From Lysobacteraceae bacterium SCN 69-320 (lineage in GTDB: Bacteria; Pseudomonadota; Gammaproteobacteria; Xanthomonadales; Rhodanobacteraceae): a DNA stretch of 64,000 bases. The DNA lies in the NCBI GenBank assembly GCA_001725155.1, contig MEFP01000002.1:186001-250000 (forward strand), in the 5' to 3' direction. Under the pieces are notes generated by a model. It worked only from the letters and a program-made list of their open reading frames with translations. It was not told the DNA's origin and did not search any database. The translations under genes and the position numbers were made by a program. Below are positions 1 to 64,000 of the stretch, piece by piece (position 1 is the first letter of the stretch; each line of letters begins with the position of its first letter).

Positions 1-427
1 CCGGCCGCATGGCAGGGTCTGCTGCGACGCAAGGCGCTGGTGCTGCACGTGAGCGCTCGCGGTCGACGAAGAAGCCGACGTCGACGGTTCACGGCGCCTG
101 CGCTACACCCTGACGCTCGACGGCGGCGCGGACCGCGGCTTGCTGGTCGGCGCCAGCCTGCGGCCGCTGCAACTGCGCACCGCGTTCTCGGGCAGCGCGT
201 CGGTCGTCGAGGTGCACGCGCACGAGGCGATCGCGCGGTACGAGCATTGGATATCGCGCACGGAGTACGACAACGAATCCGGTCTGCTGCCGCCGTCGGG
301 CGGCAGCCATCCGATCGACGCCGAAGTCGTCGGCCCGGCGCCCGGCGTCGCGTTCACGACCGGCGCCGTGCCGGCCGACATCGGCGCGCCGCATTGCCGC
401 GCAGTGTCGCAGGCCGGCGGCGGCTAG
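1..427 (+). CDS. 3' end of an unrecognised gene, possibly frameshifted
   Basis: The gene enters from the left edge and stops with TAG at 425-427, 9 bases before the end of the convergent OsmC gene. From about position 53 the second frame gives a coding-like stretch rich in Ala, Gly and Val, ending in AVSQAGGG. That frame has an in-frame TGA at 50-52, whereas the first frame is open and coding-like over positions 1-52. The simplest reading is one extra base near 52-58, either a sequencing error or a real frameshift. I recognise no domain in the roughly 120 visible residues, and no function is proposed. Confidence 0.45.
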
Positions 428-436
428 GCGAGGCGT

Positions 437-892
437 TCAGTCGGCCTGCGGCCGCACTTCGACGGTGCTCTTCACCGAGTTCGCGATGAAGCAGTTTGCG
501 TGCGCGCGCTCGTGCAGGGTGGCGATTTCCTCGGCGCTCGGAATCTTGTCGCCGGAAAACCGCGTGCGCGGATTCAAGGTCACGTGGGTCACGGCGAATT
601 TGCCGTCGGCATTCTTGTCCAGTGTCGCGACCGCGTCGTCCGTGTAGTGGTCCAAGGTGTAGCTGCGGTTCGCGCAGAGCGCGAGAAACGTCAGCATATG
701 GCAGGACGACACCGCCGCCAGCAGCAGTTCTTCGGGATCGGTCGCATCGGCGGCGCCGCCGTAACCCGGCGCCGCGGAGTTGAGCAGCTGCTGGCCGCGC
801 TCGAAGCGCAGCTGATGCTCGCGCTTGTAGTCGCCGCGTTCGAACGGGCCGCCGTCGCGCTGCCAGTTCAGGGAAGTGTGGTGTTCGGACAT
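437..892 (-). CDS. OsmC family peroxiredoxin
   Basis: This 151-residue protein has the length and layout of the OsmC/Ohr family, thiol peroxidases that reduce organic hydroperoxides in the cytoplasm. Both expected cysteines are visible: one in AVSSCHML near the middle and one in HANCFIAN near the C-terminus. The strand-helix pattern TDPEELLLAAVSSCH is typical of the family. I start at the ATG at 890-892 (MSEHHTSLNW), because upstream in-frame codons encode a basic tail unlike the family. The gene stands alone between two plus-strand genes. Whether the substrate is an organic hydroperoxide or another thiol target cannot be told from sequence. Confidence 0.88.
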   Translation of the reverse strand: MSEHHTSLNWQRDGGPFERGDYKREHQLRFERGQQLLNSAAPGYGGAADATDPEELLLAAVSSCHMLTFLALCANRSYTLDHYTDDAVATLDKNADGKFAVTHVTLNPRTRFSGDKIPSAEEIATLHERAHANCFIANSVKSTVEVRPQAD

Positions 893-990
893 GGGATCCG
901 GTCCTGTCGTGCGGCTGGTCGCCGCGGAACGTGGATCATCGCCGCGCAGCCGGCTTTGACGAAAGTACCGGCTTGCGGCAGCGTGCGCGC

Positions 991-1791
991 ATGAAGAAAC
1001 GCGTAACCCGTCCATCGGCGCCGCCTTCCGGGTCGCGACCGTCTTCGTCACGCCCGCCGCCGTCAGGCGAGTCGCCGCGCCACGGCCTGGCCCGCGCCTT
1101 GTCCCGGCGCGGCTATTGCTCGCGCAGTCAGGCCGAGGCGCTGGTGCGCGCCGGCCGCGTCGAACTCAACGAACGCGTCGTGCACGATCCCGAAACGCCG
1201 ACCCTGCCGCAGGATCGCATCCGCGTCGATGGTGTTGCGGTGGCCGCGGCCGAGGCGGTCTGGATCCTGCTCAACAAGCCGCGCGGCTATGTGACGACGG
1301 CGCGCGACGAGCGCGGCCGCGATACGGTCTACGCGCTGATCGACGATGCGGCGCTGCCTTGGCTTGCGCCGATCGGCCGTCTCGACAAGGCCAGCGAAGG
1401 CCTGCTGCTGTTCTGCAACGACAGCGCCGCCGCCGCGCGCCTGACCGCGCCGGAAAGCCATGTCGCCAAGACCTACCACGTGCAGGTCGACTGTCTGCCC
1501 GACGACGCGTTGCTCGCGCGCCTGCGCGCAGGCATCGAGGATCGCGGTGAACGCCTCGCCGCGCGCTCGGTCGCGCTGCTGCGCCGCGGCGAGAAGAACG
1601 CCTGGCTCGAAATCGTGCTCGATGAAGGCCGCAACCGGCATATCCGCCGCCTGCTCGACGCGCACGGCATCGCCGTGCTGCGCCTGATCCGCGTGGCGAT
1701 AGGCGGGCTCGCGCTCGGCGATCTCGCGAAAGGCCAATGGCGCCGGCTCGACGCCGCGGAGATCGCGGCGCTGACGGCGGCGGCCGGCTAG
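991..1791 (+). CDS. RsuA/RluB/E/F-family pseudouridine synthase
   Basis: The protein (266 residues from ATG 991) converts a specific uridine in rRNA to pseudouridine. After a basic, Pro/Ser-rich tail of about 30 residues comes an S4 RNA-binding domain (ALSRRGYCSRSQAEALVRAG). The catalytic domain carries the family motif GRLDKASEGLLL, with the catalytic Asp in GRLD, and later EGRNRHIRRLL, typical of RsuA-like enzymes. The N-terminal extension resembles RluB-type enzymes, but which rRNA position is modified cannot be decided here. It starts 99 bases from the divergent OsmC gene. Confidence 0.88.
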   Translation: MKKRVTRPSAPPSGSRPSSSRPPPSGESPRHGLARALSRRGYCSRSQAEALVRAGRVELNERVVHDPETPTLPQDRIRVDGVAVAAAEAVWILLNKPRGYVTTARDERGRDTVYALIDDAALPWLAPIGRLDKASEGLLLFCNDSAAAARLTAPESHVAKTYHVQVDCLPDDALLARLRAGIEDRGERLAARSVALLRRGEKNAWLEIVLDEGRNRHIRRLLDAHGIAVLRLIRVAIGGLALGDLAKGQWRRLDAAEIAALTAAAG

Positions 1792-1798
1792 CGGCCGC

Positions 1799-1981
1799 TC
1801 ATTCCGGGACCGGCGGGCAGTCGCGTTCGCAGCGCGCTTCGGAGAACGATGCCGGGCGCTTCGTCGATCCGCGCCGCGCGAGTGCCGGCGGGATCTGCAC
1901 GCGTTGCTCGCCGCAGCGCACCTGCAGCCGCAGCGATTCTTCGTCCTCGTCGGCGAGTACGTTGAGCAGCGGATGGACCAC
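1799..1981 (-). CDS. possible small unrecognised protein downstream of kbl
   Basis: An open frame of 60 codons from a GTG at 1979-1981, or about 80 codons from the preceding stop, lies just after kbl on the same strand. The product would be acidic then basic, with two cysteines in the last 12 residues and the ending CERDCPPVPE. There is no convincing ribosome binding site before the GTG; an AGAGGGA lies about 25 bases upstream, before non-standard start codons. It could be a real small gene, a remnant, or chance. Otherwise the 265 bases between 1792 and 2056 hold nothing I can identify. Confidence 0.2.
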   Translation of the reverse strand: MVHPLLNVLADEDEESLRLQVRCGEQRVQIPPALARRGSTKRPASFSEARCERDCPPVPE

Positions 1982-2056
1982 GCCGTCGATGTCGGCGGAA
2001 ATTTCCCTCTGCAGGCCGGCGCCTCGGCACCGGCCTGCGTATGCGGTTCAGTCGAT

Positions 2057-3250
<1,194 letters not shown>

Positions 3251-3327
3251 GGCGGTCTCGCGGAAAGCGGCGGGGAAACCGCGATTGTGCGGCATGCCCG
3301 CCTGCAAGCCCAAGTCGCTGCCGTCTT

Positions 3328-3336
3328 TGCTAGGCT
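3328..3336 (+). promoter_or_regulatory. possible extended -10 promoter element for the deiminase-like gene
   Basis: TGC-TAGGCT lies 36 bases before the ATG at 3372. It resembles an extended -10 element (TGn followed by the hexamer). No good -35 hexamer is visible 16-18 bases upstream. TA-[GA]-GCT-like hexamers also occur before several other genes here. Confidence 0.3.
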
Positions 3337-3371
3337 GCGCACCCTTGTCGATCGGTCCTGCGGAGTAGCCC

Positions 3372-4649
3372 ATGCGTCGATGGCTGGCCTCGAGTGTCGT
3401 CTGCACCTGCGCTGCGCTGATTCCGGCCGCCGTCCCGGCCGCCGCCGAGCCGCGGCTGGTCGCGCCCGAGGTGCTCGCGCTGATCCAGGACGACGATCCG
3501 TATCCGCTGCCGCGCGGCCTCAGCGCCGACGAACTGCGCGGCTGGCGCCTGCCCGATGCGCTGCAGACGCCGTACGCGCCGCCGCCGGGCCGCGTGCGCG
3601 CCCAGGCCGAATACGAGGACAACAGCGGCATCCTCGTCCGCTGGGGCTCGCAGAACGCGCTGCTGACCCAGATGACGGTCGCGATCACGAGCGGCGATCC
3701 GGACGCGGTCGTCTACGTCGTCGTGACCGGAGCCAGCCAGCAGAACAGCGCCGCGGCCACCTTGAGCGGCGCCGGCGCGGATCTGGCGCGCGTGCGCTTC
3801 GTGACCCAGGCCTGCAGCAGCGGCTGCAGCGTCTGGATGCGCGACTACGGCCCGCGCTTCATCGACGACAGCGGCCGCCGCGCCGCGGTCGACCACGTCT
3901 ACAACCGGCCGCGTCCGGTGGACGACGCGTTTCCGGCGGTCTGGGCCAGCTATTCCGGCGAGCCGAAATACGACATCCCGCTGACTCACGGCGGCGGCAA
4001 CTTCCATCTGTTCCGCAACCGCGATGCGTTCATGACGCGGCTGATCGTCAACGAGAACCCGGGGCTGTCCGAGCAGCAGATCAAGGACTACTACCGCGAC
4101 TACCAGGGCATGAACCTGACCCTGACCGATCCGTTCCCGACCAGTTACGACTCCACCCAGCACATCGACATGTGGATGCTGCCGCTGGCCGACGACAAGG
4201 TGCTGATCAGCCAGCACGCCAGTACCGACGGCGTGCCGTATACGGTGACCGAGAACACCGCCGCGCTGCTGGCCGGCCGCGGCTACACGGTCTATCGCAC
4301 GCCGGCGTGGAATACCGGCGGCACGCACTACACCTATGCCAATGCGGTGCTGCTGAACAAGGTCGCGCTGGTCTGCCAGTTCAACGGCTACGCCACGCAG
4401 AACGCCGCGGCGCTGGCGACCTTCCGGGCCGCCTTGCCCGAGCGCAGCGTGGTCGGTGTCGACTGCAGCGGCATCATCGGTCTGGCCGGCGCGATCCACT
4501 GCATCGTCATGCAGTGCCGGATCTGCTGTTCCGCGACGATCTCGGCGGCTAGCTCGCCGGATACCGCTGCCGGGGGCGATCGAGGCCGCCAGCGGCGAGG
4601 CGATCGTGCGGACGCCGGATCCCCGGGGATATGCGGACCGCGCCGCTGA
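3372..4649 (+). CDS. secreted agmatine-deiminase-like (PAD family) protein, 3' end frameshifted
   Basis: The protein begins with a signal peptide ([10 protein letters not shown] to about AAAEP, residue 26), so it is exported. The rest is a guanidino-group hydrolase of the agmatine deiminase/bacterial peptidylarginine deiminase family: [26 protein letters not shown] and the catalytic cysteine in GAIHC are all present in order. The literal frame runs to 4649 and ends in 37 residues of low-complexity, basic and Cys-rich sequence. The neighbouring frame at 4514-4552 instead reads [11 protein letters not shown] then stop, and one extra G after ATGCAG (about 4513) would join it as [14 protein letters not shown]. 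The native protein probably ends at 4552 with about 393 residues. The substrate is unknown; export argues against a purely cytoplasmic polyamine role. A GGAG sits 8 bases before the ATG. Confidence 0.85.
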
Positions 4650-4760
4650 ATTGAAATCGGCAGGCCGCGAGTCGGCATGCCGCCGCCGTGCAAGGTGGCC
4701 GTCCCTGGCCTGGCGAAATGCCGGCGCGGCGGCCGTCGGCGGCCGCGCGCGTCCAGCCCG

Positions 4761-5249
4761 TCAATCTATCTGCTCGCCGGCCGACGGACTCTTGCCCAGG
4801 GTCTCGCGCAGATAGTTGCGCGTTTCCTTGTGCGCACGCTGGCGATCGGCGTAGGTGGCGCACTGCTTGACCTTGCGATTGGAGCCGGTCGGTGCGGAGT
4901 ACTCGCAGATCAGCCGGCGGCCGTCGCGCTGGGTCAGGATCGCGTTGGCGTTTTCCTGCGCGGCGTAGATGTCGAGCTGATCGTCGTCGTCGAGTTTGGC
5001 GCCGACGCGCCGCTGCAGCACGGCGGCGATGATGTCGAGCTGTTCCTCCACCTGCCTGCGCTCGGCCGGGTTCAGGTACTCGAAGCGGCCGCCGGGCTTC
5101 ATTTCCAGGCGTATCGCCTCGGCCTGGTCGGCGAATTGCTCCTGGCGGGCGGTGTCGACGAAGCGCTTGGATGTTTCCCTTTCCCCGGCCCAGGCGGCTG
5201 CGGCCAACAGGGACAGGGACAGCATGATGGTCAGACGTGGCAATTGCAT
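4761..5249 (-). CDS. secreted protein of unrecognised family, paralogue A
   Basis: This 162-residue protein has a signal peptide ending near AAAAWAGE and is the first of three paralogues (with 5314-5817 and 6994-7539). The shared core contains RFVD.ARQEQFADQ, MKPGGRFEYLN, AQENANAILT, DGRRLICEY, APTGSNRKVKQC and ADRQRAHKETR. Two cysteines (in LICEY and KQCATY) are conserved in all three and might form a disulfide. The core is predicted mainly helical and highly charged. The start is ATG 5247-5249 with AAGGAG 8 bases upstream. It lies 64 bases after paralogue B and may share its transcript, with a hairpin between them. I do not recognise the family and assign no function. Confidence 0.8.
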   Translation of the reverse strand: MQLPRLTIMLSLSLLAAAAWAGERETSKRFVDTARQEQFADQAEAIRLEMKPGGRFEYLNPAERRQVEEQLDIIAAVLQRRVGAKLDDDDQLDIYAAQENANAILTQRDGRRLICEYSAPTGSNRKVKQCATYADRQRAHKETRNYLRETLGKSPSAGEQID

Positions 5250-5287
5250 GATGGACTCCTTCTGGGCGATGCAGGCGCACAGCGCGA

Positions 5288-5306
5288 CGCCGGCCGAGGG
5301 CCGGCG
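5288..5306 (-). other. intercistronic hairpin between paralogues B and A
   Basis: CGCCGGCC-GAG-GGCCGGCG forms a perfect 8-bp stem with a 3-base loop in the 64-base gap between the two genes. There is no T-run, so it looks more like an mRNA-stabilising or attenuating structure than a full terminator. Confidence 0.4.
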
Positions 5307-5313
5307 GGGGCCG

Positions 5314-5817
5314 TCAGCACTTGCTCGGGTCGTAACAGGAATCGGCGGGGGACTTGCTGAAGTTGTTGTACATCATGCGGCGCGTTTCCCGGTACGCGCT
5401 CATGCGGTCCGCGTAGGTGATGCACTGCTTGACCTTGCGGTTGGAACCGGTAGGCGCCGTGTTTTCGCAGATCAGGCGACGGCCGTCGCGGCGGGTCAGG
5501 ATGGCGTTGGCGGTTTCCTGGGCGGCGAGCAGATCGAGCTGATCGTTGTCGCTGAGCTGGCTGCCGGCGCGCTTGGCCAGCAGGCTCTTGATCAGGCCGA
5601 GCTGGCGTTCGACATCCTGGTGTTCGGCCGCATTGACGTATTCGAAGCGGCCGCCGGGCTTCATCTGCTGGCGTATCGCGGCGGCCTGGTCGGCGAAGGC
5701 TTCCTGGCGGCTGGCATCGACGAAGCGGTTGCCGTCATCGTTCCTGGCGGCGTTGCCGCCGGTCGGCAGCAGGAACAGAGCCAGAGCGAGCGGCAGGAAG
5801 TAGCGTGCAAAAGACAT
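5314..5817 (-). CDS. secreted protein of unrecognised family, paralogue B
   Basis: The protein has 167 residues from ATG 5815-5817, with a signal peptide MSFARYFLPLALALFLLPTG ending near NAARN. It shares with its neighbours RFVDASRQEAFADQ, MKPGGRFEYVN, AQETANAILT, DGRRLICEN, APTGSNRKVKQC and ADR..AYRETRRMM. Unlike the other two it ends in a short tail with two additional cysteines (SCYDPSKC). A strong-looking promoter (TTGACA, 17 bases, TAGGCT) lies directly upstream, suggesting good expression and possibly co-transcription with paralogue A. Function unknown; export to the periplasm or beyond is supported by the signal peptide only. Confidence 0.82.
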   Translation of the reverse strand: MSFARYFLPLALALFLLPTGGNAARNDDGNRFVDASRQEAFADQAAAIRQQMKPGGRFEYVNAAEHQDVERQLGLIKSLLAKRAGSQLSDNDQLDLLAAQETANAILTRRDGRRLICENTAPTGSNRKVKQCITYADRMSAYRETRRMMYNNFSKSPADSCYDPSKC

Positions 5818-5857
5818 GACGGACTCCCGGAATACCGAGGAAATGCTCGGTCGGGCC

Positions 5858-5886
5858 AGCCTAGGTCCGCCCCCGTCACCTGTCAA
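5858..5886 (-). promoter_or_regulatory. sigma-70-type promoter of paralogue B
   Basis: On the minus strand TTGACA (5881-5886) is followed by 17 bases and TAGGCT (5858-5863), about 40 bases before the ATG at 5817. The -35 hexamer is perfect and the spacing ideal. The inverted repeat ACGAAG-AA-CTTCGT overlaps and continues upstream. Confidence 0.65.
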
Positions 5887-5899
5887 CGAAGAACTTCGT
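5886..5899. promoter_or_regulatory. palindrome next to the -35 box, possible operator
   Basis: ACGAAG-AA-CTTCGT is a perfect 6-bp inverted repeat abutting the TTGACA box of paralogue B. A tandem repeat of ATTTCGT follows at about 5907-5920. Together they could be a regulator binding site; the palindrome may also be chance. The surrounding 5818-6009 gap is AT-richer than the neighbouring genes. Confidence 0.3.
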
Positions 5900-6009
5900 A
5901 CATCAAATTTCGTATTTCGTCGGCCCGGACCGGCCCGCGCGTTCCGCATCCGGCCCTACCCTTGCGGGGATGGGCCGGAATCGGGCCGTGCCGCCGGACC
6001 GTGCGGTGT

Positions 6010-6750
6010 CTAGCAGCCGGCAGCGACCGGCGTCAGCGTGCACAGGGTCAAGGTCAGCATCTGGTCTTCGTTCGAGGTGCGGAACAGCACGTCGCTGTTG
6101 ATCTGCGGACCGACACCGACCTGGCCGAACTGGCCCAGCGACGGATTGACGGTCCAGACGATCTGGTTGTTGCCGAGCTGCGGCGTGGTCGCGACCAGCG
6201 GGATCAGCATCTCGATCCAGAAGCCCTGCGCCATGCCCCAGGCGCCGCTGCCGCCGATGCCGCCGCGCGGGGCGATCAGGCGATAGCCGTTCGCGCTGAC
6301 CGGATAGGTCTGCGGGCAGCCGTAGTCGGGATCCGTGCCGAGGTTGATCAGCGCGGGCTGCGCGTTGCGTGCGAAGCAGAACGCGGGATTGTCGGTCGAA
6401 TTGGCGAACTGCACGCCCGGCGGCAGCGAGATCTCGATGCCGACCGCGCTGCCGGTGCAGGGATTGCCCGGGTGGCCCAGCACGAGATGGGTGTAGAACA
6501 CTTCGCCGACCGCATGCGTGCGGCTGGGCGGCAGGTAGGTGAAACCCGCATAGCCGGATACGGTGGTCTCGAAGGCCTGGGTGATGCAGTTGAGGTTGTT
6601 GCCGATGTTGAAGTTCGGCACGCCGTCGTACCACTTCAGCAGCAGGTTCGGTTCGGGCTGCGGAGCCATGCGCAACTGCGCGGCTTCGGCCGGCGCGAAC
6701 AGGAACAGGGCGGCCAGCACGGCCGGGCAGAGCAGGGACGGCGACGACAT
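6010..6750 (-). CDS. secreted protein of unknown function
   Basis: The 246-residue product starts at ATG 6748-6750 with GGAG 8-9 bases upstream; an in-frame ATG at 6771 would add seven residues before the signal peptide. The N-terminus (MSSPSLLCPAVLAALFLFAP, cleavage near AEAAQ) is a clear export signal. The mature part is neutral and strand-rich, with Cys in NLNCITQ, NPCTGS, FCFARN, YGCPQ, LTLCTL and a C-terminal Cys, suggesting disulfides. I recognise no family. It sits between two members of the unrelated three-paralogue family on the same strand, 243 bases downstream of paralogue C. Confidence 0.75.
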   Translation of the reverse strand: MSSPSLLCPAVLAALFLFAPAEAAQLRMAPQPEPNLLLKWYDGVPNFNIGNNLNCITQAFETTVSGYAGFTYLPPSRTHAVGEVFYTHLVLGHPGNPCTGSAVGIEISLPPGVQFANSTDNPAFCFARNAQPALINLGTDPDYGCPQTYPVSANGYRLIAPRGGIGGSGAWGMAQGFWIEMLIPLVATTPQLGNNQIVWTVNPSLGQFGQVGVGPQINSDVLFRTSNEDQMLTLTLCTLTPVAAGC

Positions 6751-6993
6751 GCGGATTCTCCAGCGCGGCATGACTACTGCCGGCTGTTACGCAGAAGCGT
6801 GGCGGAAATCCCAAGTCCCGCCCCGCCCGTCGGTCCGCGCCGCGGCGAACGGCCGGTCTTGCCGCCTGCGCAGGTCCGGGCCGCGTCATCGCCGACAGCA
6901 GGGGGGCGGGTGCGGCAGGCGTCCGGCCGCCGTCCGTCGCCCGCGGTTCCGGCGCGCGCAGCGCGCCGAGGACCCGCGGCCGCGATGCGGGTT

Positions 6994-7539
6994 TCAGCGG
7001 TCGAGCGTGAGCTGCCCCTTGTCGAGGTTCTCGCGCATCATGCGCCGCGTTTCCTTGTGTGCGCGTTCGCGGTCGGCAGCGGTCGCGCACTGCAGTTCCT
7101 TGCGGTTGGAGCCGATCGGCGCGCTGCGTTCGCAGACCATGCGCCGGCCGTCGTTCTGCGTAAGGATCGCGTTGACGGTTTCCTGCGCCGAATAGACTTC
7201 CAGCAGGTCTTCGTCGTCGAGTTTCCGGTCGAGCCGGCGTTCGAGCACCTTGGTGATGGCCGCGAACTGCCTGTCGATCTCGCGGCGATCCTTGCTCTTG
7301 AGGAATTCGAAGCGGCCGCCGGGCTTCATTTCGGCGTGCAGCGCCGTGACCTGTTCCTCGAAACTCTGCTGGCGCGACACGTCGACGAAGCGGTACGCGC
7401 CGCGCTCGGGCGCGGCCGTGCCGTCGGTGTTCGCGGCGGGCGGATTCTCGCCGGTGTTGGCGGCAATGCCCGCGCCGGCATCGGCCAGTGGCAGCAGCGA
7501 CGACAGCAGGACGGTCAGGGCAATGCGACGCAGCAGCAT
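6994..7539 (-). CDS. secreted protein of unrecognised family, paralogue C
   Basis: The 181-residue protein begins at ATG 7537-7539 with a signal peptide (MLLRRIALTVLLSSLLPLAD). It has a longer Gly/Pro/Thr-rich linker (about residues 25-48) than paralogues A and B. The core then follows the same order: RFVDVSRQQSFEEQ, MKPGGRFEFLK, AQETVNAILT, DGRRMVCER, APIGSNRKELQC and ADRERAHKETRRMM. It is the most divergent of the three and lies 1.2 kb from B, with an unrelated secreted gene between. Its own promoter (TTGACC, 18 bases, TAGCCT) is visible. Function unknown. Confidence 0.8.
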   Translation of the reverse strand: MLLRRIALTVLLSSLLPLADAGAGIAANTGENPPAANTDGTAAPERGAYRFVDVSRQQSFEEQVTALHAEMKPGGRFEFLKSKDRREIDRQFAAITKVLERRLDRKLDDEDLLEVYSAQETVNAILTQNDGRRMVCERSAPIGSNRKELQCATAADRERAHKETRRMMRENLDKGQLTLDR

Positions 7540-7576
7540 GACGGCTCTCCCCGGGGCCGCGAATTGCGGCGTTTCC

Positions 7577-7606
7577 AGGCTAGGAAGCGGTGCCCGCCAC
7601 GGTCAA
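7577..7606 (-). promoter_or_regulatory. sigma-70-type promoter of paralogue C
   Basis: On the minus strand TTGACC (7601-7606), 18 bases and TAGCCT (7577-7582) precede the ATG at 7539. The arrangement is close to the promoter of paralogue B (TTGACA-17-TAGGCT), which suggests similar constitutive recognition. Confidence 0.5.
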
Positions 7607-7663
7607 TGCGGTCTGTTGCCGGAATTGCGGATTGCCGCAATGCAGGCCGTGTGGCGGTTGTTT

Positions 7664-10021
7664 TCAGCGCGGCCCGCAGGCCAGCGCCTGGCGCGCGTAG
7701 TGGTCGTGGTCGCCGGGGCCGACATGCGGATCGGCGAGCAGCGCGGCGGTGCTCGCGTCGAGAAGGCGGCGGCCTTCCTGCGCCGCGCCGCTGCGGCACA
7801 GCGCAACGGCCAGAGCGAGGCGGGCCGCTTCGCGCGAGCGCGGCGGCATGCCGGTATCGGCCTCGCGCAGCGCGACGGCTTCGCGCAACCGCGCAATCGC
7901 GCGCGTCGTGTCGCCGCACAGGGTTTCCCATTCGCCGAGCGTCTGCAGGGTCAGCGGGCAGCGCGAGTGGTCGCCGAAGCTGCGTTCGCAGCGTGCGAGC
8001 GCCGCGTCGAGCAGCGGCCTGGCCGCGGCGGCCTGGTCCAGGCGCAGCAGGCTGCGGGCCAGACCGGTCTCGGTATTGGTCAGGCGGCGGTCGTCGGCGT
8101 CGAACAACTGGCGCTGCACGGCGAGCACCTGCGCATAGCCCGCGGCCGCGTCGGCGGTTTCGCCGCGCATGAGATGCAGCGCGGCCGCATAGCCGGCCAC
8201 GGCCTGCGGTTCCGGATGCCGCTCGCCGCGCAGGGCGATGAACGCGGCGAGCGCTTCGGCGGCGCTGCGCTGGGCGTCGTCCCAGCGTCCCTGCGCTTCG
8301 CGCACGTGGGCGAGATTGTCCAGCGCATAGGCGCGCTGCTCCTGCTGTCGTGCGCCCAGGCGCGGCAGCAGTGCGAGCACGCGTTCCAGCGCCGCGGCGG
8401 CCTCGTCGGTGCGGTCCAGCCATTTCAGCGCCATCGCCCGCGTGTTCTCCAGTTCGACGCGCAGCACGGCGTTTTCCTCGCCGGCTGCATCGAGCAGGGC
8501 CAGCGCGGCGTCGGCCGATTCCAGCGCCTCGGCGCGCTTGCCGGCACGCGAACGGATGCTCGCGAGCAGGGCGGTGCGTTCGGCGCGCAGGCGCAGCAGA
8601 TCCGGCGCCGTACCCGTGGTCGCAGCGATGGACGCTGCGATCAGCGGTTCGGCGCGCTCGTACTCGCTGAGCCCGCGCAGCGCTTCGGCCAGGGTCGCCT
8701 GCAGCGCGGCGCGGATCTCGGGCTGGTCGGCGAGCTCGCTGTCGATGCGCGCGGCGCCGCGGTCGAGCAGGGTACGCGCGTCGGGCCGTTCGCCGCGGTT
8801 GTTGTTCGGATCGGCCAGGCGGAACAGCGACACCAGGAAGTCGTTGACCGCGACGGCGCGCGCCGATTCGCGGCGCGCTTCGTGCAGCGCGGCCGAGGCC
8901 TGGTTTTCGGCAGCGAGCGCGCGGCGGCGTTCGGCATCCAGGCGCCAGACGAACAGCGCCGCGAGCGCGAGCGCGGCCGCGCCCAGGGCGACGCCGAGGC
9001 GATGCCGGCGCAGGAACTTGCGCAGCCGGTACAGCTTCGTGTCGGCGCTGGCGCGCAGCGGGCGGCCCTGGCGCCAGCGTTGCAGGTCTTCGGCGAATGC
9101 TTCGGCGCTGGCGTAGCGCTGGGCCGGGTCGGCCGCCGTCGCCCGCGCGATGACGCCGCGCAGTTCCGCATCCGGCGCCGTCGCGGCGCCGCGCGCATCG
9201 GGCGCGAGCAGCAGCTCGCGCAGCAGCAGGCCCAGGGTGTAGATGTCGCTGGCGGTCGTGACCGGCTTGCCGGCGCGCTGCTCCGGGCTGGCCCAGGCCG
9301 GCGTCATCACGCGCGTGGAGGTGTCGCGCGAGTCCGCGTCGTCGACGAGCTTGGCGATGCCGAAGTCGAGCAGGCGGGGCTGGCCGTCGGCGCGCACGAG
9401 AATGTTGGCCGGCTTGAGATCGCGATGTACGACCAGACGCTGATGCGCGTGCTGCACGGCCGCGAGCACCTGCTCGAACAGCTGCAGGCGCTGCGCCGTC
9501 GTCGGCGTGCCGCCGGAGACCCACTGCAGCAGCGGCTCGCCGGCGACGTATTCCAGCGCGAGCCAGGGCTGGCCGCCGGCGGTTTCGCCGCCATCGAGCA
9601 GGCGCGCGATGCAGGCGTGATCCAGAGTGGCCAGGATCTGCCGTTCCTGGCGCAGCCGCTGCATGCCGTCGCGCGTCGGAAAACCGCGCAGCAGCTTGAT
9701 CGCGACCTGCTGCGCATAGGCGCCGTCGGCGCGCTCGGCCAGGAATACCGTGCCCATGCCGCCGGCGCCGAGTTCGCGCAGCAGCCGGTAGGCGCCGATC
9801 TGCGGCGGCGGTGGCGCTGCGTCGAAGCGGTGCATGGCCGCGTCGACCGCGGCAGCCAGCGGATCGGTCGCATCCGCGTCGGCTTGCAGCAGACGTTCCA
9901 GCAGTTCGGCGAAATCCTCGCCGTGCTGCGCGCGCCAGCGCTGAAGCGCGGCCGTGCGCGCGGCCGGTTCCAGCGCGAGCAGTTCGTCGAAGGCGGCGAG
10001 GACGCGCGCGTCCGGCTGCAC
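7664..10021 (-). CDS. transmembrane Ser/Thr protein kinase with TPR-like C-terminus
   Basis: The 785-residue protein starts at GTG 10019-10021, one base after the stop of the sigma gene, so the two are probably translationally coupled. Residues about 78-320 form a Hanks-type kinase: glycine loop GAGGMG (85-90), catalytic loop HRDLKPAN (199-206) and DFG (219-221), all canonical. One membrane helix follows near 343-359. The remaining roughly 420 residues are Ala/Leu/Arg-rich helical repeats resembling TPRs, probably periplasmic. The kinase would phosphorylate Ser/Thr of unknown targets in response to a signal sensed outside. The pairing with an ECF sigma factor of the kinase-associated type is a known arrangement; a second pair lies at 36089-38989. 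Confidence 0.9.
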   Translation of the reverse strand: MQPDARVLAAFDELLALEPAARTAALQRWRAQHGEDFAELLERLLQADADATDPLAAAVDAAMHRFDAAPPPPQIGAYRLLRELGAGGMGTVFLAERADGAYAQQVAIKLLRGFPTRDGMQRLRQERQILATLDHACIARLLDGGETAGGQPWLALEYVAGEPLLQWVSGGTPTTAQRLQLFEQVLAAVQHAHQRLVVHRDLKPANILVRADGQPRLLDFGIAKLVDDADSRDTSTRVMTPAWASPEQRAGKPVTTASDIYTLGLLLRELLLAPDARGAATAPDAELRGVIARATAADPAQRYASAEAFAEDLQRWRQGRPLRASADTKLYRLRKFLRRHRLGVALGAAALALAALFVWRLDAERRRALAAENQASAALHEARRESARAVAVNDFLVSLFRLADPNNNRGERPDARTLLDRGAARIDSELADQPEIRAALQATLAEALRGLSEYERAEPLIAASIAATTGTAPDLLRLRAERTALLASIRSRAGKRAEALESADAALALLDAAGEENAVLRVELENTRAMALKWLDRTDEAAAALERVLALLPRLGARQQEQRAYALDNLAHVREAQGRWDDAQRSAAEALAAFIALRGERHPEPQAVAGYAAALHLMRGETADAAAGYAQVLAVQRQLFDADDRRLTNTETGLARSLLRLDQAAAARPLLDAALARCERSFGDHSRCPLTLQTLGEWETLCGDTTRAIARLREAVALREADTGMPPRSREAARLALAVALCRSGAAQEGRRLLDASTAALLADPHVGPGDHDHYARQALACGPR

Positions 10022-10022
10022 C

Positions 10023-10589
10023 TCAGGCCTCGATCGCGACTTTGAGCCAGGCCCGGGCCAGGCGCAGGTCGCGATCGACGGTGCCTTCGGACACGGCCAG
10101 GGTCGCGGCGATCTCGGCGCGCGAAAAACCGCCGAAATAGACCAGCTCCACGGTGCGCGCGCGGCGCTGGTCGGTGCGGCCGAGTTCGGCGAGCGCCGCG
10201 TCCACGCGCAGCAGCTGGGCGTCGGCCTCGGCGCCGGCGAGCTGGTCGATGGCATCGTCGATGTCGACGCGCTCCACGCCGCCGCCGCGCTTGTCGGCCT
10301 GACGCCGGCGCGCTGCGTCGACGAGGATCTGCCGCGTGGCCTGCGCGATCACATGGAAGAAATGGCGCCGGTCCTGCCAGTCGGCGTCGGCGCCGAGTAT
10401 GCGCAGCAGCGCTTCGTGGGCGATCTCGGTCGGCGTCAGGGTCGCGCCGGGTGCGCCGCGCAGCGAGTTGGCCGCGATCGCCCGGACATGGTGATAGACG
10501 AGGTTCAGCAGCGATTCGCGGGCGTCGCCGTCGCCGGATTGCCAGGCGCGCAGGAGCTGGGTGATCTGATGCGGGGGCGAAGCGAGCAT
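10023..10589 (-). CDS. ECF sigma factor, kinase-associated type
   Basis: A 188-residue sigma-70-family factor of the extracytoplasmic-function group. Region 2 is visible around YHHVRAIAANSL through HEALLRILG and FFHVIAQATRQILVD. Region 4 has the helix-turn-helix VELVYFGGFSRAEIAATLAV. The basic ARRRQADKRGGG linker is typical of the sub-group found next to Ser/Thr kinases (TIGR02999-like). No anti-sigma gene is adjacent, and in such systems the linked kinase is thought to control the sigma factor. The start is ATG 10587-10589; upstream in-frame codons are basic and not family-like. The kinase gene follows immediately. Confidence 0.88.
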   Translation of the reverse strand: MLASPPHQITQLLRAWQSGDGDARESLLNLVYHHVRAIAANSLRGAPGATLTPTEIAHEALLRILGADADWQDRRHFFHVIAQATRQILVDAARRRQADKRGGGVERVDIDDAIDQLAGAEADAQLLRVDAALAELGRTDQRRARTVELVYFGGFSRAEIAATLAVSEGTVDRDLRLARAWLKVAIEA

Positions 10590-10733
10590 GGGGCCGGACC
10601 TTGCAAGCCGGCGATGCGGCCGACGCGCCGCATTATCGGCCTTCGCCGCAGGCGGCGTTATCCCACGCCGCCGCAGTCGCGATGTCGATCGCGTCACATT
10701 CTTCGCTGCGCGGCGTTGCCTGTGCCGGCGTAT

Positions 10734-11315
10734 TCAGGCCGGCGGTTCCAGTTCGGCCAGGTGCGCGTCGATCGCGGCGATGCGCCGGCGCTGCCGGCGC
10801 ACGTACAGCCAGGTGCCTACGCCCAGCGCGAGGACGAGCCCGGCAGCCAGCGCCAGGCCCAGTCCGGACGGCCAGCTCGACGGCAGCGCCGGCGCCAACG
10901 ACGAGCGGCCGCGGCGCAGCAGCACGCCGCTGAGCGCGCCGATCGGCACGAACCACGGTCCCCAGAGCGCCATGCGGATCGCGTTGCGCCGCCGTTCGCG
11001 CTGCAGTTTCAGCAGATCCACGACGGAATCGCCGGCCGCCTGCCACAGGCCGCGCCGCAGGCGGTAGTTGATCGCTGCGGCGGCGCACAGGGCGACGCCG
11101 CCGATGCCGACGCCGACCCGCGGCCAGAAATCGGCGCCGCTGCGCCAGAAATGGATCGCAAGCGCGAATGCGGCCAGCATCACGAGCAGGTCCAGCAGCA
11201 TCAGCAGCCGCATGCGCCGCGCCCGGCGCAGGGTTGCGCGGCGCAGGCCTTCGACGTCGATGGGCTGCGCGCGCCAGGCGGCGGCAAGGGTGCTCCAGTC
11301 GTCTGCGGGATTCAT
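10734..11315 (-). CDS. membrane protein of unknown function, last gene of an ABC/ECF operon
   Basis: The 193-residue product has a soluble N-terminus of about 35 residues and three or four hydrophobic helices (around residues 36-54, 66-82, 113-131 and 147-168), then a basic and acidic C-terminal tail. Its ATG overlaps the stop of the upstream ECF sigma gene by 4 bases (ATGA), so it is translated from the same message. In ECF operons this position commonly holds the membrane anti-sigma factor, which makes that a reasonable guess. I see no zinc-anti-sigma motif (HxxxCxxC), so the role is open. Confidence 0.72.
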   Translation of the reverse strand: MNPADDWSTLAAAWRAQPIDVEGLRRATLRRARRMRLLMLLDLLVMLAAFALAIHFWRSGADFWPRVGVGIGGVALCAAAAINYRLRRGLWQAAGDSVVDLLKLQRERRRNAIRMALWGPWFVPIGALSGVLLRRGRSSLAPALPSSWPSGLGLALAAGLVLALGVGTWLYVRRQRRRIAAIDAHLAELEPPA

Positions 11316-11824
11316 GCGGACTCTCCCATTTCCCGGGTTATCTGCTTGCGCGCGCGGTTCAGGCGCACGGCGACGTTGCCGACCGAAATGCCGAGCATGC
11401 CGCCGATTTCCTCGTGCGACAGACCTTCCAGCGCGAGCGTGACGAGCTGGCGCTGGGCCAGTGGCAGGCCGCGCACGATGCGTGCGAGGCGTTCGCCGCG
11501 CTGGCGCAGGCCGGCGGTGTGCTCGGGCCCGCTGCGCGGATCGGGCAGGTCCGGCTGCACCTCGTCGCGCGCCGGGTCGCGGCTGGCCTGCAGCGCGTGA
11601 TCGACGGCGCGGTTGTGCGCGATGCGCAGCACGAAGGTCTTCAGCGCCGACTCGCCGCGGAAGCGCGGCAGGCTCTGCCAGATGGCGAGCAGGATTTCCT
11701 GGCCGAGTTCGTCGCGGCGCGCGGCGTTGGCTTCGAACGCCGCGGCGACGCGCGCGATCGCCGCGCCGTGTTCGGCGACGACGGCGGCGAAGCTCGGCCG
11801 TGGCGGCGCGCCGGCGTCAGACAT
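11312..11824 (-). CDS. ECF sigma factor coupled to an ABC transporter
   Basis: A 170-residue ECF sigma factor. Region 2 is seen in ELGQEILLAIWQSLPRFRG and LKTFVLRIAHNRAVDH, and region 4 in LPLAQRQLVTLALEGLSHEEIG followed by GISVGNVAVRLNRARKQI. The ATG at 11822-11824 overlaps the 3' end of the permease gene by 8 bases, and its own stop overlaps the next gene by 4, so all four genes (12995-13729, 11817-12998, this one, 10734-11315) form one coupled operon. It belongs to a more typical RpoE/SigW-like group than the two kinase-linked factors in this window. Its regulon is unknown. Confidence 0.88.
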   Translation of the reverse strand: MSDAGAPPRPSFAAVVAEHGAAIARVAAAFEANAARRDELGQEILLAIWQSLPRFRGESALKTFVLRIAHNRAVDHALQASRDPARDEVQPDLPDPRSGPEHTAGLRQRGERLARIVRGLPLAQRQLVTLALEGLSHEEIGGMLGISVGNVAVRLNRARKQITREMGESA

Positions 11825-12994
11825 TGACGACATAGCGCTCGCTGGCCAGACGCCGCGCGGCGAACGCGATGCAGGCCGCCGCAGCCGCCAGCGAAACGCC
11901 CATGGCCGTCGCCGCATGCCGCAGGTCGAAGCGGCCGTCGCGCGCGAGGTCCAGCAGCAGGGTCTGCTCGGCCAGCAGCGGCACGCGGTACCACCAGTCC
12001 TGCGCGTCCAGCTGCAGCGCCGGCACGAACGCCGGCACCAGCGCGACGACGAGCACGAGCATCATCGAGGACTGTGCTTCCTTGAACGAGCGCGCATTCA
12101 GTGCGGCGGCGATCTGCAGCGCCGGCGCGAGCAGGCACAGGGGCAAGGCGACCAGATAGAACGCGGCGAGATCCGCAGCGCCGACCTGCCAGGACAGTCC
12201 GAGGTTTTCCAGCGGCAGCGACTGCAGCATGCAATGCCCGACGACGAATTCCAGTGCCAGGCCCGTGGCGCAGAACGCGGCGGCGGCCAGCCATTTTCCC
12301 ACCAGCAGGTCCAGGCCGCGGACGGGTTGGGCGAGCAGGATTTCCAGCGAGCGGCGTTCGCGTTCGCCGGCGCTGCTGTCGATCACGATGTCCATGCCGA
12401 AATAGAACACGCCGAGCAGGAAGATGCCGAACAGCACCGCGACGTGGCGGCCGGCGCGCGTCGCCGGCGTCGCCGTGTCGAAGCTGTCGACGACGAGCGG
12501 GCTCAGATGTGCCAGCGACAGGCCCTGGCTCGTCAGGCGCGCGGCGCTGAGGTCGCGCCCGTAGCGCTGCAGTACGCCGCGGATCGTGTCCAGCTGCGCC
12601 GGTTTCGCGCGCACGCTGTCGTGCCACAGCCGCACGTGGGCCGGCTGCTGCGCGGCATGGCGCGCGGCGAAGTCGGCCGGCAGCTGCAGCACCGCCGCGC
12701 GTTTGCCGTCGGACAGGGCCTGCTGCACGGCCGCCTCGTCGGCGGCATCGAGCGCCTCGGTCGCGATACCGGCCTGGGTCAGCCGCGCCATCAGCTGCGG
12801 CGCCCGCTCCGCGCCGCTGACGCCGAGATGGATCCTGTCGGTTTCGCCGCGCGCCTGCTTGCCGATGCTGTTGTTGAGCGCCGCCCACATCAGCAGCGGA
12901 TAGAGCAGGGTCATGATCGCGAGGCTGCGCAGCGCGCGCCGGTCGCGCAGCGCGTCGCGCAGCTCCTTGTGCAGAACGATCCACCAGTGGCGAT

Positions 12995-12998
<4 letters not shown>
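11817..12998 (-). CDS. ABC-2 type transporter permease (NatB-like)
   Basis: The 393-residue membrane protein begins with a cytoplasmic MNRHWWIVLHKELRDALRD and one helix near residues 25-45. A large extracytoplasmic domain follows (about 50-175), then five or six helices to the C-terminus (HVAVLFGIFLLGVFYFG, LVALPLCLLAP and others). This layout matches NatB-like ABC-2 permeases. The motif SAGERERRSLEILLAQPVRG in the first cytoplasmic loop is typical of the family. It overlaps the ATPase gene by 4 bases. The two proteins should form an exporter of unknown substrate; NatAB exports sodium, but substrate cannot be inferred from homology alone. Confidence 0.85.
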
Positions 12999-13729
<731 letters not shown>

Positions 13730-13775
13730 GGGAATTCCCGGTCTGCGGATTGCCGTGATGTCGTGCAGCGGTGGG

Positions 13776-15191
13776 TTACGGCGCTGCGCCTGCGGCGCTG
13801 GTCTGGAAGGCCGGCAGCGCGATGCCGTCCAGGCAGGCGGCCTCCAGCGGCTGCTGCGGCGCGTCGAGGAAGCGGCGCAGCAAGGTCGGCGCACAGCCGA
13901 GGCCGGAGACGATATGGCCGGCCCGCGTGGCGACCGCATGCTGCGCATTGGGCAGCTGCCGGCGCGCGCGTTCGGCGCGTGCCGGCGGCGTGACCGGATC
14001 GAGCGCGCCCGACAGCAGCAGCGCAGGCGTGTCCAGGGGCTGCGCCGGCGGCGGCGTCTGCGGCGGCAGCGCGAGCGCGCCGCACAATGCGTCCAGCGCG
14101 GTCAGTGCCGCATCGCCGAACACGCGTGTGCCGGCTTCGCCGGCGCGCAGCGCCGCGGTCAGGCGCGGCCAGTCCTCGCGGCAGGTCATGGTCAGCAGCA
14201 GTGCGCCGGCGGGCGGCGCGGCCGAGAGGTCCAGACTGCTGGCCTGCACGGCGAGCAGCGGACGCCAGTCGCCGGCGTCGGCGCGCGCGATCAGATAGGG
14301 CAGGCGCGCCGCGCCTTCGGGCGAATACAGCAGCTGACGCAGGGTCTGCAGCAGACGCTGGCGCGACAGCGGAGCCGTCAGCGGCTGGCCGCTGCGCGGA
14401 TGCGGCAGGGTCGTCGCCGCGACGTTCGCGTCGAGCCGCCGCAGCAGCGCGTCGAGCTGTTCGCGCAGGGCCGGAAACGCATGTCCGCAGTCCGTGTCGT
14501 CGGCGCAGCGCTCCAGCAGCGCATCGAGCGCGGCCTGGAATTCCGGGCCATTGGCGCCGAGCACCAGTTCCGTGTCGACCACGCCATCGAGGATCAGGCT
14601 GCGCACCTGTTGCGGGTGGCGCTGCGCGTAGACCTGGGCCAGGCGCGTGCCGTAGGAGCCGCCCCAGAGATTGATCCGCGCATAACCCAGCGTGCTGCGC
14701 AGGCGCTCGAGATCGTCCGCGGCCGCGTCGGTCGTGTACGGCAGCAGCGCGTTGCCCAGCCCGCGCAGGCAGGCCAGGGCCGCGGCCTGCAGTTCGCCGT
14801 CGCTGCGCGCGAGCGCATCGGGATCTTCGGCGCAGTCCAGGCGTCCGGAGCGGCCGGTGCCGCGCTGGTCGATGAAGACGATGTCGCGGGTCGCGCGGAC
14901 CTTCGCGAACGCGGTGTCGAGCAGGAACACGATGTCGCTGCCGGCCTGGCCGGGGCCGCCGGCCAGCACGAACAGCGGGTCGGACTCGGCGCGCGCGCGG
15001 ATCGCCGGCGCGACGGCGACGTGCAGGCTCAGCGTGCCGCTGCCGGTGGAGTCGCGCGGCACCTCGACCTGCAGGCAGCGCAGTGCCTCGTGCTGGCCCG
15101 GCAGGTGGCAGGTCTGTCCGGCGTTGAACGCGGCGGCGGGCGGCGCGCCGAGCAGGGCCAGCAGGCCGATAACGGAAATCCATGAACGCAT
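13776..15191 (-). CDS. secreted alpha/beta hydrolase (TAP/proline-iminopeptidase-like)
   Basis: The 471-residue protein has a signal peptide (MRSWISVIGLLALLGAPPAAA). An alpha/beta-hydrolase fold follows: oxyanion region VLAGGPGQAGSD, then IDQRGTGRSG and the nucleophile elbow WGGSYGTRLAQ (Ser). The C-terminal TAP-like segment has LLSGALDPVTPPARA (Asp) and RAGHIVSGLGC (His), completing the triad. Family members remove N-terminal residues from short peptides (tripeptidyl aminopeptidases, proline iminopeptidases). Location is periplasmic or extracellular. It precedes the ABC/ECF operon on the same strand, but nothing shows a functional link. Confidence 0.87.
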   Translation of the reverse strand: MRSWISVIGLLALLGAPPAAAFNAGQTCHLPGQHEALRCLQVEVPRDSTGSGTLSLHVAVAPAIRARAESDPLFVLAGGPGQAGSDIVFLLDTAFAKVRATRDIVFIDQRGTGRSGRLDCAEDPDALARSDGELQAAALACLRGLGNALLPYTTDAAADDLERLRSTLGYARINLWGGSYGTRLAQVYAQRHPQQVRSLILDGVVDTELVLGANGPEFQAALDALLERCADDTDCGHAFPALREQLDALLRRLDANVAATTLPHPRSGQPLTAPLSRQRLLQTLRQLLYSPEGAARLPYLIARADAGDWRPLLAVQASSLDLSAAPPAGALLLTMTCREDWPRLTAALRAGEAGTRVFGDAALTALDALCGALALPPQTPPPAQPLDTPALLLSGALDPVTPPARAERARRQLPNAQHAVATRAGHIVSGLGCAPTLLRRFLDAPQQPLEAACLDGIALPAFQTSAAGAAP

Positions 15192-15286
15192 CGGGTCATC
15201 TCGATCGGGTCGATGTGACCGGTAGTCGGTGCGTGGCGAAAAACCTTACAGCCCGATGTCGCGATGGCCGCTGCAGCGCGGGCGCG

Positions 15287-16870
15287 TTACAGGCAGGCGG
15301 CAGTCTCGGCCACGTCGCCGACGCACAGCCGCGGCGTTTCCGTGCCGGGCGCCTGCGGCAGGCCCTGCGAGATGTCCTCGGCATACGGCGGCGCGCCGTC
15401 GTACGGCACGCGCAGTTGCAGATGCCAGCCGCGCAGGGCCAGGGCGCGCTGGGCGGCGGTCGAGGCGTCGCCGCCGACCAGTACGCTCTTGTCCTCGACG
15501 CGGAACTGCGTCGCCGTGAAGAACTCGGCCATGTCCTGGGTCCAGCTGAGCCAGTCCAGCGGCAGCGGCAGCAGCAGGCGGCCGTCGGCGCCGCGCCAGG
15601 CCAATGCGGCGCCGACGACGAACAGCTCGCCGCCCTGGGCGCCTTCGCGGCGGATCAGGCGCAGGGCGTTGACCAGATAGCGCGCTTCGAGCTCGCTGCG
15701 CGTGCCGGCGCCGATCTCGACCAGATCGTTGCAGCCGCGCCTGGGCTTGAGCGCGTCGAGTTCGTCGGCCAGCGCGGTGCGCAGGCTGTCGTTGAAGCCG
15801 CCGCGGCGCAGGAACTGGCGCACGGCGAATTCGTCGCTGCACCAGCGCGTCAGGCGCTGCTGGTTGCGCTCGCGCAGATCGTCCTCGTCGAGCTCCCAGA
15901 CCAGCGAGTTGAGCCGGCCGCCGGCCGAGATCACCTCGGCTGCAGTGCCGCCGACCGCATCCAGCGCCGCGCCGCCGCTGAAATTGCCGCCCACTGCGGC
16001 CCAGGCCAATGCGTCGAGACGATCGCGCAGCTGCGGGTTGCTCGAACTCGGATCGACGCCGAGGCGCCTGGCCATCTGCCGGCGCATCTTGTTGTAGTCG
16101 AGCTGGCGTTTGACCTCGCGGCCGACTTCCTTGCCGGCGCTGCCGTACCAGGGTTTGTCGGGCTTTTCTTCGGTCGCGCCGGGCAGGGCCTCGCGTGCGC
16201 TGCTCATCGGTGCCTGCGGCGTGCGGAACGGATCGCCGTCGGCGCCGAATTCGCGCGCGGCGCGGTCGCTGAGCGACTGGGCGCGGCCGGTCCAGCTGTC
16301 GACCTGCTTGCGGAAATAGCGTGCGACGCCCGACGGCAGCCCGCTGATCGTGGCGATCGGATGCGAAACCACCTGCCAGACCGATTTGCCGGTCTTGCGG
16401 AAGCGCTCGCCCAGCGCGTCGGCGAATGCGGCGCTGCGGCTGACCCGCTCCAGCGTCTCTATCGCCGGAATCTCGGCCTGGCGTATCGCCAGGAGCTCCA
16501 CGCTCTCGGCGGCGACCGGGCCGAACGGTGTGGCCAGATCGAAACGCGCCATGTAGCCGTGTACGGTGGCGCGCGGCGCGACCGTGACGTTCGGTGCCGA
16601 CAGCAGGGCCGGCTGCACGATCGCGGCGGCATCGAGCGTGGGTTCGTTCTCGAAGGCTTCTATGGCGCGCATCGTCGCCGTGACGGCCGGCGTGACGGCT
16701 GCGGACGCGGGTTCGTTCGCGAATGTCCCGCCGGCAGGCGGCGTCGGCGTGTCGGCTGCGGCGTCGGGCGCGGATCCGTTTCCGACGCTCTCGCCGGCGC
16801 ACGCGGCCGCCGCCGCCGTCAGGGCGACGGCGGCGATGCAGGCGAGAAGCGCAGGACGACGCGAGAGCAT
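15287..16870 (-). CDS. exported protein of unknown function
   Basis: The 527-residue product starts at ATG 16868-16870 with a hydrophobic leader (MLSRRPALLACIAAVALTAA) ending AAAACAGES. The cysteine could mark a lipoprotein, but the preceding residue pattern is only a weak lipobox. A Pro/Ala/Thr-rich linker (about 35-70) follows, then about 450 residues mixing charged helices (DYNKMRRQMARRLGVD) and strand-rich sequence towards the C-terminus. Cysteines occur in RWCSDEF, RRGCNDL, RLCVGD and AACL. I recognise no domain. It lies 47 bases downstream of tdh on the same strand and might be co-transcribed, though nothing links it to threonine breakdown. Confidence 0.75.
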   Translation of the reverse strand: MLSRRPALLACIAAVALTAAAAACAGESVGNGSAPDAAADTPTPPAGGTFANEPASAAVTPAVTATMRAIEAFENEPTLDAAAIVQPALLSAPNVTVAPRATVHGYMARFDLATPFGPVAAESVELLAIRQAEIPAIETLERVSRSAAFADALGERFRKTGKSVWQVVSHPIATISGLPSGVARYFRKQVDSWTGRAQSLSDRAAREFGADGDPFRTPQAPMSSAREALPGATEEKPDKPWYGSAGKEVGREVKRQLDYNKMRRQMARRLGVDPSSSNPQLRDRLDALAWAAVGGNFSGGAALDAVGGTAAEVISAGGRLNSLVWELDEDDLRERNQQRLTRWCSDEFAVRQFLRRGGFNDSLRTALADELDALKPRRGCNDLVEIGAGTRSELEARYLVNALRLIRREGAQGGELFVVGAALAWRGADGRLLLPLPLDWLSWTQDMAEFFTATQFRVEDKSVLVGGDASTAAQRALALRGWHLQLRVPYDGAPPYAEDISQGLPQAPGTETPRLCVGDVAETAACL

Positions 16871-16917
16871 GTTCGGAGAGCGCGGAACCGGCCGGCGGCG
16901 CGCGGCCGCCGCGAGCG

Positions 16918-17952
16918 TCAGTTCCAGCTGCAGACGATCTTGCCGCAGTTGCCGGCGTCCATGAGGTCGAAGCCGCGCTGGAAGTCGTCGATGTGGATCT
17001 GGTGCGTCAGCACCTTGGCCAGCGGGAAGCCGGTCAGCACCATCTGCGTCATCTTGTACCAGGTCTCGTACATGCGCCGGCCGTAGATGCCGTGCAGCAC
17101 GAGGCCCTTGAAGATGACCTTGTCCCAGTCGATGCCGGCGCCCTTGGGCAGGATGCCGAGCAGCGCGATCTTGCCGCCGTGGTACATGCAGTCGAGCATG
17201 TCGGCGAACGCGCGCTGGTTGCCGCTCATCTCCAGGCCCACGTCGAAGCCTTCGATGTGCAGTTCCTTGACCACGTCCTTGATCGACTGCTTGGCCACGT
17301 TGACCACGCGCGTCGCGCCCATTTCCGCGGCCAGCTTCAGGCGGTAGTCGTTGACGTCGGTGACGACGACGTTGCGCGCGCCGACGTGCTTGCAGATGCC
17401 GGCGGCGATGATGCCGATCGGGCCGGCGCCGGTGATCAGTACGTCCTCGCCGATCAGGTCGAATTCCAGCGCGCAGTGCGCGGCGTTGCCGTAGGGATCG
17501 AAGAACGCGGCGAGTTCGGACGGGATCTGGTCCGGAATCGGCCAGAGATTGGAGGCCGGCATCGCGATGTATTCGGCGAACGCGCCGTTGCGGTTCACGC
17601 CGATGCCGACGGTGTTCGGGCACAGGTGCTGACGTCCGGCGCGGCAGTTGCGGCAGTGGCCGCAGACGATGTGGCCTTCGGCCGAGACGCGCTGGCCGAC
17701 CTGGTAGCCGCGCACGCCGGCGCCCATGTCGACGATGCGGCCGACGAATTCATGGCCGATGACCAGGCCCGGCTTGACCGTGCGCTGGGACCATTCGTCC
17801 CACTTGTAGATGTGCAGGTCGGTGCCGCAGATCGCGGTCTTTTCCAGCTTGATCAGCACGTCGTTCGGGCCGATCTCGGGCATCGGCACTTCTTCCATCC
17901 AGATGCCCTTGGCCGCTTCGCGCTTGACCAGGGCTTTCATCGTCTTCGACAT
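16918..17952 (-). CDS. tdh: L-threonine 3-dehydrogenase
   Basis: Tdh oxidises L-threonine with NAD+ to 2-amino-3-ketobutyrate, which Kbl then cleaves to glycine and acetyl-CoA. The 344 residues fit the zinc alcohol dehydrogenase family: catalytic-zinc region [14 protein letters not shown] and GHEFVG, structural-zinc cysteines in [16 protein letters not shown], and the NAD-binding [11 protein letters not shown]. The sequence [12 protein letters not shown] is typical of Tdh rather than other ADHs. GAGGTG lies 7 bases before the ATG. In many bacteria tdh follows kbl directly; here they are about 13.7 kb apart. Confidence 0.95.
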
Positions 17953-18025
17953 GGGGCACCTCGATTCGGGGCCGCGATTATAGGCGTCCGGCGCCCGACC
18001 GCGCCGGACGCGGCCGTGGCCGGGT

Positions 18026-18910
18026 TCAGGTCTGCCGCGGACCGGACCTGGCCGCGGCGGGTTCCTGCACCAGCCATTGCACCTGATGCTGGCCGAAGCG
18101 GCCCTGGGCCAGGTGCTGGGTCAGCACGGGCAGCAGTTCCTCGAGCTGGCGTTCGAACTTCCACGGCGGGTTGATGATCGCCATGCCCGTGCCGTTCAGG
18201 CGCAGCGCCGAGTTGTCCGGATGCACCAGCAGCTCGGCGGTCAGCACGCGGGCGAAGCCGCTCGCCCGCAGCCAGCGGTAGAAGCCGGCCAGCTGCTGGC
18301 GCAGCTTGATCGGATACCAGATCGCGTAGATGCCGTTGGGCCAGCGCGTCTGCGCTTGCTTCAGCGCGGCCTCGATCAGGCGGAACTCGCCGTCCTGGGC
18401 CTCGAACGGCGGGTCGATCAGCACGAGGCCGCGCTTTTCCTTCGGCGGCAGCAGGCTCTTGAGCGCCTCGTAGCCGTCGCGCTCGTGCACGGCGACGCGT
18501 GCGTCGCCGCGAAACAGCGCGCGCAGTGCGGCGGCTTCCTCGGGCTGCAGTTCGCAGAGCTGGGCGCGGTCGTCGTCGCGCAGCAGCAGGCTGGCCAGCA
18601 GCGGCGAGCCCGGATAGACCGCGATGTCGTGGCCGGTGCGGTGGGTATTCAGCGCGCGGACCAGGTTCAGATAGACGTGCAGCGCGGCCGGCAGCCGCGC
18701 CGCGTCGAGCAGGCGCAGCACGCCGTCGGCGAACTCGCGGGTCTTGCGTGCCTCCTCGCCGTGCAGGTCGTACTGGCCGCGGCCGGCATGGGTGTCGATG
18801 TAGCAGAACGGCGTCTGCTTCTGCTTGAGCGCCTCGATCAGGCCGACCAGCACGCTGTGCTTGAGCACGTCGGCGAAATTGCCTGCGTGGTATGCATGCC
18901 GGTAGTTCAT
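18026..18910 (-). CDS. rlmJ: 23S rRNA (adenine(2030)-N6)-methyltransferase
   Basis: RlmJ methylates N6 of A2030 in 23S rRNA using S-adenosylmethionine. The hallmark N-terminus [17 protein letters not shown] is present, as are the SAM-binding [13 protein letters not shown] and the catalytic DPPFE (preceded by GLVLI). At 294 residues it is slightly longer than the E. coli enzyme (280), the extra being a C-terminal tail. It is divergent from the DUF885 gene, with 158 bases between. Confidence 0.93.
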
Positions 18911-19068
18911 GGGCTCTCCTTGGCGCGGCGGCCGCCAGTATACGGGGCCCTGGCGCGGCCGCGGCCGCCGTCCGTGGCGACGCTATGACTTCCGGCACCT
19001 ACGCGGCTGCGGCAACATGCGACAGTTCGCGCCTGTCGCCGCATTGTCATCCACCCTGGGGGAAATCC

Positions 19069-20889
19069 ATGAAACGCCTGCTCAAATGGCTGTTCAGCCT
19101 GTTGCTGATCCTGATCGTCGGCATCGGCCTGTTGTTCGTCCATGTCTGGTACTTCCGGCCGGCCAAGCTCGACTGGTTCTACACCCGCGTCGTCGCGCGC
19201 TTCGCCGTGGCGAACCCGGAAATGCTGTCGAGCATGCGCATCCTGCCGCCGTGGCTGGACTTCTACAGCGACGATCTGGCCGACGCCTCGCCGGCCGAAG
19301 AGGAACGCCAGGTCAACCTGCTCAAGGACGACTACGCGACCCTGAAGACCTACGACCGCAATGCGCTCGACGCCGACGGCAAGCTGTCCTACGACGTACT
19401 CGAATACTTCCTGCGCATGCAGGTCGAGGGCGACGCGTTCCGCGGCTACGGCTTCCCGGTCAACCAGATGTTCGGCATCCAGAGCGCGCTGCCCGACTTC
19501 ATGGCGCAGCAGCATCCGGTCGCGAGCAAGGGCGAGGCGGAGGACTACATCAAGCGCCTGGGCAAGTTCCCGGCCAAGTTCGACCAGACCATCGAGTACC
19601 TCAAGCTCTACGAGAGCAAGGGCATCTGGCCGCCGCGCTTCACGGTGGACAAGGTCATCACGCAGATGCAGGGCTTCATCGGCAAGTCGCCGAAGGAAAA
19701 CACCCTGTACACGACGTTCAAGGAAAAGCTCGACAAGATCCCGGCCGGCGACATGCCCCAGGCCACGCGTGACGATCTGCTCGCACGCGTCGAGCAGGCG
19801 ATCAAGGACAGCGTCTATCCGTCCTACCAGAAGCTGATCGCCTACGAGGAGGCCCTGCGCAGCAAGGCCGACGGCAACTACGGCGCCTGGCATCTGCCCA
19901 ACGGCGACGCCTACTACGCCTGGTGCATCCGCAGCCACACCACGACCGAGATGACGGCCGACCAGATCCACGACATCGGTCTGGCCGAAGTCGCGCGCAT
20001 CAGCGGCGAGATGGACGCGATCCTGCGCGACCAGGGTCTGGTCGAAGGCACGATCGGCGACCGCGTGCGCACGCTGACGGTGCGCCCGGACCAGCTGTTC
20101 CCGGACACGCCCGAAGGCAAGAAGGAACTGCTCGCGCATTTCCAGGCCATCATCGACGACATCGACGGCAAGCTCGGCCCGGCCTTCGACATCCGTCCCA
20201 AGCTCGGCGTGAAGGTCGAGGCCGTGCCGGAGTTCGCCCAGGCCACCGCGCCGGGCGCCTACTACCAGCCCGGCGCGTTCGACGGCTCGCGCCCCGGCGT
20301 GTTCTACGCCAACCTGCGCAACGTCAAGGAAATGCCGAAGTTCACGATGCGCACGCTGGCCTATCACGAGGCGATTCCGGGCCATCATTTCCAGATCGCG
20401 ATCCAGCAGGAGCTCAAGGGCGTGCCGTTCTTCCGCCGCATCCTGCCGTTCACGGCGTTCTCGGAAGGCTGGGCGCTGTATACCGAACGGCTGGCCTGGG
20501 AACTGGGCTTCGAAAAGGACCCGCTGGACAACCTCGGCCGCCTGCGCGACGAGATGATGCGTGCCGTGCGCCTGGTCGTGGACACCGGCATCCATTCCAA
20601 GAAGTGGACGCGCGAACAGGCCATCCAGTACATGCTGGAGAACACCGGCATGGTCGAGACCGACGTCGTCGCCGAGATCGAGCGCTACTTCGTCGCGCCG
20701 GGCCAGGCGCTGGGCTACAAGGTCGGCATGCTCAAGATACTGGAGCTGCGCGAGAAGGCGAAGAAGGAGCTCGGCGACAAGTTCGACATCCGCCAGTTCC
20801 ACAACGTCGTGCTCAAGACCGGCGCGCTGCCGATGGTGCTGCTGGAGCGCACCGTCGACGAGTGGATCGCCAAGACCAAGGGCGCATGA
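19069..20889 (+). CDS. DUF885 family putative metallopeptidase, membrane-anchored
   Basis: The protein has 606 residues from ATG 19069. An N-terminal helix (LLKWLFSLLLILIVGIGLLF) should anchor it in the inner membrane or act as an uncleaved signal. The rest is the DUF885 domain, thought to be a zinc peptidase: YHEAIPGHHFQ carries the HExxxH-type metal site, and FSEGWALYTERL supplies the downstream Glu. It begins an operon whose ATGA overlaps join it to a GNAT acetyltransferase and a nitrilase. Substrate unknown. Confidence 0.88.
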   Translation: MKRLLKWLFSLLLILIVGIGLLFVHVWYFRPAKLDWFYTRVVARFAVANPEMLSSMRILPPWLDFYSDDLADASPAEEERQVNLLKDDYATLKTYDRNALDADGKLSYDVLEYFLRMQVEGDAFRGYGFPVNQMFGIQSALPDFMAQQHPVASKGEAEDYIKRLGKFPAKFDQTIEYLKLYESKGIWPPRFTVDKVITQMQGFIGKSPKENTLYTTFKEKLDKIPAGDMPQATRDDLLARVEQAIKDSVYPSYQKLIAYEEALRSKADGNYGAWHLPNGDAYYAWCIRSHTTTEMTADQIHDIGLAEVARISGEMDAILRDQGLVEGTIGDRVRTLTVRPDQLFPDTPEGKKELLAHFQAIIDDIDGKLGPAFDIRPKLGVKVEAVPEFAQATAPGAYYQPGAFDGSRPGVFYANLRNVKEMPKFTMRTLAYHEAIPGHHFQIAIQQELKGVPFFRRILPFTAFSEGWALYTERLAWELGFEKDPLDNLGRLRDEMMRAVRLVVDTGIHSKKWTREQAIQYMLENTGMVETDVVAEIERYFVAPGQALGYKVGMLKILELREKAKKELGDKFDIRQFHNVVLKTGALPMVLLERTVDEWIAKTKGA

Positions 20890-21488
20890 GCGACGCGCTG
20901 CGCGTGGAACGGCTGTACGGTGCGGCGGTGACGCCGCACCTGCCGGCCGTCGCCGCGCTGCGCATCGCGGTGTTCCGCGACTGGCCTTACCTGTATGACG
21001 GCAGCGCGGACTACGAGGCGCAGTACCTGGCCACGTATGCACGTTCGCCGCGCAGCCTGTTCGTGCTGGCGTTCGACGGCGAGCAGGCGATCGGCGCGTC
21101 GACGGCGATACCGCTGGGCGATGAGACCGACGCCTTCCGCCAGCCGTTCCTCGCGCGCGGCATCGACCCGGCGCGTGTGTTCTATTTCGGCGAGTCGGTG
21201 CTGCTGCCGGCGTATCGGGGGCGCGGCCTGGGTCATGCGTTCTTCGACGCACGCGAGGCGCGGGCGCGCGAGCTCGGCTTCGCGACCGCGGCGTTCTGCG
21301 CGGTGGAGCGCAGCAAAGATGATGCGCGCCGTCCGGCCGGCCACCGCGACAACGACGCGTTCTGGAACAAGCGTGGCTACCTGCGCCAGGACGATCTGTT
21401 CTGCCGGCTCGACTGGCAGGAAATCGGCACCGCGCAGGCGCAGACCCACGAGCTGCGTTTCTGGCTGCGCCAACTGGAAGACGCCTGA
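20886..21488 (+). CDS. GNAT family N-acetyltransferase
   Basis: The 200-residue protein overlaps the DUF885 gene by 4 bases and the nitrilase gene by 1. The acetyl-CoA binding signature is seen in ESVLLPAYRGRGLGHAFFD (motif A, R-G-R-G-L-G), and FWNKRGYLRQDD resembles motif B. GNAT enzymes next to carbon-nitrogen hydrolases occur often in proteobacteria, both as separate genes and as fusions, so the two may act on the same metabolite. The acceptor is unknown. Confidence 0.85.
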   Translation: MSDALRVERLYGAAVTPHLPAVAALRIAVFRDWPYLYDGSADYEAQYLATYARSPRSLFVLAFDGEQAIGASTAIPLGDETDAFRQPFLARGIDPARVFYFGESVLLPAYRGRGLGHAFFDAREARARELGFATAAFCAVERSKDDARRPAGHRDNDAFWNKRGYLRQDDLFCRLDWQEIGTAQAQTHELRFWLRQLEDA

Positions 21489-22363
21489 TGCGCATCGCGA
21501 CGGCGCAATGGCGCATCGAAAGACCGGCGAGCTTCGCCGCATGGCGCGAGCGCCTGCGTGCGGCGCTGGCCGAGGCGCGTGATTCGGGCGCCGTGCTCGC
21601 GGTACTGCCCGAATACCTGGCGCTGGAGCTTGCCGGAATCTTTCCGGCCGCGGTGCATGCGAACCTCGCCGCATCGCTGGCGGCCTTGCAGGACCTGTAC
21701 GCCGACTGGCAGCAGGCCTTCGCCGGCTGCGCGCGCGAACTCGATCTGCACGTGCTCGCCGGTACCTTCCTGCTGCGCCAGGCCAACGGCCGCTACCGCA
21801 ACCGCGCCGAACTGTTCGCCCCGGACGGGCGGCGCTGGTTCCAGGACAAGCTGACCCTGACCGGCTTCGAGCGCGCCGCCGGCGTCATCGAGCCGGGCGA
21901 CACCGTGCAGGTGTTCGACACGGCGCTCGGACGGCTGGCCGTCAACGTCTGCTACGACAGCGAATTCCCGCTGTATGCGCGGCGCCAGTACGAAGCCGGC
22001 GCACGCCTGCTGCTGGTGCCCAGCTGCACCGACACGGCCGCCGGCGCGACGCGCGTGCGCGTCGGCTGTTGCGCGCGCGCACTGGAAAACCAGATCCACG
22101 TCGTCCAGTCGGTCACCGCCGGCGAGGCGCTGTGGAGTCCCGCGCTCGATACGAATACCGGCGTCGCTGCGGTGTTCGCGCCGAGCGATCGCGGACTGCC
22201 CGACGATGGCATCGTCGCTGCGGCCGCCCCCGATGCGGTATGGGCGTTTGCGGAGGTCGATGCGGCCGCGCTCGACCAGGTGCGCCGCGAAGGACAGGTC
22301 GCCAACGCAGCCGACTGGGATGCGCAATTGCGCCCGCAGGTCTTCGCGGCCGTGGTGCGCTGA
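21488..22363 (+). CDS. carbon-nitrogen hydrolase (nitrilase superfamily)
   Basis: A 291-residue member of the nitrilase/omega-amidase superfamily with the Glu-Lys-Cys triad intact: E42 in LPEYLAL, K121 in FQDKLTLT and C155 in NVCYDSEFP. Such enzymes hydrolyse amides or nitriles in the cytoplasm. Its ATG shares one base with the stop of the GNAT gene (TGATG), so the two are coupled. The DSEFP after the Cys is typical of the GNAT-associated branch. The substrate is not known. Confidence 0.88.
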   Translation: MRIATAQWRIERPASFAAWRERLRAALAEARDSGAVLAVLPEYLALELAGIFPAAVHANLAASLAALQDLYADWQQAFAGCARELDLHVLAGTFLLRQANGRYRNRAELFAPDGRRWFQDKLTLTGFERAAGVIEPGDTVQVFDTALGRLAVNVCYDSEFPLYARRQYEAGARLLLVPSCTDTAAGATRVRVGCCARALENQIHVVQSVTAGEALWSPALDTNTGVAAVFAPSDRGLPDDGIVAAAAPDAVWAFAEVDAAALDQVRREGQVANAADWDAQLRPQVFAAVVR

Positions 22364-22493
22364 TCCTGCCGGCCAGGCTTCGGTCAGCATTTCGTTGCAC
22401 AACGGCTGCTTCCGGGTGAACCTCGGTGCGTTGAGTTGAGTTCGCGCATGCCGCCCGGCGTGCGGCTGAAAAATTCGCGGAGGGAGTAGCGAC

Positions 22494-23099
22494 ATGAGGG
22501 ACGCGCCGGTCGAAGGCCTGATCTCCGTCGGGCTCTGCAAACGGGAGGAGATCGAGGGGTGCTCGGAGGCCCAGGTCGCCGAAGTGGAGGCGTCGTTCGG
22601 CAGGCCCCTGCCGGCGAGCTATCGCGAGTTCCTGCTCCCGGCGGGCCAGGGAGCCGGGCGCTTCCTGCGGGGAACCGATTGCCTCTATCCGAGGATTCTG
22701 GAAACGACTGCAGAGGGCGCGGAACTGCTCGTTGAAAGCAAGGAGAAATTTTCACTGCCGACGGACGCGTTTGTTCTTTCGATGCATCAGGGGTATCAGT
22801 TCATGTTCTTCCGGGCATCTGAAGGCGACGATCCGCCGGTCTACTACTACTTTGAAGGCGACGGCACGCCGCAGCGCATCAGCGACTCGCTCAGCGGCTA
22901 TCTGTTCCGTTGCGTCGAGGAACACCGGGAGCAGGCCTGGCCGCATTCCCGATTGCGCAGGCGACCGAAACGCGAAGCCGCCTCCGGGGCGGGATCGCGA
23001 TGGTTCCTTCGCTGGAGATTCTTCGCGCCGTCAATGCCTCGATGTTGCGGTTCGCTGCGCTCACCGCAACCTGCGCCGCTCAGCCTGGCAGCAGCGTGA
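22494..23099 (+). CDS. SMI1/KNR4 (SUKH) family protein with an atypical tail
   Basis: Residues about 10-145 form an SMI1/KNR4 (SUKH-1) domain: an acidic lead with SEAQVAEVEASFGRPLPASY, REFLLPAGQG, then a strand-rich part with MHQGYQFMFFRA and PVYYYFEGDG. SUKH proteins are often immunity proteins to contact-dependent or polymorphic toxins, but also occur alone. No toxin gene is next to it. The last 55-60 residues are basic, Trp/Arg/Cys-rich and end over an inverted repeat (23044-23070); they look like read-through from a lost stop. Local codon use is AT-richer than its neighbours, which hints at transfer. GGAGGGAG lies just before the ATG. Confidence 0.72.
   Translation: MRDAPVEGLISVGLCKREEIEGCSEAQVAEVEASFGRPLPASYREFLLPAGQGAGRFLRGTDCLYPRILETTAEGAELLVESKEKFSLPTDAFVLSMHQGYQFMFFRASEGDDPPVYYYFEGDGTPQRISDSLSGYLFRCVEEHREQAWPHSRLRRRPKREAASGAGSRWFLRWRFFAPSMPRCCGSLRSPQPAPLSLAAA
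23044..23070. repeat. REP-like inverted repeat
   Basis: GTTGCGGT, an 11-base spacer (23052-23062) and ACCGCAAC form a perfect 8-bp inverted repeat in the 3' part of the SMI1 reading frame. It resembles the small palindromic elements that lie between genes in many proteobacteria; I see only this one copy here. Confidence 0.4.
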
Positions 23100-23640
23100 C
23101 GCCCGGTATCAGCCACAGCGAGAAGCCCGCGAGCGCGCTGCCGATCACGCCGGCGGCGAGCACGTCGCTCGGAAAGTGCAGGCCGAGCACGACGCGCGAG
23201 GCGGCGACGAGCAGGGTGAACGGGATCAGCAGCAGCGCGAGCATCGGGAAATAGGCGATCGCGACGAGGCTGAAGCTGACCGCGTGCAGGGTATGTCCCG
23301 ACGGAAAGCTGAACTCGTCCAGCGGCGGAATGTGCGCGACGATGCCCTGATGCGCGCGGAACGGCCGCGGCCGGCGCGTGTGCTTCTTGAGGCTGCGGTA
23401 CAGCGTCAGCGCGATCAGGCCGACCACGGCCATGTGCAGCGCGGCCTGGGCGCCGCGACTGCCGCCGAGCAGGGCCAGTGCGCCCATCAGCGAATACCAG
23501 AACACGCCGTCGCCGGCGCGGCTGATCAGGCCGAAGAAGCGTGCGATCGTGCGGCGCGTGCCCCAGCGGTTCGCGGCCAGGCACAGGCGCCATTCGCCGC
23601 TGCGGACTTCGAGACGGTTCCAGCGTTCTATCGCGTTCAT
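23080..23640 (-). CDS. PAP2 superfamily membrane phosphatase
   Basis: The 186-residue membrane protein carries all three PAP2 motifs: KKHTRRPRPF, FPSGHTLHAV and SRVVLGLHFPSD, separated by hydrophobic helices. Family members dephosphorylate lipid phosphates such as phosphatidate or undecaprenyl diphosphate at the outer face of the inner membrane. Its ATG overlaps the stop of the upstream glycosyltransferase gene by 4 bases, so the two probably act together in glycolipid or membrane-lipid metabolism. Its 3' end overlaps the convergent SMI1 frame by 20 bases. Confidence 0.88.
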   Translation of the reverse strand: MNAIERWNRLEVRSGEWRLCLAANRWGTRRTIARFFGLISRAGDGVFWYSLMGALALLGGSRGAQAALHMAVVGLIALTLYRSLKKHTRRPRPFRAHQGIVAHIPPLDEFSFPSGHTLHAVSFSLVAIAYFPMLALLLIPFTLLVAASRVVLGLHFPSDVLAAGVIGSALAGFSLWLIPGVTLLPG

Positions 23641-24776
23641 GCGGCGCTCCTGAGCGAGGCGAGGAGTTCGGCGAAATGGTCGGTGACGGACTGCGGGCTG
23701 AGGTTCAGTACGGCGTCGCGCGCAGCCGCGGCATAGCGCGCGCGTTCGCGCGGCTGGCCGGCCAGCGCGACGGCTGCGGCGACGAAGGCGTCGGCATCGC
23801 CGCAGGCGACGCGGCGACCGTTGACGCCGTCGACCATGTGCTCGCGCGCGGCGCCGTAGTCATAGGCGATCGTGGCCACTCCGCTGGCCATGGCTTCCAG
23901 GGTCACGTTGCCGAAGGTCTCGCTCAACGAGGCGAACAGGAACAGATCGCAGCTGGCGAAATGCGCGGCCAGTTCTTCGCCGCGCAGGCTGCCGCAGAAG
24001 ATGAAGTCGGGGTTGGCGCGGGCGAGTTCGGCGCGCGCCGGGCCGTCGCCTATCCAGATGTAGCGCGCGTCGTGGCGCTGCTGCTGCAGCGTGCGGAAGG
24101 CGCGCACGTTGAGCTCGAGATTCTTCTCCGGCGCGATGCGGCCGACATAGACCACGGCCAGTTCATCTGCGGTCAGCCCCCAGCTCTGGCGCAACGCGTC
24201 ACGCCGGCGCGCCGGATCGAACAGCTGGGTGTCGACCGCGCGGCGCAGCAGGCGCACGGCGCCGAAGCCGCGTTCGCGCAGAAAATCGGCCAGCTCCTGG
24301 GTCGGCACCAGGGTCGCCGCCGAATGCGCATGGAAATGGCGCAGCCAGGCGAACACCAGCGGCGTCAGCCAGCCCACGCCGTAGAAGCGTGCGAAATCGT
24401 CGAAGCGGGTGTGGAAACCGGTGCTCGCGGCGATGCCGAGGCGCCGCGCCGCGCGCAGCGCCGAATGCCCGAGCGGGCCTTCGGTCGCCACGTAGATCGC
24501 ATCGGGACGCTGCGCGCGCCAGAGCCGTTCGAGCCGGCGCCGCGCCGGCCAGCCGAAGCGCAGGCCCGGATAGCGCGGAATCGCCGCACCGCGGACCTGC
24601 ACGTCTTCGCTGGCGGCCGCGTCGGCGGCGGCATCGGCGCCGGCGCCGGGCTGGCGCGGCCGTATCAGCTGCACCGCATGACCGCGACCGCGCAGGCCCT
24701 GGGCCAGCGCCTGCACGGTCAGCGCGACGCCGTTGATCTCGGGCGGATAGGTTTCGGTGACGATCGCGATGCGCAT
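23637..24776 (-). CDS. GT4-type glycosyltransferase
   Basis: The 379-residue protein (ATG 24774-24776) has a GT-B fold. The N-terminal MRIAIVTETYPPEINGVALT and STGFHTRFDDFARFYGVGWL resemble the GT4 subgroup that includes MgtA/DgtA-like glycolipid synthases. The C-terminal donor-binding region contains VYVGRIAPEKNLE and FASLSETFGNVTLEAMASG, with the EX7E pattern. It is coupled to the PAP2 gene, as in operons for glycosyl-diacylglycerol synthesis. The sugar and acceptor are not proven. Confidence 0.88.
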   Translation of the reverse strand: MRIAIVTETYPPEINGVALTVQALAQGLRGRGHAVQLIRPRQPGAGADAAADAAASEDVQVRGAAIPRYPGLRFGWPARRRLERLWRAQRPDAIYVATEGPLGHSALRAARRLGIAASTGFHTRFDDFARFYGVGWLTPLVFAWLRHFHAHSAATLVPTQELADFLRERGFGAVRLLRRAVDTQLFDPARRRDALRQSWGLTADELAVVYVGRIAPEKNLELNVRAFRTLQQQRHDARYIWIGDGPARAELARANPDFIFCGSLRGEELAAHFASCDLFLFASLSETFGNVTLEAMASGVATIAYDYGAAREHMVDGVNGRRVACGDADAFVAAAVALAGQPRERARYAAAARDAVLNLSPQSVTDHFAELLASLRSAA

Positions 24777-24915
24777 GACGCGGAAGGCTCCGGACCTGGG
24801 CCGTGCCCGCCGCAGCGTCGGGCACGGTGCGAGGGCCCTCAGGTTTGGCGCATGCTGCGGTCCGGCGATGGCGTGCCGGTTGCGACGAGGTGACGCGGCC
24901 ATGACATCCGCGGGC

Positions 24916-24933
24916 CTGTAACATGACTGTCAT
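24916..24933 (+). promoter_or_regulatory. PHO box (PhoB binding site) before pstC
   Basis: CTGTAAC-ATGA-CTGTCAT matches the PhoB consensus of two 7-bp direct repeats with an 11-bp period. It ends 22 bases before the pstC ATG, so the pst operon is probably induced by phosphate starvation. Confidence 0.75.
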
Positions 24934-24955
24934 ATTCAGCTCCTAGCGTGCGCCC

Positions 24956-26050
24956 ATGCCCGTCCCGGACCCTCAACCTCCCGCCTCGCCGCTGGCCCGG
25001 CGCTTCGCCGAGCGCGCGCCTGCGCGCGAACGACGCGAACGCCATCTGCGTCTGGGCCTGCGCCTCGCGGCGGGTTTTCTGGCACTGCTGGCGCTGGCCA
25101 TGCCGCTGTTCCTGCTGGCCTCGGCGCGCGTGACCCCGGATTGGGCCGCACACGTACTGCCGCTGCTGGCCGGCAGCCTCAAGGCGGCGCTGTACGCGAT
25201 CGTCGTCGCCGTGCCGCTGGGACTCGGCGCGGCGATCTGGTGTGCGCGCTTCGCGCCGCCGGCCTGGCGCGCGCTGCTCAAGCCGCTCTTTGAATTGTTC
25301 GAAGCCGTACCGGCCGTCGTGCTGGGGCTGATTGCCGCGCTGCTGCTCGCGCCGTGGCTGCTGCAGCACGTGCTGAGCCTGCTCGTGTTCGTCGCATTGC
25401 TGGTGCCGCTGCTGATTGCGATCGGTTTCGTCTGGCAGCGGTTCGCGCCGCCGGCCTGGCAGCAGCGTTGCGCCGGCCACGAAGTCGCCTTGCTGTTGCT
25501 GCCGCTGCTCGGGCTTGCGGCCGGGGCCGTGGCGGTCGGCAATGCGCTCGCGACGACGGCCTGGGCCGCACTGCTGCAGCCGCTGACGCCGTGGAACGGG
25601 CTCGTCGTCGGAGTCATGCTCGGCCTGGCCGTGATGCCGACCGTGTTCAGCCTGGCCGAGGACGCGCTGTTCGCGGTGCCGGCCGAACTCGCGCTCGGCG
25701 CGCAGGCGCTCGGCGCGACCCGCTGGCAGGCGCTGTGGCGCCTGCTGCTGCCGGTCGCCGCGCCCGGTGTCGTTGCGGCGCTGCTGCTCGGTTTCAGCCG
25801 CGCGCTCGGCGAAACCATGATCGTGCTGATGGCCAGCGGCAACACTCCGCTGACCGGTATTTCGCCGTTGACCGGTTTGCGCTCGATCGCGGCCAATCTC
25901 GCGCTGGAAGCGCCGCAGGCCGTGCCGGGCAGCGCGGGCTACGGCCTTCTGCTGCTGTCGGCATTGCTGCTGTTCTGCATCTGCCTGCTGCTGAATCTGC
26001 TGGCCGAACAGGTGCGCGGACGCCTGCGCCGCCGCGTGGCCGGACTGTAG
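24956..26050 (+). CDS. pstC: phosphate ABC transporter permease PstC
   Basis: PstC is one of the two inner-membrane subunits of the high-affinity phosphate importer. The 364-residue protein has a basic cytoplasmic start, a helix near 35-55 and five more helices. Conserved permease regions are [15 protein letters not shown] and, near the C-terminus, [19 protein letters not shown] with [11 protein letters not shown] (the coupling helix EAA-like loop). The ribosome binding site is weak. A PHO box precedes it. The phosphate-binding protein PstS, usually the first gene of this operon, is missing here. Confidence 0.9.
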
Positions 26051-26052
26051 TC

Positions 26053-27333
26053 GTGGGCCGGACCGTGCAGTACCACCGCGCCGCGCTGCGGCGCCACGAT
26101 CCGGGGCTTTGGCTGGCCGCGGGCCTGGTCGGCCTGAGCCTGCTCGCGCTCGCGGCCATACTCTCCGTGCTTGCGCAGCAGGCGCTGCAGGCGTTCGCGC
26201 CGACGCCGGTCGCGCAGCTGCGCTGGCGCGGCGACGGCGGCGAACAGCAACTGCTGGCTGCCGTCGTGACCCAGGATGCCCACGCGCTCGTCGTGCGCGG
26301 CAGCGAATGGCAGCGCCGCGGCGCCGAGTACCGGCGCATCGCCCGTGCCGACCTGCGGCAGATCGACTGGCCAGCGGACGCGCGCAGCCTGCGCCTGCGC
26401 GACGGCCGCGAGATCTATCTGCGCGGCGATTCCGCCGCGCAGGCGCCCGACGGCAGCCGTCTGGCCGCTGCCGAGATCGTCGAAGACGTGGCCAGCAATC
26501 GCCTGGGGCGGACCGAGGCAACGGGCCTGATGCTGCGGCGCGCCTGGGATTTCGTGTCCGGCGCGGCCCAGGGCGGCGGCGTGTTCCCGGCGCTGGTCGG
26601 CACCGTTGTCCTGGTGTTGCTGATGAGCGTACTGGTCATGCCGCTCGGCGTGCTGCTCGCGCTGTGGCTGCACGAATACGCCGGCAGCGGCCGGGGCGCG
26701 CGCATCCTGCGCGCGGCCATGGCCAACCTGGCCGGCGTGCCGGCGGTGATCTACGGCCTGTTCGGCCTGGTGCTGTTCGTCAACGACATCGGCGGCGGCC
26801 TGGACGCGCTGCTGCAGTCGGCCACCCCGCGCTGGGGCGGCGGCGGCCTGCTCTGGTCGGCCTTGACCCTTGCGCTGCTGACCTTGCCGGTCGTGGTCAT
26901 CGCGACCGAGGAAGGCCTCGCGCGCGTGCCGGCTTCGCTGCGCCACGGTGCGCTCGCACTCGGCGCGACGCGCGCCGAAATGCTCTGGCGCGTCGTGCTG
27001 CCGGTGGCGCGGCCGGCGCTGCTGACCGCACTGATCCTCGCCGTCGCGCGCGCGGCCGGCGAGGTCGCGCCGCTGATGCTGGTCGGTGCCGTCAAATACG
27101 CGCCGGCCCTGCCGCTGGACGGCGAGTTTCCGTATCTCCACCTGTCACGTCAGTTCATGCATCTCGGCCAAAGCGTCTACGACCTGGCCCTGGCCGGCGG
27201 CGATGTGCCGCGCGACATGGCGCAGGCGCACGCGGCGGCGTTGCTGCTGCTCGTCGTCGTGGTCGGGCTCAATGCCGCGGCCATCGTCGCGCGCAACCGG
27301 CTGCGCGAACGCGCGCGGGAACTCGCCGTATGA
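26053..27333 (+). CDS. pstA: phosphate ABC transporter permease PstA
   Basis: The gene begins at GTG 26053-26055, two bases after the pstC stop; a second GTG at 26065 is possible. The 426-residue product is longer than E. coli PstA (296), because about 130 residues of periplasmic domain are inserted after the first helix (strand-rich, [11 protein letters not shown]). The permease core has [22 protein letters not shown] and [17 protein letters not shown], typical PstA motifs. It pairs with PstC in the membrane. Confidence 0.9.
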
Positions 27334-28157
27334 GCACGAGGGACGAGGACATCGGCGCAAGCGTGATGCCGCCGGACCTGCTGGCCGGGCGCGACCTCGC
27401 ACTGGAAGCGCGCGCGCTGTGCCTGGAGTATTCGGAACGCCGCGCGCTGGATGCGGTGAACCTGCAGGTGCCGCGGCGCCAGGTCACGGCGCTGATCGGC
27501 CCGTCAGGCTGCGGCAAGTCCAGCCTGCTGCGCTGCTTCAACCGGCTCAACGACGAGATCGCCGGCTGCCGCGTCAGCGGCGAGGTGCGCGTGCTGGGCC
27601 TGGACGCCTATGCGCCGGCCACCGCGCTGCCGGAACTGCGTCGTCGCGTCGGTATGGTGTTCCAGAAGCCCAACCCGTTCCCGCAGTCGGTGGCCGACAA
27701 CGTCGCGTTCGGCCTGCGCCTGGCCGGCCTGCGCTCGCGCCTGGAGATCGACGACCGCGTCGAGGCCGCGCTGCGCGCGGCCGGTCTCTGGGACGAGGTG
27801 CGCGACCGTCTCGACGACAGCGCGCTGCGCCTGTCGGCCGGTCAGCAGCAGCGCCTGGTCATCGCCCGCGCGCTGGCGGTGGAGCCGGAAGTGCTGCTGA
27901 TGGACGAGCCGGCTTCGATGCTGGATCCGATCTCGACCCTGCGCTTCGAGGAACTCGTCGTCGCGCTGCGTGAGCGCTACAGCGTGCTGCTGGTGACTCA
28001 CAACATGCAGCAGGCCGCGCGGGTGGCCGACTACACGGCGTTCATGCAGGGCGGCCGCCTGCTGGAGTTCGACGCGACCGACCGCATCTTCACCAATCCA
28101 CGCCTGCGCGGCACCGAGGACTACATCACCGGGCGCATGCGCGAGACGCGCGGCTGA
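27330..28157 (+). CDS. pstB: phosphate ABC transporter ATP-binding protein PstB
   Basis: PstB powers phosphate import. The 275 residues include Walker [10 protein letters not shown], the Pst-specific [14 protein letters not shown], Walker [13 protein letters not shown] and the histidine in [13 protein letters not shown]. The signature is LSAGQQQR instead of the common LSGGQQQR. That change is conservative, and activity is still expected. Its ATG overlaps the stop of pstA by 4 bases. Confidence 0.95.
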
Positions 28158-28254
28158 AGTCCGTTTCGCCGCAGTGCGTCTTTAGCCTGATGTCAACACG
28201 GCGTAACCTGCGCCTGTCCAGATACGCCACCGCTTCGCCGATACGACTATACAA

Positions 28255-28977
28255 ATGGATCGTCTTCACCTAGGCCAGCACATCTCCCAGCAGTTCAACA
28301 GCGAGCTCGCCGCGCTGACCCGGCAGGTGCTGGCCATGGGCGGCCTGGTCGAGGCGCAACTGGCGACCGCGCTGGAAGCGCTGGCCGCTCGCGATCTGCG
28401 CCAGGTCGCCCACGTCGTCGCGCGCGAGGACGAGGTCAACGCCGCGGAGCTGGAGATCGACGCGCGCTGCACGCAGATCCTCGCCCGGCGCCAGCCGGCC
28501 GCCTCGGACCTGCGCCTCGTGCTCGCGGTCGTGCGCATGGTGGCCAATCTCGAACGCATCGGCGACGAAGCCGAGCGCATCGCGCGCATCGTCGAGAAGC
28601 TCGGCAACGCCGAGCTGCCCGAGCACTACACGTTCAAGCTCGCGCAGATGGGCAGCCTCGTGCGCGACCAGCTGCGCGGCACCCTGGACACGTTCGCGCG
28701 CATGGACGAGACCCGCGCGCTGGAACGGTTGCGCCGCGACCGGGAGGTCGACGTGCTGTACAAGGAGCTGACCCGGCTGCTCGTCGATCTCATGCAACGC
28801 GAGTCCGACCGCGTGCCGGCTGCGCTGGAAATGCTCTGGGGCGCACGCGCGCTGGAGCGCATCGGCGATCGCTGCAAGAACATCTGCGAGCAGGTGATCT
28901 ACCTGGTCCGCGGCAAGGACGTGCGGCATACGGGCCTGTCGCGCAGCGCGGCGCCGCTGCCCGAACTCAAGCAGTAG
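28255..28977 (+). CDS. phoU: phosphate signalling protein PhoU
   Basis: PhoU is a cytoplasmic two-domain helical protein that links the Pst transporter to the PhoR/PhoB system and represses it when phosphate is plentiful. The 240 residues contain two copies of the PhoU helical repeat, each with the metal-binding E/DxxxD pattern: RMVANLERIGDEAERIA and ARALERIGDRCKNICEQ. It follows pstB after 97 bases, and the order pstC-pstA-pstB-phoU is standard apart from the missing pstS. Confidence 0.95.
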   Translation: MDRLHLGQHISQQFNSELAALTRQVLAMGGLVEAQLATALEALAARDLRQVAHVVAREDEVNAAELEIDARCTQILARRQPAASDLRLVLAVVRMVANLERIGDEAERIARIVEKLGNAELPEHYTFKLAQMGSLVRDQLRGTLDTFARMDETRALERLRRDREVDVLYKELTRLLVDLMQRESDRVPAALEMLWGARALERIGDRCKNICEQVIYLVRGKDVRHTGLSRSAAPLPELKQ

Positions 28978-29004
28978 CCGCGACCGGGCTACGCGCCGCG
29001 CCGC

Positions 29005-29499
29005 TCAGGCGTAGGGATCGGCGATGCCGAGCCGCGCGAGCGCCTGGCGTTCCAGCGCCTCCATGCGTTCGGCCTCGGCGTCGACGATATGGTCGTGGCC
29101 GAGCAGATGCAGCACGCCGTGCACGGTCATGTGGGCATAGTGGTCGCGCAGCCGCTTGCCCTGTTCGGCCGCCTCGCGCGCGATGACCGGCGCGCAGAGA
29201 ATCAGGTCGCCGAGCAGCGGCAGGCGCACGCCGGGCGGCAGCTCGGCCGGAAACGACAGCACGTTCGTCGCGTAGTCGCGTTCGCGATAGTGGCGGTTGA
29301 ATTCGCGGCCTTCGTCGGCGTCGACGATGTGGATGGACAGCTCGCTCGCGCGCCGCCGCCGCGCCGCGGCCAGCGCGGCCTGCACCCAGGCGCGGAAGCT
29401 GTCGCCGCGCGGCACGCCGGTCGCCGGCAGCCCCAGTGCGCGGCTCAGATGCACGAGAATTTCGCCGGCGGCGGTCTTGCCTCGCGTCGCAGACTTCAT
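29005..29499 (-). CDS. ybeY: endoribonuclease YbeY
   Basis: YbeY is a zinc endoribonuclease needed for 16S rRNA 3'-end maturation and ribosome quality control. The metal-binding motif [11 protein letters not shown] is intact, and the conserved [11 protein letters not shown] is present. From ATG 29497-29499 the protein has 164 residues, with a slightly extended N-terminus. Its ATG shares a base with the ybeZ stop (TGATG), so they are coupled. In E. coli ybeX/corC and lnt follow; here phoU lies convergent after 27 bases. Confidence 0.93.
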
Positions 29500-30482
29500 C
29501 AGGCGCCGCCGCCGTCGGGCTTGGCCGCGTCGTGGCGCTCGTAGGCGCGAACGATCTTCTGCACCAGCGGATGGCGCACGACGTCGTGAGCGGTGAAGAA
29601 CGTGAAGCTGATGCCCGAGACCTCGCGCAGCACCTCGATCGCATCGCGCAGGCCCGAACGCACGTGGCGCGGCAGGTCGATCTGGGTCACGTCGCCGGTG
29701 ACCACGGCGACCGAGCCGAAGCCGATACGGGTCAGGAACATCTTCATCTGCTCCACCGTCGTGTTCTGCGCCTCGTCGAGGATCACGAACGAGTCGTTCA
29801 GGGTGCGTCCGCGCATGTAGGCCAGCGGGGCGATCTCGATGACGTTGCGCTCGATGAGTTTGGCCACCTTCTCGAAGCCGAGCATCTCGTACAGCGCGTC
29901 GTACAGCGGACGCAGGTAGGGATCGACCTTCTGGGTCAGGTCGCCCGGCAGGAAGCCGAGCTTCTCGCCGGCCTCGACCGCCGGCCGCACGAGGATGATG
30001 CGCTGCACGCGGTTGGCGTCGAGCGCATCGACGGCGCTGGCGACGGCGAGATAGGTCTTGCCGGTGCCGGCCGGACCGATGCCGAAATTGATGTCGTGCG
30101 TGGCGATCGCGTGCAGGTAGCGCGCCTGGTTCGGGCCGCGGCCCTTGATCGCGCCGCGCTTGACCTTGATGACGACGTCCTGCGCCGTGGCTGCGGCGGA
30201 CGCATCCAGCGCGGCGACGTTGGAATCCTGCAGCAGCAGGTTGATGCGATGGCCGTCGAGCACCTCGTGTTCGGTCGCCGCGTACAGATCGCGCAGCACG
30301 CGCACCGCGAGCTCGGCATGGCCGGCGTCGCCGTCGATGCGGAAAACGTTGCCGCGGTTGGCGATGCTGACGCCCAGGCGCAGCTCGATCTGGCGCAGGT
30401 GTTCGTCGAACGGCCCGGCCAGGTTGGCCAGGCGCTCGGTGTCGTCGGGCTCGAGCGTGAATTCGCGGCGTGCGGTAGGCAT
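29499..30482 (-). CDS. ybeZ: PhoH-like ATPase YbeZ
   Basis: YbeZ is a PhoH-family ATPase that works with YbeY in RNA metabolism. The 327 residues carry Walker A GPAGTGKT, Walker [12 protein letters not shown] and the family region [18 protein letters not shown]. The C-terminal [19 protein letters not shown] is also typical. It is coupled to ybeY downstream. In many gammaproteobacteria miaB is directly upstream; here miaB is 8.5 kb away with other genes in between. Confidence 0.95.
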
Positions 30483-30622
30483 AGGCGCGGCAGGGTAGCG
30501 CCTGGCCTGGCCGGTTGCCAGTCGACATTGGCCTCGCTACCGTCGGCAGCGGTGGCGCGCCGCCGCGCGGCGCTGCCGCCGGAGCCGTGCCGGACTGCAG
30601 ACCGCGATGCTCAGGGGACGTC

Positions 30623-31372
30623 ATGGCCGCAACACCGGGAAAAACCGCATTCGGCGCGATTCTCGCGTTGCTGTCGCCGCTGGCGCAGGCGCAGGAGTCC
30701 TGCGACTACGCCGCGCTCAAGGGACAGGAATTCCAGTTCGCCGTGCGCGACGAATCGCTGCGCAGCTACGGCTACCAGCTGTGGTCGACGAAGCCGGAGC
30801 CGGCGGAGAGCCTGCCGTACGAGGACTATGTCGGCAAGAAGGGCAAGTTCCTCGGCACGTTCACCGGCAAGGCGTATTCGCCGCCGCGGTTCCACAACGT
30901 GATTCTCGAGGACTGCCGGCCGCTGTATTTCCTGGCGCTCAAGGACAACATCGCCGACGAGATGCTCGGCCTGCACGGCGTGGATCTGCTGAACAAGCCG
31001 CTGCGCAACTGGTCGTCGCGCGTCAAGGTCGACGAGATGACCGACGCCAAGACCTGCCTCGTGGTACCCGACGGCGACATGCCCTATCCGATGTTCCACT
31101 ACGAGAAGGGCGGCCGGGTCTCGGTCGGCGTCGTCGGCGGTGATTTTCCGGGCAAGGACGTGTCGTTCCGCGTCGACAAGCTGCCGGCGCTGAGCGAACG
31201 CGAGATGCTGACCGGTGCCGGCGCGCAGAAGCTCGTGCAGCAGATCCGCGCCGGCGGCAAGATGCTGCTGGTGCGTTCCTATGAATGGCCGAGCGAAGTC
31301 GCGCAGACCAAGGAGTTCAACCTCGACGGCATCGTCGCGGCACTGGACGACTGCAAGGCGGCGCTGCGTTGA
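30623..31372 (+). CDS. secreted protein of unknown function
   Basis: The 249-residue protein begins at ATG 30623, with GGGGA 8-9 bases upstream. A signal peptide ([18 protein letters not shown]) is followed by [15 protein letters not shown]. The mature part is a mixture of short strands and loops with three Cys (SCDY, EDCRPL, KTCLV) and a fourth near the end (DDCKAAL). The motif [18 protein letters not shown] repeats a KGKFLG-like strand pattern. I recognise no family. It is divergent from ybeZ by 140 bases and convergent with the beta-helix gene at 31410. Confidence 0.78.
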
Positions 31373-31409
31373 AGGCGCGGCCGGCGCGGCGCCGGTCGCC
31401 GCGCGGGAT

Positions 31410-32951
31410 TCAGCCGCCGAACGCGTCGGCGAACAGTCCGTCGCCGGCGAGCTCGCTGGTATTGCCGTCGGCGTCGGTCGCCGTCAGCGTGAACGGCAGG
31501 CCTTGGACGAGGCTGGCCGGGAACGTCACGGTCCTGCTGGTCTGCGCGTCGGCCAGGCCGTAGCTGTCGAGCGGGACGCCGGCGCCGGCGCCGCGCGCGA
31601 GATCGATGCGCAGCGGCCAGGCCGCGTTCGCCGCCGCGGTATCGATGCGATAGGTCAGCACGATGTCGCCGCCGGCATAGGCGATCTGCTCGATGCGCGG
31701 CGAATTCTGCAGCCGGTTGCTGCCTTCGTCGGCATCGCCGGCGTCGTTCGGCGTGGGACCGTCGGGCAGCGTTCCGCCGCTGCCGGCGAGGTCGATCGCG
31801 AGCCCGCGGTTGGCGCGGAAGCGGTTGCCCGCTGCGCTGACGCTGCGGCAGCCGATCACCGCGATGCCGGCGCCGGCGTTGTAGGCGATCCGGTTCGGCG
31901 CGTCGGCGGCGTCGCCGCCGATCGTCACGCCGCAATCGCCGCCGCCGAAGACCTGGATCGCCGGCTGCGGCGGCGCCGTGCCGCCGTTGCCGAGCGGCGC
32001 CGTGCCGCCGGCGTCGGTGCCGATGTAGTTGCCCTCGATGCGCGTGCCGGTATACGCGACGTTGCCGCCGCCGAGGTAGATCGCGCCGAGCGGATTGCCC
32101 GAGATCACGTTGCGCGCGGCGGTCGTGTCGCCGCCGATGCGTGCATTGGTCAGCGACGTCGCCGTGGAAATCGCCGCATAGACCGTATTGGGTATCGCGA
32201 CCGTACCGCCGGCGTCGGTGCCGATCAGGTTGCCCTGGATCGTCAGCCCGTCGCTCGGCCGCTGCAGCACCACGCCGCCGAACAGGCCGCTGATCAGGTT
32301 GCGCGCGGCCGGCTGCGTGCCGCCGATCCGATAGGGGCCGCCGCCGAGGTCGAAGATGCCGAAGCCCCGGCCCGCGCTGCCCGTTGTCGCCGCGGCGCTG
32401 CCGAGAATATCCGTGCCGAGGAAACAGCCTTCGACCGCGTGCGCCGCGGTACCGGCGAGCTGGATCTGGCGTGCGAAGCGGCTGATGACGAGACCGCGCA
32501 GCGTGCTGGCGGCCTGTGCCGGGAAATTCAGCGAGATCTCGATGCCATTTTGCTGATTGCCCGATGCCGTGCCGGGAGTGATTTCGATCTTCAGCACGGT
32601 GTCGAGACCGCCCTGGTCCGGTGTGCGCGTGTTCGGCGCGGCGCCGGGCTGGCTGTAGCCGTCGATCACGACGGGCTGCTCGATGGCCGGCAGCGCGGTG
32701 GCGCCGACCGTGATGCGCCAATACCCGCCGCCGGCCTGATAGCCCGGATCGCCGGGCGGCAGCGCGAACTCGATGCGGTCGGCAACGGCATCGGCGTTCG
32801 CGCGCAGCAGCGCGCCGCGCAGCGAACAGTCGCCGGCCACGGCCGGCAGGCAGTCGACGAGCGCGGCGTCGGAGCTCGTATCGACGGTGTAGGTCGCCGC
32901 CGGGGCGAGACCCGGCAGCAGCAGGACGGCGAAGAGGCGTAGCGGGGTCAT
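31410..32951 (-). CDS. secreted CSLREA-type beta-helix protein
   Basis: The protein has 513 residues from ATG 32949-32951 and a signal peptide (MTPLRLFAVLLLPGLAPA). Immediately after comes TYTVDTSSD and DCSLRGALLRAN, a close variant of the CSLREA domain that marks the start of many secreted bacterial repeat proteins. Residues about 130-400 are Gly/Asn/Ile-rich repeats such as IEGNYIGTDAGG and NLIGTDAGG, consistent with a right-handed parallel beta-helix. A fibronectin-like C-terminal part follows. It ends DGLFADAFGG, sharing a short C-terminal motif with three other secreted proteins in this window. Role unknown; surface or extracellular location is likely. Confidence 0.85.
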   Translation of the reverse strand: MTPLRLFAVLLLPGLAPAATYTVDTSSDAALVDCLPAVAGDCSLRGALLRANADAVADRIEFALPPGDPGYQAGGGYWRITVGATALPAIEQPVVIDGYSQPGAAPNTRTPDQGGLDTVLKIEITPGTASGNQQNGIEISLNFPAQAASTLRGLVISRFARQIQLAGTAAHAVEGCFLGTDILGSAAATTGSAGRGFGIFDLGGGPYRIGGTQPAARNLISGLFGGVVLQRPSDGLTIQGNLIGTDAGGTVAIPNTVYAAISTATSLTNARIGGDTTAARNVISGNPLGAIYLGGGNVAYTGTRIEGNYIGTDAGGTAPLGNGGTAPPQPAIQVFGGGDCGVTIGGDAADAPNRIAYNAGAGIAVIGCRSVSAAGNRFRANRGLAIDLAGSGGTLPDGPTPNDAGDADEGSNRLQNSPRIEQIAYAGGDIVLTYRIDTAAANAAWPLRIDLARGAGAGVPLDSYGLADAQTSRTVTFPASLVQGLPFTLTATDADGNTSELAGDGLFADAFGG

Positions 32952-33095
32952 GGCGGATTCCGGTGGGCGCGGCGGCAGTGCCGATCGCACGTACGTCCGA
33001 CACGGTGCCCGCCTGACAGTCGTGCGCAGGCTTTCGCACCATGACGCCCGCAGCCTGCCGCACAATGCGCCCGGTACCGGCGGCGGAGCACGGCG

Positions 33096-34364
33096 ATGCG
33101 GTGGACGATGGCGATGGTGGTGGTCTTGCTGTCGTGCAGTGCTGCGACGGCGGCACGCGTCGTGCCCGTGTCCGACGTCGCGGCGTTGCGCGCGGCGCTG
33201 TCGGCGGCCGCGCCCGGCGACGACATCGTGCTCGCGGCCGGCACCTATGCCGTCGACGGCAATCTGAACTGCGCGGCGAACGGCAGGGCGGACGCGCCGA
33301 TCCGCGTGCGCGCGGCCATGCCGCGCAGCGTGACCCTGCGCTTCGGCAGCGGCGGCGGCATCGTCGAAGGCTTCCGCATCAGCGGCGCCTGGTGGCAGCT
33401 CGACGGACTGGACATCGAAGGCGCCTGCGCCGTCGACGCCGACTGCGAGCATGCCGTGCATGTGTTCGGCGATGCCGAACATCTGCTGCTGAGCGACAAC
33501 GTGATGCGCGACTTCAACGCGCAGCTCAAGAGCAACGGCGTCGCCCTGGGCGGCGTCTACGTCTATCCCGACGACGCTATCGTCCAATACAACCGCTTCC
33601 ACGACACGCGCGCGCGCAATACGGCCAATCCCGTGGCCAAGCTCGACGTGGTTGGCGGGCGCCGCTGGACCGTGCGCGGCAATACCTTCCACGACTATCA
33701 GAAGCTCGGCGGCGACGGCGTCAGCTATGCGGCCTTTCTCAAGGGCAATTCGCGCGACGGTGTGTTCGAGCGCAATCTCGTGCGCTGCAGCCAGGCATTC
33801 ACCGGCGGCGTGCGCCTGGGTCTGTCTTTCGGCGGCGGCGGCACCAGTCCGGATGCGATCTGCGAGGACGGCAGCTGCACTCCGGAACATCAGTCGGGCA
33901 TCATGCGCAACAACATCGTGATGTCCTGCAGCGACGTCGGCATCTATCTCAACAAGGCGGCGAACACGCGGCTGCAGCACAACACGCTGTATGCGACTGC
34001 CGGCATCGACGTGCGCTTCGCCGCGTCGACGGCCGAGATCCGCAACAACCTGCTCGGCGGCGCGATACGTCTGCGCGACGGCGGCACGAGCACGAATGCC
34101 GGCAATCTCAGCGGCGTGACCACGGCCAGCTTCGCTGCCTGGTTCCAGGCGCCGGACGCGGCGGATTTCCGCCTGCGCGACGGCGCTGCCCTGGTCAACC
34201 TCGGCGTGGCCGCGCCGCGGACCGTCGAGGATTTCTGTGCCAACCGGCGCAGCGACGGCGCGCCCGACCTGGGCGCTCTGGAGTACGACGCCCAGCACCG
34301 CTGCGCGACCGACAGCGGCGGTGGCGTGCCGCTGCGCCTGTTCGCCGACGATTTCGACGGCTAG
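33096..34364 (+). CDS. secreted right-handed beta-helix protein
   Basis: The 422-residue product has a signal peptide (MRWTMAMVVVLLSCSAATA) and then the typical opening of a parallel beta-helix or polysaccharide-lyase-like fold (DVAALRAALSAAAPGDDIVLAAGTY). Repeating strand units follow (VEGFRISGAWWQLDGLDIEG, LLLSDNVMRDFN, VQYNRFHD, WTVRGNTFHDY, RLQHNTLYAT). The last part contains NLGVAAPRT and GAPDLGALEY, common at the end of such proteins. It ends GVPLRLFADDFDG, the shared C-terminal motif. No catalytic residues can be assigned, so lyase or adhesin roles both remain possible. GGAG precedes the ATG. Confidence 0.85.
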   Translation: MRWTMAMVVVLLSCSAATAARVVPVSDVAALRAALSAAAPGDDIVLAAGTYAVDGNLNCAANGRADAPIRVRAAMPRSVTLRFGSGGGIVEGFRISGAWWQLDGLDIEGACAVDADCEHAVHVFGDAEHLLLSDNVMRDFNAQLKSNGVALGGVYVYPDDAIVQYNRFHDTRARNTANPVAKLDVVGGRRWTVRGNTFHDYQKLGGDGVSYAAFLKGNSRDGVFERNLVRCSQAFTGGVRLGLSFGGGGTSPDAICEDGSCTPEHQSGIMRNNIVMSCSDVGIYLNKAANTRLQHNTLYATAGIDVRFAASTAEIRNNLLGGAIRLRDGGTSTNAGNLSGVTTASFAAWFQAPDAADFRLRDGAALVNLGVAAPRTVEDFCANRRSDGAPDLGALEYDAQHRCATDSGGGVPLRLFADDFDG

Positions 34365-34407
34365 TGCGGAGCGGTGCGCCGGGGCCTCGCGGCCCCGGCG
34401 GTTCAGT

Positions 34408-35859
34408 TCACTGGAAGCCGTTGGCGAAGACGCGGTCCGGCAGGAATTCGTCGGCGCCGATGTCGCTGGGCGCAATGCGTCGCTGGCGGTCGAGGTCGTC
34501 GACGACTTCGGCCAGGTTCTGGCCCGCATCGATCGCCGCGCTGCCGACGGGCAGGTGGCCGTCGCTGGAAACCGTCAGCGCGGTCTGGATGCTGTGGGCG
34601 TCGGCATTCAGTGCGGCGCGCCACTGCGCCAGCGTGCCGCCGCTTTCGATCGGACTGCCGGGGCGCTGGTCGACGAAGACGCAGGCGCCGGCGGCATCGA
34701 AGAATGCGTTGTAGTCGCTGCCCGGACTGCCGCTGAGGCCGTCCAGCCCGCCGAGTTCCTGCGAATGGCGGATGCCGACGCAGTTGCCGCCGTTCTGGAT
34801 CACGAGGTTGTTGCGCACGCGCGCGCCGATGTTCGGCGGCCGTCCCGCCTCGGGTTCGTAGTCCTGCAAGGTGACGCCGTAGTACAGCGCCGCGTGGCCG
34901 GCCTGCGCCGCGTCGACGATGGTGTTGTTCGCGACGAGGGCATTGCGCGAGGCATACAGTCCGATGCCGGCATAGCGCGTATGCCGCACGACGTTGTTGC
35001 GCACGATGCCGTCGATGGCTTCGTAGTAGTCCGGATTGGCCGCCGTGTCGAAGTATTCGGGGCTGGTGTCGAAGCCGACGAGGATGCCGGCCTCGCCGGC
35101 GTTCTCGATGCGGTTGCGCTGCACGACCGCGTTGCGCGCGCCGCCCTTGAAGTACACGCCGGTCGTTGCAGTGTCGTGGATGTAGTTGTCCTCCACGAGC
35201 ATGTTCGCCGCGTTGACGTTGTCGATGCCTTCGGCGTTCTTGTCCTCCGGCGGCGTGCCGGCCGGATAGCCGGCGCCGGAGTCGTAGATCTCGCAGCGGC
35301 GTATCGTCGCGCGGTCGCTCCTCGGCGTGATCTTGACCACGTCGCGGCCGCTGCCGTGCAGCCTGCAGTCCTCGATCACGACGTCCGTCGCGCCGTGGCC
35401 GCTCTCGCCGCCGGGCCGGTACCAGTCGGTCTGCAGGAACACGGTGTAGTAGTAGCCGCCGCTGATTTCCAGACGCGAGATCCGGCTGCCCGAGGCATCC
35501 GGGTCGATCTGCACGCAGACCGTGTCGGGCAGGTCGATCGGGCAGGCGATATGCGCCCATTCGCCCGGCTGGCTGCGCAAGGTCAGCGGCAGGCGCAGGC
35601 GCACTTCGGTTTCGGCATAGACGTTGTTGCCGGGTGGCCCGCGCAGGGTGATCGTGTCGCCGGCGGTGACGATGCCGCTGGCCGGATCGACGACGTGGCT
35701 GACGCTGCGGAACGGCTGGCCGATGGAGCCATTGCCGCTGACGTCGCTGCCGCTCGTGGAGACGTACCATTCGGCAGGCCAGGCGGGCAGGGCGGCCAGA
35801 ACCAGCAGTGAGAATCCGGCCGCGAGGCGGCCCGGGCGGGGGTAGGGCAGGAAGGGCAT
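34408..35859 (-). CDS. secreted right-handed beta-helix protein
   Basis: This 483-residue protein (ATG 35857-35859) has a signal peptide ending near PAWPAEWYVS. It has the classical start of DUF1565/parallel beta-helix proteins: YVSTSGSDVSGNGSIGQPFRS. Repeats include VIEDCRLHGSGRDVVKI, MLVEDNYIHDTATTGVY, AVVQRNRIENAGEAGIL and ALVANNTIVDAAQAGH, consistent with pectate-lyase-like coils. Near the end GSAAIDAGQN and SDIGADEF occur, then the last residues LPDRVFANGFQ carry the shared C-terminal motif. It is convergent with the beta-helix gene 33096-34364. A carbohydrate-binding or lyase role is plausible but not shown. Confidence 0.85.
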   Translation of the reverse strand: MPFLPYPRPGRLAAGFSLLVLAALPAWPAEWYVSTSGSDVSGNGSIGQPFRSVSHVVDPASGIVTAGDTITLRGPPGNNVYAETEVRLRLPLTLRSQPGEWAHIACPIDLPDTVCVQIDPDASGSRISRLEISGGYYYTVFLQTDWYRPGGESGHGATDVVIEDCRLHGSGRDVVKITPRSDRATIRRCEIYDSGAGYPAGTPPEDKNAEGIDNVNAANMLVEDNYIHDTATTGVYFKGGARNAVVQRNRIENAGEAGILVGFDTSPEYFDTAANPDYYEAIDGIVRNNVVRHTRYAGIGLYASRNALVANNTIVDAAQAGHAALYYGVTLQDYEPEAGRPPNIGARVRNNLVIQNGGNCVGIRHSQELGGLDGLSGSPGSDYNAFFDAAGACVFVDQRPGSPIESGGTLAQWRAALNADAHSIQTALTVSSDGHLPVGSAAIDAGQNLAEVVDDLDRQRRIAPSDIGADEFLPDRVFANGFQ

Positions 35860-36047
35860 GACGGTCGGTCCCGCAGCCGGTCGAGCGCGATACGGCGTGC
35901 GGCCGTCGCGGCGCCGCTCGACCGGTTGCGTGCCGCTGCCCTGCGTACGCCGCGACATTCGGCGGCCTGACATGAAGGGCCTGGCGCAAATCCTCGACGG
36001 GCGCACAGTCGCTCTGTCGATCCGGCCCCGGACGCGTCGCCGCAGGC

Positions 36048-36056
36048 TGCTAGACT
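36048..36056 (+). promoter_or_regulatory. possible extended -10 promoter of the second ECF/kinase pair
   Basis: TGC-TAGACT lies 33 bases before the GTG start at 36089 and resembles an extended -10 element. No -35 match is visible. The 229-base gap 35860-36088 separates two divergent genes and shows no other structure. Confidence 0.3.
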
Positions 36057-36088
36057 GCGGCCGCTGACGAGGCGGGGACGGGACGACG

Positions 36089-36652
36089 GTGCAGCAGGAC
36101 GGCGGCGTGACGCAGTTGCTGAGGCAATGGCAGCAGGGCGATGGGCAGGCCCTCGACGCGCTGCTGCCGCTGGTCTACGACGAGCTGCGCCGCATCGCCG
36201 CGCACGAACTGCGCAGCCATCGCGGCCACGACACGCTGCAGCCGACGGCGCTGATCAATGACGTGTTCGTGCGCCTGCTCGGCACGCAGACCCTGGACAT
36301 CGGCAACCGCAAGCACCTGTATACGACCGCGGCCAAGCTCATGCGCCAGATCCTCATCGACCGTGCGCGGGCGCAGCTGCGCGACAAGCGCGGCGGCGGC
36401 CAGTGGCAGCGCGCGGATTTCGTCGAGGCCATGGCCCTGCCGATCGAGCAGGACACCGATCTGCCGGCACTGGATCAGGCCCTGACCGCGCTCGATGCGC
36501 TGGATGCGCGCATGGCGCAGATCGTCGAGCTGCGCTATTTCGTCGGCCTGGAGGTCGTCGAGGTCGCCGCGCTGCTCGGCGTGGACGAGCGCACGGTGTA
36601 CCGCGACTGGGCCATGGCGCGCGCCTGGCTGCGGCAGCGCCTGGATGCATGA
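36089..36652 (+). CDS. ECF sigma factor, kinase-associated type
   Basis: The 187-residue factor (GTG start 36089) is a paralogue of the one at 10023-10589. Region 2 appears in VYDELRRIAAHEL, LINDVFVRLLG and LYTTAAKLMRQILIDRARA, and the same basic linker (RDKRGGGQW) follows. Region 4 is VELRYFVGLEVVEVAALLGVDERTVYRDW. The kinase gene follows after 72 bases. As in the first pair no separate anti-sigma gene is present. Confidence 0.88.
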   Translation: MQQDGGVTQLLRQWQQGDGQALDALLPLVYDELRRIAAHELRSHRGHDTLQPTALINDVFVRLLGTQTLDIGNRKHLYTTAAKLMRQILIDRARAQLRDKRGGGQWQRADFVEAMALPIEQDTDLPALDQALTALDALDARMAQIVELRYFVGLEVVEVAALLGVDERTVYRDWAMARAWLRQRLDA

Positions 36653-36724
36653 CGCGCACGCGGCATGTCAGTTCCGCGGCGACTTCGACGTAAGCCCGGC
36701 CATGCCAGCCAGGCCGATCCGCCG

Positions 36725-38989
36725 ATGAACGCTGCCGATTTCCGCAGGCTGCGCGATGCGTTTCATTCCGTCGTCGCGCTGGCTGCCGGCGAGCGCGACG
36801 CGCAACTGCAGGCGCTGGCCGCGCAGGATCCGGCGCTGCACGACGGCGTGCGCGGCCTGCTCGCCAACCTGGTCGAGGACGATCTGCAGGCGCCCGCGGC
36901 GACGCCGCGGCAGATCGGTCCGTACCGGCTCGGTCCCTTGCTCGGCAGCGGCGGCATGGGCGAGGTCTATCGCGCTGAACGCACGAGAGGCGGCTTCGAG
37001 CAGTGCGTCGCGCTGAAGCTCGTGCGCGGCGGCGGGTTGACACAAGCGCTGACCCAGCGCTTTCTGCGCGAACGGCAGATCCTGGCGCGGCTGGCGCACC
37101 CGAACATCGCGCGCCTGGTCGACGGCGGCTTCACCGCCGCGGGCCAGCCCTGGCTCGCCATGGAATACGTGGATGGCGAACGCATCACGCAATACGCGCA
37201 GCGGCAGCGCCTCGATCTTGCCGCGCGTGTCGCACTGGTCGGGCGCGTGGCTGCGGCCGTGGCCTATGCACAGCGCAATCTCGTCGTGCATCGCGACATC
37301 AAGCCGGCCAACATTCTTGTCGGCGCCGACGGCGCGCCCAAGCTGCTGGATTTCGGCATCGCCAAGCTGCTCGACGACGACGGCGGCGAGCAGACGCGTA
37401 CCGCGCTGCGCGCGATGACGGCGCGCTATGCGGCGCCGGAGCAGATTGCCGGCGAGCGCACGACGACGGCGACCGACGTGTATGCACTGGGCGTGCTGCT
37501 GTTCGAGCTGGTCAGCGGCCGTTCGCCGTATGCGAGCGCCGATGCCGGCGACGTCGACTGGGCCGGTGCCGTGCTGCGCGAGGCGCCGCGCGGCCTCGCG
37601 ACAGCCTGTCTGTCGAGTTACACGCCCCGCGAGCGGCGCCGGCTCGGCGCGCTCGACCGCATCGTGCGCAAGGCGCTGGCCAAGTCGCCGGCGCAGCGCT
37701 ACGTCGGCGCTGCGGCGCTGGCCGACGACCTCGACGACTGGCTGGCCGGCCGCGCGCTGCGCAGCGGCATCGGCGGCGCGCGCGAGCAGACGCGTCAACT
37801 GCTGCGGCGCTATCGCTGGCCGCTGGCGGTGCTGGCGGCCGTCGTCGTTGCGCTGGGCACCGGCGCATTCGCCGCGCTGCGCGAGGCGCGCATTGCCGAT
37901 GAGCAGGCACGGGTCGCGCGCGCGCATCTGTCGGCGCTGCTCGGCGTGCTCGGCGCGGCCAATCCGCAGCACTATGCCGGCCGCGATCCGCATGCGAGCG
38001 AGTTTCTGAGCGCGGCGGCGCAGACTCTGCAGCGCGAGCACGCCGGCGATACCGCGCTGCTGCAGCTCGCGCTCGGCGAGATCGGTCACGGCCTGATCAA
38101 TCTCGGCAAGCCGCACGAGGCCGAAGTGCTGCTGCGCGCGGCAGCGGCCGAGCTGGAGCGCGACCCGGCTGCGGGCGCCGTGCGCAAGCTCGGCATCTAC
38201 AAGCTGCTCGCCGCGGTGCAGGACGAGCCGCGCTACCGCGACGATCTGCGCGCAACCGCCATGCGCGTCGAAGCGCTGGCCGGCGAGGTGCCGGCGGCCG
38301 CGGCGCTGGATGCGCTAGGCAGTGCGGCCGGCGCGCTGGCCAAGCTCGGCGAATTCGACCGCGCCGCGGCGCTGTTCGTCCGCGGCGATGCCTTGCTGCC
38401 GCAGGTGGACGACAGCCGGCCGGGCGCGGTGGAGAACTATCTGCGTCAACGCGGCTGGAGTGCATTGCGTGCGTTCGATCTGACCCGGGCCCGCGCTTCG
38501 CTGCAGGGGGCGCAGGAACGCATCGCGGCGACGCCGTCGGCGTTTTCGGCGATGCGCCGCGCCGAAGGCGAGCTGCTGCTCGCCCAGACCGCGCTGGCAC
38601 AGCGCGACATGGCGGCGGCGGCCGCGCATCTGCAAGCCGCCGCGCCGGTCTACGAGCGCGAATACCCGGCCGGACACGGCGAGCGCGCGAACCTGTCGCT
38701 GGCTCAGGCGCAACTGGCCTTGCTGCAGGGTGATACGGCGGCCGCGCAGGGCGCGCTTGCGGCGACGGCGGCGGCGCTCGACGCGCCCGGAGCCAGCCCG
38801 CGCGATCGGGCCGCGCGTTTCTGGATCGCGGCCGACATCGCCGCGCAGCGCGGCGATTGCGTCGCCGCCACTGCCACGGTCACGCAGGCCGAAGCGGCCG
38901 TGGCCGCGCTGCAACCGGTGCTGCCGCGCGATCGTGCGCTGCTCGCTGCCGTACAGCAGCGTGTCGCGCAGCACTGTGCCGCGCGCTGA
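36725..38989 (+). CDS. transmembrane Ser/Thr protein kinase with helical-repeat C-terminus
   Basis: The 754-residue protein (ATG 36725) has a Hanks-type kinase domain at about 66-340: glycine loop GSGGMG (74-79), VALK lysine K98, HRDIKPAN (189-196) and DFG (209-211). A membrane helix lies near 366-384. The C-terminal roughly 370 residues are Ala-rich helical repeats, TPR-like, likely periplasmic. It resembles the kinase at 7664-10021 throughout. It is followed after 17 bases by the convergent miaB gene. Confidence 0.9.
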   Translation: MNAADFRRLRDAFHSVVALAAGERDAQLQALAAQDPALHDGVRGLLANLVEDDLQAPAATPRQIGPYRLGPLLGSGGMGEVYRAERTRGGFEQCVALKLVRGGGLTQALTQRFLRERQILARLAHPNIARLVDGGFTAAGQPWLAMEYVDGERITQYAQRQRLDLAARVALVGRVAAAVAYAQRNLVVHRDIKPANILVGADGAPKLLDFGIAKLLDDDGGEQTRTALRAMTARYAAPEQIAGERTTTATDVYALGVLLFELVSGRSPYASADAGDVDWAGAVLREAPRGLATACLSSYTPRERRRLGALDRIVRKALAKSPAQRYVGAAALADDLDDWLAGRALRSGIGGAREQTRQLLRRYRWPLAVLAAVVVALGTGAFAALREARIADEQARVARAHLSALLGVLGAANPQHYAGRDPHASEFLSAAAQTLQREHAGDTALLQLALGEIGHGLINLGKPHEAEVLLRAAAAELERDPAAGAVRKLGIYKLLAAVQDEPRYRDDLRATAMRVEALAGEVPAAAALDALGSAAGALAKLGEFDRAAALFVRGDALLPQVDDSRPGAVENYLRQRGWSALRAFDLTRARASLQGAQERIAATPSAFSAMRRAEGELLLAQTALAQRDMAAAAAHLQAAAPVYEREYPAGHGERANLSLAQAQLALLQGDTAAAQGALAATAAALDAPGASPRDRAARFWIAADIAAQRGDCVAATATVTQAEAAVAALQPVLPRDRALLAAVQQRVAQHCAAR

Positions 38990-39006
38990 CGCTGCACGGC
39001 GGCGCT

Positions 39007-40338
39007 TCAGGCTCCGGAGGCGACGCGGCCGCGCAGCGAGTTCGTCATCGCCTCGGTGATGATCACGTCGACGAACTGGCCGACCATGCGCGGATCGCCC
39101 GGGAAGTTCACGTAACGCATGTTCTCGGTGCGGCCGGTCATCTCGTTGGCGTTCTTGCGGCTGGCGCCCTCGACGAGCACGGTCTGGCGCGTGCCGATCA
39201 TGGCCTGGCTGATGCGGTTGGAATTCTCGGTCACCGCGGCCTGCAGGCGCTGCAGTCGCGCATGCTTGACCTCGGCGCTGGTGTCGTCGTCGAGATTGGC
39301 CGCCGGCGTGCCCGGGCGCTTGGAGTAGATGAAGCTGAAGCTCTGGTCGAAGCCGACGTCCTCGATCAGCTTCATGGTCTTGTCGAAATCCGCATCGGTC
39401 TCGCCCGGGAAGCCGACGATGAAGTCCGACGAGATCGAGATGTCGGGTCGCACTGCGCGCAGTTTGCGGATCTTCTGCTTGAACTCCAGCGCGGTGTAGC
39501 CGCGTTTCATCGCTGCGAGCACGCGGTCGGAGCCGGCCTGCACCGGCAGGTGCAGATAGTTCGCCAGCTTGGGCACGCTGGCATAGGCCTCGACCAGCGA
39601 GTCGGAAAATTCCAGCGGATGCGAGGTCGTGAAGCGGATGCGGCCGATGCCGTCGAGCTGGGCGATCGCGTGGATCAGCAGGGCCAGGTCGGCGATGCTG
39701 CCGTCGTGCATGGGGCCGCGATAGGCGTTGACGTTCTGGCCGAGCAGGTTGACCTCGCGCACGCCCTGGTCGGCCAGCGCGGCGACTTCGGCGACGACGT
39801 CGTCGAACGGCCGGCTGACCTCGTCGCCGCGCGTATACGGCACGACGCAGAAGGTGCAGTACTTGGAGCAGCCTTCCATGATCGAGACGAACGCGCTGGG
39901 GCCTTCGGCGCGCGGCTCGGGCAGCCGGTCGAACTTCTCGATCTCGGGGAAGGAGATGTCGACCTGCGCCTTGCCGGTGCGGCGCTTGGCTTCGATCATC
40001 TCGGGCAGGCGATGCAGGGTCTGCGGGCCGAACACCAGATCGACGAACGGCGCGCGCTTGACGATGGCTTCGCCTTCCTGCGACGCGACGCAGCCGCCGA
40101 CGCCGATGACGACGTTGCCGTTGGCTTTCTTGAGCTCGCGCCAGCGGCCGAGCTGGGAGAACACTTTCTCCTGCGCCTTCTCGCGGATGGAGCAGGTGTT
40201 GATCAGGATGACGTCGGCCTCCGCCTCGTTCTCGGTCAGCTCCAGGCCGTGGGCGGCGCCCAGCACGTCGGCCATCTTGGACGAGTCGTACTCGTTCATC
40301 TGACAACCGTGGGTTTTGATGAACAGCTTGCCGGCCAT
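39007..40338 (-). CDS. miaB: tRNA-2-methylthio-N6-dimethylallyladenosine synthase MiaB
   Basis: MiaB is a radical-SAM methylthiotransferase that converts i6A37 of tRNA to ms2i6A37 with two [4Fe-4S] clusters. The N-terminal cluster ligands are in [19 protein letters not shown] and GVGGCVASQ, and the radical-SAM motif CSKYCTFC is intact. A TRAM domain forms the C-terminus. The 443 residues begin at ATG 40336-40338 ([11 protein letters not shown]). In most relatives ybeZ and ybeY follow directly; here they are 8.5 kb downstream. Confidence 0.96.
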
Positions 40339-40638
40339 GGGGCGAAACCAAAAAAGCGAATGGACTCGGTAGTTTACGCGGCTTTCCCGACGCCCGCCAG
40401 CGCAGCGGGAACCCCGGCGCAATCGGGTGGTCTTGGAATTTCGCGTTTCCTGTCAGAAACTTGCCCCCACAAGTTGGGGAACCTCTGAACAATACGCAAC
40501 GCGGTTTCGGCAGCGGTGTCGCCGGAATCCCGGGCGCGTCGGACGGGGCGCGCGGCGGGCGTTCGGCGGGCTGCGGGACAGCAGAGGGCACAGGATGCGT
40601 GCCGCGGCCATGTGTTCAGGTTTTTCCTTGAGGATTGC
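40339..40638. other. 300-base intergenic region with one palindrome
   Basis: The gap between the divergent miaB and lytic transglycosylase genes holds no convincing gene. The inverted repeat AACTTG-CCCCCA-CAAGTT at 40458-40475 overlaps an alternative pairing CCCCA/TGGGG, so it could be an operator or an RNA hairpin. A TAAACT -10-like hexamer for miaB lies on the minus strand near 40372-40377. Nothing else is evident. Confidence 0.35.
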
Positions 40639-41601
40639 ATGAAGTCATCTCCACGCCATCGCCGCGTACGCTGGCTGGCCGCCCTGGTTCTGGCGGGCCT
40701 GGCTGCACCGGCATTCGCCGGCGGCCTGTACCGCTGCAGCGGCAGCAACGGCGAACTGGCCTATACCAACAAACCGGCCGGCTACGCGAACTGCGTACAG
40801 GTCGCCAACTATGCCGACAGCACGGCCAAGCCGGTCACTGCCGCGACGGCGCCGGCCATGTCGCAGCCGACCTTCTCGGTCGAGGCGGTCAAGCCGCCGG
40901 CCGCTGCCGGCACGCCCACACCGGCCGCGGTCGCCGCGGCGCCGCCGCAGCCGCAGGGGCAATGGCAGTACCGCGAAGGCTCGGCGTCCGGCGCCGCGCC
41001 GGATGCGCCCGCGGCTCCGGCCGCCTCCGGCGAATCGCCGAAGGTGCTGCGCGGCGCGGTCTACAAGATCAGCAAGAGCAATGGCATCACCGAGTACACG
41101 AACATCCGCCCGGCCGGCAAGCGCTACCAGGTGCTGTTCACCTATATCTCGACCTGTTTCGCCTGCGACGTGCATTCGCGCATCAACTTCGCCTCGACCC
41201 GGCTCAACCGCGATGCGTTCCGCGCCGAGATCGCCGCGGCCGCGGCGGAATTCGGTGTCGACGAATCGCTGCTGCGCGCGGTCGTGCATGCGGAGTCGGC
41301 GTTCAATCCGAATGCGCTGTCGAACAAGGGGGCGCAGGGGCTGATGCAGCTGATGCCGGGCACGGCCGACGACCTCGGCGTGGACAATCCGTTCGACGCG
41401 GTGCAGAACATCCGCGGCGGCGCGCAGTATCTGGCGCAGCAGCTCAAGACCTTCCAGGGTAACGAGAAGCTGGCCATGGCCGCCTACAACGCCGGCCCGG
41501 CCAACGTCAGCAAGTACGGCGGCGTGCCGCCGTTCGACGAGACGCGGGTCTACGTCGAACGCGTGTCGACCTTGCGCGAGCGCTACCGCCAGTCGAACTG
41601 A
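40639..41601 (+). CDS. lytic transglycosylase (SLT domain) with N-terminal DUF4124-like segment
   Basis: The 320-residue protein has a signal peptide (VRWLAALVLAGLAAPAFA), then a segment with GLYRCSGSNGELAYTNKP resembling DUF4124, a Pro/Ala-rich linker, and a second short copy (VYKISKSNGITEYTNIRP). Residues about 200-310 form the Slt/lysozyme-like domain: AVVHAESAFNPNALSNKGAQ (catalytic Glu), GLMQLMPGTA, GGAQYLAQQL and AYNAGPANVSKYGG. It should cleave peptidoglycan glycan strands in the periplasm with formation of 1,6-anhydromuramic ends. GAGG precedes the ATG. Confidence 0.92.
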   Translation: MKSSPRHRRVRWLAALVLAGLAAPAFAGGLYRCSGSNGELAYTNKPAGYANCVQVANYADSTAKPVTAATAPAMSQPTFSVEAVKPPAAAGTPTPAAVAAAPPQPQGQWQYREGSASGAAPDAPAAPAASGESPKVLRGAVYKISKSNGITEYTNIRPAGKRYQVLFTYISTCFACDVHSRINFASTRLNRDAFRAEIAAAAAEFGVDESLLRAVVHAESAFNPNALSNKGAQGLMQLMPGTADDLGVDNPFDAVQNIRGGAQYLAQQLKTFQGNEKLAMAAYNAGPANVSKYGGVPPFDETRVYVERVSTLRERYRQSN

Positions 41602-41759
41602 GGCGCGGCCGTACGGAACGGTTCCGGCGAGGAAGTCGCTGCGGATGACGACGTCTGCGCGGTGGGCGCGGCGCCGCCGGGAGAACGGATTTCCCGCGCG
41701 CGTGCCGGCGAAGACGCACGGCAGCCGCGCGCGGTTGCCGGCTCGGGTTTGCCGGCGGC

Positions 41760-42962
41760 TCAGCCGTTCGGAATCTGCATGCGATTGAGCACGGGACGCT
41801 GCACGAGCTCGGCGTCGGCCTCAAATGCGATGCCGGCGCGCAGGCCGGTCACATGCACTTTCGTGCCCGGGGCCAGCGCGGCCTCGCGCTTGCGCAGCTC
41901 CAGCGGATCGTCGATCTCTTCGCCGTTGAAGGTCAGCAGCACGTCGCCGGCCTGCAGGCCGGCCTGCGCGGCCGGGCTCTGCGGATAGATCGCGAGCACC
42001 TGGGCGCCGCGGGCCAGGCTGGCCACGTCGACATTGGCCGCGATCGGCAGGCGGCCGTATTCCACGCCGAGCCAGCCGCGCACGACGATGCCCTTGGCGA
42101 TGATCTGGTCGAGCACGCCCTTGGCCGTGGCGACAGGTATCGCGAAGCCGATACCCTCGGCGATCTGGCGCTGCGGCACGTTGGCCGTGTTGATGCCGAC
42201 GAGTTCGCCGCGGGCATTGACCAGGGCGCCGCCGGAATTGCCCGAGTTGATCGCCGCATCGGTCTGGATGAATTCCTCGTAGGCCCACTGGTCGAGCTGG
42301 CGGCCGATCGCGCTGGCGATGCCCATGGTCACGGTCTTGCCCAGGCCGATCGGGTTGCCGATCGCCAGCACCACGTCGCCGACGTTGACCGGCGGCGCCT
42401 CGTCGAGCTTCATCGTGGGCAGGTCGCCGGCGTCGATCTTGAGCACGGCCAGGTCGGTGTCCTCGTCGCCGCCGACGAGGCGGGCGGTGGCGATGCGGCC
42501 GTCGTAGAGCAGCACCTGGATGTCGTTGGAGCGCGCGATCACGTGGTTGTTGGTCAGCACGTAGCCGTCGGCGCTGACGATGACGCCGGAGCCGAGGCTC
42601 TGCTCGCGCCGGTAGGACGGCGGGCCGACGCTGATGCCGCCGAACATGCGCTGGGTCAGCGGGTCGACCTGGACCAGCCGCCGCTGTGCGGCGACGACCT
42701 TGTTCGCGTAGATGTTGACCACGGCGGGCGCGGCGCGGGCGACGGCCTCGGCATAGGAGAACGGCGCGGTACCGGTACCGGCGGCCGGGGCCGCGACACT
42801 GGCTGCGGCGACCGGTGCGGCGACGCCGGCCGGCGCCGGTGCGGGCTCGCCGCGCAGCCGCGCCGGAACGTCGGGCCACAGGCGCGTGACGACGAAGGCG
42901 ATGGCCAGGCCGAGGGTAGCGAATTGCAGCACGAAGGCGAGCGCGCGGAACGCGGGTTTCAT
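41760..42962 (-). CDS. DegS/DegQ-like periplasmic serine protease
   Basis: The 400-residue HtrA-family protease (ATG 42960-42962) has an N-terminal helix (ALAFVLQFATLGLAIAFVV) that probably stays as a membrane anchor. An Ala/Pro-rich linker follows, then the trypsin-like domain with the triad in TNNHVIA (His), DEDTDLAVLKI (Asp) and NSGNSGGALVN (Ser). There is one C-terminal PDZ domain (GVRGWLGVEYG is its start; LAIYPQSPAAQAGLQAGDVL). One anchor and one PDZ resemble DegS, which starts the sigma-E cascade. No rseA or rpoE is nearby, so general protein-quality control is equally possible. Confidence 0.9.
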   Translation of the reverse strand: MKPAFRALAFVLQFATLGLAIAFVVTRLWPDVPARLRGEPAPAPAGVAAPVAAASVAAPAAGTGTAPFSYAEAVARAAPAVVNIYANKVVAAQRRLVQVDPLTQRMFGGISVGPPSYRREQSLGSGVIVSADGYVLTNNHVIARSNDIQVLLYDGRIATARLVGGDEDTDLAVLKIDAGDLPTMKLDEAPPVNVGDVVLAIGNPIGLGKTVTMGIASAIGRQLDQWAYEEFIQTDAAINSGNSGGALVNARGELVGINTANVPQRQIAEGIGFAIPVATAKGVLDQIIAKGIVVRGWLGVEYGRLPIAANVDVASLARGAQVLAIYPQSPAAQAGLQAGDVLLTFNGEEIDDPLELRKREAALAPGTKVHVTGLRAGIAFEADAELVQRPVLNRMQIPNG

Positions 42963-43021
42963 GACTAATCCAAGGAAGGCGCGGGCGCGTTGCAACGGGC
43001 CGCAGCGGGCGGCAGGTTTGA

Positions 43022-43050
43022 TTGTGCGCTGCCGGTTCAGTCGCTAAACT
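43022..43050 (+). promoter_or_regulatory. possible promoter of petABC
   Basis: TTGTGC (43022-43027), 17 bases and TAAACT (43045-43050) lie about 185 bases before petA. Spacing is ideal and both hexamers match at four positions. A closer promoter cannot be excluded. Confidence 0.4.
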
Positions 43051-43233
43051 AACACGATTTTTGGGGCCAGCCGTCACGTGAGCCGGTGATCCGGCAGCAG
43101 GCTTAGTCTTCAGCGGCACGCAGCGACGGTCGGCGCGGAAACGTTTCCGCGGCCGCGGCGACATTGCGGCGAGCCGGTGCAGCCGGGCACGACGACCCCG
43201 AACGTATTCCCAAGTATTGAACCGGAGACCCGG

Positions 43234-43833
43234 ATGGCGAACGAAGGCGTCAATCATGGCCGCCGTCGGTTCCTCACGGCCACGACTGCAGTCGTCGGCG
43301 GTGCAGGTGCCCTCGCAGCGGCAGTGCCATTCATCAAGACCTGGTTGCCCAGCGCCAAGGCGAAGTCCGCCGGTGCGCCCGTGCAGCAGGACATCAGCAA
43401 GATCGAAGTCGGCCAGATGGTCATCACCGAGTGGCGCGGCCAGCCGGTGTGGATCGTGCGCCGTTCGCCCGAGCAGCTCGGTGCGCTGGCCTCGCTGAAC
43501 ACGCGCCTGCGTGATCCGGAGTCCAAGAACACGGACCAGCAGCCCAAGTACGCGCAGAACCTCTACCGTTCGATCAAGGAAGAGTGGCTGGTCATGATCG
43601 GCGTCTGCACCCACCTGGGCTGCTCGCCGAAGTTCCATGGCGAAATCAAGCCCGAGCCGTTCGACGCGGACTGGAAGGGCGGCTTCTTCTGCCCCTGCCA
43701 CAAGTCGCGCTTCGACATGGCCGGCCGCGTGTTCCAGGGCGTGCCCGCACCGACCAACCTGAAGGTGCCGGACTATCACTTCGCCGACGACAAGACGCTG
43801 ATCATCGGCGTCAAGCCGGAAGGAGCCGCGTAA
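43234..43833 (+). CDS. petA: ubiquinol-cytochrome c reductase iron-sulfur subunit
   Basis: The Rieske subunit of the cytochrome bc1 complex carries a [2Fe-2S] cluster that takes electrons from ubiquinol. The 199 residues include a twin-arginine stretch GRRRFLT, a membrane helix near 14-34, and the two cluster motifs CTHLGC (C125, H127, C130) and CPCHKS (C153, C155, H156). I start at ATG 43234 (MANEGVNHGR), with GGAG 8 bases upstream, rather than further upstream. It begins the petABC operon. Confidence 0.95.
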   Translation: MANEGVNHGRRRFLTATTAVVGGAGALAAAVPFIKTWLPSAKAKSAGAPVQQDISKIEVGQMVITEWRGQPVWIVRRSPEQLGALASLNTRLRDPESKNTDQQPKYAQNLYRSIKEEWLVMIGVCTHLGCSPKFHGEIKPEPFDADWKGGFFCPCHKSRFDMAGRVFQGVPAPTNLKVPDYHFADDKTLIIGVKPEGAA

Positions 43834-45107
43834 TGGCCACGTCCCGTATCCAAAGCGCCGTCGCCGGCCTGCAGGAGTGGTTCAACTACCGCGCCGCGGC
43901 GTTCGGTCCCATGTACCGCAAGCACATGTCGGAGTACTGGGCGCCGAAGAACTTCAACCTCTGGTACTACTTCGGTTCCCTCGCGCTGCTCGTGCTGGTC
44001 AACCAGATCGTCACCGGCATCTTCCTGACCATGCACTTCAAGCCCAGCGCCGCGGAATTCGCGCCGGGCATCTCGCAGGCGTTCGCATCGGTCGAGCTGA
44101 CCATCATGCGCGACGTCGAGTGGGGCTGGCTGATCCGCTACATGCATTCCACGGGCGCGTCGGCGTTCTTCATCGTCGTCTATCTGCACATGTTCCGCGG
44201 CCTGCTCTACGGTTCGGCGCAGAAGCCGCGCGAGCTGGTCTGGCTGCTCGGCATGCTGATCTACCTCGTGCTGATGGCCGAAGCCTTCATGGGCTACGTA
44301 CTGCCCTGGGGCCAGATGTCGTTCTGGGGCGCCAAGGTCATCATCTCGCTGTTCGGCGCGATCCCGATGGTCGGCGACTCGCTCGTCGAGTGGATCATGG
44401 GCGACTACCTGCCGGCCGACGCGACGCTGAACCGCTTCTTCGCGCTGCACGTCGTCGCGCTGCCGCTGGTGCTGCTGCTGCTGGTCGTGCTGCATCTGGC
44501 CGCGCTGCACGAAGTCGGTTCCAACAATCCCGAAGGCATCGACATCAAGAAGAAGAAGGATGCCAGCGGCAAGCCGCTCGACGGCATCGCCTTCCATCCG
44601 TACTACACGGTCAAGGATCTGTTCGGCGTCGGCTTCTTCCTGACGATCTGCGCGTTCGTACTGTTCTTCGAGCCGACCTTCGGCGGCTGGTTCCTCGAAC
44701 ACGACAACTTCGTCGCGGCGAACCGTCTCGTGACGCCGGAGCACATCAAGCCGGTGTGGTACTACACACCGTACTACGCGATGCTGCGCGTCGTTCCCGA
44801 CAAGCTGTTCGGCGTGCTGACCATGTTCGGTGCGATCGCGATCCTGTTCCTGGTGCCGTGGCTGGATCGCAGCCCGGTCAAGTCCTACCGCTACCGCGGC
44901 TGGATCTCCAAGGTCGCCCTGGCGCTGTTCGCGTTCTCGTTCATCTGGCTCGGCAAGATCGGCGCCGGCCCGGGTACCGACCCGGTCGAGACCATCGTCG
45001 GCCGCGTGCTGACCTTCATCTACTTCGCATTCTTCATCACCATGCCGCTATGGACGAAGAGCGATTCCACCAAGCCTGTTCCGGAGCGGGTGCCCGCGCA
45101 TGATTAA
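43833..45107 (+). CDS. petB: cytochrome b of the bc1 complex
   Basis: Cytochrome b (424 residues) spans the inner membrane about eight times and holds two b-type hemes and the quinone sites. Heme-ligand histidines lie in RYMHSTGAS and YLHMFRG, and in FALHVVALP and VVLHLAALH. The quinol-site loop is seen in GYVLPWGQMSFWGA, and the PEWY-equivalent reads KPVWYY with a valine in place of the usual glutamate (P-V-W-Y). That could alter the quinol-oxidation site, or be a known variation in this group. It overlaps petA by one base (TAATG) and petC by 8. Confidence 0.95.
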   Translation: MATSRIQSAVAGLQEWFNYRAAAFGPMYRKHMSEYWAPKNFNLWYYFGSLALLVLVNQIVTGIFLTMHFKPSAAEFAPGISQAFASVELTIMRDVEWGWLIRYMHSTGASAFFIVVYLHMFRGLLYGSAQKPRELVWLLGMLIYLVLMAEAFMGYVLPWGQMSFWGAKVIISLFGAIPMVGDSLVEWIMGDYLPADATLNRFFALHVVALPLVLLLLVVLHLAALHEVGSNNPEGIDIKKKKDASGKPLDGIAFHPYYTVKDLFGVGFFLTICAFVLFFEPTFGGWFLEHDNFVAANRLVTPEHIKPVWYYTPYYAMLRVVPDKLFGVLTMFGAIAILFLVPWLDRSPVKSYRYRGWISKVALALFAFSFIWLGKIGAGPGTDPVETIVGRVLTFIYFAFFITMPLWTKSDSTKPVPERVPAHD

Positions 45108-45936
45108 GAACGCCATGACCAAGCTGGGTCTTTCGCTGGCCGTCGCGTTGACCTCGATCGCGCCGGCCGCCCTGGGCAGCAGCGGCGGCAAGATGCCGTC
45201 GGCCAATACGCGTCCCGACAACATCGCCTCGGTGCAGCGCGGCGCCAAGCTGTTCTTCAACTATTGCGTCGGCTGCCATTCGCTGCAGTTCGTGCGTTAC
45301 TCGCGCCTGGCCGACGACCTCGGCCTGACCGAAGACCAGGTGATGCAGAACCTGAACTTCACGGGCGCGAAGTTCGGCGACACCGTCGTCTCGTCGATGC
45401 CGTCGGCCGATGCGGCGGTCTGGTTGGGCAAGGCGCCGCCGGATCTGTCGCTGGAAGGCCGCTCGAAGGGGCCGGACTGGGTCTACAACTACCTGAAGTC
45501 GTTCTACATCGACCACTCGCGTCCGCTGGGCTGGAACAACGCCTTGTTCCCGGGCGCCTCGATGCCGAACGTGCTCTGGGAAATGCAGGGCAGCCAGCAC
45601 GCCGCCTTCGAACCCAAGCAGAAGAAGCAGGAAAAGTGCTCCGGCACGCCGGCCGAAGGCTGCAACAACGGCGTGCATGAAGTCGAAGCGTGCGCCGAAG
45701 GCCGCACCGAGATCGACGGCAAGTGCCTCGTGCATCTGGAAGTCGAAACCGCCGGCACGCAGACCGCGCAGCAGTTCGACGAGACCGCGCGCGACCTGAC
45801 CGCATTCCTGCAGTACGCCGCGGAACCGGCCGTGCTGCAGCGCCAGAAGCTCGGCGTCTGGGTCGTGCTCTACCTTGCGTTCTTCACGTTCCTGGCCTGG
45901 CTCCTGAAGAAGGAGTACTGGAAGGACGTGCACTGA
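45100..45936 (+). CDS. petC: cytochrome c1 of the bc1 complex
   Basis: Cytochrome c1 passes electrons from the Rieske protein to soluble or membrane cytochrome c. The 278-residue precursor has a signal peptide (KLGLSLAVALTSIAPAALG), the heme-binding motif CVGCH, and the methionine-ligand region FPGASMPNVLWEMQG. A C-terminal anchor follows (LGVWVVLYLAFFTFLAWLL). An insert with four cysteines (EKCSGTPAEGCNNG and EACAEG...GKCLV) lies at about 183-213, likely a pair of disulfides. It is the last gene of petABC. Confidence 0.95.
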   Translation: MIKNAMTKLGLSLAVALTSIAPAALGSSGGKMPSANTRPDNIASVQRGAKLFFNYCVGCHSLQFVRYSRLADDLGLTEDQVMQNLNFTGAKFGDTVVSSMPSADAAVWLGKAPPDLSLEGRSKGPDWVYNYLKSFYIDHSRPLGWNNALFPGASMPNVLWEMQGSQHAAFEPKQKKQEKCSGTPAEGCNNGVHEVEACAEGRTEIDGKCLVHLEVETAGTQTAQQFDETARDLTAFLQYAAEPAVLQRQKLGVWVVLYLAFFTFLAWLLKKEYWKDVH

Positions 45937-45943
45937 GCCCGCG

Positions 45944-45972
45944 CCGGCGCGGCGGCCCGACTGCCGCGCCGG
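45944..45972 (+). terminator. GC-rich hairpin after petC
   Basis: CCGGCGCGGC, a 9-base loop and GCCGCGCCGG form a perfect 10-bp stem, eight bases after the petC stop. No T-run follows, so it may terminate weakly or act as an mRNA 3' stabiliser. Confidence 0.45.
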
Positions 45973-46170
45973 CCTCTCTCCTGAGCGACGCCGTCCGCGG
46001 CGACGGGGCCCGGCAACCCGCCCCGGCGGCTGCTTCGACCGTCCTGCCGGCATCCGCCGCGTTGCCGGTGGCCCTGACCGGGTTTTCTCCGGCTAGGCGA
46101 ATGCCTGGGCGCGTAGTAGATTCGGCGCAGGCGGCCGCGGACGGTCGCCGCACCGTGTCAGGGGAGAGGC

Positions 46171-46794
46171 ATGGCCTTGAGCACCCGTTCGCGCACGATC
46201 CTCACCTTGTATTCGGCCCGCGATTGCGTCCACTGCCATCGCATCCGTCTGATCCTCGCCGCCAAGGGCGTCAGCTACGACCTGCTGCTGGTCGATCCGG
46301 CCAGACCGCCGGAAGATCTGATCGACCTGAATCCGACGCAGAGTCTGCCGACCCTCGTCGACCGCGATCTCGTGCTCTACAACACGACCGTGGTCGCCGA
46401 ATACCTCGACGAGCGCTATCCGCATCCGCCGTTGATGCCGATTGATCCGCTGTCGCGGGCTCGTCTGCGTCTGGCCATTGCGCGCATGGAGCAGGACTGG
46501 CTGCCGCTCGTGGAGCAATGCGCGGGCAGCGGCAAGAACTCGGAGGCCGCGCGCAAGCGTCTGCGCGAGGCGCTGATCGGCGCCTTGCCGCTGTTCAAGG
46601 CGGCGAAGTTTTTCCTGAATCCCGAAATGAGCCTGGCCGACTGCGCACTGGCGCCGTTGATCTGGCGCCTGCCGAGCCTCGGCGTCAGCCTTCCGCGCGA
46701 GGCGCAGACCATCAACGAATACGGCGAACGCATCTTCCGCAATCCCGGCTTCACCCGCAGCCTGACCCCAGACGAGAAATTGTTGCGTGACTGA
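46171..46794 (+). CDS. sspA: stringent starvation protein A
   Basis: SspA is a GST-fold protein that binds RNA polymerase and affects transcription during starvation and acid stress. The 207 residues have an N-terminal thioredoxin-like domain (LYSARDCVHCHRIRLILAAKG, with a CxxC) and a helical C-terminal domain. The position directly after petC and before sspB is conserved in proteobacteria. AGGGGAGAGGC precedes the ATG. Confidence 0.93.
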   Translation: MALSTRSRTILTLYSARDCVHCHRIRLILAAKGVSYDLLLVDPARPPEDLIDLNPTQSLPTLVDRDLVLYNTTVVAEYLDERYPHPPLMPIDPLSRARLRLAIARMEQDWLPLVEQCAGSGKNSEAARKRLREALIGALPLFKAAKFFLNPEMSLADCALAPLIWRLPSLGVSLPREAQTINEYGERIFRNPGFTRSLTPDEKLLRD

Positions 46795-47206
46795 CAATGA
46801 CGCCGGCGCGACCGGCATGAGCTCGAACCGGCCGTATCTCGTGCGCGCGATCCACGAGTGGATCAGCGACAACAACCTCACGCCTTATCTGCTCGTCGAT
46901 GCGGCCTGGCCCGGCGTGGCCGTGCCGCCGCAGGCGGCCAAGGACGGTCGTGTCGTGCTGAACATCGCGCCGCGCGCCGTCGCCGGCCTGGAGCTCGGCA
47001 AGGACTGGATACGCTTCAACGCCCGCTTCGGCGGCGTCAGCCACCGCGTCGAAGTGCCGGTCGGCGCCGTGCTCGCGATCTATGCCCAGGAGAACGGGCA
47101 GGGCATGATGTTCCCGGCCGAAGATGTGCCGCCGTCTCCGCCGCCGGCCGGCAGCGACGGCGAGGCGCCGGCGAAGAAGGGCGGCCACCTGCGCGTCATC
47201 AAGTGA
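46787..47206 (+). CDS. sspB: ClpXP adaptor SspB
   Basis: SspB delivers ssrA-tagged proteins to ClpXP. The 139-residue reading from GTG 46787 begins MTDNDAGATGM; the ATG at 46817 (MSSNRPYLVRAI) is the alternative start. The body RPYLVRAIHEWISDNNLTPYL, VVLNIAPRAV and RFNARFGGVSH matches the ssrA-binding domain. The acidic/Pro linker and the C-terminal HLRVIK resemble the ClpX-binding tail. It overlaps sspA by 8 bases from GTG, consistent with coupling. Confidence 0.92.
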   Translation: MTDNDAGATGMSSNRPYLVRAIHEWISDNNLTPYLLVDAAWPGVAVPPQAAKDGRVVLNIAPRAVAGLELGKDWIRFNARFGGVSHRVEVPVGAVLAIYAQENGQGMMFPAEDVPPSPPPAGSDGEAPAKKGGHLRVIK

Positions 47207-47257
47207 ACCGGCGCGTCGGCCATTGGCCGGCGCGCGCGGATCCGCCGGGACCGGTCT

Positions 47258-47599
47258 TCAGTGCAGCCGGGCGGCCGACGCCAGCGCCGGGTCATCGGCG
47301 CGCAGCGGCAGGCTGAAATTCTCCAGCCGGTCGCCGTCGAACTGCAGGCTGCCCGGGTGGCGGTTCGAGCCGTCGGTGCTGACTTCGAAGCTGTAGTGGC
47401 GGCGCAGCGCGAACTGTCCCGAACGCAGTCTGACGAGTGCGATGCGGCGCAGGCTGACGGACTGGTCCAGGAACTGCACGCCGGCCTGGGTGCAGAGATG
47501 GCGGCTGGCGTGGACGGCGCGGTCACGGGCGCGCAGCGACGCCTGCCAGAGCAGGGCGCAGCCGCCGACGAGGATGAGTAGCAGCATGGCTTCGATCAT
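47258..47599 (-). CDS. DUF3301 family protein
   Basis: The 113-residue protein (ATG 47597-47599) has one N-terminal membrane helix (MIEAMLLLILVGGCALLWQA) and a soluble remainder with HLCTQAGVQFLDQSVSLRRI and a strand pattern RRHYSFEVSTDG. This matches the DUF3301 family of small membrane-anchored proteins in gammaproteobacteria. Function unknown. It is convergent with sspB. Confidence 0.82.
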   Translation of the reverse strand: MIEAMLLLILVGGCALLWQASLRARDRAVHASRHLCTQAGVQFLDQSVSLRRIALVRLRSGQFALRRHYSFEVSTDGSNRHPGSLQFDGDRLENFSLPLRADDPALASAARLH

Positions 47600-47703
47600 C
47601 GGGGCAGTGTGGTGCCGCGTTCGCCGAATCTCAACACGCGACTGCCGCTCGGATCGCAATCGCGATGCGCAGCAGGACACGCCCACGCGGGGGTGACTGT
47701 CCT

Positions 47704-47709
47704 TACAAT
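47704..47709 (+). promoter_or_regulatory. -10-like hexamer TACAAT before the third kinase
   Basis: TACAAT lies 45 bases before the GTG start at 47755. The same hexamer is found before purE and grxD. No matching -35 is visible. Confidence 0.25.
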
Positions 47710-47754
47710 GGCGCCTCGACTGGATTCGCCACGTACAGGGGAGTGCGAAGACCC

Positions 47755-50310
47755 GTGATCGAAATACCCGGCTATCAGATCAAGCGCGAGATCGGTCAGG
47801 GCGGCATGGCCAGCGTCCATCTCGCCGTGCAGACCTCGCTGGAACGCCAGGTCGCGCTCAAAGTCATGTCGCCGGCGCTGGCGGCCGACCCGACCTTCAC
47901 GCGGCGCTTCCTGCAGGAAGCGCGTACCCTGGCGTCGCTGGCCCACGCCAACATCGTGCAGGTGTTCGACGTCGGCGTGACGCCGAACCAACTGCACTAT
48001 TTCTCGATGCAGTACCTGCCCGGCGGCGACTTCGTCGCGCGCGTGCAGCGCGGGCTCGACGAGAGCGAGCTCAAGCGCGTGCTGACCGGCGTGGCCAGGG
48101 CGCTGGCCTACGCCCACGAGCGCGGCTATGTGCACCGCGACGTGGCGCCCGGCAACATCCTGTTCGACTCGGCCGACAACCCGGTGCTGACCGACTTCGG
48201 CATCGCCCTGGCGGCCAGCCAGGCGACGCGCATCACCAGCACGGGTTTCTCGGTCGGTACCAGCCACTACATGAGCCCGGAACAGGCGCGCGGCGGCGAC
48301 GTCGATGCACGCTCGGACCTCTACAGCCTCGGCGTGCTGGCCTGGTACGGCCTGACCGGCAAGCCGCCTTACGACGGCGCCGACGGCTTTGCCGTTGCCT
48401 ATGCCCATGTGTTCGAGGCGATTCCGCGCCTGCCCGAAGCCCAGGCCCACTGGCAGGAGCTGATCGACCGCTGCCTGGCCAAGGATCCCAAGGACCGCTA
48501 CGCCGACGCCGCGCAGGTGCTGGCCGCCGTCGAAGCCGTCGCGGTGCCGCAGCGCGGCCGCAACGGTGACGCGGCCGAACCCGTGGCGGCGGCCAAGCCG
48601 GCGGCGGCGACCGTCGCGATCGCGCGACCCGATGCGGCCAAGCCGGCCGTGGCCGCGAAGTCCGCGGCACCGGCCAGGCCGGCCGCTGCGCCGGCGAAGG
48701 CGGCCAAGCCCGCCAGGCCGGCCGAGGCCATTGCGGGGGCGCGGCGCGGCGGCGGAATCTGGCTGGCGGTCGCCGGACTTGGCGTGGTCGGCGCGGCAGC
48801 GCTGGGCGGCTATCTCTGGTTCGCACGCGCGCCGGCACCGGGGGCTCCGGCCGCCGCAGCCACGACGCCGGCCGTCACGCCCGCGACCACGGCAGCGCCG
48901 GTTGCGCCGGCCGTCGCGACGACGCCGGCGCCGGCCGTGGCCGATCTGTCGACAGGCGAAACGACCGCGTCCGTGGAGCCGGCCGCGCTGGCCCTTGCCG
49001 AGTCCGGCAGTGATGCGATGCCGGAAAGTGCTGCGACCGACACGCCGGCCGCGGCCGACGACGCCACCGCGTCGGCCGACGCTGCGGCAGGCGCGCCCGA
49101 CGCGCCGCCGTCGGGCCCGACGCCGCTGCTGCGCGAGGACGGCACGCAGGGCAGTCTGGCCGAGCTGCCGACGGTCGAGGATCCGGTGCAGAAGCTCGTG
49201 CGCCTGGGCCGCGGCGACCTGGCCGCGCAGCGCTACACGACGCCGCCGAACCAGAATGCCGTCGACCGCTTCAAGCTCGCGCTGCGCATCGACGCGCGCG
49301 ACAAGGGCGCCAAGCAGGGCCTCGTCGACACGGCCAAGGCTTATGTGACGCTCGGCAACAAGGCGCAGTCGCTCGGCGATTTCGCCGGCATGAAGACGAA
49401 TTTCGACAAGGCGCTGGAACTCGCCGCGATCGTGCCGGCCGAAGGCAAGCAGGTCGGCGACGAGGTGCGCCAGCGCCGCAGCAACCTGGCCGGTCCGCTG
49501 CTGGAGGACGCGCGCAAGGCCGCGGCGGAGTGGGACAAGGTCGCGGCCAAGGCGGCTTATGAAAAGGCGCTGTTGATCGACCCGAACAACGCCGTCGCGC
49601 AGGAAGGCCTGCGCAAGCTGCCGTCGATCGGCAGCGCCGGTTTCGTGTTCCGCGACAAGCTCGACGACGGCGGCCAGGGGCCGGATCTGGTCGTGCTGCC
49701 GGGCAATCGCATCGCTGCGGGCCGCTACGAACTCACGCGCGGCGAATTCCGCCGCTACTGGAGCGCTGGCGGCGCCAAGGGAGCGAAGGAAGTGTCCTGC
49801 CGTGATCGCGAGTCGGTATTCCGCAGTTCCAAGAAGCGCGGCTGGCAGAACCCGGACATCGAGCAGGACGATTCCCATCCGGTCGTCTGCGTCAGTTTCG
49901 AGCAGGCCCAGGGCTATGTGCGCTGGCTGTCGCAGCGCAGCGGCAAGACCTACCGCCTGATGACCTCGGCCGAGTTCGACAGCCTGGTTCGCGAGGCGGC
50001 CGCAGGCTGCGGCGGCGCGAATCTGGCCGATCAGGCCTTCAACAAGGCGTTCGATTCGCGCGCCGGTGCCTCCTGCGACGACGGCTTTGCCACGACGGCG
50101 CCGGTCGGCCGCTTCGCCGCCAGTCCCGCCGGCCTGTACGACCTCGACGGCAACGTGCGCGAATGGGTGGCTGAGCGCCGTGCGCGCGGCCGCAGCTGGC
50201 TGTCGCCGCCGGACAAGGAACAGGCCGATGCCAACGAAAGCGTCGGCTCCGACGTCGCGCTGAACACGCTGGGCCTGCGCGTGGTGCGCGAGTTGCCGTC
50301 GTCGCCTTAG
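47755..50310 (+). CDS. transmembrane Ser/Thr kinase with C-terminal SUMF1-like domain
   Basis: The 851-residue protein (GTG 47755) starts with a Hanks-type kinase (about 5-265): glycine loop GQGGMA, VALK lysine K36 and DFG 147-149. The catalytic loop reads HRDVAPGN (127-134), with Ala in place of the usual Lys after HRD. An Ala/Pro/Lys-rich linker leads to a membrane helix near 334-357. A second low-complexity linker and TPR-like helices (about 480-650) follow. The last 200 residues resemble a formylglycine-generating-enzyme/SUMF1 domain: GRYELTRGEFRRYW, HPVVCVSFEQAQGYVRWLS and LYDLDGNVREWV. Similar kinase-SUMF1 fusions occur in PpkA-like and related signalling proteins. It precedes a two-FHA membrane protein, a plausible partner. 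Confidence 0.88.
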   Translation: MIEIPGYQIKREIGQGGMASVHLAVQTSLERQVALKVMSPALAADPTFTRRFLQEARTLASLAHANIVQVFDVGVTPNQLHYFSMQYLPGGDFVARVQRGLDESELKRVLTGVARALAYAHERGYVHRDVAPGNILFDSADNPVLTDFGIALAASQATRITSTGFSVGTSHYMSPEQARGGDVDARSDLYSLGVLAWYGLTGKPPYDGADGFAVAYAHVFEAIPRLPEAQAHWQELIDRCLAKDPKDRYADAAQVLAAVEAVAVPQRGRNGDAAEPVAAAKPAAATVAIARPDAAKPAVAAKSAAPARPAAAPAKAAKPARPAEAIAGARRGGGIWLAVAGLGVVGAAALGGYLWFARAPAPGAPAAAATTPAVTPATTAAPVAPAVATTPAPAVADLSTGETTASVEPAALALAESGSDAMPESAATDTPAAADDATASADAAAGAPDAPPSGPTPLLREDGTQGSLAELPTVEDPVQKLVRLGRGDLAAQRYTTPPNQNAVDRFKLALRIDARDKGAKQGLVDTAKAYVTLGNKAQSLGDFAGMKTNFDKALELAAIVPAEGKQVGDEVRQRRSNLAGPLLEDARKAAAEWDKVAAKAAYEKALLIDPNNAVAQEGLRKLPSIGSAGFVFRDKLDDGGQGPDLVVLPGNRIAAGRYELTRGEFRRYWSAGGAKGAKEVSCRDRESVFRSSKKRGWQNPDIEQDDSHPVVCVSFEQAQGYVRWLSQRSGKTYRLMTSAEFDSLVREAAAGCGGANLADQAFNKAFDSRAGASCDDGFATTAPVGRFAASPAGLYDLDGNVREWVAERRARGRSWLSPPDKEQADANESVGSDVALNTLGLRVVRELPSSP

Positions 50311-50328
50311 CCGGGTTCGCCGGGATGT

Positions 50329-50354
50329 GGAAAACGGGCCGTTGCCCGTTTTCC
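50329..50354 (+). terminator. rho-independent terminator of the kinase gene
   Basis: GGAAAACGGGC, a 4-base loop and GCCCGTTTTCC form a perfect 11-bp stem, 18 bases after the kinase stop codon. The T-run lies in the 3' arm. It should work in both directions. Confidence 0.8.
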
Positions 50355-50542
50355 CATCCCGTATGCAACGGTGTGTTCTGCGCGAACCGGATGCCGCTGC
50401 GCCGATTCGGCCGCTGCCCCGGGGCGGCCGGCTGCCGGCGCTTCGGTTTGCCCGCCGTACCGCGTTGATCTGGACAGCGCGACATCGCGTGCAGCGGACG
50501 TGAAGCCGGCCGCGGCAGGAGCCGCATTTGCACGAAGCTCGC

Positions 50543-50572
50543 TTGCGCGCTGTCGCAGGCGCCGCCTAAGCT
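50543..50572 (+). promoter_or_regulatory. possible promoter of the FHA gene
   Basis: TTGCGC (50543-50548), 18 bases and TAAGCT (50567-50572) lie 63 bases before the ATG. The -10 hexamer resembles the TAGGCT and TAGCCT boxes of the secreted paralogue genes. Confidence 0.4.
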
Positions 50573-50635
50573 GTCGGCGATAGCGCGCCCAGGGGACCGG
50601 GGCGGGTACCTACTACGATCAAGGGGCAGGATCGA

Positions 50636-51433
50636 ATGAAGCTGATTTTTCCGAACGGCGAGCACGAGCCGGTAACTCTGAGCGAAGGCATCACCGCGAT
50701 CGGTACCGCGGCTGAATGTCTGATCGTTCTGGCGGCTCCGGGCATCGCGCTGCGGCATGCGGAAGTGCATCTGCGCAACGGCCAGGCGCTGGTGCGCGTG
50801 CCCGATCCGCGCAACGTCGTCGTGCTGAACGGGCGCCAGGTCACCTCGGATACGGCGCTCAAGCCCGGCGATCTGCTGCTGTTCGCGAAGGTCGGCTGTC
50901 AGGTGATGGCGGCCCCGGAAAAAGCCGCTCCGGCGCCGACGGCGCCCAAGCCCGCAGTCAATGACGAGAACGACGGACGCACGCGTATCCGTCAGGCCCT
51001 GCCGAAGTTCATGCTCCGCGGCGTGTCGGGTTCGACCTTCGGCAAGACCTACGCACTGGTCGGCACCATGACCATAGGCCGCCAGCAGGATTGCGACATC
51101 AGCCTGCCCGGCGACGAGATCTCGCGCCACCATGCGCGCATCCAGGTGCTGCCCGACGGCGTCATGGTGGAAGACATGGGCTCGGCCAACGGCACGTTCA
51201 TCAACGACAAGCGCGTGCATAGCGGCGTACTCAAGCCCGGCGAGGAACTGCGCCTGGATACCGTGCGCTTCCTGCTGATGTCGCCGGGCATGGATACCAG
51301 CAAGCCCACGCCCGCGCCGCCGCCGCCCGCCGTGCTCGAAAAGAGCGGCCCGGGCGCCGGCGTCTGGATAGCGATCGCCGTCGTACTGCTGGCGCTTGCG
51401 GCCGGCGCGGCGAAGTTCGCCGGCCTGTTCTGA
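50636..51433 (+). CDS. membrane protein with two FHA domains
   Basis: The 265-residue protein has an N-terminal degenerate FHA domain (about 1-90, RHAEVHLRNGQAL; the usual G-R is changed to G-T). A linker rich in Ala and Pro follows, then a canonical FHA domain (about 120-215) with TIGRQQDCDISLPGDEISRHHA and GSANGTFIND. A C-terminal helix (VWIAIAVVLLALAAGAAKFA) anchors it with both FHA domains in the cytoplasm. FHA domains bind phosphothreonine peptides, so the neighbouring kinase is the obvious candidate partner. This is inferred from position, not shown. Confidence 0.9.
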   Translation: MKLIFPNGEHEPVTLSEGITAIGTAAECLIVLAAPGIALRHAEVHLRNGQALVRVPDPRNVVVLNGRQVTSDTALKPGDLLLFAKVGCQVMAAPEKAAPAPTAPKPAVNDENDGRTRIRQALPKFMLRGVSGSTFGKTYALVGTMTIGRQQDCDISLPGDEISRHHARIQVLPDGVMVEDMGSANGTFINDKRVHSGVLKPGEELRLDTVRFLLMSPGMDTSKPTPAPPPPAVLEKSGPGAGVWIAIAVVLLALAAGAAKFAGLF

Positions 51434-51553
51434 GTCGTGCGCGGCGGCGCTTTTCGCGTCGCCGCGTCATCACGGCATCGCGGTGTGACTCTTCAAGCCC
51501 GCCGCTGCAGTTCGCATGAATCGTTGACGGCCCGCGGCCGCCGCGGGCAGCGG

Positions 51554-52420
51554 TCAGGCGGCCGTCGTGCGCTGCGCGTCGAGCTTCACGCGCATTGACA
51601 GGTCGATCGCACGCACGTGCTTCGTCAATGCGCCTATCGAAATGAAATCCACGCCGCTCGCGGCGATCGTGCGCAGGCGGGCGAGGTCGACGCCGCCGGA
51701 TACTTCGATCTCGGCGCGGCCGCCGACATCGGCCACGGCGCGACCGAGATCCGCGTCGGAGAACTCGTCGAGCATGACGCGGTCGACGCCGGCGGCGAGC
51801 GCCTCGTGCAGTTCGTCGAAATTCTCGACTTCCACTTCGAGCAGCAGTTCCGGATGACGCGCACGCGCGGCGGCGACGGCGGCGCTCAGCGAGCCGGCGG
51901 CGGCGATGTGGTTTTCCTTGATCAGGATCGCATCGAACAGGCCGATGCGGTGGTTGCTGCCGCCGCCGCAGCGCACCGCATATTTCTGCGCGATGCGCAG
52001 CCCTGGCAGGGTCTTGCGCGTATCGAGGATGCGCGTACGCATGCCGGCAACCGCGGCGACGTGGGCCGCGGTCACGCTGGCCGTCGCCGACAGGGTCTGC
52101 ACGAAATTCAGCGCGCAGCGCTCGGCTGAGACCAGCGCACGCGCATTGCCCTGCAGCTCGACGAAGGTCTGGCCGGCCGTCAGCCGGTCGCCGTCGGCGG
52201 CGAGCCAGCGGATCGCGACGGCGGGGTCCAGCATGCGGAAGCAGGCCTCGAACCAGTCCTGGCCGCAGAGCACGGCGGCCTCGCGCGTGATGACGTAGGC
52301 ACTGGCCGTCGCCTCGGCCGGCAGCAGTTCGGCGGTGGCGTCGCCGCTGCCGAGATCCTCGGCCAGCGCGCGCTGAACGTCGGCGGCTACGAGGGCCGCC
52401 TCCGGTGGATCGAATCGCAT
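51554..52420 (-). CDS. nadC: nicotinate-nucleotide pyrophosphorylase (carboxylating)
   Basis: NadC converts quinolinate and PRPP to nicotinate mononucleotide in de novo NAD synthesis. The 288 residues show the family motifs LDTRKTLPGLRIAQKYAVRCGGGSNHR, HPELLLEVEVEN, VMLDEFSD and IEVSGGVDLARL, with active-site Arg, Lys and His visible in the first of these. The start is ATG 52418-52420. It follows the DUF1631 gene after 19 bases on the same strand. Confidence 0.95.
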   Translation of the reverse strand: MRFDPPEAALVAADVQRALAEDLGSGDATAELLPAEATASAYVITREAAVLCGQDWFEACFRMLDPAVAIRWLAADGDRLTAGQTFVELQGNARALVSAERCALNFVQTLSATASVTAAHVAAVAGMRTRILDTRKTLPGLRIAQKYAVRCGGGSNHRIGLFDAILIKENHIAAAGSLSAAVAAARARHPELLLEVEVENFDELHEALAAGVDRVMLDEFSDADLGRAVADVGGRAEIEVSGGVDLARLRTIAASGVDFISIGALTKHVRAIDLSMRVKLDAQRTTAA

Positions 52421-52439
52421 GCGCACTCCGGGTGTTCGC

Positions 52440-54776
52440 TCAGTTCGGTGCGGCGGCGGCCGCGCCGGCAGCCGCGGCGGCCGGTGCGTTCCTGGCCGCG
52501 TGCGTGCTCTTGAGCCGTTCGACGATCGCATCGAGCGCACGGTCGAACAGCGGCACTTCCTCGAGCACGGTGATGCGCGCTTCGGCCAGATCGCTGGCCA
52601 GCTGCATCAGGGTGCGGTCGGCGACCTTCAGGCCTTTGCGATTGACGAACAGGTATTTCGAGCTGATCGGGCTGATCCAGGACAGCTTGGCGCGTTCCTT
52701 GGCGCCCTGCTCGTCGAGAAACTCGATCCAGGTGCCGACCTTGAGTTCGCGCACGGCCGTGACCCAGCGCTCCTCGACCGATTCCGGCGGCGGCGCGGGC
52801 GGGTCCTCTTCCTGGATCGCGCTCATGACGGACGCGCCGGCTTCGTGCGCCGATTCGGGCAGCGGATCGGTCAGCTCCAGCGCCGGCGCCTGCGTCACTG
52901 CGGTCGGCGCCACCGGTTGCAGCAGGGCCTGATAGAACACGTTGAGCTGCTGCATGAGCCGGCGCACGTCGGTCTCGTCGAACGCGACCGTGGCCAGGCC
53001 GTGACGCAGGGTCTTCTCCAGCTGTGGCAGCACGGCGGTCAGGCGCTCGCGCTCGGCGGCGTTCTGCTTGGGCTGCACGCTCCAGATCAGTTCGTCGGCG
53101 AAACGCAGTGCGTGGCGCCATTCGTCCGAACTGTCGCCCTGGCGCAGCAGCACGAGCACGAGGTAGTTGGCCCAGGGACGCGACAGCAGGTTGCGGATCA
53201 TGTCCGGCATCGGCCGGTTCTCGATGCGCAGCATGATTTCGCGCGCGGCCTGACGGCGCGCCTCGAGCAGTTTTTCCCGACCGCGCGTGGCTTCGCCGGC
53301 ACGCTGCTCGGCGAGTTCGGCACGGCGCTTGTTGGTGTCGGCGAACGTCTCGAAATCCACGCGCAGCCGGTCGAAGATGCCCAGGTCGTCCTCGAAATCC
53401 TTGAGCAGGGTTTCGACGACTTCCTTGACCTTGTCATAGAGGCGATGGTCGCGGTCGGATTCCTCCGACCAGCCCACGCAGGCCTGCGCGAGGCTGTCGA
53501 GCAGCACGCGCGCCGGATGCGTGCGGCGTGCGAACAGGTGCTTGTCGAGCAGTGCGACCTTGAGGAACGGGATCTGCAGGCGGCCGAGCATGGCCTGCAT
53601 CTGCGCCGGCAGGTTGCGGTCCTGCAGGATGTACTCGAACAGCATGCCGACGAGGTCTATGGTGTCCTCGTCGGCGCCCGATACATTGGCGCCGTTCTCG
53701 CCGCGCAGCTTGCCGCCCTGGCCCAGCAGTTCTTCCTTGACGCGCAGGGCGACCTGGGCCGACTCGGCGGCACTCTGCAGGCTGAGGTTCTGCGACTGCA
53801 GGATCGACAGCGCCGACAGGATTTCGCCGGCATTGAGCGGCATCACGTTCGGGTTGTACGTCGCCGGCGTGTAGCCGGCGCCGGTGGCGAGGCTGTCGCT
53901 GCCTTCGCCGCGCCGCGTCGCGAGCAGCGCGCGCAGCGAACTGTAGAGGTTGGCCTGCAGTTCCGCCGCGGCCGCGTCGACCGGCACGTAGGACGCGCTC
54001 TCGGCCTGCTCCAGGCCCGGGATCGACGCCGGCGGCGCTTCGCCGGGGCGCGGCGGCGGGGCCGGGCTGCCCGGCTTGCGCGCGACGCTGGCGCGCATCT
54101 GCGGCAGCACCCCGGCATGCACGAGAAGCGCGTTGAGCTCGTCGTAGAACTGGTCGAGCCCGCCCATGACGTAGCGGTCGAACAGCTTGTAGATGATCAG
54201 GCGTACCGGCAGCTCGACTTCGAGCGCACCACAGGCGATGCGGAAGGCCTGCCCGACCGCGGCCGGGCTGACCGGGCTGTTGGTGTCCTCGACGCGCTGG
54301 TTGCTGATGTGCGAGAGGCGCTGGTTGATCGCGAACAGCACGCGCTGCAGGCGGTTCTCGGTCTTGGCGACCATGCTGGCGACGGCCAGCGACTCTTCGA
54401 GCTCGGTCTCCTCCACCAGCGACAGCTCGTTGCTGACGGCTTCGGGCTTGGCGGCGATGCCGCGGCCGGCGAGGAAGTCGACGAACTGGCGCGTCAGCTG
54501 TTCCTGGAAGCGCGACTCGATCGGCTGGCGCTTCTTGCGCACCTCGCGCATGCCGTCGAAGTACTGCGCCTGGATCGCGTTGTTGTCGGCCTTGCTGGCC
54601 AGATCGAACAGCGCGTCGTCGGCATTCTCGAACAGGGTCGTGGCGAGGCCGGTCAGGCGCTTGAGCGCATGGGCGCGGACCTGGGCCAGGGCCTCTGCCG
54701 GCTTCTCGCCGAGAGTGGCCGCCACGCTGCGCTGGTTGAGGTCGACTACCTTCGGGTTGTTGTCGTTAGCGCTCAT
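52440..54776 (-). CDS. DUF1631 family protein
   Basis: The 778-residue protein (ATG 54774-54776; an alternative ATG lies at 54783-54785) matches the large DUF1631 family of gammaproteobacteria. It is predominantly helical and charged, with FELASKADNN-like helices early and a Pro-rich linker near 240-260. The last 150 residues contain KVGTWIEFLDEQGAKERAKL and KYLFVNRKGLKVAD, a strand-rich PilZ-like domain that could bind c-di-GMP. No RxxxR-DxSxxG signature is obvious, so c-di-GMP binding is unproven. Function unknown. It lies between a Trm112-like gene and nadC. Confidence 0.82.
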   Translation of the reverse strand: MSANDNNPKVVDLNQRSVAATLGEKPAEALAQVRAHALKRLTGLATTLFENADDALFDLASKADNNAIQAQYFDGMREVRKKRQPIESRFQEQLTRQFVDFLAGRGIAAKPEAVSNELSLVEETELEESLAVASMVAKTENRLQRVLFAINQRLSHISNQRVEDTNSPVSPAAVGQAFRIACGALEVELPVRLIIYKLFDRYVMGGLDQFYDELNALLVHAGVLPQMRASVARKPGSPAPPPRPGEAPPASIPGLEQAESASYVPVDAAAAELQANLYSSLRALLATRRGEGSDSLATGAGYTPATYNPNVMPLNAGEILSALSILQSQNLSLQSAAESAQVALRVKEELLGQGGKLRGENGANVSGADEDTIDLVGMLFEYILQDRNLPAQMQAMLGRLQIPFLKVALLDKHLFARRTHPARVLLDSLAQACVGWSEESDRDHRLYDKVKEVVETLLKDFEDDLGIFDRLRVDFETFADTNKRRAELAEQRAGEATRGREKLLEARRQAAREIMLRIENRPMPDMIRNLLSRPWANYLVLVLLRQGDSSDEWRHALRFADELIWSVQPKQNAAERERLTAVLPQLEKTLRHGLATVAFDETDVRRLMQQLNVFYQALLQPVAPTAVTQAPALELTDPLPESAHEAGASVMSAIQEEDPPAPPPESVEERWVTAVRELKVGTWIEFLDEQGAKERAKLSWISPISSKYLFVNRKGLKVADRTLMQLASDLAEARITVLEEVPLFDRALDAIVERLKSTHAARNAPAAAAAGAAAAAPN

Positions 54777-54872
54777 AGGCCGCATGGGGAACACAGACTC
54801 GACGGTTCGGCGAAGTGCAGTGAAGATCGGAAATGCATCACGTTCCGGCTGTGAGCCATTTCGCAATTTGCT

Positions 54873-55139
54873 TCACGCGGGAAACGAGCTCAGCTGGGTC
54901 GTTCCTATGGCTTCGTCGGCCAGCATCACAGGGATGTCGTCCTCGATGCGATAGATGACTTTCCTGTCTGTCGTAACGAGTCCGGCAGCAAGAGGCGTGC
55001 CGACGGCAGCGCCGGCGACCGTCCTGACGTCGCCGGCGCGGATCGCGGCATTGACGACGTCCAGCTGCGGGCGGCTGAGCAGGCTGACGGGCGACTTGCT
55101 GACCGGGCAGCAGAGTATGTCCAACAAGCGCTTGTCCAT
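54873..55139 (-). CDS. Trm112 family protein (YcaR-like)
   Basis: The 88-residue protein starts [18 protein letters not shown], the typical start of bacterial Trm112/YcaR proteins, and ends with [16 protein letters not shown], also characteristic. Only the N-terminal CCP cysteines of the zinc-type family are present; bacterial YcaR proteins often lack the second pair. The family assists methyltransferases or other enzymes; its partner is unknown. It diverges from purE, with a 58-base promoter region between. Confidence 0.9.
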
Positions 55140-55167
55140 GGCGCGCGTCCCTGTGAGGATTTACCCC

Positions 55168-55173
55168 TACAAT
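55168..55173 (+). promoter_or_regulatory. -10-like hexamer TACAAT before purE
   Basis: TACAAT lies 24 bases before the purE ATG. No -35 hexamer is evident at the expected distance. A short leader would result. Confidence 0.3.
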
Positions 55174-55197
55174 ACCGTTTTTGCCCAGGGCGGACCA

Positions 55198-55707
55198 ATG
55201 AGCATGGCGAGCGGCAGCGAGCCTCTGGTAGGCGTGGTGATGGGATCCCGGTCGGACTGGGACACGATGCAGCATGCCGCCGACACTCTGAGCCGCCTCG
55301 GCGTGCCGCACGAAGTGCGCGTGGTCTCCGCGCACCGCACGCCGGACCTGCTGTTCCAGTACGCCGAGCAGGCCGCTGCGCGCGGCCTGCGCGCGATCAT
55401 CGCCGGCGCCGGCGGCGCGGCACACCTGCCGGGCATGCTGGCGGCCAAGACCCCCGTGCCGGTGCTCGGCGTGCCGGTGCAGTCGCACGCGCTCAGCGGC
55501 ATGGATTCGCTGTTGTCCATCGTGCAGATGCCGGCCGGCATTCCGGTCGCGACGTTTGCGATCGGCAAGGCCGGTGCGATCAATACCGCGCTGTTCGCGG
55601 CGGCGTTGCTGCAGTCCACGCATCCGGACATCGCCGCGGCGCTGGCCGACTACCGCGCGGCGCAGACGCAGACCGTGCTCGACAACGCCGACCCGCGCCT
55701 GTCATGA
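55198..55707 (+). CDS. purE: N5-carboxyaminoimidazole ribonucleotide mutase
   Basis: PurE interconverts N5-CAIR and CAIR in purine synthesis. The 169 residues (ATG 55198) contain [13 protein letters not shown], the catalytic-loop [11 protein letters not shown] and [13 protein letters not shown] with its conserved His, and [22 protein letters not shown]. Its stop overlaps purK by 4 bases, so both enzymes are made together. Confidence 0.96.
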
Positions 55708-56858
55708 GCACGGTAGGCATCCTCGGCGGTGGTCAGCTGGCCCGCATGCTCGCCCTGGCGGGGGCGCCGCTCGGCGTGCGTTTTCTCGTCGTCGACAGCC
55801 TGGCCGACGCCTGCGCCAGCCAGGTCGCGCCGCTGCTGCAGGCGGACTGGCGCGATTTCGCCGCGCTGGAAGCGTTTGCCGGGCGCATCGACGTGGCCAC
55901 GTTCGATTTCGAGAACGTGCCGGCCGAAACCGCGCAGTGGCTGACCGAACATACGGCGGTCTATCCGAATCCGCGCGCGCTGGCCCTGGCCCAGGACCGG
56001 CTGGCCGAGAAGACCCTGTTCCGCGACATCGGCCTGGACACGCCGGCCTTCGCCGCGATCGACAGCAAGGCCGAACTGGAGCGCGCGCTGAAGGAGATCG
56101 GCTATCCGGCCGTGCTCAAGACGCGCCGTCTCGGCTATGACGGCAAGGGGCAGTTCCGTCTGAAGACGCCAGCCGATCTCGATGCGGCCTGGGCTGCGCT
56201 GGGCCAGGCGCCGCTGATCGTTGAGGCCTTCGTGCCGTTCGAGCGCGAGCTCTCGGTCGTCGCCGTGCGTTCGCGCGAAGGCGAGTTCCGCAGCTATCCG
56301 CTGACCCAGAACTGGCATGCGGACGGCATTCTGTCGATGAGCCTCGCGCCGGCGCCGGATTCGGCGGATCTGGCCGACCAGGCCACCGCGTTCGCCCGGC
56401 GCATCGCCGAGAAGCTCGACTATGTCGGTACCTTCGCACTGGAGCTGTTCGTGCATCAGGGCCGTCTGCTCGGCAACGAGATGGCGCCCCGCGTGCACAA
56501 CTCCGGCCACTGGACCATCGAAGGCGCGCCCTGCAGCCAGTTCGAGAACCACGTGCGCGCCGTGCTCGGCCTGCCGCTCGGCGATACGGGTTCGCTCGGC
56601 GTCAACGTGATGTTCAACTGGATCGGCGACCTGCCCGAGTCGGCGCCGGTGCTGGCCGAACCGCGCGCGCACTGGCACGACTACGGCAAGGAGCCGCGGG
56701 CCGGACGCAAGGTCGGTCACGCGACGCTCTGCGCGTTCACGGCCGAGGAAATGCGCGAGCGTCTCGCGCGCGTGGCCTGGGCGCTGGGGCGCGAAACCCA
56801 GGCCGAGCCGGTGCTGCAGGCGCTGCAGGCCGGCCGGATCCCTCCGTCGCTACCATGA
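55704..56858 (+). CDS. purK: N5-carboxyaminoimidazole ribonucleotide synthase
   Basis: PurK is an ATP-grasp enzyme that carboxylates AIR with bicarbonate to N5-CAIR for PurE. The 384 residues show [16 protein letters not shown], the ATP-grasp loop [31 protein letters not shown] and the metal site [25 protein letters not shown]. It overlaps purE by 4 bases. A terminator follows directly. Confidence 0.96.
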
Positions 56859-56860
56859 AA

Positions 56861-56880
56861 AAGCCGCCCGAAGGCGGCTT
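56861..56880 (-). terminator. rho-independent terminator of sodB (bidirectional stem)
   Basis: AAGCCGCC-CGAA-GGCGGCTT forms a perfect 8-bp stem between the converging purK and sodB genes. On the minus strand it is followed by TTTTTC, a clear termination T-run for sodB. On the plus strand only a weak tail follows for purK. Confidence 0.8.
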
Positions 56881-56921
56881 CGCAAAACCCGGACAGGCCG
56901 CCTCGCGGCGGCCTGCGGCGG

Positions 56922-57500
56922 TCAGGCCATCTGTGCGGCCACGAAATCCCAGTTGACGAGGTTCCAGAACGCCTCGACGTACTTCGCGCGCGCATTGCGG
57001 TAGTCGATGTAGTAGGCGTGCTCCCAGACGTCGCAGGTCAGCAGGGCCTTGTCGGTGCCGGTCAGCGGCGTGGCGGCATTGGAGGTGCTGACCAGTGCCA
57101 GCGAACCGTCCGGACGCTGCACCAGCCAGGCCCAGCCCGAACCGAACGTCGTCAGCGCGGTGTTCGTGAACTGTTCCTTGAACGCCGCGAACGAGCCGAA
57201 CGCCGCATTGATCGCGTCGGCCAGCTTGCCGCCGGGTTCACCGCCGCCGTTGGGCTTGAGGCAGTTCCAGTAGAACGTGTGGTTCCAGATCTGCGCCGCA
57301 TTGTTGAACATGCCGCCGCTGGACTTCCGGATGATTTCCTCGAGCGGCAGGTTCTCGAACTCCGTGCCCTTGATCTGGTTGTTCAGATTGGTCACGTAGG
57401 TCTGGTGATGCTTGCCGTAGTGGAAGTCGATCGTCTCGGCCGAGATGGTCGGAGCGAGGGCGTCCTTGGCATAGGGCAGGGGGGGCAGTTCGATCGCCAT
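56922..57500 (-). CDS. sodB: iron superoxide dismutase
   Basis: The enzyme (192 residues) converts superoxide to oxygen and hydrogen peroxide. Metal ligands H27, H74, D157 and H161 are all present ([29 protein letters not shown]). The glutamine Q70 just before IWNH favours the iron-type over the manganese-type. It is a cytoplasmic protein, with no signal peptide. It diverges from grxD with 163 bases between. Confidence 0.94.
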
Positions 57501-57534
57501 GGGGCAGTTCCTTGCGGGTGGGCTGGGATTCTTG

Positions 57535-57540
57535 ATTATA
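57535..57540 (-). promoter_or_regulatory. -10 box TATAAT of sodB
   Basis: A perfect TATAAT on the minus strand lies 35 bases before the sodB ATG. With 17-base spacing the -35 would read CGCACA, a partial match. I see no clear Fur site. Confidence 0.5.
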
Positions 57541-57611
57541 GGTAGGTCGGCGTCGCCTGTGCGTCGTCATCGTCGTTCGAGCCGCCGCGGCAGCGGGGCG
57601 GACTGCGGCGC

Positions 57612-57620
57612 TGCTACAAT
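57612..57620 (+). promoter_or_regulatory. extended -10 promoter of grxD
   Basis: TGC-TACAAT (TGn plus the hexamer) lies 44 bases before the GTG start at 57664. The -35 region is poor, as expected of extended -10 promoters. Confidence 0.45.
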
Positions 57621-57663
57621 CCGCGGTCCGGCAGACCGCCGCGATCTCATTCCAGGTATCCCC

Positions 57664-57981
57664 GTGGACGTACTCGAACGCATCAGGACCACCGTCGAAG
57701 GCAGCCCCATCGTGCTGTTCATGAAGGGCACGCCGCAGTTCCCCATGTGCGGTTTCTCCAGCCGCACGGCTCAGGCGCTCAAGGCCGTCAATGCCGACTA
57801 CGTTTCGGTCAACGTGCTCGAAGACCCGGAGATCCGCGCGAACCTGCCGCGCTATTCCAACTGGCCGACCTTCCCGCAGCTGTTCATCAACGGCGAGCTG
57901 ATCGGTGGCTGCGACATCACGCTCGAACTCTACGAGTCGGGCGAACTCGAGCGCATGGTGCGCGAGACGCGGAAAGCCTGA
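57664..57981 (+). CDS. grxD: monothiol glutaredoxin (Grx4-type)
   Basis: The 105-residue protein carries the CGFS active site (C29 in QFPMCGFSS) of monothiol glutaredoxins, which bind [2Fe-2S] clusters and hand them to target proteins. KGTPQFP before it and NWPTFPQLFINGELIGGCDI with the glutathione-binding TFP and GGCD motifs are complete. It starts at GTG 57664. The stop shares one base with the next gene (TGATG). Confidence 0.94.
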   Translation: MDVLERIRTTVEGSPIVLFMKGTPQFPMCGFSSRTAQALKAVNADYVSVNVLEDPEIRANLPRYSNWPTFPQLFINGELIGGCDITLELYESGELERMVRETRKA

Positions 57982-58739
57982 TGGCAACCTTGCCTGCGGG
58001 CTGGAAGCCCGCCGCGGCCGGACTTGCCGGCCGCACCGTGCTGATCGTCGGCGCGACCGGCGGCCTGGGCCGCGCCAGCGCGCTGGCCTGCGCCGAAGCC
58101 GGCGCCACCGTCGTGCTGCTCGGTCGCAAGGTGCCGGCACTGGAAAAGCTCTATGACGAGATCGAAGCGCTCGGCGCGCCGGCGCCGGCGATCTATCCGC
58201 TGAATCTCGAAGGCGCGACGCCAGCCGACTACGACGAACTGGCCACGGTGATCGCGCGCGAATGCGGCGGCCTTGACGGCATCGTCCATGCTGCGGCGCA
58301 TTTCGCCGGCCTGCAGCCGCTGGGCCAGGTCAAGCCGGAAGAATGGATGCGCGTACTGCAGGTCAATCTCAACGGTCCGTTCCTGCTGACCCAGGCTCTG
58401 CTGCCGTTGCTGCTGCAGTCGCCGGATGCGAGCATCGTGTTCGTCGAGGACGACACGGCGCGCGTGCGAAGGTCGTTCTGGGGCGCCTACGGCGTCGCCA
58501 AGGCGGCGCAGTCCGGCCTGGCTGCGATCCTGCACGACGAGACCGAGAACACCTCGGTGCGTGTCGCCAGCCTGCTGCCGCCGCCGATGCGCACGGCCTT
58601 GCGCCGCATGGCCTATTTCGGCGAGAACACGCTGGACCGGCCGGAGCCGGCGGATTTCGCCGCGGCCGTGGTCTATCTGCTCGGGCGCGACGGCGCTGCA
58701 GCGCGTGGCGATACGCTGGACCTGCGCAGCACGCACTGA
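57981..58739 (+). CDS. short-chain dehydrogenase/reductase (YciK-like)
   Basis: The 252-residue protein has the Rossmann motif VGATGGLGRASALAC, VHAAAHFAG for cofactor stabilisation, NLNGPFLLTQALL and the active-site YGVAK (Tyr/Lys). The overall order resembles the YciK branch of SDRs, oxidoreductases of unknown substrate. It is translationally coupled to grxD. Which reaction it performs cannot be told. Confidence 0.86.
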   Translation: MATLPAGWKPAAAGLAGRTVLIVGATGGLGRASALACAEAGATVVLLGRKVPALEKLYDEIEALGAPAPAIYPLNLEGATPADYDELATVIARECGGLDGIVHAAAHFAGLQPLGQVKPEEWMRVLQVNLNGPFLLTQALLPLLLQSPDASIVFVEDDTARVRRSFWGAYGVAKAAQSGLAAILHDETENTSVRVASLLPPPMRTALRRMAYFGENTLDRPEPADFAAAVVYLLGRDGAAARGDTLDLRSTH

Positions 58740-58769
58740 GCCTGCCGCGCGCATCGGAAGAGAGAGTCG

Positions 58770-59378
58770 ATGGACAGTCAGATGAGCACCGTGTCAGCCG
58801 GCATCCTGCTGTTCCTGATCATGGATCCGCTCGGCAACATCCCGATTTTCCTGAGCCTGCTCAAGGGTGTCGCACCGGAGCGCCGCCGCCGCGTGCTGAT
58901 GCGCGAGCTGCTGATCGCTCTCGTCGTGCTGTTCGCGTTCCTGCTTGGCGGCCAGTACATCCTCAAGGTGCTGCAGCTCAAGCAGGAATCGGTCAGCATC
59001 GCCGGCGGCATCATCCTGTTCCTGATCGGTGTCAAGATGGTGTTCCCGCCCAAGGAGGGCGTGTTCGGCCATGCCGAAGGCGGCGAGCCGTTCATCGTGC
59101 CGATGGCGATTCCTGGTGTGGCCGGACCTTCGGCGATGGCCGCTCTGCTGCTGCTGACCCACACCCAGCCCGGCAAGCTGCCGCAATGGGCGTTGGCACT
59201 GTTCGCGGCCTGGTTCGCCACGGCGCTGATCCTATGGTCGGCGACCTATCTGTATCGCCTGCTCGGCGAAAGCGTACTGACCGCGCTGGAACGCCTGATG
59301 GGCATGATCCTGATCGCGCTGTCGGTGCAGATGCTGCTCGACGGCATCGCCAAGTACCTGCACGTCGCGGCAGTCTGA
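58770..59378 (+). CDS. MarC family integral membrane protein
   Basis: The 202-residue protein has six hydrophobic helices and the MarC signatures LFLIMDPLGNIPIFLSLL near the N-terminus and FIVPMAIPGVAGPSAMAALL in the middle. MarC/YhgN proteins are widespread inner-membrane proteins with no established transport function. It starts at ATG 58770 with GGAAGAGAGAG upstream. Confidence 0.9.
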   Translation: MDSQMSTVSAGILLFLIMDPLGNIPIFLSLLKGVAPERRRRVLMRELLIALVVLFAFLLGGQYILKVLQLKQESVSIAGGIILFLIGVKMVFPPKEGVFGHAEGGEPFIVPMAIPGVAGPSAMAALLLLTHTQPGKLPQWALALFAAWFATALILWSATYLYRLLGESVLTALERLMGMILIALSVQMLLDGIAKYLHVAAV

Positions 59379-59501
59379 GTGCGCGGCGTGCGCCGGCGCA
59401 GTACGAAAGCCCCGGCCAGATGCGCCCTGCGCGTGGGATTGGCCTGCCGAGGCGCCCGATTTCCGGGCCGCCGGGCGCTGGCGGTGCCGGCTACGGGCCG
59501 T

Positions 59502-59528
59502 TCCGGGCGGTGATCTGCGCCGCCCGGA
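59502..59528 (+). terminator. hairpin in the marC downstream gap
   Basis: TCCGGGCGG, a 9-base loop and CCGCCCGGA form a perfect 9-bp stem in the 253-base gap 59379-59631. There is no T-run, so it is only a possible terminator of marC. Confidence 0.35.
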
Positions 59529-59631
59529 TCGGCCCTCGGCCACTCCGGCAACCGCGACTGAATAGAGGCTCGATTCAAACGCCTGTAACATCCGCCGTCG
59601 AGCATCGCTCGAATCGGAATGGAGATCGGAC

Positions 59632-61371
59632 GTGATCAGCGTCGAACGCAGCCTCTACGAGAAATTTCCGCGGCTGGCCGAGGGCGTTGCGAAAAGCCTG
59701 TCCAGGCCCGTGGTCAACCTGTTGCGCCGCATCGTCTGCGAAGAGCAGGTCAACGACTGCCTCACGCGCTACGGCAGCTACGGCGGCTTCGAGTTCATCG
59801 AGCACCTGCTCGAGGGCTTTGACGTCAGCTACAGCGTGGCCAATACCGATCGCGAGAACATTCCGGTCGACGGGCCCGTGGTCATCGTCGCCAATCATCC
59901 GCTCGGTGCACTGGATGCGCTGACCCTGCTGCAATTCGTCGGCAGCGTGCGTCGCGACGTGCGCATCCTGGCCAACGACGTGCTCATGCACCTGGAGCCG
60001 CTGCGTCCGTTGCTGCTGCCGATCAACGTGTTCGGCGGCGACACGTCGGCGCCCAGCGGCATGCGCGGCGCCTACCGCGCGCTGGAACAGGGCCAGGCGC
60101 TGATCGTATTTCCGTCCGGCGAGGTCTCGCGCATGCGGCCCAACGGCGTCCGCGACGGGCGCTGGTCGGCGGGCTTCCTGCGCATGGCGCGCAAGACCGG
60201 CGCGCCGATACTGCCGGTACACGTAGCCGCACACAATTCGCCGTTGTTCTACGGCGTGTCGATGCTGGCCAAGCCGCTGTCGGCGCTGCTGCTCGCGCGC
60301 GAAATGTTCGGCGCCAAGCACATGCGCATCGGTTTCACGATAGGCCAGGCGATTCCGGCGCAGGCGCTGGAACGGGAGAACGCGACGCCCGAGCAACTGG
60401 CCAAGGCCATGCGCCGGCACGTCTATCAGCTCGTCAAGCGGCGTCCGAACCGTTTCACGACGTCCACCGCGATCGCTCATCCGGAACCGCCGGCGGCGGT
60501 GCGCAAGGCGCTCAAGGAGCGCGCCGAAGTGCTCGGCGCGACCACCGACGGCAAGCGCATCCTGCTGCTCGACGCGCAGCCCGACTGTCCGGTCATGCGC
60601 GAAATCGGCCGCCTTCGCGAGCTGGCGTTCCGCCGCGTCGGCGAAGGCACCGGCAATCGCCGCGACCTCGACAGCTTCGACGCGCATTACCGTCATATCG
60701 TGCTGTGGGACGAGGAGGCGCTGGCCGTGGTCGGCGCCTATCGGCTCGGCGAGGCGCGCAACATCCTGCGCGACCACGGCATGGCCGGGCTGTATTCGGC
60801 CTCGCTGTTCGACTACGCGCCGGCCGCCGACGAATTCCTGCAGGACGCGGTCGAGCTCGGCCGCAGCTTCATCCAGCCGGCCTACTGGGGCTCGCGCAGC
60901 CTCGACTACCTCTGGCAGGGCATAGGCGCGTTCCTGCGCAATCGGCCCGAGGTGCGTTACCTGTTCGGCCCGGTGAGCCTGTCGGCCAGCCTGCCGCTGC
61001 CGGTGCGTGAGCTCATCGTGCATACCCACGGCCGTTTCTTCGCCGATCCGGAACATCTGGCCACGGCCAGGAACCCATTCCGCATCTCGCCGGAAGTCGC
61101 GCGCGAAGCCGACGCGGCACTCGAAGGCAAAGACGCCAAGGCTGCGCTGTCCCTGCTCAAACAGCAATTGGCCGTGTCCGACCAGGCCATTCCGACCTTG
61201 TACCGCCAGTACGTCGACCTCTGCGAACCCGACGGCGTGCGGTTCCTCGCCTTCGGCGTCGACCCGCAGTTCGGCGGCTGCGTCGACGGGCTGATCCGAC
61301 TGGACCTGACGCGCCTCAAACCCGCCAAGCGCGCGCGATACCTCAGCGCCCCGGAAGCGTCAAGCGAATAA
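59632..61371 (+). CDS. two-domain acyltransferase (OlsF-like: PlsC-type O-acyltransferase plus GNAT-like N-acyltransferase)
   Basis: The 579-residue protein joins two acyltransferase domains. The N-terminal half (about 70-270) is PlsC/OlsA-like: ANHPLGALDALTLL (H89, D95), then VFGGDTSAPSG and IVFPSGEVSRM. The C-terminal half (about 300-570) resembles the hemolysin/OlsB GNAT-like domain that makes lyso-ornithine lipids: REIGRLRELAFRRVGEGTG, DLDSFDAHYRHIVLW, GAYRLGEA and ELGRSFIQPAYW. This order matches OlsF, which makes ornithine lipids in one protein. It starts at GTG 59632, with GGAGA 8 bases upstream. Ornithine-lipid synthesis is inferred; other amino lipids are possible. Confidence 0.82.
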   Translation: MISVERSLYEKFPRLAEGVAKSLSRPVVNLLRRIVCEEQVNDCLTRYGSYGGFEFIEHLLEGFDVSYSVANTDRENIPVDGPVVIVANHPLGALDALTLLQFVGSVRRDVRILANDVLMHLEPLRPLLLPINVFGGDTSAPSGMRGAYRALEQGQALIVFPSGEVSRMRPNGVRDGRWSAGFLRMARKTGAPILPVHVAAHNSPLFYGVSMLAKPLSALLLAREMFGAKHMRIGFTIGQAIPAQALERENATPEQLAKAMRRHVYQLVKRRPNRFTTSTAIAHPEPPAAVRKALKERAEVLGATTDGKRILLLDAQPDCPVMREIGRLRELAFRRVGEGTGNRRDLDSFDAHYRHIVLWDEEALAVVGAYRLGEARNILRDHGMAGLYSASLFDYAPAADEFLQDAVELGRSFIQPAYWGSRSLDYLWQGIGAFLRNRPEVRYLFGPVSLSASLPLPVRELIVHTHGRFFADPEHLATARNPFRISPEVAREADAALEGKDAKAALSLLKQQLAVSDQAIPTLYRQYVDLCEPDGVRFLAFGVDPQFGGCVDGLIRLDLTRLKPAKRARYLSAPEASSE

Positions 61372-61383
61372 GTCGGCAGGGTT

Positions 61384-61414
61384 TTGCCAATCTGTCATCT
61401 ATTGCTGTTAAACT
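61384..61414 (+). promoter_or_regulatory. possible promoter of the TonB receptor gene
   Basis: TTGCCA (61384-61389), 19 bases and TAAACT (61409-61414) lie 165 bases before the receptor ATG. An overlapping inverted repeat GTTAA/TTAAC (61407-61423) could be an operator. The long leader that would follow contains two hairpins. Confidence 0.3.
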
Positions 61415-61479
61415 GCCGTTAACGGGGTCGCCGGCGCACGGATTCGCAGGGTCAGACTCCTGGGGAAGTAGAAAATTCA

Positions 61480-61530
61480 AGGTCTTACGACCTCCGCGCA
61501 CAACGATGGGGACCATCGTTGCGCGGTTTT
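61480..61530 (+). terminator. two hairpins in the receptor leader, the second terminator-like
   Basis: AGGTC-TTAC-GACCT (61480-61493) is followed by a longer stem 61497-61525 (CAACGATGG/CCATCGTTG plus three pairs below one mismatch, loop GGA) and then TTTT. The second resembles a rho-independent terminator. It may end the upstream acyltransferase transcript (126 bases after its stop) or act as an attenuator in the receptor leader. Confidence 0.5.
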
Positions 61531-61578
61531 CGTTCGGCCAACGACTGTAACAATTGCACGCAACCCAAGGGTGAATCG

Positions 61579-64000
61579 ATGAACAAGCGACTCCGTGTCA
61601 GAGTCCTCCCGCTGGTGCTCGCATCGCTGCTGGCCTCCTCGCCGAGCTTTGCGCAGAACACGTCGGCGGCTATGTCGGGCCGCATTACCGACAGCACCGG
61701 CAATCCGGTCGCCGGCGCCACCGTGGAAATCGTCCACGTCCCCTCGAACACGACCAAGACCGTCACGACCGATGCCGAAGGCCGCTTCTCGGCCCGTGGT
61801 CTGCGCGTCGGCGGCCCGTTCGTGGTCGATGCCGAAAAGAGCGGCCTGAGCAAGGCTGAGCGCAAGGACGTCTACCTGAAGCTCGCTGAAGACACGACGG
61901 TCGACATGACCCTCGGCGCCGACGCTTCCACCCTTGAAGCCGTCGAAGTCACCGCGACTGCAATGTCCTCGACGTTCCTGGCGGACAACAAAGGTCTGTC
62001 CACCAACGTCAACAACCAGCAGATCCAGGCTCTGCCGTCGATCTCGCGTTCGATCCAGGACTACGTCCGCGTCGACCCGCGTATCGTGCAGACCGACAAG
62101 GAGCGCGGCGAAATCTCGGCCGTCGGCCAGAACTCGCGCTACAACAACATCAAGATCGACGCGGTCTCGACCAACGACGAATTCGGCCTGGAATCCACCG
62201 GCCTGCCGTCGCAGACCGGCAGCCAGCCGATCTCGATCGACACGATCGAAGAGTTCAACATCTCCACCGCCAACTACGACGTCACCAATTCGCGCGCCGT
62301 GGGCGCGTCGATCAACGCCGTGACGAAGAGCGGTACCAACGAATTCAAGGGTTCGGTCTATTTCACCTATCGTGATCCGGATCTGGTCGGCGAGAACGAA
62401 GCCGGCACCAAGTTCACGGGTTTCGGCAAGCAGACCAACAAGGGCTTCACGCTCGGCGGTCCAATCCTCAAGGACACGCTGTTCTTCTTCCTGAACTACG
62501 AAGAATTCGAACGCACCAACGTTGCTCCGGACGTCGGCGTGCGCGGCTCGGGCGCGACCAACGAAGCCGGCATCACGCAGGCGCAGGTCGACGACATCGT
62601 GCGCATCGCGCGTGACCGCTACGGCTTCAACGCCGGCTCGCTGAATCCGTCGGGCGACCTGACCGACAAGAAGTACCTCGCCAAGTTCGACTGGAACATC
62701 AACGACTATCACCGCGCGAGCTTCCGCTACAACAAGACGAAGTCCTCGGTGCCGGTGCTGGAGCGTCTGACCGGCGGCCAGGTGTCGCTGTCGTCGTGGT
62801 GGTACGACAAGAGCTACGATTTCGAGAACTACGCGCTGAACCTGTACAACGACTGGAACGAGAACTTCTCGTCCGAAGCGTCGATCTCGTACAGCAAGTA
62901 CGCCAACCAGTCGCTGCGCAGCTCCGACCTGCCGGCCATCGCGATTGCCGTGGCAGGCCTCAACGGTGCGCCGAACACGACCGTGTTCATCGGTTCGGAG
63001 CGTTCGCGTCAGGCCAATGCGCTCGACGTAAAGACCTGGAACGCCTACTGGGCCGGCGACTGGTTCATCGGCGACCATGACGTCAAGTTCGGTCTCGACT
63101 ACAAGAAGAACGACACGTTCAACCTGTTCCTGCAGGACTTCTACGGCAACTACTCGTTCGCGAGCATCGCCGACTTCGAAGCCGGCCGTTACTCGCCGCT
63201 GCCTGGTGGGTATACGGGCGGACTGCTTCCGGGGGGTGTCGGCTATCAGCTGAACTCCCCGATTGGCGGTGACGCGAACAATGCCGCGGCCGACTGGGCG
63301 CTCAAGCAGTGGGGCTTCTTCGCGCAGGACACCTGGCAGGTCACCAACAACCTGTCCTGGCAGTTCGGCGTGCGTCTCGACCGCTTCTCGACCGCCGACT
63401 TCCCGCTGTACAACGCGGGTGTCGAGCCGGTGTTCAACTACCCGAACAACTCGACGATCAACGGCCTGCAGGTCATCCAGCCGCGTACGAGCTTCAACTA
63501 CACCTTCGACACCTCGCGACCGACCCAGTTGCGCGGCGGCGTCGGCCTGTTCCAGGGCAGCAACCCGGGCGTGTGGCTGTCGAACTCGTACAGCAACAAC
63601 GGCCTGCTGTTCTCGACCTATCGCGCGAACACCGGCACCGACTTCTCGGCGGATCCGTTCAACCAGCCGCGTCCGGCCGGCTCGCCGGTGCTGCAGACGA
63701 TCTCGCTGATCACGCCGAATTTCCACGCCCCGTCGGTCTGGAAGAGCTCCCTCGGCGTCGATCACGAACTGCCGTGGATGGGCCTGGTCGCGTCGGCCGA
63801 GTACATCTATCTCGACGTGCGTGACGGCGTCCAGTTCAACTACCTGAACCTCGGCCCGGCGACCGGCAAGCTGCCGGACGGCCGCGACGCGTTCTGGGGC
63901 AACATCAATACTGCCCAGACCAGCCGTTCGCGCCGCAACACCTCGTTCGGCGACGTGGTCCTGCTGCGCAACACCCACGAAGGCAAGGGCAGCAACCTGA
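61579..64000 (+). CDS. TonB-dependent receptor with carboxypeptidase-regulatory-like N-terminus, 5' part
   Basis: The gene runs off the right edge; 807 codons are visible. A signal peptide (LPLVLASLLASSPSFA, cleavage near residue 26) leads to a carboxypeptidase-regulatory-like strand domain (about 30-110: SGRITDSTGNPVAGATVEI, TDAEGRFSARGL). A TonB plug follows (about 120-240: NNKGLSTNVNNQQIQALPS, IKIDAVSTNDEFG), then the start of the beta-barrel (KGSVYFTYRDPDL, KGFTLGGPILKDTLFFF). This layout is that of Oar-like outer-membrane proteins. It would use TonB energy to import, or help export, an unknown large ligand; several Oar-like proteins assist protein secretion. AAGGGTGA precedes the ATG. 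Codon use is more T-ending than its neighbours, as in abundant proteins. Confidence 0.9.
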   Translation, partial: MNKRLRVRVLPLVLASLLASSPSFAQNTSAAMSGRITDSTGNPVAGATVEIVHVPSNTTKTVTTDAEGRFSARGLRVGGPFVVDAEKSGLSKAERKDVYLKLAEDTTVDMTLGADASTLEAVEVTATAMSSTFLADNKGLSTNVNNQQIQALPSISRSIQDYVRVDPRIVQTDKERGEISAVGQNSRYNNIKIDAVSTNDEFGLESTGLPSQTGSQPISIDTIEEFNISTANYDVTNSRAVGASINAVTKSGTNEFKGSVYFTYRDPDLVGENEAGTKFTGFGKQTNKGFTLGGPILKDTLFFFLNYEEFERTNVAPDVGVRGSGATNEAGITQAQVDDIVRIARDRYGFNAGSLNPSGDLTDKKYLAKFDWNINDYHRASFRYNKTKSSVPVLERLTGGQVSLSSWWYDKSYDFENYALNLYNDWNENFSSEASISYSKYANQSLRSSDLPAIAIAVAGLNGAPNTTVFIGSERSRQANALDVKTWNAYWAGDWFIGDHDVKFGLDYKKNDTFNLFLQDFYGNYSFASIADFEAGRYSPLPGGYTGGLLPGGVGYQLNSPIGGDANNAAADWALKQWGFFAQDTWQVTNNLSWQFGVRLDRFSTADFPLYNAGVEPVFNYPNNSTINGLQVIQPRTSFNYTFDTSRPTQLRGGVGLFQGSNPGVWLSNSYSNNGLLFSTYRANTGTDFSADPFNQPRPAGSPVLQTISLITPNFHAPSVWKSSLGVDHELPWMGLVASAEYIYLDVRDGVQFNYLNLGPATGKLPDGRDAFWGNINTAQTSRSRRNTSFGDVVLLRNTHEGKGSNL

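Follow-up and report, generated by a model that had tools for sequence, protein, structure and literature searches.

A short C-terminal sequence tag on extracellular-type proteins of many Lysobacterales and its co-occurrence with a PDZ-type type II secretion system

Four genes in the window, i.e., the whole stretch of 64,000 nucleotides analyzed here, encode secreted-type proteins with similar last residues, which raises the question whether these residues form a sorting tag and which route such a tag would serve. Three of the genes are neighbors. The first (31410..32951, minus strand) encodes a beta-helix-type protein of 513 amino acids according to the gene call, with Pfam Beta_helix below the cut-off, and ends in GLFADAFGG (31413..31439, minus strand). 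The second (33108..34364, plus strand; a longer ORF starts at 33096) encodes a beta-helix protein of 418 amino acids with Beta_helix above and Chondroitinas_B below the cut-off. Its tag, RLFADDFDG (34335..34361, plus strand), was read at the gene end and lies outside the matches of the TRA-ending search patterns. The third (34408..35859, minus strand; 483 amino acids, gene call and Pfam) is again a beta-helix protein and ends in DRVFANGFQ (34411..34437, minus strand). All three C termini are as given in a preliminary description of the locus, which listed the last one as RVFANGFQ. In Tahibacter soli (L187), the stretch matching the third gene (78% identical DNA) abuts the tag DAIFTNGFE. Single-sequence structure prediction of the third protein was uninformative (mean pLDDT, 39.9).

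The fourth gene (3372..4649, plus strand) encodes a secreted peptidyl-arginine-deiminase-like protein (Pfam PAD_porph) and carries a frameshift near its 3' end. The ORF is off-frame there, and the adjacent frame, ending at 4552, was read as an 11-residue end, with the tag LLFRDDLGG at 4523..4549 (plus strand). This tag had been proposed after correction of the frameshift, and an intact relative agrees: the relatives lack the frameshift, one in genome G289 (83% identical) is intact, with an end read over 13 residues, and a close relative terminates in LLFRDDLDG. Signal peptides, claimed for all four proteins, are visible by reading; of the three beta-helix genes, a crude predictor recognized only one. 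The assignment of the four bodies to different families holds for the deiminase, whereas the three neighbors all match Beta_helix, one of them below the cut-off.

Searching the genome of the window, which is close to Tahibacter (Lysobacterales), with the loose pattern F-x-[DN]-x-F near a stop yielded 35 matches. Thirty-three are C termini of long ORFs; the other two lie in short ORFs (L003 and L012) and were dropped. Pattern matches outnumbered those of a reversed-pattern control by 25 to 4 and by 10 to 3, and the bodies of the 33 long ORFs are largely unrelated and mostly of exported type. Positions left free by the search were also conserved, with D at -3 in 27/33, I, L, or V at -1 in 33/33, and G at +3 in 27/33. 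The resulting consensus, D-x-[ILV]-F-x-[ND]-G-F-[QED]-stop, spans about nine residues, roughly D-x-I-F-x-N-G-F-E. The shared motif is almost certainly a real tag, and with 33 long ORFs in this genome it is larger than first reported.

Ordinary homology through a common C-terminal domain, or chance, would be another explanation, and it could draw on the fact that beta-helix proteins make up three of the four in the window and that the biggest cluster of tagged ORFs comprises 14 of 72 named loci. However, the tagged ORFs of 100 or more amino acids from these loci, 75 in all, split into 34 single-linkage families, so that ordinary family conservation, the alternative named at the outset, is excluded. 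Moreover, distant deiminase homologues that lack the tag stop close to the point at which it would start, and the reversed-pattern and other-order controls (see below) are far lower. On these controls, the family diversity, and the homologue ends, both chance and shared-domain homology were rejected and retain a practically negligible probability.

The tag is also confined in position. For a tight motif, 132 of 135 copies lie 0 to 6 residues from the end, at loci picked in part by the pattern itself. For a looser motif, 142 copies lie at 0 to 6 residues, 2 at 7 to 30, 63 are internal, and 5 were flagged as N-terminal, one of which looks genuine. The 33 tails of the window's genome extend 0 to 1 residues past the last position of F-x-[DN]-x-F-x, as set by the patterns used; at other loci up to 6 residues follow the motif, once 16. 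Enrichment at the C termini of unrelated secreted-type proteins, as predicted earlier, was found both in this genome and in its relatives.

The crude signal-peptide predictor was positive for 50 of 59 complete tagged ORFs and, within the window's genome, for 16/25 tagged versus 66/304 untagged ORFs. Sec substrates and apparent Tat substrates both bear the tag, twin-arginine starts being read in L021 and L022. Tagged proteins thus appear to carry a Sec/Tat-type signal with a putative cleavage site, a trait of substrates of type II secretion systems (T2SS).

A stricter pattern, applied to 299 genomes of the order, gave a bimodal distribution of 0 to 46 matches per genome, and the reversed-pattern control reached at most 2. 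In 317 genomes of other orders, the strict pattern stayed near background, with at most 5 matches. The tag is lineage-specific and appears or disappears as a set from genome to genome, independent gains and losses being judged by family labels only.

Co-occurrence with one processing or secretion gene had been suggested as a further test. A T2SS as such was rejected as the discriminating gene because 75 of the 77 genomes examined had a GspD match over the cut-off; it is the PDZ-type subset alone that separates the genomes. Tagged genomes contain two GspD types by score, and in the window's genome GspC-A matches OutC and Pfam PDZ_2, while GspC-B has no PDZ match. Among genomes at least 95% complete, the OutC-like GspC-PDZ (E value, 1e-15) was found in all 47 with at least three tags versus 19 of 178 others (25 of 178 at 1e-9). 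Within families (genomes at least 90% complete), the corresponding values for tagged versus other genomes were 10/10 versus 2/66 (f1), 2/2 versus 0/76 (f2), and 2/2 versus 1/22 (f8). The sole tagless genome among the 33 of family f9 (G019) has no GspD match. The predicted association therefore holds from tag to GspC-PDZ, but the reverse fails in some clades: in family f10, which has the PDZ-type system with few or no tags, GspC-PDZ is present in 20 of the 23 low-tag genomes that are 90% or more complete, and GspC-PDZ without strict tags also occurs in G227, G255, G082, and others. Tags without a GspC match were seen in two genomes of 90 to 94% completeness and three less complete ones. In addition, other families co-distribute with the tag nearly as well, namely, choice-of-anchor Q (27/27 versus 18/50) and IPTL-CTERM (23/27 versus 16/52). 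A comparison by eye of the PDZ domains of 26 GspC proteins from tagged and untagged genomes was not decisive.

Linkage of tags to the neighborhood of the type-A T2SS cluster was rejected. An early positive result at the first 22 type-A loci (strict pattern, 5 observed versus 1.9 expected; P = 0.044), where a relaxed scan of the first locus set found a tag at 7/22 type-A versus 0/18 type-B loci, was followed by 3 observed versus 3.2 expected at 40 further type-A loci. It was gone in the full set of 62 loci (8 versus 5.1; P = 0.15, not significant).

A shared C terminus on unrelated exported proteins, with many copies per genome, is a trait that the tag shares with C-terminal sorting signals such as PEP-CTERM/exosortase, IPTL-CTERM, and MYXO-CTERM/myxosortase. 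The tag differs from these three in lacking the tripartite architecture of motif, transmembrane helix, and basic cluster. The type IX secretion C-terminal domain, a signal for outer-membrane export in Gram-negative bacteria, is a folded domain of roughly 70 to 100 residues in Bacteroidota, whereas the tag is a short peptide in Gammaproteobacteria. When the last 45 residues of the 33 proteins were compared with NCBIfam and Pfam (E value, ≤10), the 6 and 11 matched families, respectively, included no sorting-signal model; one was the GlyGly-bearing exonuclease ExeM, the residues covered being shown for the first member only. Together with the absence of a membrane helix or basic tail, this agrees with the initial view that the tag is unlike PEP-CTERM and GlyGly-CTERM. 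A further likeness is to GlyGly-CTERM/rhombosortase, described in PMC3237569 as a C-terminal signal common to otherwise unrelated exported proteins, whose members include T2SS cargo such as VesB (PMC13393428). However, GlyGly-CTERM combines a motif with a membrane helix and a basic tail, while the tag has about nine residues and neither of these. The tag fills the slot where other proteins bear IPTL- or GlyGly-CTERM anchors: of 15 choice-of-anchor Q proteins readable in tagged genomes, 13 carry it after that domain, and IPTL-type anchors occupy this slot in the untagged f10 genomes G051 and G029. We found no published report of the tag in the open-access PMC literature, where the 18 literal string matches were, by title, unrelated papers.

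The tag is very probably a targeting signal, and C-terminal enrichment, lineage restriction, and one-directional co-occurrence support the earlier proposal of a tag for sorting, secretion, or interaction that is specific to the lineage. Our main reading is that D-x-[ILV]-F-x-[ND]-G-F-[EQD] is a short C-terminal sorting tag on extracellular-type proteins of many Lysobacterales with the PDZ-type T2SS as its route, to which we assign a probability of about 0.5; judged from co-occurrence, this route itself stands at even odds. A tagged protein would be exported by Sec or Tat and then fold, like the T2SS substrates VesB (EpsC) and PelI (OutC). Its exposed tail would be read in the periplasm, perhaps by way of the GspC PDZ domain, and would direct it into the second, OutC-like PDZ-type T2SS (gspC-gspD-gspE), while the PDZ-less Xps-like T2SS would take other cargo. 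PDZ domains usually hold the free C-terminal residue of a ligand, mostly a hydrophobic one, in their groove. The tag ends mostly in E, Q, or D, sometimes followed by 1 to 6 residues (once 16), and such tails would not fit a classical carboxylate ligand well. According to PMC12369372, the GspC PDZ domain is needed for, or binds, some T2SS substrates. We consider it unlikely that this domain is the tag receptor. Outside genomes that carry a PDZ-type T2SS the tag is nearly absent, so it may be the kind of linear secretion signal that this system was long thought to lack. The full version, in which the GspC PDZ domain binds the nonapeptide and the nonapeptide suffices to send a folded protein from the periplasm through one of two T2SS that coexist in the same cell, is quite unlikely.

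Alternatively, tagged proteins could cross the outer membrane by the T2SS for other reasons, and the tag could be a surface-retention or processing signal by which an enzyme or receptor anchors or trims the tail, as rhombosortase does for GlyGly-CTERM. This would explain PDZ-type T2SS in tagless genomes, it is in keeping with the slot shared with IPTL- and GlyGly-type anchors, and in known systems many C-terminal signals are served by a single enzyme (PMC3237569). Yet the tag lacks the membrane helix and the basic tail that could hold a substrate for a membrane protease, and a narrow search, with GspD, GspC, choice-of-anchor Q, IPTL-CTERM, and the deiminase profiled over genomes, gave no candidate enzyme. 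We regard this explanation as somewhat unlikely. A role in extracellular protein-protein interaction or assembly, such as attachment to a scaffold or matrix on the surface, with no part in export, would be in line with so short a motif terminating many enzymes and beta-helix proteins. The near confinement of the tight motif to C termini is, however, unlike a repeated module, we know of no scaffold candidate, and such a role is improbable.

T2SS cargo recognition is an open question. According to PMC12369372, PMC11981180, and PMC7949064, a linear signal common to the substrates has yet to be found, and the known determinants are structural (Ig or Fn3 folds), in contrast to the linear tag. A tag on dozens of proteins, tied to one of two coexisting T2SS, would make this question testable. 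Even with another route, the tag lets one predict, from nothing but the sequence, a share of the extracellular proteome of a large and little-studied order.

Beside the tagged beta-helix genes, and outside the tag itself, lie an ECF sigma factor gene (36089..36652, plus strand; PF07638, E value of 6.7e-52) and, paired with it, a Ser/Thr protein kinase gene (36725..38989, plus strand; gene call), both noted as associations only. ECF sigma genes occur within 5 kb of a tag in 5/22 cases versus 1.22 expected, and the kinase family was seen again in 8 of 21 stretches, which had been picked around tagged genes.

The preliminary description had reported a C-terminal motif, here called the tag, on four secreted proteins encoded in the window. 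On three neighboring genes the claimed ends are present: GLFADAFGG (31410-32951, minus strand), RLFADDFDG (33108-34364, plus strand) and RVFANGFQ (34408-35859, minus strand). That the four belong to different families was partly too strong, since Pfam places these three in the beta-helix group, in one case with a score below the cut-off. In Tahibacter soli (locus L187), the sequence corresponding to the 34408 gene extends up to a tag, DAIFTNGFE, and Tahibacter caeni (L222) is 87 to 91% identical to the genome containing the window over matched stretches; judged by sequence, this genome is close to Tahibacter.

The tag is real and lineage-specific. Across the 5.71 Mb of the genome, F-x-[DN]-x-F-x-stop and F-x-[DN]-x-F-x-x-stop gave 25 and 10 matches, respectively, compared with 4 and 3 when the patterns were reversed (TAG stops excluded from both). 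This enrichment at the C termini of unrelated secreted-type proteins with varied bodies bears out what had been proposed. Long ORFs end in 33 of the 35 matches; L003 and L012, with short ORFs, were left out of the tagged set. In the 33 tails, positions left free by the patterns are conserved relative to the motif phenylalanine, with D at -3 (27/33), I, L or V at -1 (33/33), G at +3 (27/33) and Q, E or D at +5 (30/33). The tagged bodies, named mostly by reading the sequences and in a few cases backed by profile matches, include metalloproteases, an extracellular nuclease, endonuclease I and subtilase-like, glucose/sorbosone dehydrogenase-like and intradiol dioxygenase-like enzymes, as well as DUF1501-like, BNR-repeat, ELWxxDGT and beta-helix proteins. 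A crude signal-peptide rule picked out 16 of the 25 tagged genes and 66 of the 304 untagged ones; for several of the nine rule-negative tagged genes, a signal was visible by reading or the start was misassigned. Twin-arginine-like signals stand at the starts of the tagged proteins of L021 and L022.

A stricter pattern, F-x-[DN]-G-F-[EQDH]-stop, was searched in 299 genomes of the order Lysobacterales. At least one match was found in 97 of them, with counts of up to 46, bimodal by genus, and at most 2 per genome for the control. Elsewhere in the class, none of 317 genomes had more than 5 matches; four of those five were identical, and counts were otherwise at most 3. Family f7 has the variant F-x-D-S-F-E, as read from the listed matches. 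In named genomes, D-x-I-F-x-N-G-F-[EQ]-stop matched at least 112 stretches; in the sample of 80 listed matches, titles were mainly Lysobacterales, Tahibacter, Rudaea, Marinicella and Rhodanobacteraceae, with metagenome-assembled genomes labeled Alcanivoracaceae, Proteobacteria, Gammaproteobacteria or Pseudomonadota and one labeled Xanthomonas. Four listed titles were odd: Planctomycetales, with an ORF of 412 amino acids, and Paludibacter, Bacillus and Pseudomonadales, with ORFs below 65 amino acids. Among 83 ORFs read, 75 (72 loci) are 100 amino acids or longer, and single linkage at E 1e-5 sorted these into 34 families; the signal-peptide rule was positive for 50 of the 59 complete ORFs that reach 120 amino acids.

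The tag behaves like a protein-sorting signal. Of 135 copies of [ILV]F.[DN][GSD]F[EQD] in ORFs of 100 amino acids or more, 132 lie 0 to 6 residues from the C terminus (own-genome, type II secretion system [T2SS], named and choice-of-anchor loci, many fetched by pattern, which inflates the zero class), and 63 of 212 copies of a looser motif are internal. In a DUF1800-like protein, named by reading (L048 13028-14740, contig C17 of the same genome), a tag-like stretch, ADLIFRDGYEFP, directly follows the signal peptide, at the N terminus of the mature protein. The last 45 residues of 33 proteins matched 6 NCBIfam and 11 Pfam families (E up to 10), none of them a sorting-signal model; choice_anch_Q was matched by 4 of the proteins, and single proteins matched choice_anch_X, ExeM with GlyGly anchor, ELWxxDGT and others. 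Nor was a description of the tag found in a literature search judged by titles and abstract openings.

Choice-of-anchor Q proteins were surveyed at 30 loci from 30 genomes, 22 with a complete ORF. In tagged genomes, 13 of 15 terminate with the tag or one of its variants, two of the 13 being long-tailed, and 2 do not. Of the seven from low- or no-tag genomes, those of G029 and G051, both with a PDZ-domain GspC (GspC-PDZ), carry IPTL-type tails confirmed by TIGR04174, that of G097 has the end LLFKDGMEDQ, and the remaining four lack a recognizable anchor. G097 (family f8; L293) combines 19 IPTL-CTERM matches with a tag-like variant. At L286 and L288 (G057 and G000), the protein runs on past the motif or variant in a longer tail that contains a cysteine and ends in arginine(s).

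The fourth window protein, a secreted PAD_porph-like deiminase (3372-4649), is frameshifted near its 3' end, a few codons before the tag, and the neighboring frame carries a tag-like end. A relative in G289, 83% identical, is intact through the C terminus. A search of 78 genomes gave strong orthologs in 13 of the 31 tagged ones and in none of the 47 others; elsewhere homologs were weak and distant. The strong matches numbered 14, and all 12 with compared tails (the window copy and L339 omitted) extend beyond HCI[VA]MHxP, where the distant homologs approximately stop. Examples are LLFRDDLDG, LLRNGFE and VFRSDFERGG, and several of the 12 are loose tag versions. Close together in the window, three related small exported-type proteins without tag are encoded on the minus strand (4761-5225, 5314-5817 and 6994-7539).

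As to the route, GspD (TIGR02517) was matched in 76 of 77 panel genomes (27 with three or more tags, here called tagged, and 50 with fewer), in 75 over the cut-off; G019, the only f9 genome without any tag, also lacks a GspD match. Tagged genomes have two GspD types by score. In the window's genome, the gspC-gspD-gspE cluster of type A adjoins rhlB, trxA and rho and has an OutC-like GspC (6hcg, E 1.5e-19) bearing a Pfam PDZ_2 domain, and type B is a full Xps-like operon whose GspC matched only T2SSC, below the cut-off. GspC-PDZ was searched with TIGR01713 in the same 299 genomes, counted per genome without a species tree. At completeness of at least 95% and E 1e-15, it was found in 47/47 tagged and 19/178 other genomes (25/178 others at E 1e-9, the extras partly weak f2 matches), at 90% in 55/57 and 27/192, and in the whole set in 68/73 and 45/226; the five tagged genomes that lack it, G048, G059, G118, G182 and G212, are 60 to 94% complete. 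Within families, at 90% completeness, tagged and other genomes gave 10/10 versus 2/66 (f1), 2/2 versus 0/76 (f2), 2/2 versus 1/22 (f8) and 2/2 versus 20/23 (f10). By these counts, tags seem nearly to require the PDZ-type system, yet its presence is not sufficient for them, f10 being the clear exception.

The proposed co-occurrence with one secretion gene is therefore seen in one direction, in tagged genomes at least 95% complete, but most low-tag f10 genomes have GspC-PDZ too and other families co-distribute with the tag. In the panel, the counts for tagged and other genomes were 27/27 and 18/50 for choice-of-anchor Q, 23/27 and 16/52 for IPTL-CTERM, and 27/27 and 9/50 for GspC-PDZ (E 1e-9), so that GspC-PDZ is the best of three tried, not unique. 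GspC-PDZ coincides with few or no strict tags in 13 panel genomes, of which 9 have IPTL-CTERM, compared with 7 of the 39 that have neither GspC-PDZ nor tags. Around the type-A cluster, tagged genes were not significantly enriched (8 observed, 5.1 expected; 20-kb stretches, 62 loci). Passages of PMC12369372 and PMC7949064 describe T2SS substrates as lacking a linear universal secretion signal and common linear sequences, respectively, and, according to passages of PMC11981180, T2S has no known conserved signal, and in XpsC (formerly XpsN) a helix takes the place of the PDZ fold. VesB is described as needing the EpsC PDZ domain (a passage of PMC12369372). Our comparison follows the phylogenetic-profiling logic by which GlyGly-CTERM was paired with rhombosortase, as outlined in PMC3237569. 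Of the mechanisms considered, the one with the best support, at roughly even odds, is that the tag addresses proteins to the PDZ-type T2SS; binding of the tag by the PDZ domain would be a bolder step.

Pairs of an ECF sigma factor and a Ser/Thr kinase, in the window at 36089-38989 and 7664-10589, recur near tagged genes. Strong PF07638 genes lay within 5 kb of a tag in 5 of 22 cases (1.22 expected, p 0.006; p 0.036 each at 3 kb and 8 kb). In genus g12 of family f1 (G105 and G277), gspC is adjoined by a tagged gene accompanied by genes for an ECF sigma factor and a kinase.
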